DNA of 20,874 nucleotides from a virus. The notes below the pieces were generated by a model that was not told the origin of the DNA, did no database searches, and was given only the letters and a program-made list of their open reading frames with translations. This document shows positions 1 to 20,874 of this stretch, piece after piece. Made by a program: the position numbers and the translations under genes. Position 1 is the stretch's first letter. Each line of letters opens with the position of its first letter. The stretch is from positions 1-20,874 of the IMG/VR virus record IMGVR_UViG_3300042468_000834; one strand, 5' to 3'.

Positions 1-261
1 AGCCTTGCTCTGCTTAAACACCTTGGCAATTTGCGAGTTGCTAAGGTTGGCAGCAAGAAGCTCAGCAGTGGCATAGCGTCTAAGACGAGTGCTTTCCTTA
101 TCAAACATTTCGCCTGGCTCTGCCCTATTGCGAAGCCTGTCCACTTGCTCAACAGTTAAGCCTGCTTTGGTCAATACTTCCAAGCCATATTTCAGCAAGC
201 TTGCTTCGTCCTCAAAGCTATGCTCAGGGACACTGCGGTTCTTTCTATGGGAAGGAGCCAT
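1..261 (-). CDS. Partial N-terminal HTH protein (possible small terminase)
   Basis: The ATG is at 261-259 and the frame stays open to the window edge, giving the first 87 residues of a protein whose C-terminus lies outside. The N-terminus is basic (APSHRKNRS). Residues from about 63 read RRYATAELLAANLSNSQIAK, then VFKQSKA, which has the spacing of a helix-turn-helix (hydrophobic helix, turn at LSN, second helix SQIAKVFKQS). The start shares one base with the stop of the upstream gene (TAATG), so translation is probably coupled. Phage small terminase subunits and transcription regulators both begin with such HTH units; the position beside tail-type genes makes a terminase-related role possible, but only the HTH is seen. 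Function is inferred. Confidence 0.6.
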   Translation of the reverse strand, partial: MAPSHRKNRSVPEHSFEDEASLLKYGLEVLTKAGLTVEQVDRLRNRAEPGEMFDKESTRLRRYATAELLAANLSNSQIAKVFKQSKA

Positions 262-575
262 TAGCTTTTAGGAAGAGAGAACACAATGCTTTCTTTCTGA
301 GACAGTACAGTAAAGTCTCCCATGTCGTCAGCCAGTTTCTTGCGTTCTTTCAAGGTGATCTCCAGCTCCCTGATTTCTTCCCCATAGTCCTTCTCTGCAC
401 GCTTTTGAATGTGAGCCTTGCCCTCGTCAAGGGAAATGCTGTCTAGTCCTTCATCGCGCATTGCTTCTATTAGGGTAGCCTTCAGCTCTTTTTCTTGAGC
501 TTCAAGCTCTTTCTTCTGCGCAACGATTTGAGACAGTTCGTTCATCAAATCGTAAATGATGCTAGTGGGTTCCAT
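261..575 (-). CDS. Small coiled-coil phage protein
   Basis: This is a 104-residue protein starting at MEPTSIIYDL. I preferred this ATG to an in-frame TTG at 626 because the TTG would run into the upstream gene. Residues 10-45 (LMNELSQIVAQKKELEAQEK and onward) and 65-85 (EEIRELEITLKERKKLADDM) have heptad-like hydrophobic spacing and many E/K/Q residues, so two coiled-coil helices are likely. A central GLDSISLDEGKAHI resembles the beta turn between helices in Gam-like and Gp157-like phage proteins, but this is a shape resemblance only. It is coupled by TAATG to the next gene. No signal peptide or membrane segment is seen. Function is unknown. Confidence 0.6.
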   Translation of the reverse strand: MEPTSIIYDLMNELSQIVAQKKELEAQEKELKATLIEAMRDEGLDSISLDEGKAHIQKRAEKDYGEEIRELEITLKERKKLADDMGDFTVLSQKESIVFSLPKS

Positions 576-594
576 GGGAGAAAGAGGAAGTCCG

Positions 595-831
595 TCAATT
601 GTCGCCTGTAGCGAAGCCCTTGTCAATAAGGCTCACCATTTCTTCGTAGCTGCCTCGCCAGTGGCGTTCACCATCAGCAGGATTCTTGGCGCCATAAAGC
701 ATACGAGCTTGAGGGAGAGGGCCTCTTGCTGGGGTAACGAAGCCGTGATGCTGCAACACTTCAATGAAGATGCCGTTGTGCTCCAAGGAGGGAAGCCTGT
801 CGGGAGCGTGTGGGTGGAGAGGCTTAAGCAT
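595..831 (-). CDS. Hypothetical 78-residue protein
   Basis: The ATG at 831-829 opens a 78-codon frame. The protein begins MLKPLHPHAP, is rich in H, P and G, and ends in an EEMVSLIDKGFATGDN helix-like tail. It sits between the jelly-roll gene (24 bases upstream) and the coiled-coil gene (19 bases downstream) on the same strand, consistent with one transcript. No recognised domain, signal peptide or membrane span is present. The pattern LEHNGIFIEVLQHHGFVTP suggests an alpha/beta fold. Competing frames on the opposite strand lack protein-like composition, so this is the best reading, though the family is not recognised. Confidence 0.5.
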   Translation of the reverse strand: MLKPLHPHAPDRLPSLEHNGIFIEVLQHHGFVTPARGPLPQARMLYGAKNPADGERHWRGSYEEMVSLIDKGFATGDN

Positions 832-855
832 GAGCCGAAATTATGCCCCTGCAGT

Positions 856-1548
856 TTAGAGGGTTTCCAAAGCAATGGCAAAGTCACGAAAGTCAGTCTT
901 AACACCATCTAACGCATTGCCATAGAAACCAAACTTTGGCTTGACGGTATCAGCTAGTGTTTGTCCTGCTTGTGATCCTGCATTTATTGTTCCATTCCTT
1001 GAACCAATAAGCTTACCAGTAGTATCGTCAATAACGCGAATGAAACCATTGTCCCCTGCCTTAAATTGCAATTGCCAATCGTACCATTTCTTATTTTCTA
1101 GCTTCATTGATAACGCGCCTCCGGCACTTCTTGATACTACTGCCAGTGTTCCATTTTGTATGCGAATACCGGCAACAGGGCTAACGATTGGCTGCCAGAA
1201 TTGCAAAACATAACCAGTTACTTTGTCGTAGTTCCTTCCTTTCACGCGAAATTCTAGGTCAATGTTAATCTGTCTTCCAAAAGCAAAGTTCTTTGGTACT
1301 GCTAATTCTGAGCGGTCAGGATAACGAGGATCATCAGTTGCGAAGAAGTTAATAAAGTCTTTGCGTTGACGAATGAAGCCTCCTTCTGTTGCTTTTCCAC
1401 TAAGCCTTGGAAATAGCATTTTTTCCCTATCTTTCTTTGCGGGAATATAGTTGCCGCCTTCGCCCATGTTATTTGTTGCGTCACCAACGATTCTTCCCGT
1501 GATGGGGTCGAGATCGAACACTGGACGCATGCGAGGCTTTTTACTCAT
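856..1548 (-). CDS. Jelly-roll polysaccharide-lyase-like protein
   Basis: This is a 230-residue protein starting at MSKKPRMRPV. The frame continues far upstream but that stretch is low in protein-like character and contains the stem-loop repeats, so the internal ATG with GAAGGA about seven bases before it is chosen. After a linker with DPITGRIVGDATNN, the main domain (about 75-230) has RSELAVP, a strand pair ending VTGYVLQFWQP, IRIQNGTLAV, a KKWYDWQLQFKAGDNGFIRV element and a closing KPKFGFYG. This order (RSEL, QFWQ, KWYDW, FGFY) matches the concanavalin-like fold of heparin-lyase/alginate-lyase-type enzymes, where it lines the sugar groove. In a phage it would suit a tail spike or capsule-degrading part. 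Catalytic residues cannot be assigned; it could equally be a binding module. Confidence 0.55.
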   Translation of the reverse strand: MSKKPRMRPVFDLDPITGRIVGDATNNMGEGGNYIPAKKDREKMLFPRLSGKATEGGFIRQRKDFINFFATDDPRYPDRSELAVPKNFAFGRQINIDLEFRVKGRNYDKVTGYVLQFWQPIVSPVAGIRIQNGTLAVVSRSAGGALSMKLENKKWYDWQLQFKAGDNGFIRVIDDTTGKLIGSRNGTINAGSQAGQTLADTVKPKFGFYGNALDGVKTDFRDFAIALETL

Positions 1549-1612
1549 GCCGAGAATCCTTCGTAGGACGCCGTTGGATGGTGTCTTAAAGAGTCTAAGC
1601 AAAGGAAAAGTG

Positions 1613-1671
1613 AAAGAAAGCACCGTTGAAAAAGCTCGCTTGGGGCTCGCCTGCGCGTCGGTGCTTTCTTT
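1613..1671. repeat. Stem-loop repeat, copy 1
   Basis: A 13-bp perfect stem, AAAGAAAGCACCG at 1613-1625 pairing with CGGTGCTTTCTTT at 1659-1671, encloses a 33-nt loop. Positions 1627-1654 in the loop are identical to 1722-1749 in copy 2. The stem sequence differs from copy 2 but is fully self-complementary. No poly-T tract follows on either side that would make it an ordinary terminator. Confidence 0.75.
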
Positions 1672-1711
1672 GCGAAGGTTTATGAAGAAAGTAGTTTGGA
1701 AGGGATGGTTA

Positions 1712-1764
1712 AGAAGCGCTCTGAAAAAGCTCGCTTGGGGCTCGCCTGCTCGTATCGCGCTTCT
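1712..1764. repeat. Stem-loop repeat, copy 2
   Basis: An 8-bp perfect stem, AGAAGCGC at 1712-1719 with GCGCTTCT at 1757-1764, encloses a 37-nt loop that carries the same 28-nt core (1722-1749) as copy 1. Similarity extends past the right stem (TGCGAAGG in copy 1, TGCGAAAGG in copy 2). The copies are 95 bp apart, which is not a multiple of three. Confidence 0.7.
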
Positions 1765-1975
1765 GCGAAAGGGGATGGTGAACTGCTGCTCAACATTCCC
1801 CTCCCCATCGAAGCCACCTTCTCGTCGGGAGCGCCGCAGGGCGTAGATGCCTGAGCTGCTCGTTGACGTGCCGCAGCCCCCAGGCGCGTTTCTGCGCGAG
1901 AAACTGCTCGGGACGATTTTAGAGCCACTGTCAAATCTCCAGGGACGCTTTGACTGACTGGCACACTGGGCGGGC

Positions 1976-2004
1976 TTGGCAAGGGGCTTGTTTGTGGGTA
2001 TGAT
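1976..2004 (+). promoter_or_regulatory. Sigma70-type promoter for the rightward small-gene operon
   Basis: TTGGCA at 1976-1981 (five of six matches to TTGACA) is separated by exactly 17 bases from TATGAT at 1999-2004 (five of six to TATAAT). A start site near 2011 would leave about 19 bases before the first gene's ATG at 2030. This is the clearest promoter in the window. Confidence 0.6.
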
Positions 2005-2029
2005 GCCGGAGTCCCTCGACCAGTTCCCC

Positions 2030-2290
2030 ATGCGCTTCATGCTTTTGGCTCTTGCCCTAGCCCCTCTAGGGGCCTCTGCTCAGACCATCCTTCCCTACTC
2101 AGCAGCCAACACCTACTGCGCCCTCAGGAACGGTGGAGCGTCGTCTGAGAGTGCCCTGCGCGTTGCCTTCTACGACTCTTACGTGAGGACAGCGCCAACA
2201 ATGGTGGAAATCAATGGCAAGCAAGTGGACAGCAACCTTGTGCTGTTCCACAATGCTGCTCGTTCCCTTTGCCCCTCCCTCCTGCCATGA
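2030..2290 (+). CDS. Small exported protein with signal peptide
   Basis: This is an 86-residue protein. The start at 2030 gives MRFMLLALALAPLGASAQ, a clear Sec signal peptide with a probable cleavage after ASA. Upstream in-frame starts would put charged sequence before the hydrophobic core, so they are rejected. The mature part (about 69 residues) contains TYCALRNGGASSESALRVAF and two cysteines (one near the start, one near RSLCPSLLP) that could pair in the periplasm. It is the first gene after the promoter and overlaps the next gene by ATGA. The family is not recognised; an exported early phage protein might act at the host envelope, but that is speculation. Confidence 0.65.
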   Translation: MRFMLLALALAPLGASAQTILPYSAANTYCALRNGGASSESALRVAFYDSYVRTAPTMVEINGKQVDSNLVLFHNAARSLCPSLLP

Positions 2291-2577
2291 CACAAGCCTC
2301 AGCCCACCAATGGGAGCGCGTGCAAAGCGTTGCTTCCAACCCATCACACCCTGACAGCTACTTGGCGGCCTGCCTTCTGGAGCTGAAGAAAACCGTCATC
2401 ACCAAACAACAGCTTCGCTCAAGTCTGCGTCGCCATTCAGTTGGCGTTGCTGAACAACCCGCCCGCCCCATCGCTTCTGACGATGAGCTTGAACTACTGT
2501 TCGACCGATCTTCTGCCACTCTCTCTGGATCTCTCAGGGCTATCTACGACCTCGGGAGAGAGCATGGTTCTCTCTGA
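2287..2577 (+). CDS. Hypothetical 96-residue protein
   Basis: The ATG at 2287 overlaps the previous stop (ATGA). The protein starts MTQASAHQWERV and is predicted mainly helical, with LAACLLELKKTVITKQQLRS and SDDELELLFDRSSATLSGSL. No metal site, membrane span or known motif is visible. The gene lies in a chain of small overlapping genes and is presumably cotranscribed and coupled. Function is unknown. Confidence 0.6.
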   Translation: MTQASAHQWERVQSVASNPSHPDSYLAACLLELKKTVITKQQLRSSLRRHSVGVAEQPARPIASDDELELLFDRSSATLSGSLRAIYDLGREHGSL

Positions 2578-2695
2578 CTGCTGCAAGGCGCCATGCTCTG
2601 TTGCAGGCCACACCACGCACTATTACGTTTGCAAGACTTGCAACAAACCTTGTGACACCATTCCCACTAGACAGGAGGGCTACGACTGTGGCTGA
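2564..2695 (+). CDS. Small zinc-ribbon-like protein
   Basis: This is a 43-residue protein starting at the ATG in MVLSDCCKAP, inside the last codons of the upstream gene. It contains CCKAPC near the N-terminus and a YYVCKTCNKPC segment, giving two cysteine clusters about 15 residues apart, as in small phage zinc ribbons. Such proteins are common in phages and usually of unknown role. A GGAGGG at 2674-2679 inside the gene serves the next start. Confidence 0.6.
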   Translation: MVLSDCCKAPCSVAGHTTHYYVCKTCNKPCDTIPTRQEGYDCG

Positions 2696-2915
2696 GATTA
2701 TTCAGCGGCACGCAATGGATGACTTCCGCGCTCTGATGACTGCGGAAGGCATGGAGGCCGCCGGTTGCTACGTCTTCTCCATCACTTACGTCTCTGACGC
2801 TCATCCCATGCGACGTTGGATCGTTTGGGGACGCTTTCACCCAACCGAGGCAACCATCAAAGAAATTGACAAGAGCATAGCAAGACGAGTGTTCCTCACA
2901 AGTGAAGGAGACTGA
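2688..2915 (+). CDS. Hypothetical 75-residue protein (GTG start)
   Basis: GTG at 2688 is preceded by GGAGGG with eight bases of spacing, the best ribosome site in this stretch, and overlaps the stop of the zinc-ribbon gene; an ATG at 2715 is the alternative. The protein has an N-terminal helix (IIQRHAMDDFRALMTAEGME) and a beta-rich C-terminal half (CYVFSITYVSD, RRWIVWGRFHPTE), suggesting a compact alpha/beta fold. No family is recognised. Confidence 0.6.
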   Translation: MAEIIQRHAMDDFRALMTAEGMEAAGCYVFSITYVSDAHPMRRWIVWGRFHPTEATIKEIDKSIARRVFLTSEGD

Positions 2916-2919
2916 TCCC

Positions 2920-3159
2920 ATGAACGATCTCACCCCAGAGCATACTGCTCGCAGACAGAGTGATGACAAAGGTCTTCACCCTGAAGTGCTCTCCGCTTAT
3001 CGCTATGTCGAACGTGTGCTTGATTCCGCCGATGTACCGTCTAGCAAGTTAGGCGGCCCACTTTGGTTTGGCTGGGCCTTGAGAGAAGCGTTTTTAGCGG
3101 GCTGCTCCCATGCTGCTGGACAAGATCAACCCACAAGTGAGGAGAACTTAGATGGCTGA
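2920..3159 (+). CDS. Hypothetical 79-residue protein
   Basis: The ATG at 2920 follows GGAG at 2907-2910 with a nine-base gap. The sequence MNDLTPEHTARRQSDDKGLH leads to a helix (SAYRYVERVLDSADV) and then LWFGWALREAFLAGCSHA, a pattern seen in small phage proteins of unknown function. The acidic C-terminus overlaps the next gene by eight bases. No catalytic motif is visible. Confidence 0.6.
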   Translation: MNDLTPEHTARRQSDDKGLHPEVLSAYRYVERVLDSADVPSSKLGGPLWFGWALREAFLAGCSHAAGQDQPTSEENLDG

Positions 3160-3454
3160 CTGGAAAGCGCTATGCGCTGAGCTTTTAGATGCACTAGAGG
3201 GCTACGTTGAATACGCACCTGTTATTGATGCAGGACTCAAAGACGAGCAGCAACTTGTTGCCAACGCCCGCACCGCCCTGGCCCAGCCTGAGCCGGAGGG
3301 GCCGACAGAGCACGACATAGCCGAGCTGGCGGAAGACATTGAGTGGAAGCAGCTTCCACAAGACGAGGCCACACGTCCTTCATTCTTGCTTGAGTTCGCC
3401 CTCGCCGTCCTTGCTCGCTGGGGGCGTCCCGCCACTACCGGAGAACAACAATGA
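3152..3454 (+). CDS. Hypothetical protein with ALAQPEPEG linker
   Basis: This is a 100-residue protein starting at ATG 3152 after GAGGAG at 3138-3143. Residues 1-46 (KALCAELLDALEGY ... ARTALAQPEPEG) are a helical module followed by a proline-rich linker, repeated at the start of the next gene. The C-terminal half (EHDIAELAEDIEW, then SFLLEFALAVLARWGRP) is distinct from the next gene. Such QPEPEG linkers recur, from memory, in small proteins of marine Synechococcus and their phages, probably as a swappable N-terminal module. The stop overlaps the next ATG (ATGA). Confidence 0.65.
   Translation: MADWKALCAELLDALEGYVEYAPVIDAGLKDEQQLVANARTALAQPEPEGPTEHDIAELAEDIEWKQLPQDEATRPSFLLEFALAVLARWGRPATTGEQQ
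3265..3300 (+). repeat. 36-bp module repeat, copy 1
   Basis: A 36-bp stretch coding for ARTALAQPEPEG in the first of two neighbouring genes matches 3558-3593 with one mismatch. It marks the conserved end of the shared N-terminal module. Confidence 0.8.
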
Positions 3455-4092
3455 CTGAATCCAATTTCCGTGCGCTGTGCGCTGAGCTGGTGGGGGCAGT
3501 TGAAAACTACGACTTTGACAGTGACAACCTGGAACAGGACTGGTCAGTCTTGGAACGCGCCCGCACCGCCCTGGCCCAGCCCGAGCCGGAGGGAGTGACG
3601 GATGCCGCCAGCAGGGTTGCCCACTATTTGGAGCAGCGTCGGCTAATTCGAGGATTAGACCCAGAGGAGATTCACGCCCTGCACGCCGGAACTGATGAGC
3701 CGCGACAAGGCACTCTGACTGCCAGCGACCTAGAAGCACTCACCCGCTACGCCCGCCCCACCATCGAGTCGGTGCCGGTGAGTGAGCGGTTGCCGGAACC
3801 CGGTAAAAAAGTGCTTGCTTACTACTTGAATGCACTGGGCAAGCGACGAACGATCATCGCTGAATGGGTGCCCGCAACATGGCGCGAAGACTCTCCAGCA
3901 GGCGAAAGCGACGATGGCGAGTACGATGAAGAAACGGATAAGTTTTACTGGCCCGAAGGCTGGTACGAGCAGATTGAGAACTGGGCGGACTTTGCGGCTA
4001 TCGCTGTACGCGAAGGCGAGATCACTCACTGGCAGCCGCTCCCGCCTGGTCCCTACCACGCCCTGCCGGTGCCCGGTGCGGAGGTCGAGTAA
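3451..4092 (+). CDS. DUF551-domain protein with duplicated N-terminal module
   Basis: This is a 213-residue protein. Residues 1-49 (FRALCAELVGAVENY ... ARTALAQPEPEG) repeat the module of the preceding gene. Residues 50-105 are a helical spacer (SRVAHYLEQRRLIRG; SDLEALTRYARP). Residues 107-202 match the DUF551 pattern: SVPVSERLPEPGKKVLAYY at the start, an acidic insertion (GESDDGEYDEETDKFYWPE) and ITHWQPLPPGP at the end. DUF551 is frequent in phage and prophage early regions; its biochemical role is not established. The start overlaps the previous stop (ATGA) and the stop overlaps the next ATG (TAATG). Domain identity is confident, function is not. Confidence 0.8.
   Translation: MTESNFRALCAELVGAVENYDFDSDNLEQDWSVLERARTALAQPEPEGVTDAASRVAHYLEQRRLIRGLDPEEIHALHAGTDEPRQGTLTASDLEALTRYARPTIESVPVSERLPEPGKKVLAYYLNALGKRRTIIAEWVPATWREDSPAGESDDGEYDEETDKFYWPEGWYEQIENWADFAAIAVREGEITHWQPLPPGPYHALPVPGAEVE
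3558..3593 (+). repeat. 36-bp module repeat, copy 2
   Basis: This matches 3265-3300 at 35 of 36 positions, the single difference being silent (CCT versus CCC in the linker). The near identity at DNA level suggests recent duplication or recombination of the module. Confidence 0.8.
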
Positions 4093-4271
4093 TGGCGAGG
4101 TACCGAGTCTCCGTCGATCTTGAGTACAGAGACATATCAATGATTCTCACTCACTTGTATCAGTCATCACGCGATGGCTGGTACTACGGGAATCGAACTC
4201 ATTTTTGCAATCGGAGAGACAGGCTGATCGAATTACTGGAATCCAAGCTGCCCCAGGAGACCCAACCATGA
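4092..4271 (+). CDS. Hypothetical 59-residue protein
   Basis: The ATG at 4092 shares a base with the stop of the DUF551 gene (TAATG). The protein reads MARYRVSVDLEYRDISMILT, then an aromatic turn (DGWYYGNRTHFCN) and a charged helix (RRDRLIELLESKL). It ends in an ATGA overlap with the next gene. The coupling on both sides and the protein-like composition support a real gene. No family is recognised; the N-terminal strand and following helix resemble small ferredoxin-like folds, which is only a guess. Confidence 0.55.
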   Translation: MARYRVSVDLEYRDISMILTHLYQSSRDGWYYGNRTHFCNRRDRLIELLESKLPQETQP

Positions 4272-4498
4272 CCACCCCACCCCCACCCCTATCCCCCGCC
4301 GCGCAGGCGATTCGGAATGCGTACAAATCTGGCGGCCTGGAGGCCGGGCTGATCGCTGCAGTGGATCAGGTGGCGCCCCTTGAGTTAATGCTCCCTGAAC
4401 AAGCGCCTATGGAAAGTCATATTAGGCAGGATCAGCGTAGCAAAATCCGCCGCCAACTCCTTGCCCTCGCCGCCGAACTGCGCGGCGCCGCCCACTAG
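4268..4498 (+). CDS. Hypothetical 76-residue helical protein
   Basis: The ATG at 4268 overlaps the upstream stop (ATGA) and follows AGGAG about ten bases before. The protein has a proline-rich head (MTTPPPPLSPAAQAIRNAYK), a GGLEAGLIAAVDQ helix and a basic-hydrophobic tail (SKIRRQLLALAAELRGAA). From memory this LSPAAQAI...AAALR layout is common in small Synechococcus and cyanophage proteins of unknown role. No catalytic motif is visible. Confidence 0.6.
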   Translation: MTTPPPPLSPAAQAIRNAYKSGGLEAGLIAAVDQVAPLELMLPEQAPMESHIRQDQRSKIRRQLLALAAELRGAAH

Positions 4499-4510
4499 AC
4501 ATTCGCACTA

Positions 4511-4654
4511 ATGGATTCTCCCGACCCTCAAATTATCAAACTCCCTCGCAATGGCCCAAAATCTGGACAGTCCATGAAAGCATGGCTTTATGGCAAGGAC
4601 AAAAACTGTCAGAAAGAGCGTGATGCCGCTAAATGGCAAAATAGAGGGCGTTAG
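4511..4654 (+). CDS. Small basic protein (47 residues)
   Basis: ATG at 4511 opens MDSPDPQIIKLPRNGPKSGQ, followed by MKAWLYGKDKNCQKERDAAK and WQNRGR. It is short and basic, ending inside the terminator stem. The TAG at 4652-4654 overlaps the stop of the convergent gene. Composition is protein-like and the gene follows its neighbour by 12 bases. Function is unknown. Confidence 0.45.
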   Translation: MDSPDPQIIKLPRNGPKSGQSMKAWLYGKDKNCQKERDAAKWQNRGR

Positions 4655-4660
4655 CCCTCT
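4643..4660. terminator. Bidirectional hairpin terminator
   Basis: AGAGGGC at 4643-4649 and GCCCTCT at 4654-4660 form a 7-bp stem with a four-base loop, followed by TTGTTG on the plus strand and an ATTTTG tract on the minus strand. It lies exactly at the convergence of the two gene sets and within the last codons of both terminal genes. Confidence 0.65.
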
Positions 4661-4863
4661 TTGTTGAATCGTTCCCGAATGTGCGGCAATGCACTAGGAA
4701 TGAAACGATTGTCATAGTTCGCAATGGCGCAGAACTTCTGCGCCTTTTCTATGCTTGCAAACGGAAAGCTGAGTTGCTCAATCTCTCCGCTGTCAAGCAT
4801 CCTCGCTATCGCCCAGCCCTTCTCCGTGTTCGTCAAGCATAGAATCGTCGCGCTCTGGTTCAT
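4651..4863 (-). CDS. Hypothetical 70-residue protein
   Basis: ATG at 4863-4861 opens MNQSATILCLTNTEKGWAIA, followed by MLDSGEIEQLSFPFASIEKA and QKFCAIANYDNRF. The beta-strand/turn/helix alternation looks like a real small fold. No Shine-Dalgarno sequence is seen before this ATG; the start lies inside another frame (4793-4954), so translation may depend on coupling. A TTG at 4923 is an alternative. No family is recognised. Confidence 0.5.
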   Translation of the reverse strand: MNQSATILCLTNTEKGWAIARMLDSGEIEQLSFPFASIEKAQKFCAIANYDNRFIPSALPHIRERFNKEG

Positions 4864-4954
4864 TGTTGATGGAGGCAGGAATGGGCGATGGGAGAGGGGC
4901 GGAAAGCTCTTGCTTGTTGTCAATGCCTTGGGCGTCTTGCCAGATAATGCGCAT
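4793..4954 (-). CDS. Small acidic protein (53 residues), overlapping
   Basis: ATG at 4954-4952 follows TAGGAACC, so an AGGA ribosome site overlaps the stop of the primase-helicase gene five bases upstream. The protein reads MRIIWQDAQGIDNKQELSAP, a proline-rich middle (PSPIPASINNEP) and an acidic end (LDEHGEGLGDSEDA). It overlaps the 70-residue gene by 71 bases in another frame. The acidic tail and placement suit a small accessory protein of the primase-helicase, but this is inference and the frame may be spurious. Confidence 0.4.
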   Translation of the reverse strand: MRIIWQDAQGIDNKQELSAPLPSPIPASINNEPERDDSMLDEHGEGLGDSEDA

Positions 4955-4959
4955 GGTTC

Positions 4960-6927
4960 CTAGAAAAACTCATCATAGTTGATGGGATCTTCTTTCTTCT
5001 CCAGCTCAAAATCAAGAGACGGAGCTTCGTAGTCCCAAGAATGGTAAAGGCGAGTCTTTTGCCCTTCGGGACCGTCTTGGAAGCTGCTGGTGATTAGCCC
5101 TTGACGCCTAGCCACTTCCAAAAGCTTGCCAGTGGAGCCAGTATCGAAACTCCCGCAAAGGCTTGCTACTTGCTGCTTCGTGAAGCGCTCGCCTTTTCTC
5201 ATCGTCACAGCGTTCACCACGCGATCAAGCTCTTCCAACGATCCGCCCATTGGCCCCGCATAGCTCCAACCATAGTTGAGTGAATCCCGCTGAAGCATGT
5301 GCTTGCCAGCAAGGCCACTCCGGCTCTTGAGCCATTCCAAGACAAATTGACTGTGGTTGTAGTTGTTTTCTGGGCGGTACAATTTGACCACTTCACTTAC
5401 ATTGTCCTTGAAGCTGCTGCTATCGCGCAATCCTCCGCTCTTGTTTAAGTGGTGGAGAATGACAATGGAGCAGCGATAGTTATTGGCCATATCACGTAGG
5501 CCATAGAGCACGTCACCAGCGTTGCTTTTGGTGAGGTCTACGTTCATCCCAGCGAGGCAAGCAGTTAAGCTGTCAATCACGACAAAGATGGGCCGGTTCT
5601 TGCGAATGTAGTTCTCAAGTTGTTGCATGTGAGCGAAGCGCCAAGTCTCCCAAAAAACAATGTCGCCAGGATTTAGACCGGCTTCTTGATAGCCAATAAT
5701 GCTCAGTTTCTCGCTGGTATCTGTCAAAGGTTCGTCGGCAGATATAATCAAAGACTTGCCCTTCATACACCTCCTGCCACTCCAATTCTGACCAAGGGCT
5801 ACATTTAATGCCCAATTATACATCATAGTTGTTTTACCTACGCCCCCTTCTGCGGCCAGCAAGGTAACACTGCCAAGCGGAACAATGCCTGCAATCAACC
5901 ATTCTCTTGCGGCATCAGAAGAAGCGATGGTGAGCGCATCAACGGCTTCAATTTCTTCTCTGCCATATACTCTTGCTCTTGCCTCAGTGATTATCTTGTC
6001 AATGTTCTGCTGCCCCATCTTGACACCACGCTGCTCTAGCCAGTTGCCAGTTTCATAGGCAATGCGGGCATCATTGGCATAGAGGCCAACAAAGTTTTCG
6101 ATGGTGGCGATGATCTCCTCGTAGGACGGCTTGCCATCGCTATTAGCATGACGGTTCTTTGGGACAATGGAAGAAAGTAGATCGTCCTTGCTGGCGCCTT
6201 CCGGTATGTAGTCGCCAAGGTCATAGCCATTGCCTGACGGCAGGTTATCCCATTCCCACGAACGCGGGTCTGCATACAGCCATTGCGAGCCTGGGTTATC
6301 AGCCGCCACCTCTGCCATGAAGGCAACGCCCTGTTCGTCCCTGTCAGGGCACAGCACAAGCTGATAGCCCCTGAACAGCGTGGAGTAGTCACCATTAGTG
6401 CGATACTGCTTAGAGCCTCCTAGAAACGTGCAACAGGGGATTTCCAGCGCCCACACTGCTTGGCACGTCAGCTCCCCTTCAACAATGAAAATCGGCAAGC
6501 CGGTTTTCTTACTTAGCTCTATCGCTTCGTGGTAGTAGAGAGGCAAGATGCCTGCTTTTACTTCCTGAAGTTGAGTTTTATGGTTGGCGCTGCCTTGTTC
6601 AATGGTGGGAAACTCTTGCCAAATTTGCTTACTGCCAGAGCTGTCACTGCGTTTGACAATGACTACTTTTTCGCGCTGTTTGTTTTCATAAGGGAAAGTG
6701 TATTCCCCTGGATCTCTTGGTGGCTTTTCCCATCGAACCAAAGGTGCAAGCGCATCGCGCACTTCTGCTCGGTGAGCTGGTGATGGGTCGTGCCAGCAGT
6801 TGTAGCCGCCAGTTGCCTTGTTCACTGAGAAGTCGTTGCCGCCACATGCAGGGCAGATGAACTTGCCCTTCTCCTTGCTGGGCTCCAACTGGTCAAGGAA
6901 GTCGAGGATTGAAAACGTCACGCTCAT
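4960..6927 (-). CDS. Primase-helicase (zinc finger, TOPRIM, RecA-like)
   Basis: This is a 655-residue protein that combines primer synthesis and DNA unwinding for phage replication. Residues 25-46 hold a primase zinc site (CPAC at 25-28, C44, H46). The TOPRIM domain spans about 145-215, with IFIVEGEL (E150) and LCPDRDEQG (D195, D197) binding the catalytic metals. After a linker, the RecA-like ATPase starts near 345: Walker A is AEGGVGKTT (359-367), Walker B is IFVVIDSLT (D452), and LHHLNK follows as a sensor-type element. The ATPase resembles RepA/AAA_25 rather than the DnaB helicase fused in T7 gp4. A C-terminal winged-helix-like part (FTKQQVASLCG) and an acidic tail (EDPINYDEFF) close the protein. 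No good Shine-Dalgarno sequence is seen; a seven-residue ORF overlaps the start by ATGA. Confidence 0.88.
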   Translation of the reverse strand: MSVTFSILDFLDQLEPSKEKGKFICPACGGNDFSVNKATGGYNCWHDPSPAHRAEVRDALAPLVRWEKPPRDPGEYTFPYENKQREKVVIVKRSDSSGSKQIWQEFPTIEQGSANHKTQLQEVKAGILPLYYHEAIELSKKTGLPIFIVEGELTCQAVWALEIPCCTFLGGSKQYRTNGDYSTLFRGYQLVLCPDRDEQGVAFMAEVAADNPGSQWLYADPRSWEWDNLPSGNGYDLGDYIPEGASKDDLLSSIVPKNRHANSDGKPSYEEIIATIENFVGLYANDARIAYETGNWLEQRGVKMGQQNIDKIITEARARVYGREEIEAVDALTIASSDAAREWLIAGIVPLGSVTLLAAEGGVGKTTMMYNWALNVALGQNWSGRRCMKGKSLIISADEPLTDTSEKLSIIGYQEAGLNPGDIVFWETWRFAHMQQLENYIRKNRPIFVVIDSLTACLAGMNVDLTKSNAGDVLYGLRDMANNYRCSIVILHHLNKSGGLRDSSSFKDNVSEVVKLYRPENNYNHSQFVLEWLKSRSGLAGKHMLQRDSLNYGWSYAGPMGGSLEELDRVVNAVTMRKGERFTKQQVASLCGSFDTGSTGKLLEVARRQGLITSSFQDGPEGQKTRLYHSWDYEAPSLDFELEKKEDPINYDEFF

Positions 6928-6973
6928 GGGCAGAGGGCAATGCCCATGATGCCACAGGCGTCAACAGAGCGGC

Positions 6974-7014
6974 GATAAGCAGCCCTAATGGGCGAAGGTG
7001 TGGACAATGGCGCG
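6974..7014 (+). repeat. 41-bp direct repeat, left of methyltransferase
   Basis: This stretch aligns without gaps to 7764-7804 (about 31 or 32 of 41 identical, hand-aligned). Both start GATAAGCA and both contain GTGTGGACAATGGC 24 bases in. The TGGACA (7001-7006) resembles a -35 box, with TTGAAT (7024-7029) 17 bases downstream as a weak -10. It may be a duplicated promoter for the gene that follows. Confidence 0.55.
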
Positions 7015-7054
7015 TTAGTAGGCTTGAATGGAAAGGCCCTAGCATCAGTCAATC

Positions 7055-7768
7055 ATGAAATACATGGGAAGCAAAGCTCGGATCGCCAAGCATTTACTGC
7101 CAATCATTTTGGCCGACAAAAAGCCTGACCAGTTTTATGTGGAGCCGTTTGCTGGTGGTATGAATATGATATGCAAGGTTGCTGGAAAAAGAACTGCCTG
7201 CGACAGTAACTATTATCTCGTTGAGATGTGGAAGGCAATTATGAACGATTGGCAGCCACCGTATTTTGTATCAAAAGAGCTTTACGAGATTGTGCGGAAC
7301 GACCGAGACAAGATTGCTCCATGGATGGTGGGATGGGTAGGGTTTAACTGTTCGTATTCAGGAAAATGGTTTGGTGGTTATGCCGGGGTGGTAAAGACTA
7401 AGATTGGAACCATGAGAAACTATCAGGAAGAAGCATTGAAAAATACTCTCAAGCAAAAAGACTCGCTACAGGGAGTCGAGCTTGTATGCTGCGACTACAA
7501 AGAGTTGGTGATTCCAGGCAAGAGCATTGTGTACTGCGACCCGCCCTACGCTGGCACCACTGGCTACAAAGACAAGTTTGATTCAGATGCTTTTTGGTCG
7601 TGGACAAGTCAGCTTGCAAAGGATGGGCATTCAGTGTTTGTCAGTGAATATGCCGCACCTTCGTCAGTCGAACAGGTCTGGGAAGGGTCTGTCAAATCTT
7701 CACTATCAGCAAACGGCCGGCACGGTGAAAGTAAAAACAGTGTTGAGCGGTTATTTCGCGTACGATAA
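7055..7768 (+). CDS. Adenine-N6 DNA methyltransferase, Dam/D12 class
   Basis: This 237-residue enzyme transfers a methyl group from S-adenosylmethionine to adenine in DNA. The N-terminus is MKYMGSKARIAKHLLP, typical of D12-class methyltransferases. The cofactor loop PFAGG lies at 31-35 and an acidic residue D50 ends the next strand. The catalytic motif DPPY is at 162-165 (VYCDPPYAGTTG). A later HSVFVSEYAAP matches the strand after motif IV. In phages such enzymes protect DNA from host restriction or mark it for regulation. The recognition sequence cannot be read from the protein. It stands alone between direct repeats, divergent from the primase-helicase, which suggests separate acquisition. 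The start codon is the first ATG with the conserved N-terminus. Confidence 0.9.
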   Translation: MKYMGSKARIAKHLLPIILADKKPDQFYVEPFAGGMNMICKVAGKRTACDSNYYLVEMWKAIMNDWQPPYFVSKELYEIVRNDRDKIAPWMVGWVGFNCSYSGKWFGGYAGVVKTKIGTMRNYQEEALKNTLKQKDSLQGVELVCCDYKELVIPGKSIVYCDPPYAGTTGYKDKFDSDAFWSWTSQLAKDGHSVFVSEYAAPSSVEQVWEGSVKSSLSANGRHGESKNSVERLFRVR

Positions 7769-7804
7769 GCAAGGCTTATGGACAATGGTGTGGACAATGG
7801 CAAG
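7764..7804 (+). repeat. 41-bp direct repeat, right of methyltransferase
   Basis: The repeat begins at the methyltransferase stop codon and carries a second tandem half (ATGGACAATGGTGTGGACAATGG). TGGACA at 7791-7796 is followed after 16 bases by TATTGT (7813-7818), a weak promoter for the next gene set starting at 7843. Confidence 0.55.
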
Positions 7805-7842
7805 GGGGCGGCTATTGTGGCTACGAACCACAAAGGTTTCCC

Positions 7843-8016
7843 ATGGCCCCCGAAGAAGCCGTGAAACGGCTAAACGCTCTTAACGAAGACGATCCCGAAA
7901 GTGCCCATTCAAACGCTGATGACATCTTGCTGATGGTACTCGACACCAACGGGCTTAAAGAAGTTGCCGATGCTTACAAAGCGGCTCAAAGAAAAGTTGG
8001 TTTTTGGTACGCCTGA
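7843..8016 (+). CDS. Hypothetical 57-residue phage protein
   Basis: ATG at 7843 opens MAPEEAVKRLNALNEDDPES, followed by AHSNADDILLMVLDTNGLKE and a VADAYKAAQRKVGFWYA tail. The layout (P-E-x-A-V-x-R-L, D-P-E-x-A-H, A-D-x-I-L, V-A-D-A-Y, G-F-W-Y-A) is a recurrent small all-helical phage protein of unknown function, recalled from experience and not searched. It is the first gene after the right-hand repeat and ends two bases before the next ATG. Confidence 0.6.
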   Translation: MAPEEAVKRLNALNEDDPESAHSNADDILLMVLDTNGLKEVADAYKAAQRKVGFWYA

Positions 8017-8018
8017 TT

Positions 8019-8252
8019 ATGCCCACAAGTCCCTACAAAGGCGGCAAAGTTAAGCGGCATTTTACGCTTAGCGAGGCTGCCAACGAGCATCTTGCTTCCA
8101 TTGCTGCTGATGCTCGCCTCTCCAAAAGCGAGGCTCTTGAACGCCTCATTCGCTCCACGCCAACTTATGAAGGCAGTGCAACGCTTGCCAATGGCGCATG
8201 GAGCCTTGTCATTGACCACACTGTTTCCGACTCTCCTAATGAAACTGTCTGA
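8019..8252 (+). CDS. Ribbon-helix-helix DNA-binding protein
   Basis: This is a 77-residue protein. A basic N-terminus (SPYKGGKVKRHFTLSEAA) gives the beta strand of a ribbon-helix-helix fold, followed by two helices (ANEHLASIAADARLS and KSEALERLIRSTP) with the usual turn before KSEAL. Residues after 45 (TYEGSATLANGAWSLVID) form an extra tail. RHH proteins bind operators as dimers through the strand; here the likely targets would be phage promoters nearby. The start at 8019 is chosen because the TTG 15 bases earlier overlaps the upstream gene. Target and effect are inferred. Confidence 0.65.
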   Translation: MPTSPYKGGKVKRHFTLSEAANEHLASIAADARLSKSEALERLIRSTPTYEGSATLANGAWSLVIDHTVSDSPNETV

Positions 8253-8502
8253 GCTTCAAGAACTGCTCAATAAGGCATTGGCCGAATGTGGGCCTGATGC
8301 TGAAATCTTGCTTTGCTTTGAGCAAAGCGCCCTTGAAGATGGCTACGACGAAAAATGCACAGAAGGCATTACTGACGTGCGCCTCATTGAAGACTGGCCC
8401 CTTCCTGGTAAAAGCCTCACCGTCTACGAAGGAGAAAAGGCTAAGAAGGTCATTCTCTTCTATGACCACCACAAAGAGCTTGACTCTTCCATGGTCGCAT
8501 GA
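8239..8502 (+). CDS. Hypothetical 87-residue protein
   Basis: The ATG at 8239 opens MKLSELQELLNKALAECGPD inside the last codons of the RHH gene. The protein then shows AEILLCFEQSALEDG, VRLIEDWPLPGKSL and KKVILFYDHHKEL, alternating strands and turns that suggest a small alpha/beta domain, similar in plan to phage proteins that begin K-L-S-E-L-Q. No active site is seen. Its stop overlaps the first ATG of the tandem leader repeat (ATGA). Confidence 0.6.
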   Translation: MKLSELQELLNKALAECGPDAEILLCFEQSALEDGYDEKCTEGITDVRLIEDWPLPGKSLTVYEGEKAKKVILFYDHHKELDSSMVA

Positions 8503-8538
8503 ACCACAGTTTCATGGTATGAACCACTCTTTCATGCT
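8499..8538 (+). repeat. Tandem 20-bp leader repeat before annealing-protein gene
   Basis: Two 20-bp units, ATGAACCACAGTTTCATGGT at 8499-8518 and ATGAACCACTCTTTCATGCT at 8519-8538, match at 17 of 20 positions. Each has ATGAA and TTCAT arms. The first unit encodes MNHSFMV and stops at 8522, overlapping the second ATG; the second encodes MNHSFML and continues into the annealing protein. Confidence 0.75.
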
Positions 8539-9490
8539 TTACGATCCACAAGCGTTTCCTTCTTCCATGACCCTTCCTGTTACCGCCGCCACTGAGCACC
8601 TTCTCACTGAACGCCGTCTTGGCATTTTCTCCCCGCTGGAGATCAGCGCCAAGCAGTTCACTGCCGCCTACGAGCTGGCCATTGGTGAGCACGTTGAGAA
8701 GAACTACAAGGGCCTGTCCTACCTGTCATGGCCGTTTGCTTTCCGCTACCTTAAGGAGCAGTTCCCTAATTGCTACGTGGCTTTTGAGGAGCATTCTGAA
8801 GGCTGGCCGGTGTTCGGCCAAGAAGGCTGCTGGCTCCTGCGTCCCTATCTCACAGACGGCATCAAACGCACGCCTGCGTTGGTGTTTCCGCTCATGGACA
8901 ACAAGCACAATGCTCTTAAAGAGCTTGATGCTCGCGCTGTCAGCGACAACATTCAACGAGCCAGCGTGAAGTGCATTGCCACGTTCACGGGCCTTGGCCT
9001 GAAACTTTATGCCGGTGAGGACATTCCCAAGAGCGATGAAAAAGCTAAGACCGGGAGCGAGAATCCTCAGGAAGAAACGAAGCCTGCTGCGCGGCGAAGC
9101 GCGAAGGCGGAAGAAGTTAAGACTCCTGCTGCAGACGCTGAAAATGGAGGGATTGCTCCCGCCAATGAGCCCGCCCAGTTCGACGGCAAGGCAAGCCTTC
9201 TTGCGCTCTGTAAAGCCAACCCTCTTGGTTTCTCCAGCGAGCACGCCTCTCTGAAGGCAGGCAAAGGAGCATTGGAAGCCATTGGCCTAGCGAAGGGCGA
9301 TGACATCAAGGACGCTGCCATGTTCGCCAATGTGGTGACGTGCCTCGTCACAGCATGGGCCAAGGAAGCTGGGCTAACCATCGCCAAGGAAACCATGGCT
9401 TCCGACCTTGACAAGCTCCGTGCCATCGTCACTGAAGGCACCATTGAGCAAGCCATTAAAGGCGTGGAGGTTTTCAAGGCGGGAAAGTGA
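8519..9490 (+). CDS. DUF1071/Sak3-like single-strand annealing protein
   Basis: This 323-residue protein should bind single-stranded DNA and anneal complementary strands in phage recombination. Residues of about 60-170 match the DUF1071 pattern: KNYKGLSYLSWPFAFRYLK, then LVFPLMDNKHNAL, SDNIQRASVKCIATFTGLGL and YAGEDIP, the signature end of the domain. A charged Ala/Lys/Glu-rich linker follows (about 175-215), then a helical C-terminal region (LLALCKANPLGF; VVTCLVTAWAKEAGL). The start is uncertain: 8519 gives an ATGA-coupled start, 8534 and 8567 are later in-frame ATGs, all upstream of the conserved domain. A PD-(D/E)XK nuclease gene follows nearby, as in exonuclease/annealase pairs. Confidence 0.85.
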   Translation: MNHSFMLYDPQAFPSSMTLPVTAATEHLLTERRLGIFSPLEISAKQFTAAYELAIGEHVEKNYKGLSYLSWPFAFRYLKEQFPNCYVAFEEHSEGWPVFGQEGCWLLRPYLTDGIKRTPALVFPLMDNKHNALKELDARAVSDNIQRASVKCIATFTGLGLKLYAGEDIPKSDEKAKTGSENPQEETKPAARRSAKAEEVKTPAADAENGGIAPANEPAQFDGKASLLALCKANPLGFSSEHASLKAGKGALEAIGLAKGDDIKDAAMFANVVTCLVTAWAKEAGLTIAKETMASDLDKLRAIVTEGTIEQAIKGVEVFKAGK

Positions 9491-9606
9491 TCGACCTGGC
9501 CGCAGCCAACCTTGCACTTTGTTTCAATGGGGCAGTGGCAATGGAGGAAGATGGTTCTCCATTGCAAGACTGCCCTTGCCACCTTCTACAAACTCATGTC
9601 TATTGA
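9487..9606 (+). CDS. Possible 39-residue protein (GTG start)
   Basis: A GTG at 9487 overlaps the annealing-protein stop (GTGA) and opens VIDLAAANLALCFNGAVAME, then EDGSPLQDCPCHLLQTHVY. The frame ends inside the next gene (overlap 11 bases). The coupling and the reasonable composition support it, but the short length and the paired CPC could be chance. No function can be given. Confidence 0.35.
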   Translation: MIDLAAANLALCFNGAVAMEEDGSPLQDCPCHLLQTHVY

Positions 9607-9847
9607 TTTCTCCCTCTTGCAAAACTGCCCCGCCTGCGAAAGCTCATGGGAAGGGCAGTCTATTCCCTTAGAGCAACAGCATCTCTTTGGAAGCAAGCAA
9701 TGGTTCAGTCGAGTGTTTGCTATTTACGACCAGCGAGTAGATGGCACTGTGGCTTGGCAATGCCCTGATTGCAACACATGCTGGGACAGAGAAACTGGCA
9801 AGCGTCGTGATGGCTTCCATCTTGATCGCCTGAAACGAGACAACTAG
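9596..9847 (+). CDS. Zinc-binding protein (two CxxC)
   Basis: ATG at 9596 gives an 83-residue protein: MSIDFSLLQNCPACESSWEG, a middle segment (LEQQHLFGSKQWFSRVFAIY), then VAWQCPDCNTCWDRETGKRR. CPAC and CPDC are about 44 residues apart, a four-cysteine zinc site typical of small phage proteins. In-frame earlier starts (9527, 9551, the latter with GGAGG close by) would add up to 23 basic residues; the start is therefore uncertain. The gene lies between the annealing protein and its nuclease, so a role in DNA metabolism is plausible but unproven. Confidence 0.55.
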   Translation: MSIDFSLLQNCPACESSWEGQSIPLEQQHLFGSKQWFSRVFAIYDQRVDGTVAWQCPDCNTCWDRETGKRRDGFHLDRLKRDN

Positions 9848-9851
9848 CGCA

Positions 9852-10742
9852 ATGGAAAAAAGAAACGAAGATCTTGTGTTTGGCGACGATCTCGGCCTTG
9901 AAGATCTCACCATGACTTCCTTGGAACGGCATGAGCCGCAACGTATCAGCATCAATGGCAAAAGACACTACTGCTGCATAGGGTTCCCAAACGTCCCTGA
10001 TGGCACTGTGCTGCCCTCAGTTACTACGGTGCTGTCAGCCATGGCGCCAGTGGGAAAGATCATGGCGCTTGTTAATTGGCGACGCAAAATTGGTGAGTCG
10101 GAGGCTCGTAGACGCACTCGCCTTGCAAGCGACAGGGGTACTTGGCTTCATGGAGTAATGGAAGACTGGTTCAATGGCGAAGATATTGAGCACCATTTGG
10201 AGCGTGCTCCTGAGTGGAAACCATACTTCTACTTAATGGAACCGTTCCTATTGGGAGACAAAGATCATCTTGAATCCATTTGCGATGAAGACTCCCTTGA
10301 ATATGTCAAATACTGTGATGGCATTGAAAAGCCGTTAATGACAGAAAGTGCCGTCGCCTGGTACGATCCCGAGTTGCAGGTTGGGGTGGCTGGCACTGTC
10401 GATCAATTTGCTTTTACAAAAGCACGCAGATTTTCTCTCCCCGACTGGAAAAGCTCTTTCAAGGTGAAGCCGCAGTCGCAATTGGCGGACTACAAGCGGC
10501 AACTTGGTGGCTATGCCTTGGCCATTGAGCAGATGGAACAATGCTCAGTAGATGAAGCATGGTCTGTGCTGGCTTGCTACGACCCAGAAGACGACAACAG
10601 CATTCCCACTTTGCAACTCGTCCGACTTGATGGCTTTGAGCTGGTAGCACAGCAGCGCATCATGCAGGACACCGTGCAACGATACTTTGCAGAGCACTAC
10701 CCCGGTGGCCGCGCTTTCACCATGACGGCAGACAAGGGGTAG
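9852..10742 (+). CDS. PD-(D/E)XK exonuclease (RecB/Cas4-like)
   Basis: This is a 296-residue nuclease. RGTWLHGVMEDWF (95-107) matches the His-containing helix of RecB/Cas4-type nucleases. E165 (TESAVAWYD), D184 (AGTVDQFAF), D198 and K200 (LPDWKSS) form the metal-binding PD-(D/E)XK core, and Q209/Q217 with LGGYALA (RQLGGYALA) match the QxxxY-type motif that guides DNA. The expected job is 5'-3' resection of double-stranded ends to expose strands for the annealing protein encoded just upstream. It starts at ATG 9852, four bases after the previous stop. Family assignment is strong; polarity and partner are inferred from known exonuclease/annealase pairs. Confidence 0.85.
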   Translation: MEKRNEDLVFGDDLGLEDLTMTSLERHEPQRISINGKRHYCCIGFPNVPDGTVLPSVTTVLSAMAPVGKIMALVNWRRKIGESEARRRTRLASDRGTWLHGVMEDWFNGEDIEHHLERAPEWKPYFYLMEPFLLGDKDHLESICDEDSLEYVKYCDGIEKPLMTESAVAWYDPELQVGVAGTVDQFAFTKARRFSLPDWKSSFKVKPQSQLADYKRQLGGYALAIEQMEQCSVDEAWSVLACYDPEDDNSIPTLQLVRLDGFELVAQQRIMQDTVQRYFAEHYPGGRAFTMTADKG

Positions 10743-10818
10743 GCGATGGGCGGGAATGGTGGTATTATTGGCAAGCCCTGAACAAGGGCGCAACCATCAC
10801 TCCTACGGAGAAACACTC

Positions 10819-11073
10819 ATGGCCAACAGGCCCCCTATCACCGCTGCCATTGACCTCACGCCTGACGTGCTCAACAAGCTCAAGGCTGCTGGTCCCAATG
10901 AGCGCGGCAACTATTCCCTTGATGTTGCAGTCTGGGAAAACACCAAACGGTCTTCTGACAAAGCCCCTGGCTACACCGGCAGCGTCAAAGTGAAAGGCGA
11001 CAAGGAAGGCCCGAAAGGCTATGCCAGCGTATGGGTGAATGAAGCCCTTGGCGGCGGCGACGATCTTTTCTGA
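10819..11073 (+). CDS. Small protein with acidic SSB-like C-terminal tip
   Basis: ATG at 10819 follows GGAG at 10807-10810 and gives 84 residues. The body has AIDLTPDVLNKLKAAGPNER, SLDVAVWENTKRSSDKAPGY and TGSVKVKGDKEG, a beta-rich pattern with basic loops. The last residues, GGGDDLF, resemble the acidic, Phe-ended tip by which single-strand-binding proteins recruit partners. It is the last gene before a strong terminator and follows the nuclease, so it may be a phage SSB or helper. The fold is not recognised; the role is inferred from the tip and location. A small hairpin (GCCCT-gaaca-AGGGC, 10775-10789) lies in the leader. Confidence 0.6.
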   Translation: MANRPPITAAIDLTPDVLNKLKAAGPNERGNYSLDVAVWENTKRSSDKAPGYTGSVKVKGDKEGPKGYASVWVNEALGGGDDLF

Positions 11074-11095
11074 GCTTTTCTCGACAACGATCATT

Positions 11096-11120
11096 GGGCG
11101 CTTCGGCGCCCTTTCCTCTT
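11096..11120 (+). terminator. Rho-independent terminator (UUCG loop)
   Basis: GGGCGC-TTCG-GCGCCC (11096-11111) followed by TTTCCTCTTT is a classic tetraloop terminator, 22 bases after the preceding stop. It closes the recombination gene set; the dCTP deaminase ATG at 11129 lies just beyond it. Confidence 0.85.
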
Positions 11121-11128
11121 TAATCACC

Positions 11129-11713
11129 ATGTTCCTCAACGACAAAGAAATCAACGCTCTCGCAGAGCTTGACATTCTCATGCCTTTCGTAGGCGAAAAG
11201 CGGCGTGAAGCCAATGGCCACAAAGCAGTAAGCTATGGGCTGAGTCAATGTGGCTACGACATCAGGCTGTCTCCTGCGCAGTTCTCAGTGTTTGAAGACG
11301 ATCAACTGCTTAGCGAAGATCAAGCACTATGCCCCAAGAACAATGCCGTTCGCACTTACGACTTGGTGCTACAGCATAGCGAACTGGGTTTCTTCTATGA
11401 ACTACCTCCGCGCAGCGTTGGCAATGGCATCAGCCTGGAACGGTTTTCGATGCCCAATGACATTGGCGCTATCGTCAAAGGCAAATCCACCTACGCAAGA
11501 CTTGGGCTGCTTGTAAACGCAACGCCAATTGAACCCTCATGGAGCGGCTATTTGACGATCAATTTTGTGAATACAAGCCCATTCCCTATTTGCTTGTTTG
11601 CAGATGAGGGGATTGCGCAAGTTCTTTTCTTCCGTTGCGGAGAAGTAGAAACGCCCTATACGGGCCAATATCAAAATCAAGGCAATGTAGTCACTTTGTC
11701 AAAAGTGGGCTAA
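11129..11713 (+). CDS. dcd: dCTP deaminase
   Basis: This 194-residue enzyme converts dCTP to dUTP, feeding dUMP to the thymidylate synthase encoded downstream. The signature runs from 117: KGKSTYARLGLLVN, then TPIEPSWSGYLT with the catalytic E135, NTSPFPI and FADEGIAQVLFF. SYGLSQCGYDIRL (35-47) is the conserved substrate-side motif. The C-terminus YQNQGNVV matches the Q-G motif that closes over the triphosphate. Length equals the usual 190 or so. It could in principle be a bifunctional deaminase/dUTPase or a dUTPase-like relative, but the S/R-T/E pattern favours deaminase. The ATG at 11129 is chosen because the frame before it runs through the terminator. Confidence 0.9.
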   Translation: MFLNDKEINALAELDILMPFVGEKRREANGHKAVSYGLSQCGYDIRLSPAQFSVFEDDQLLSEDQALCPKNNAVRTYDLVLQHSELGFFYELPPRSVGNGISLERFSMPNDIGAIVKGKSTYARLGLLVNATPIEPSWSGYLTINFVNTSPFPICLFADEGIAQVLFFRCGEVETPYTGQYQNQGNVVTLSKVG

Positions 11714-11721
11714 AGTGTTAG

Positions 11722-11780
11722 CGCCAGGTCCGGTGGGGCTCGGCATGGCGGGCCGTGGCACGGCTTGGCGTGGTATGACA
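11722..11780. repeat. G-rich GGC(A/C/T)-type repetitive tract
   Basis: Between the deaminase stop and the next hairpin lies a run of short degenerate units: GGGGCTCGGCATGGCGGGCC, then GTGGCACGGCTTGGCGTGGT. The GGCNNGGC rhythm is unlike the surrounding coding DNA. Similar low-complexity GGCATGGC tracts occur between early genes in several phages, from memory. No gene is supported in 11714-11851. Confidence 0.5.
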
Positions 11781-11790
11781 AGGTAGATGG

Positions 11791-11814
11791 AAAGGGGCTT
11801 CGGCCCCTTTCTTC
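11791..11814 (+). terminator. Rho-independent terminator (UUCG loop)
   Basis: AAAGGGGC-TTCG-GCCCCTTT (11791-11810) is an 8-bp perfect stem with a TTCG loop, followed by CTTC. The short, impure T tract makes it weaker than the one at 11096, but it closes the deaminase transcript. It would lie inside the next gene if that gene used the TTG at 11765. Confidence 0.75.
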
Positions 11815-11851
11815 ATGCAACAGCTACAGTGCATCTAGCCGCCGTCTGATT

Positions 11852-12226
11852 TTGAGCGCCCTTGAAGATCAGTTTCTCAAGCAATGGGACAAGGCTACTG
11901 GCATTCCGTTGGAGCGCGAGTATTCCGACATTCCGGCTTGGGAGGCTGATTTTGAGCAGCGCTATACCAAAAGCAAACGCTCCAAACGCTACCGCTTGGA
12001 TTTTGCCCATCCAGATAGTTGCACTGGCATTGAAATCCAAGGGGCTGTCTATAGCCGAGGGCGCCATGTTACAGGCAGTGGTTATGAAAGAGATTGCAGA
12101 AAGTACAATCTTGCCTACACTTCCGGCTGGACAATCTTTTTGCTTAGCGCCTCCATGGCCAAAGACCCTTTCTGGACGAAGCTGATTGCTTCTCATATTT
12201 CTGCAAGGACTTTACGGCCTCGTTAA
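11852..12226 (+). CDS. PD-(D/E)XK-like endonuclease (start uncertain)
   Basis: This frame encodes a small nuclease of the Vsr/DUF559-like PD-(D/E)XK group. After LSALEDQFLKQWDKATG and a basic stretch (RYTKSKRSKRY), the core reads RLDFAHPD (metal-binding D), GIEIQGAVYSRGRHVTG (E-x-Q active-site pair), GYERDCRKYN (D, K, N) and SGWTIFLLSA. This arrangement is common in phage endonucleases that cut DNA during replication or recombination. No ATG exists in frame before the conserved part: the nearest starts are TTG 11852 (used here, 124 residues) and TTG 11765, which would run through the terminator hairpin. A non-ATG start or a damaged 5' end are both possible. The 3' end overlaps a convergent gene by 83 bases. 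Confidence 0.65.
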   Translation: MSALEDQFLKQWDKATGIPLEREYSDIPAWEADFEQRYTKSKRSKRYRLDFAHPDSCTGIEIQGAVYSRGRHVTGSGYERDCRKYNLAYTSGWTIFLLSASMAKDPFWTKLIASHISARTLRPR

Positions 12227-12509
12227 GCAAAGCTTCCGCAGCCTCTAGCGAACTATCCCGCACTGCTACAGCTTGCCGCAATTGCATGTTCTCTAGCATG
12301 GTGCCCTGGAGAGCCGTATTCATCATCGCCCAGCCTTCCAGCAGGTTATTGGCCACTTCCTTGAGCTTGGCCGGATCGTTGCATTCCTTGAGCGCTTTAC
12401 GGCTTGTGGCAAGCGCAAACTCGCGCTCCATTGAATGCTGAAACGGACCCATCACGGCAGTACAAGGCTGGCCTTCCCACTCTAACTGCACTGGCACGGC
12501 AAACTTCAT
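12144..12509 (-). CDS. Hypothetical 121-residue helical protein
   Basis: ATG at 12509-12507 opens MKFAVPVQLEWEGQPCTAVM, then GPFQHSMEREFALATSRKAL, a long helical part (LKEVANNLLEGWAMMNTALQ) and a C-terminal coiled-coil-like EAAEALLNEAVKSLQKYEKQ. It is the only minus-strand gene among plus-strand genes here. There is no plus-strand coding alternative from 12227 to 12509, and composition is clearly protein-like. The small beta start followed by helices resembles cyanophage proteins of unknown role, from memory only. The 3' end overlaps the nuclease gene tail to tail. Confidence 0.6.
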   Translation of the reverse strand: MKFAVPVQLEWEGQPCTAVMGPFQHSMEREFALATSRKALKECNDPAKLKEVANNLLEGWAMMNTALQGTMLENMQLRQAVAVRDSSLEAAEALLNEAVKSLQKYEKQSASSRKGLWPWRR

Positions 12510-12653
12510 TGTTGTTGATCACGCTGCGTTAAGGCTAACGGCATGAGCAATGGCATCAATGGGAAAAGCCGAAATGGTTGGCCGTGACAGCCGAAAACCC
12601 TTGCCAGCATTGACGGAAAGCCCTACAGTGAGCAAGCCCTTGATTCTTTCCCC

Positions 12654-12851
12654 ATGGCACCACTAGGCAAGACAGACTGGCCAGTCACGCTCGCAGAAGT
12701 GACAGGAACGGCTCTTGGAGGCATTGTCACCATCTTCTTTGGAGGGTGGCTGCTGATGACTTGCGCCACCCTTTTCCCCTTACCGTTCGTTCTTTCCTAC
12801 TTTGACTGGTGTTTTGTTTGCGCCACTATTCGCTTTCTGGGGGCCAAATGA
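12654..12851 (+). CDS. Small two-span membrane protein
   Basis: ATG at 12654 gives 65 residues with two hydrophobic stretches: VTLAEVTGTALGGIVTIFFG (about 11-30) continuing into GWLLMTCATLFPLPFVLSYF, and a final FDWCFVCATIRFLGAK. It ends in an ATGA overlap with thyX, so translation is coupled. It could be a holin-like or accessory membrane protein, but its place beside nucleotide-metabolism genes does not support lysis. The 145 bases upstream hold only short frames, the longest being 12550-12666 (38 codons, MASMGKAEMV...), which is weakly supported. Confidence 0.55.
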   Translation: MAPLGKTDWPVTLAEVTGTALGGIVTIFFGGWLLMTCATLFPLPFVLSYFDWCFVCATIRFLGAK

Positions 12852-13558
12852 ACCTTCCTTCCATCGACCCATTGGGCGATAGCAAGAGCCTTGTGGTGCT
12901 TGTCGATTCCATGGGGAACAGCCTGTCTGTAGTGAACGATGCCAGACAGAGCTTTGAGCAGTGTTCTGAGCAATGGTCAGAGCGAGACGAAAAGCTCGTC
13001 AACTACCTGGCCCGCGAGCACCACACAAGCCCATTCAGAGGCGTGGTGTTCAAATGGTTTGTGAAAGCTCCACTGTTCATTTGTCGGCAGTGGTGGAAGC
13101 ACACCGTTGCATCTACTTACGTCGATGATCAGCTTGGCTGGAACGAGAAAAGTTTTCGATACTGCTCAGCAGAGGATGCTCAGTTCTACACGCCAACACA
13201 CTTTGCCAAACAAAGCAAAAGCAACCGACAAGCCTCTGAGGGATTCCTAGACGGCAATGATCAAGCATTGGCCCACCAGCTTTACGCACAGGCCCTGCAG
13301 GGCTGCATACAGGCTTATGAGGGGCTTCTGCTGACGGGAGTGAGCAAAGAGCAATCTAGGGCAATTCTGCCGCCTTGTATGTATAGCTCTTTTGTCTGGA
13401 CGTGCTCCCTGCAGACGCTGCTTCACTTCATTTCACTGCGCGTTGAAAAAGGCGCCCAGAGTGAAATTGCTGCCTATGCAAGATCGTTGCAAGTGCTTGC
13501 TCGCCCCATTGCCCCTGAAGTGTTCAAAGCCTTTGAGGAAAACAACTACCAATTCTGA
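12848..13558 (+). CDS. thyX: Flavin-dependent thymidylate synthase ThyX
   Basis: This 236-residue enzyme makes dTMP from dUMP with methylene-tetrahydrofolate, FAD and NADPH. EHHTSPFRG (58-66) and the following VFKWFVKAPLFICRQWW match the substrate-binding half. The ThyX signature, usually RHRxxSxNExSxR, appears here as K84-H85-T86-V-A-S89, with an insertion (TYVDDQLGW) before N99-E100-K-S102-F-R104-Y. The C-terminal TLLHFISLRVEKGAQSEI contains the second conserved arginine-rich motif (SLRVEKGAQSEI, matching LR...AQ.EI). It follows the membrane gene by ATGA. Together with the upstream dCTP deaminase it gives a complete dCTP-to-dTMP supply apart from a dUTPase. Identity is firm; the motif variation is worth noting. 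Confidence 0.9.
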   Translation: MNLPSIDPLGDSKSLVVLVDSMGNSLSVVNDARQSFEQCSEQWSERDEKLVNYLAREHHTSPFRGVVFKWFVKAPLFICRQWWKHTVASTYVDDQLGWNEKSFRYCSAEDAQFYTPTHFAKQSKSNRQASEGFLDGNDQALAHQLYAQALQGCIQAYEGLLLTGVSKEQSRAILPPCMYSSFVWTCSLQTLLHFISLRVEKGAQSEIAAYARSLQVLARPIAPEVFKAFEENNYQF

Positions 13559-13560
13559 CC

Positions 13561-13893
13561 ATGAGCGACCCCATCAATCCCCAGCACTACACATCCGGCA
13601 CCGTCGAATGTATTGAAGCAATGGAAGCATCAATGAGCGCAGAAGCGTTCAAGGGCTTCCTTAAAGGCAACTGCCAAAAATACCTATGGCGTTACGAAAA
13701 GAAAAACCATGCTGAAGACTTGCGTAAAGCCCAGTGGTACCTTGAGCGCCTAATCGGCACGGTTGCAGCAGAGGCAACTGCCATCGCTGAAGACTTGTCA
13801 GCCATGGTCGAAGCGCAGTGCGAAGACGGCTTTTGCCCTATGCCCTCCGTCAGGTTAGGGCCTTCAGAAAGCATGTTTCCGCCAGTCAACTAA
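13561..13893 (+). CDS. DUF3310 protein
   Basis: This is a 110-residue protein starting two bases after thyX. The DUF3310 pattern is complete: INPQHYTSGTVECIEAMEA, FKGFLKGNCQKYLWRYEKKN and AEDLRKAQWYLERLI. DUF3310 proteins are widespread in tailed phages, often annotated as nucleotide-kinase-like, without firm biochemical proof. Residues 67-110 (EATAIAEDLSAMVEAQCEDG) form an extra acidic tail. Coupling to thyX places it with nucleotide or replication functions. It ends just before a terminator. Confidence 0.8.
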   Translation: MSDPINPQHYTSGTVECIEAMEASMSAEAFKGFLKGNCQKYLWRYEKKNHAEDLRKAQWYLERLIGTVAAEATAIAEDLSAMVEAQCEDGFCPMPSVRLGPSESMFPPVN

Positions 13894-14371
13894 CCTTCAA
13901 CAAAAGCATGGGCGGCCACTGAGCCGCCTTTTCTTTTCTCTGTTCATGCACTGGTATCACTCTTTGACACTCTTCCATCCATTGCTCCCAGCTTCCAATG
14001 TTGGTGTGGGCACTGACAAAGCTATGGGCATGTATCCAGGCCATTAACACTTCCTCGCGCTGTTCAGTCCAAAACCTCTGTGGCCTCCACCATTCAAACA
14101 AGCCCAGGTTGGACTTAGAAGCATTGCAGGCCAAACACGATGGAGCGAGGTTATACCTTGCAAAGTGCGGGCCTCCTTTGCTCTTGGGGACAATGTGATC
14201 AAGCGTCAGCTTCTCATGCCACTTGCCGCAATAAGCGCAAGCCGCCTGCCCCATTGGTCCCCTTAGCGGATAGTCTTCAAAAATGCTCTTGCGAAAGCGG
14301 CGCTTTGCCTCAGATGGTCGTAATTCAATGAGAGAGTGGAGAAGATCATCAGGCCCGTGCTCTCCGACCAT
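13886..14371 (-). CDS. HNH endonuclease
   Basis: This is a 161-residue HNH nuclease. A zinc ribbon is formed by CAYC (45-48) and CLAC (79-82). Between them LTLDHIVPKSKGG carries the D58-H59 catalytic pair, and YNLAPSC gives the conserved N74, followed by NASK. Many phages carry such free-standing HNH enzymes, either as homing endonucleases or as packaging helpers; no intron is seen, so a free-standing role is likely. A C-terminal extension (FEWWRPQRFWTEQREEVLMA) is tryptophan-rich. The last residues KEKAAQWPP are encoded by the complement of a plus-strand terminator. It is isolated on the minus strand, suggesting independent insertion. Confidence 0.85.
   Translation of the reverse strand: MVGEHGPDDLLHSLIELRPSEAKRRFRKSIFEDYPLRGPMGQAACAYCGKWHEKLTLDHIVPKSKGGPHFARYNLAPSCLACNASKSNLGLFEWWRPQRFWTEQREEVLMAWIHAHSFVSAHTNIGSWEQWMEECQRVIPVHEQRKEKAAQWPPMLLLKVS
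13911..13938 (+). terminator. Rho-independent terminator
   Basis: GGCGGC-cactga-GCCGCC (13911-13928) followed by TTTTCTTTTC ends the thyX/DUF3310 transcript. It lies wholly within the 3' end of the minus-strand HNH gene. Confidence 0.8.
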
Positions 14372-14414
14372 CGCGCTATTCGCTTTCCTAGACGATAGCA
14401 GGCTGGCTTAGTGC

Positions 14415-14444
14415 TTTAGTGGCCCGCATATTGATGCTTAGAAT
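14415..14444 (+). promoter_or_regulatory. Weak promoter for lysis cassette
   Basis: TAGAAT at 14439-14444 matches five of six bases of the -10 box. The region 18 bases upstream (TTTAGT at 14415-14420) is only a poor -35. The site lies 23 bases before the GTG of the first lysis gene in a 96-base gap between divergent genes. Confidence 0.3.
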
Positions 14445-14467
14445 ACAGAAAACATTGCATTGAGCTA

Positions 14468-14680
14468 GTGCTAGAAGCTCTTTCCAAGATTGCCGCAACG
14501 GTAACGGCAGGAATGCTCATGGCTTCTGGCGGTATGATGATTGCTATTGGCAATCAACAGGCCCGGATAACCGCTCAAATTGAAGGCATCACTAAAAACC
14601 TAGAAGCTCTCACGGAAAACGTGCAAGAACTAGAGGCTCGCGTGAGAACTCTTGAAACCAATAGAAGCTCTGCTCCATAG
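14468..14680 (+). CDS. Membrane-anchored coiled-coil protein (possible lysis role)
   Basis: A GTG start at 14468 gives 70 residues. Residues 8-28 (IAATVTAGMLMASGGMMIAI) form one membrane span; the rest (ARITAQIEGITKNLEALTEN and VQELEARVRTLE) is a coiled coil with heptad spacing. This plan matches small phage lysis or spanin-type proteins, which bridge the envelope. No ATG lies in frame nearby. It is the first gene of a cassette ending in a peptidase. Assignment to lysis is inferred from context. Confidence 0.5.
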   Translation: MLEALSKIAATVTAGMLMASGGMMIAIGNQQARITAQIEGITKNLEALTENVQELEARVRTLETNRSSAP

Positions 14681-14715
14681 TTCCTGTTAGGCTGTCTCTA
14701 GCCTTTGGAGGTGTC

Positions 14716-14922
14716 ATGGTAGAAGAAAACATGGAGGTACTGATTGGCTTCGGGCTCTTTGCGCTGAGCGAGCTAATCGGCATGTCCAAGTACAAGGACA
14801 ACTCTGTTCTGCAAGTTTTGTTGCGCAGTGCATCTACCGTCTTTCCTTACGAGCTAAAGCATAAGACAAAGAAGAAGAGTCGCCCGCGTGATCGCCATGG
14901 TCGATTCCTGCCCGAAGACTGA
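14716..14922 (+). CDS. Small membrane protein (possible holin)
   Basis: ATG at 14716 follows GGAGG at 14707-14711. Of 68 residues, 7-25 (VLIGFGLFALSELIGM) form a membrane span, and the C-terminus is strongly basic (KHKTKKKSRPRDRHGRFLPE). A single N-terminal span with a basic tail fits class III holins or accessory membrane proteins. It overlaps the next gene by one base (TGATG). The role is inferred from position before the peptidase. Confidence 0.5.
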   Translation: MVEENMEVLIGFGLFALSELIGMSKYKDNSVLQVLLRSASTVFPYELKHKTKKKSRPRDRHGRFLPED

Positions 14923-15101
14923 TGACGCTAGACGATTGGCGCGTAGCTGTTGATGCTGCCATTGGCACCATCGCTGCTCGCGGTATTTGGCTTGCAATAG
15001 TGAAAGGCATCATTGAGCCAGTGGCGGCATTTTGGGGACGCAAAGGCTATCAGCAACTGGATAAAGCATTAAACGACTCTCTTCCAAATCTCCCAGAATA
15101 A
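14922..15101 (+). CDS. Small amphipathic protein (59 residues)
   Basis: ATG at 14922 shares a base with the previous stop (TGATG) and the stop shares a base with the next ATG (TAATG). The protein reads MTLDDWRVAVDAAIGTIAAR, then GIWLAIVKGIIEPVAAFWGR and KGYQQLDKALNDS. Residues 13-38 are hydrophobic enough to enter a membrane. The double coupling strongly supports a real gene within the lysis set. It may be a second holin-type or antiholin protein; no family is recognised. Confidence 0.55.
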   Translation: MTLDDWRVAVDAAIGTIAARGIWLAIVKGIIEPVAAFWGRKGYQQLDKALNDSLPNLPE

Positions 15102-15811
15102 TGAGCAATTTCCTGCAGGCAGCCCGTCACACTGATCCATCGTCCCCTTTGCCTCATCAAGATGCAGCTTGGCAATGGGCGTGGGAGCAATTCTCAGCAG
15201 ACAAACGGGCAGAGTTCTTGGAAATGTTTAGGGCTGCAGTGCCAGTGAAAGAGCCGCTATTGCCAGTCACTCCCAAGCCTCCAGCGGGCAGCGTGCAATT
15301 GAGTGTGCCGTATGAATACCAAAACGACAACGTTTCTGGTACAGGATGGAGAGAATGCTTTAGCAGTGCTGCTGCAATGGTCGCAAAGTTCTATGGGAAA
15401 ATCAGCAGTGATGACGCATATAACAAGATTCGCGCCCGCTTTGGAGATACTACCAATGGCAATGCCCACGTAAAAGCCCTGCAAAGCCTTGGGCTAAAAA
15501 CACGCTTCGGCACTAACGGCAATGCTGCGTTTCTTGAGAAAGAGATCAGAGCAGGGCGTCCTGTGCTTGTAGGTTGGTTGCACAAAGGAAGTGTTAGCAG
15601 CCCTTCAGGCGGTGGCCACTGGTCAGTAGTCACTGGTTTTACACCATTGCACTTCATCCACAATGATCCCAATGGGGAAGCTGATATGGTGCATGGCGGC
15701 TACGTGAATAATTCCAAAGGGAAAGGAATTGCCTATTCGCGGAAGAATTGGTTGAAGCGATGGGAAGTGGATGGAGCTAATACTGGCTGGTATGTTGCCG
15801 TAGAGCGATGA
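15101..15811 (+). CDS. C39-like cysteine peptidase (probable endolysin)
   Basis: This is a 236-residue protein with a Peptidase_C39_2-type (papain-like) domain at about 67-235. The catalytic cysteine is C86 in GWRECFSSAAAMVAKFYG, the histidine is H173 in GGGHWSVVTGF, and the acidic/amide partner is in HNDPNG (N188/D189). LEKEIRAGRPVLVGWLHKG is the conserved strand before the histidine. The N-terminal 60 residues are helical (WQWAWEQFSADKRAEFLEMF) with a proline-rich linker and could bind the wall. There is no signal peptide, so export would need a holin. In cyanophages such enzymes would cleave peptidoglycan peptide bonds. Substrate is inferred from position behind small membrane proteins. 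Confidence 0.75.
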   Translation: MSNFLQAARHTDPSSPLPHQDAAWQWAWEQFSADKRAEFLEMFRAAVPVKEPLLPVTPKPPAGSVQLSVPYEYQNDNVSGTGWRECFSSAAAMVAKFYGKISSDDAYNKIRARFGDTTNGNAHVKALQSLGLKTRFGTNGNAAFLEKEIRAGRPVLVGWLHKGSVSSPSGGGHWSVVTGFTPLHFIHNDPNGEADMVHGGYVNNSKGKGIAYSRKNWLKRWEVDGANTGWYVAVER

Positions 15812-15930
15812 CTGCTGGTGTAATTATTACCTGGGGACTGCTTTCGTGCTGTATTGCCGCGTGGTCACTGTCTTGTCAGTATGAGTGCAGGACAAAGTGC
15901 TATCGCAGTCATCAGCAAGAGCACCAATAA
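15808..15930 (+). CDS. Cys-rich membrane mini-protein
   Basis: ATG at 15808 overlaps the peptidase stop (ATGA). The 40-residue product reads MTAGVIITWGLLSCCIAAWS, then LSCQYECRTKCYRSHQQEHQ. The hydrophobic start and LLSCC resemble a degenerate lipobox, which would make it a short outer-membrane lipoprotein like an o-spanin (Rz1). The -2 residue is unusual for a lipobox, so this is weak. The coupling to the peptidase supports expression. Confidence 0.4.
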   Translation: MTAGVIITWGLLSCCIAAWSLSCQYECRTKCYRSHQQEHQ

Positions 15931-15979
15931 TAGAATTGACGCTGAGCAAATTGGCTGACCAGGGCCAAGGTTTGTCTTA

Positions 15980-17806
15980 TTACTGCCCTTTCACTGGCAG
16001 GCTGCCCCTCCAGTCCACGGACAGACTGCCGGTGGGAGTCTTCACCTTGAGCTGCCGGTTGCTCAGGCTGATGGGCCCGGACTGCATGACGGCAGTAGAT
16101 CGCGCCGACTGAGCCTGGCCGTTCACCGCCAGACGCGGGAACGATTCGATGATCTGGCTGGCCGGATTGAACGTGCCCCAAGATGCGGTGATGATGTCGC
16201 CGCGCACGTTTCTGTAGCTGACAGACGGACCCGCCAGGTCAACCGACAGCGGAGCAGCGAGCACGGCGGCGCGGAACGAGGCGAAGCCGGCGAACTCGAC
16301 AGCGCTGGCCACGTCCATCACCACGACGTTCTGAGCGCCGTTGCTGCGCAGAACTGTCATATCGGGGAACTCACCGGAGATCAGCTCCGACGGCCCCCAA
16401 GCGCGGATGGCGACGTAGCTGGAGCCCTCCCGCAGGAAGTGCCAGCCACGGTCCTGCACGGCCTCATCGAGGCCCTTAGGCCAGCGGACCCATGCCTGCT
16501 GAATCATCGGGCCCCGGTACGTCTCCCAGGTGCGGTCGGTGCGGCCCCTGAACGGATCGGTGGCAGGGATGTTGAACAGACTGATCAGCGTTGATTCGTG
16601 CTGGGCGTTCTGCTGAAACGGTGAGCTGCGGCTGAGCCAGGCGTACTGGCCAGGAGCAGTGCGCCAGTAGGGGTGAGTGCAGGCAATCTCCGCCAGCGGC
16701 TTGGTGGTGCGCAGCAGGGTCTGATGGCCGCAGCGCTCGCTCAGGCCCCGGTCACGGGCGGGCACTGGGCTGCTGATGTTGGTTGTGAAGTTCCCGCTGC
16801 CGATGGCGTACTCCTGATGGCGGTAAACGGTGCGCTCGGTGTAGGCAGCATCACCACGGGCGAACTCTCCGAACCCTGCGGCAGACCCGCGCAGGGTGAA
16901 CGGCACGCCAGCACCAGCGGCCAGATCAGCGAGCATCGCGGGCGGGCGCCAGGCGGAGATGGCAGCGCACACGGCGAAGTGGCGGGCCTCCTCAAACGAG
17001 TTCAGCGACGGGAACCGCATCGGCGGGGTGTCGCTGACCGGCATCAGCTCAGCCCAATACAGCCAGTACAGCGCCTTGAGGTGGGTGTTGAGGATCGTGT
17101 TGCGCTGCGGGTCGATGTTCCGGTAGGGGCCAGGCCGGTTGAATGGCGCGATGGTGTTGCCGTGAAAGAAGTTAGCCGCCATGTCTGCGGCGTGATAGGT
17201 GAGCACGGCATCAGCGGCAGCCTTGAGATCGGGATCGGTGGAGCAGTTGTAGAGCGCGTGCAGCGGGTAGAGATGAACCGGCAGGTAGTTCGGGGAGAGG
17301 TGTTCGTTGTATGCCTTGTCGAAATAGCTGCTCAGCGTCACCAGCAGGCGTTGTTTCACGACAGCGCCAAACTCAGCGCTTGACATGCGCCGTTTGGTAA
17401 TCGCGTCATACCAACCCGTTTCGCTGGGCCAGAGCTGGGCGAATAGCGAGGCGCCGACGTACTTGATCAGGAAATGGTTCTCCGTTCCGTGATTCAGCAG
17501 GCCGCTGATTGTTTTCAGCTTGGCCACCAGCGTGGCCCGTTGCTCCGGCGTGAAGCGGTCCCAGTGCTTGCAGAGGATCCAGCCCGCGCCAGCAGGCATG
17601 AACGACTCGTTGAACCGGCACTGCGTACTGGTCAGCAGCGCCATGAGCCGGGCAACAGGCGCCGGGTCGGCAGGGTTCAGCGCGAGCCGGGCTAGAACAT
17701 CAGCCCAGCCGAACTTCTGCGCAGTCGGGCCATTTGGTGGACTCGGCGCGAGGACGACGTTGCGATAGGTGCCGATCATCCATGCTGCGCGAGTTTCAAC
17801 AGTCAT
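15980..17806 (-). CDS. Putative alpha/alpha-toroid carbohydrate-active protein
   Basis: This is a 608-residue protein. Residues of about 1-330 are helical with repeated motifs seen in alpha/alpha-toroid lyases: ENHFLIKYVGASLFAQLWP, EHLSPNYLPVHLYPLHALYN and NTILNTHLKALYWLYW. The C-terminal half (about 330-608) is beta-rich (YAIGSGNFTTNISSP, GSSYVAIRAWG, VSYRNVRGDIITASWGTF, KVKTPTGSLSVDW). This toroid-plus-beta-sandwich plan is that of chondroitin/hyaluronate/alginate-type lyases and some hydrolases. Neither a signal peptide nor a secretion motif is seen. In a tail-gene cluster it would suit a depolymerase that degrades host capsule or sheath polysaccharide. Catalytic residues cannot be fixed by eye; H107 and the NYLP region are candidates. 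Base composition is visibly GC-rich. Confidence 0.5.
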   Translation of the reverse strand: MTVETRAAWMIGTYRNVVLAPSPPNGPTAQKFGWADVLARLALNPADPAPVARLMALLTSTQCRFNESFMPAGAGWILCKHWDRFTPEQRATLVAKLKTISGLLNHGTENHFLIKYVGASLFAQLWPSETGWYDAITKRRMSSAEFGAVVKQRLLVTLSSYFDKAYNEHLSPNYLPVHLYPLHALYNCSTDPDLKAAADAVLTYHAADMAANFFHGNTIAPFNRPGPYRNIDPQRNTILNTHLKALYWLYWAELMPVSDTPPMRFPSLNSFEEARHFAVCAAISAWRPPAMLADLAAGAGVPFTLRGSAAGFGEFARGDAAYTERTVYRHQEYAIGSGNFTTNISSPVPARDRGLSERCGHQTLLRTTKPLAEIACTHPYWRTAPGQYAWLSRSSPFQQNAQHESTLISLFNIPATDPFRGRTDRTWETYRGPMIQQAWVRWPKGLDEAVQDRGWHFLREGSSYVAIRAWGPSELISGEFPDMTVLRSNGAQNVVVMDVASAVEFAGFASFRAAVLAAPLSVDLAGPSVSYRNVRGDIITASWGTFNPASQIIESFPRLAVNGQAQSARSTAVMQSGPISLSNRQLKVKTPTGSLSVDWRGSLPVKGQ

Positions 17807-17845
17807 GGCGTGATCGGCGGTGTTGTTTATAGTTTACCAGCGTTT

Positions 17846-17995
17846 TTACGGCTGGATGAACTCAGCCAGCACGGCATAAGCGGGCAGTAGCAAAACTGCT
17901 GCAACCCACACTGGAGCTTGCAGCGCCGCAGCAAATCCCGACACCACTATCGGCGCGGTGACGATCATCAGCGAGGTCAGGACAGTTCTTCCCAT
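17846..17995 (-). CDS. Small two-span membrane protein
   Basis: ATG at 17995-17993 follows GAGGA closely. The 49-residue product has two hydrophobic spans: VLTSLMIVTAPIVVSGFAAA and VWVAAVLLLPAYAVLAEF, separated by LQAP. It overlaps the preceding frame by 19 bases and ends 40 bases before the 608-residue gene. Between them, a short A+T-rich stretch (TAAACTATAAAC) could carry a -10 element for that gene. Function is unknown; its place between fibre genes is unusual for a membrane protein. Confidence 0.55.
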   Translation of the reverse strand: MGRTVLTSLMIVTAPIVVSGFAAALQAPVWVAAVLLLPAYAVLAEFIQP

Positions 17996-18069
17996 TCCTC
18001 ATCCTCAGGAGTGCGGGGATCGTCCGCTATGAACCGGCCTTTGCGGTTCTCGGCTCGGCGCACTATCAC
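17977..18069 (-). CDS. Possible overlapping frame with acidic tail
   Basis: In the frame +1 to 18005-18166, a GTG at 18069 opens VIVRRAENRKGRFIADDPRT, then PEDEEWEELS. The basic-then-acidic layout is more protein-like than the end of the overlapping frame, so this may be the true C-terminus reached by a frameshift, or a separate 30-residue gene. The frame stays open upstream to 18163 without an ATG. Confidence 0.35.
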   Translation of the reverse strand: MIVRRAENRKGRFIADDPRTPEDEEWEELS

Positions 18070-18166
18070 GGCGACCTGCGTGTTCGGGGCGCTTGTAGAG
18101 GCGTTCGGCGGCTTGCTGACGGAGGGCGGGGAGTTTCTGGGCAGCGCGTAGATATGGATTGGTCAT
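18005..18166 (-). CDS. Small basic protein (53 residues), coupled start
   Basis: ATG at 18166-18164 overlaps the stop of the upstream gene (ATGA). The protein starts MTNPYLRAAQKLPALRQQAA, ERLYKRPEHAGRR, and ends in a low-complexity DSAPSREPQRPVHSGR. The first 33 residues are a credible basic helix, the remainder looks like out-of-frame sequence. The better ending lies in the overlapping frame 17977-18069. Function is unknown. Confidence 0.45.
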   Translation of the reverse strand: MTNPYLRAAQKLPALRQQAAERLYKRPEHAGRRDSAPSREPQRPVHSGRSPHS

Positions 18167-18501
18167 TGATTCATGGCCTCCAGGGTGGCGGTGTCAGGGG
18201 CCTGCGCGGCACCGCCGAGGAAGATTCGGGCGGGGGAATTGACCACCACGAGGTATTGGTCCCATGCCTCAGGGGCTAGGCCGATGGTGTTGACGTGCCA
18301 GCCGGAGAGCGCAACGGGCGGGGTGATCACTTCGCCCGTCTCGGGGTCGTAGGTGCCGCCCTCGTAGATGGTGCCAACCTCATCGAGGGCGTGGGTGTGG
18401 CTGCTGGTGATCAGCTCGCCGTCATCGTTGATCAGGCCCTCGGCGGCGGCCAGGCTGCGGAACTGTTGGCGGTCGGGGAAGCGGTAGCAGTAGAAGCTCA
18501 T
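18163..18501 (-). CDS. Hypothetical 112-residue tail-cluster protein
   Basis: ATG at 18501-18499 overlaps the fibre gene's stop (ATGA). The protein reads MSFYCYRFPDRQQFRSLAAA, then INDDGELITSSHTHALDEVG, IYEGGTYDPETGEVITPPVA, and a C-terminal WDQYLVVVNSPARIFLGGA. It is beta-rich without signal peptide or membrane span. Similar small proteins follow tail-fibre genes in cyanophages, from memory. A fibre chaperone or assembly role is possible but not shown. Confidence 0.6.
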   Translation of the reverse strand: MSFYCYRFPDRQQFRSLAAAEGLINDDGELITSSHTHALDEVGTIYEGGTYDPETGEVITPPVALSGWHVNTIGLAPEAWDQYLVVVNSPARIFLGGAAQAPDTATLEAMNQ

Positions 18502-19811
18502 CGGGCCAGCTCCTGCAGGGTTGAATCCGGCACCAACTGCGTCCAGCCGGTCACGCGGGCCAGTGGGCCGTTGAGATACTCACCAGCCTGCGTGCGGCCC
18601 AGCATCAGTCGATCCACAGTGGGCAGCGTGCCGCTGGTGTCAGTCACCACCGCGCCGCCGTTGACGCTGATGGAGAAGTCGTTCGCGTTGATCCGCACCG
18701 CCACGCGGGTGCGGGTGTTCGCCGTCACGGTGCCGCCGTCAATGTTGGCCTGCTCAACTCCGCCGTCATGCACCACCAGGCGCGGATCGGTACCGCTAGT
18801 GATCACCGCTGCACGTTCGTTGGCCGTGTTGTCGTTGAGGCTGACGACGCCTCGCGTGCCGCTGGCTGGACTGCGGAACTCCAGACACAGCGTGCGGATG
18901 TTATTGGCGATGGCTTGATCGACGATGTCCGCGAGGCTGGCGCTGCGGGTGACGGCTGTGCCTGATGTCGGGATTACGCTCGTAGCAAACGCGCCCTGCT
19001 CTAGCTGGGGCAGGCCGATGCGGAGGGTGAAGTCAATGGCGGTGTTCCCTGCAACAGGAATGTTTATCGGCAGTGTAACCATGCCGACCGTTCCACCACC
19101 TGATAGTGTCCTTGTTGCAGTAGGACGCTGTGTAATTAACGCTGCAGATGTCGGCGCAGTTTGGGAATAGAAAGCACCCGTAACAAACGTACCGCCTGCG
19201 GTGTTTTCAATCAAGCCAAGCTGCCAAGCGTTGGTCCCTGCCGTAGTCCCTGCGGCTAGTTTCCAATACGTTGAAGCCGTCCATGTTTGAGCCGTAGCAG
19301 CAGTCGCATTGACAATACCAATTGCACATGGGTTAGGGCTGGCAACAGTTGTACCGTTGAAGCGATAATCAATGTAATTGATACCGTTTTCAACTCCAGT
19401 GCCAGCAATGCTTATCGTCAGCCCGTTGCTCTGAGCCGTGGCATAGGCCCATCCAGTGGGGTTTGTTCCTGGTGTACCAGCAACTGCCCCAACCATCGTG
19501 TTGTTGGTGACGCTGTTGGTCCTCTGCTCCTCCACCAGCAGGCCCAAGCTCTCCAGCGTCACAGGGTTGTGATCAAACCTCGGCACGTTCGCCGCAACGA
19601 TCTCGATCTGACCCGCGCTGTTCACAACTGCACCATTGCTCGCCCGGCTGAACGTGATCAGTTGCTGCCCGCTGACCGCATCAATCAGCGACTTGGACTC
19701 AGCGAAGCGCAGGTCCAGGGAGGGCACAGCACGGGCGCGGCGCCAGAGGTCGTTCTTGGCCCACGAAGGAACCGCAATCGCTCCTCTTAGGCTAGGAATG
19801 GCTATACTCAT
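18498..19811 (-). CDS. Tail-fibre/adhesion protein with LamG-like end
   Basis: This is a 437-residue structural protein. Residues 30-100 carry a phage fibre motif: LDLRFAESKSLIDAVSGQQL, FSRASNGAVVNSAGQIEI and NVPRFDHNPVTLESLGLLVE, then EEQRTNSVTNN. The middle (about 110-300) is a beta-sandwich, and about 310-430 (TLCLEFRSPASG, RVAVRINANDFSISVNGGAV, RLMLGRTQ, YLNGPLARVTGWTQL) matches a concanavalin/LamG-type domain that commonly binds sugars. It probably sits at the tail tip and recognises the host surface. It is coupled at both ends by ATGA overlaps. The region from about 19040 to 19500 is less GC-rich than the rest, consistent with mosaic exchange inside fibre genes. Confidence 0.75.
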   Translation of the reverse strand: MSIAIPSLRGAIAVPSWAKNDLWRRARAVPSLDLRFAESKSLIDAVSGQQLITFSRASNGAVVNSAGQIEIVAANVPRFDHNPVTLESLGLLVEEQRTNSVTNNTMVGAVAGTPGTNPTGWAYATAQSNGLTISIAGTGVENGINYIDYRFNGTTVASPNPCAIGIVNATAATAQTWTASTYWKLAAGTTAGTNAWQLGLIENTAGGTFVTGAFYSQTAPTSAALITQRPTATRTLSGGGTVGMVTLPINIPVAGNTAIDFTLRIGLPQLEQGAFATSVIPTSGTAVTRSASLADIVDQAIANNIRTLCLEFRSPASGTRGVVSLNDNTANERAAVITSGTDPRLVVHDGGVEQANIDGGTVTANTRTRVAVRINANDFSISVNGGAVVTDTSGTLPTVDRLMLGRTQAGEYLNGPLARVTGWTQLVPDSTLQELAR

Positions 19812-20197
19812 GCCGTCACCTCCCCGGAAAGGATATAAGCATCAGTGCCAATGGGAAGTAGGGTTGCCACCGCATACCGATAGGCAGTGCGAGTTGCGTT
19901 TAGCGCTGCGTTAATCGTCACCCCAGAAGCACCAGAAGCAATCACTTGCCCGGAGCCAGTCTGGACAAACATGCAATCAAAGGTTGGCGTGAGTCCAGTG
20001 GGCACTGTGACGGTTACGTTGGAATTGCTGGTAAAACGCAGGATCTTGCTACGGTCAGCCTCTGACAGTGCGTAACTGGTGCCAGAAATCGTGGCGAAAC
20101 TGCTTGTGCCGACAGCGCCTTGCACGCCAGGCAGCGCAACATTAACTTCGGTTTCCCCGGTCTCAATAATCGCTACGACTGCTTGCTGGAAACTCAT
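19808..20197 (-). CDS. Fibre-associated beta-rich structural protein
   Basis: ATG at 20197-20195 gives 129 residues. The sequence follows a well-known phage structural pattern: SYALSEADRSKILRFTSNSN, VTVTVPTGLTP, FVQTGSGQVIASGASGVTIN and YAVATLLPIGTDAYILSGEV. Such domains occur as trimeric stalks or decoration modules in fibres, with VTVTVP and QVxxxGxxGVTIN strands repeating. The stop overlaps the next gene's ATG (ATGA). A TTG two codons upstream is an alternative start. Confidence 0.7.
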   Translation of the reverse strand: MSFQQAVVAIIETGETEVNVALPGVQGAVGTSSFATISGTSYALSEADRSKILRFTSNSNVTVTVPTGLTPTFDCMFVQTGSGQVIASGASGVTINAALNATRTAYRYAVATLLPIGTDAYILSGEVTA

Positions 20198-20199
20198 GA

Positions 20200-20802
20200 T
20201 CAATTCCTAGAGAACGTCCGTTGAACTGTTGCATCGCCTGAAAGCCAGTAATACCTTTCTCCTCCCGCGCTTGTCAGGCTTACATCATAAGAATAAGAAC
20301 CTTGGCCAAGCCCAGAAGAAACAGCAGGAGCCATGCTCATTAGGATTTCACCGTTGGCCGCGTCTGTGATTGAGCAGACAAAAGTTGCCACTTGTTGCTC
20401 GGTGATGGGATTATGAAGGTCGGCATCAACAATATAGCCATTAAGATCAATGGGTTTGGCAACATAAAACTGTCCAGAAGCAGTGCCACTTACATTCAGC
20501 TCGGTTCCGCTAATCGTAGACGCAACCTTGAAAGCGCTTGAGCTAAGCCCTGACGCAATTACAAAGTAAACGCGATTCAATTCCAGCCCGCAAGGCAATA
20601 CAACATCTCCTGTCCCAATGGGATCTGCTGTAAATACCACCCGATCATTCGCCAAGAGCTTGTGGCAAGCCTTAGAAAAGGTAACGCCAGAGCCACTAAC
20701 GGTAACAGCAGTTAAATCTTGCCGCTCATTAGTCACGCGAAGAGCAGCCTTCCAAGTGGAGTTTTGGAGGATGGTAATATCGTAACTGGCTGGATAAATC
20801 AT
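20200..20802 (-). CDS. Baseplate/tail-tip adaptor-like protein
   Basis: This is a 200-residue protein. It starts MIYPASYDITILQNSTWKAA, and ends with ATFVCSITDAANGEILMSMA, GQGSYSYDVSLTSAGGERYY and WLSGDATVQRTFSRN. The C-terminal strand-turn-strand plan (A-T-F-x-V-x-I-T-D-A-A-x-G, then Y-x-Y-D-V, G-x-x-x-V) is shared with BppU-type and DUF2479-like tail adaptors that attach receptor-binding proteins. The central part (VTFSKACHKLLANDRVVFTA, RVYFVIASGLSSSAFKVAST) is another beta domain seen in phage tail proteins. It overlaps the upstream partial gene by ATGA. Confidence 0.65.
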   Translation of the reverse strand: MIYPASYDITILQNSTWKAALRVTNERQDLTAVTVSGSGVTFSKACHKLLANDRVVFTADPIGTGDVVLPCGLELNRVYFVIASGLSSSAFKVASTISGTELNVSGTASGQFYVAKPIDLNGYIVDADLHNPITEQQVATFVCSITDAANGEILMSMAPAVSSGLGQGSYSYDVSLTSAGGERYYWLSGDATVQRTFSRN

Positions 20803-20874
20803 GCAAGGCCCACCTCTAACGTGCTCATGCGCACTTGATAGGCAGTGCCACTGGCTGGCGTATATGCTCCTCTT
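20799..20874 (-). CDS. Partial gene, C-terminal end only
   Basis: The frame open from the right edge reads GAYTPASGTAYQVRMSTLEV, GLA and stops at TGA (20801-20799), overlapping the next ATG by ATGA. It belongs to the same coupled chain and is presumably another tail gene; too little is present to assign it. Confidence 0.6.
   Translation of the reverse strand, partial: RGAYTPASGTAYQVRMSTLEVGLA

Follow-up and report, generated by a model that had tools for sequence, protein, structure and literature searches.

Two short stretches of this viral DNA share a core that is identical base for base and sit in stems that differ, which raised the question of whether the core was simply copied or is kept as a structure, and what such a structure would do. 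The window, that is, the whole stretch of DNA analysed, is a virus record of 20,874 bases. Comparison of the two copies confirmed that positions 1627-1654 equal 1722-1749 at every base, as the preliminary description had it, and revealed that the identity stretches to 1627-1658 and 1722-1753 with one mismatch. When up to three mismatches were allowed, the 28-nt core was found at only two sites in the whole window and at none in 100 shuffles. The two stems given earlier, 13 bp between 1613-1625 and 1659-1671 and 8 bp between 1712-1719 and 1757-1764, were exact; the loops that they close are 33 and 37 nt long, respectively, and not 28 nt as first stated. The peptide QASPKRAFS was indeed read in two minus-strand open reading frames in differing frames. 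The functional reading strand is the minus strand, where the region forms the 5' leader of an operon that runs leftward. The reported absence of a T tract was accurate for the plus strand only; on the minus strand, a tail poor in G and rich in pyrimidine comes after each stem. Folding also favoured the minus strand, with z-scores of -3.2 (minus) and -2.0 (plus) for the copy at 1613-1671 and of -1.9 (minus) and +1.2 (plus) for the copy at 1712-1764. In the minus-strand folds, the outer stem enclosed the same inner hairpin in both copies. The features of the leader and of the genes behind it are as follows, in the order of the minus-strand RNA:

1916..1921, minus strand: likely -10 promoter box TAAAAT (comparison of leaders)
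1821..1912, minus strand: conserved 5' leader domain, ACGCGCCUGGGG ... CCUGCGGCGCU..CGAC, upstream of the hairpins (upstream sequences of 18 leaders)
1707..1771, minus strand: leader hairpin 1, the 5'-most in the minus-strand RNA (covariance model and fold)
1757-1764 and 1712-1719, minus strand: arms of the 8-bp outer stem of hairpin 1, AGAAGCGC/GCGCTTCT
1727..1747, minus strand: inner hairpin, copy 1, AGGC-GA-GC-CCCAA-GC-GA-GCUU (MFE fold and alignment of 54 copies)
1610..1678, minus strand: leader hairpin 2 (covariance model and fold)
1659-1671 and 1613-1625, minus strand: arms of the 13-bp outer stem of hairpin 2, AAAGAAAGCACCG/CGGTGCTTTCTTT
1632..1652, minus strand: inner hairpin, copy 2, identical in sequence to copy 1 (repeat comparison, fold and alignment)
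856..1551, minus strand: first gene of the leftward unit, 231 aa, no family
595..831, minus strand: small conserved gene, 78 aa, homologue of S-CBS4 gp084
261..626, minus strand: gene resembling phrog_6244
1..261, minus strand: first part of a gene for a helix-turn-helix protein, truncated at the end of the window (orthologue at L008 2479-3285, phrog_645)

Orthologous leaders carried TACAAT, TAGAAT or TAGGAT at the same place as the TAAAAT of the window, ahead of CGUCCCG, and the box is likely the -10 element of a promoter; a scan for consensus promoters did not return it. The domain at 1821-1912 directly followed this box, was common to most orthologous leaders (L008, L021, L022, L101, L105, L108, and others), and is probably structured as well. 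Hairpin 1 was flanked by a conserved UUUCGC directly upstream and by UUAACC directly downstream, and its inner hairpin combined a tandem G.A internal loop with a CCCAA loop. Hairpin 2 was preceded by CCUUCGC and followed by a tail rich in pyrimidine. A short open reading frame ahead of the hairpins was suspected and was inconsistent from leader to leader.

Searches among relatives revealed that the pair belongs to a new, strongly conserved family of RNA hairpins of a probable cyanobacterial virus. Both copies of the exact core were present in two near relatives, and the distant L003 carried the core with a different stem. Homologues of the 78-aa gene led to 28 loci, and in many of their leaders there were hairpins that kept the inner plan and differed in the outer stem. 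A covariance model built from nine hairpins (R1) matched these leaders and an unexpected second locus in the same phages, and scored hairpins 1 and 2 of the window at 78.9 bits (E 3e-15) and 81.4 bits (E 8e-16), respectively. A wider model (R2), with matches counted at E < 0.001, gave hairpin 1 66.1 bits and identified 54 hairpins, 52 of them distinct, on about 25 uncultivated viral contigs. The preliminary description had taken the stems to covary under selection for structure rather than to reflect simple duplication; further copies were present in the relatives, their stems covaried, and this view was strongly supported by the 52 distinct hairpins. A looser DNA pattern returned 39 contigs, mostly by chance, with five new true ones retained by the covariance model, and a simple structural descriptor, which gave chance matches in S-CBS4 and G018, was used as support only. 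The modules did not behave as a protein-coding repeat: all three sense frames were open in 6 of the 52, and none in 3. With gathering and relaxed thresholds alike, Rfam gave no match to the element, whether in the window itself or at 16 related loci; the scan matched only tRNA and abiF, at other places. The abiF RNA (RF03085) lay directly ahead of a tRNA gene on a phage contig (L133 6431-6538). An exact 20-nt core had no match in the cellular genomes searched, leader and hub DNA (the hub is defined below) showed no similarity to cultured phages, and no description of the element was found in the part of the literature covered. Leaders of the S-CBS4 type, which R2 did not match, contained a hairpin of similar plan with weak covariation (7 cells vs 3.4), and its kinship to the family is possible, if tentative.

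Each module consists of an outer stem of 7-13 bp, free in sequence, a conserved internal loop WCGMGC, and a tandem-G.A inner hairpin with a CCCAA loop, the consensus of the inner hairpin being RRGC-GA-GC-CCCAA-GC-GA-GCUU. One to three modules occurred in tandem, usually behind a likely promoter box. Almost no variation was seen at the CG.G of the internal loop, at the loop's first C or at the G that closes it. Among the 52 distinct sequences, changes on both sides of a pair were found in 180 cells compared with 56.7 after shuffling, all nine outer pairs covaried, and 88.6% of the cells were paired compared with 64.3% after shuffling, with slid controls all far lower; because the sequences had been aligned by fitting them to the model, this alignment is biased towards the structure. 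The smaller seed alignment, made from sequence only, gave the same sign (19 cells vs 8.7). Up to four Watson-Crick pair types were found per position of the outer stem. These stems vary widely yet are almost purely Watson-Crick, with G-U in 4 of 439 cells, which is unusual for an RNA helix. On the leader strand, the inner helix contained 55 G-U and 17 A-C cells, the latter mostly at a single pair, within one class of hairpins whose inner stem was shifted in the alignment. Since A-C on one strand is G-U on the opposite one, these counts favour the leader-strand RNA, that is, the minus-strand RNA in the window, as the molecule that would fold. To judge from this pattern of changes, the element is almost certainly a structured RNA.

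In hairpin-bearing records longer than 60 kb (G001, G009, G025, and G031), the hairpins occupied two loci only, the operon leader and a hub about 14-16 kb from it. The hub carried hairpins on both strands. One strand led into a ribonucleotide reductase operon (Ribonuc_red_lgC), and the other had no conserved gene downstream, barring endonuclease-like genes inserted in some phages. Genes judged by eye to resemble HNH or endonuclease VII were located at L065 5440-6009, L132 3912-4433, L133 1673-2188, and L137 13468-14013, which suggests repeated insertion at the hub. An AT-rich palindrome, GATTCTTRATAA ... TTATTRAGAATC, was also seen by eye to recur in the L105, L138, and L003 leaders, at hub loci, and at L020 5507-5545 (S-CBS4), and is perhaps an operator. 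Behind the operon leader, the gene at 856..1551 was found in the two closest relatives only, and in other relatives the 78-aa gene directly followed the leader. The L008 homologue of the gene at 261..626 had weak matches to the Sipho_Gp157 and Mu Gam-like families. The phrog_645 counterpart in S-CBS4, gp086, is annotated as “Rnase E”; Pfam gave GerE/HTH matches only, and the name looks doubtful. A search of cellular genomes with the small leader gene gave no match. The 78-aa protein was 55% identical to S-CBS4 gp084, and the primase/helicase of the window shared 57% identity with its counterpart in the Synechococcus siphovirus S-CBS4. Because of these two resemblances, the host is likely cyanobacterial. 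A terminase operon was considered as the unit served by the leader and was rejected, as terL of S-CBS4 is located elsewhere.

Strong intrinsic terminators were found within the units after the leaders, 33 in sense compared with 15 in antisense orientation and about one in shuffles, where four sense sites were counted twice owing to the near-identical units of L008 and L009. They were concentrated in the early regions, and few were found in the structural genes of these phages. In L065, L067, and L137, and probably L132, a terminator ended no more than about 20 nt from the start codon of the reductase. In the first three, this gap is too small for a promoter, so the polymerase must read through the terminator for the reductase to be expressed. 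The terminators in question lie at L065 1496-1519, L067 4079-4096, and L137 11339-11355, with no clear ribosome-binding site before the start codon. The position in the leader, the copy number and the size of the hairpins resemble those of HK022 put, and terminators follow downstream; for these reasons, we favour a cis-acting leader RNA of the put or nut kind that would control antitermination or elongation, a reading to which we give slightly less than an even chance. The nascent hairpins would bind either RNA polymerase during elongation or an elongation factor of phage or host, and the polymerase would become resistant to the intrinsic terminators within the unit; that the transcript is made, that it has such a partner and that antitermination results are what we infer from the arrangement. 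The excess of terminators, counted in units of element-bearing phages without a matched element-free control, fits antitermination. However, a similar excess would arise from small separate early gene cassettes that each have a terminator, and some of the terminators are bidirectional. A role in leaders alone does not explain the second hub strand, which runs opposite to the reductase operon and has no conserved gene downstream, and several copies, mostly of one hub type, have U-rich tails and could themselves terminate transcription.

A regulated terminator is the main rival. The outer stem would act together with the tail as an intrinsic terminator of low strength, and whether transcription stops in the leader would be decided by a factor that binds the inner hairpin. 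The 3' arm and tail of the hairpins were pyrimidine-rich and nearly G-free, with a T fraction of 0.42-0.56 in three of four groups, and the nearly pure Watson-Crick outer stems are as expected of a terminator stem. Genuine U tracts were limited to a minority of tails (L018, L134, and the minus strand of L067); most had fewer than five U in eight positions, one group was C-rich, and the loops of 30-37 nt were far above those of terminators in the same genomes. Such an attenuator is rather unlikely, and it is kept as the main rival because the tails are rich in pyrimidine and poor in G.

Ranked next, and also unlikely, is an RNA that binds a protein without affecting elongation, as a multi-copy site for a regulator, a decoy for a host factor, or a 5' element for stabilisation or processing. 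A constant inner part on free stems, repeated, is typical of protein-binding sites and sponges, and a stand-alone RNA could be the product of the hub strand that lacks a conserved gene downstream. However, the modules are placed where transcription units start, and no partner protein was identified. A DNA-level element, that is, a packaging site, a replication origin, or a cruciform recognised as DNA, would account for the near absence of G-U from the outer stems and for the presence of arrays on either strand of a single locus, but it is improbable in view of the excess of G-U in the inner helix on the leader strand, the location of the hairpins in leaders, and the position of terL elsewhere in S-CBS4. 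Of the roles proposed in the preliminary description, a structure within a transcript, with a regulatory or binding role, is in line with the data, whereas a short mobile palindrome of the REP or MITE type, suggested by an identical 28-nt core between differing flanks, is very improbable, as the copies were confined to two orthologous leader loci with none elsewhere in records of 30-70 kb, and the exact core was unmatched in the cellular genomes searched.

The put- or nut-like reading can be carried further, to a new class of processive antitermination RNA in a clade of probable cyanobacterial siphoviruses, by which terminators in the early and nucleotide-metabolism units would be passed, with overlapping arrays on opposite strands of a single locus that could switch or couple two transcripts; in this full form, it is possible but doubtful. 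To our knowledge, few RNA-directed antitermination systems have been described, and put is the textbook case. If the hairpins are put-like, the strategy would extend to viruses whose hosts belong to a very different group, and more than 50 natural variants would be available for structure-function work. Even with another binding factor, they would constitute an undescribed regulatory RNA that is widely shared and marks where transcription begins in these phages.

Structured RNAs of cyanophages are represented in Rfam by manA, wcaG, and PhotoRC-II, some of which lie in 5' UTRs (PMC2864571). Unlike these, the element in the window and in the 16 related loci matches no Rfam model. As in RNAs of the CsrB/RsmZ type, there are many hairpins in which the apex is constant and the stems vary; those multi-hairpin RNAs have a conserved GGA loop, which is missing here, and the hairpins here are located in leaders. 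The lambda nut sites, which consist of boxA and boxB and act with the N protein, share with the present hairpins a conserved apex on a stem, a place at the start of a transcription unit, and repetition within the genome, although the hairpin here is much larger. The put RNA of HK022 binds the zinc-binding domain of the β' subunit and antiterminates without a protein factor. It is about 65-70 nt long with two stem-loops, and each genome has two sites, which lie in leaders of phage transcripts with intrinsic terminators downstream and, for putR, a distance of about 270 nt to the start site (PMC9378689). In contrast to the two adjacent stem-loops of put (about 70 nt), the module described here is one nested hairpin, about 65 nt long, whose outer stem is free in sequence; it is present once or as two or three copies in tandem, is found at one locus on opposite strands as well, comes from phages of a probably cyanobacterial host, and has a putative function. 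Like put, it would be a structured RNA of similar size in phage leaders, tens to hundreds of nucleotides past the promoter, with more than one site per genome after phage promoters, whose boxes were assigned here by comparison, and with intrinsic terminators downstream.
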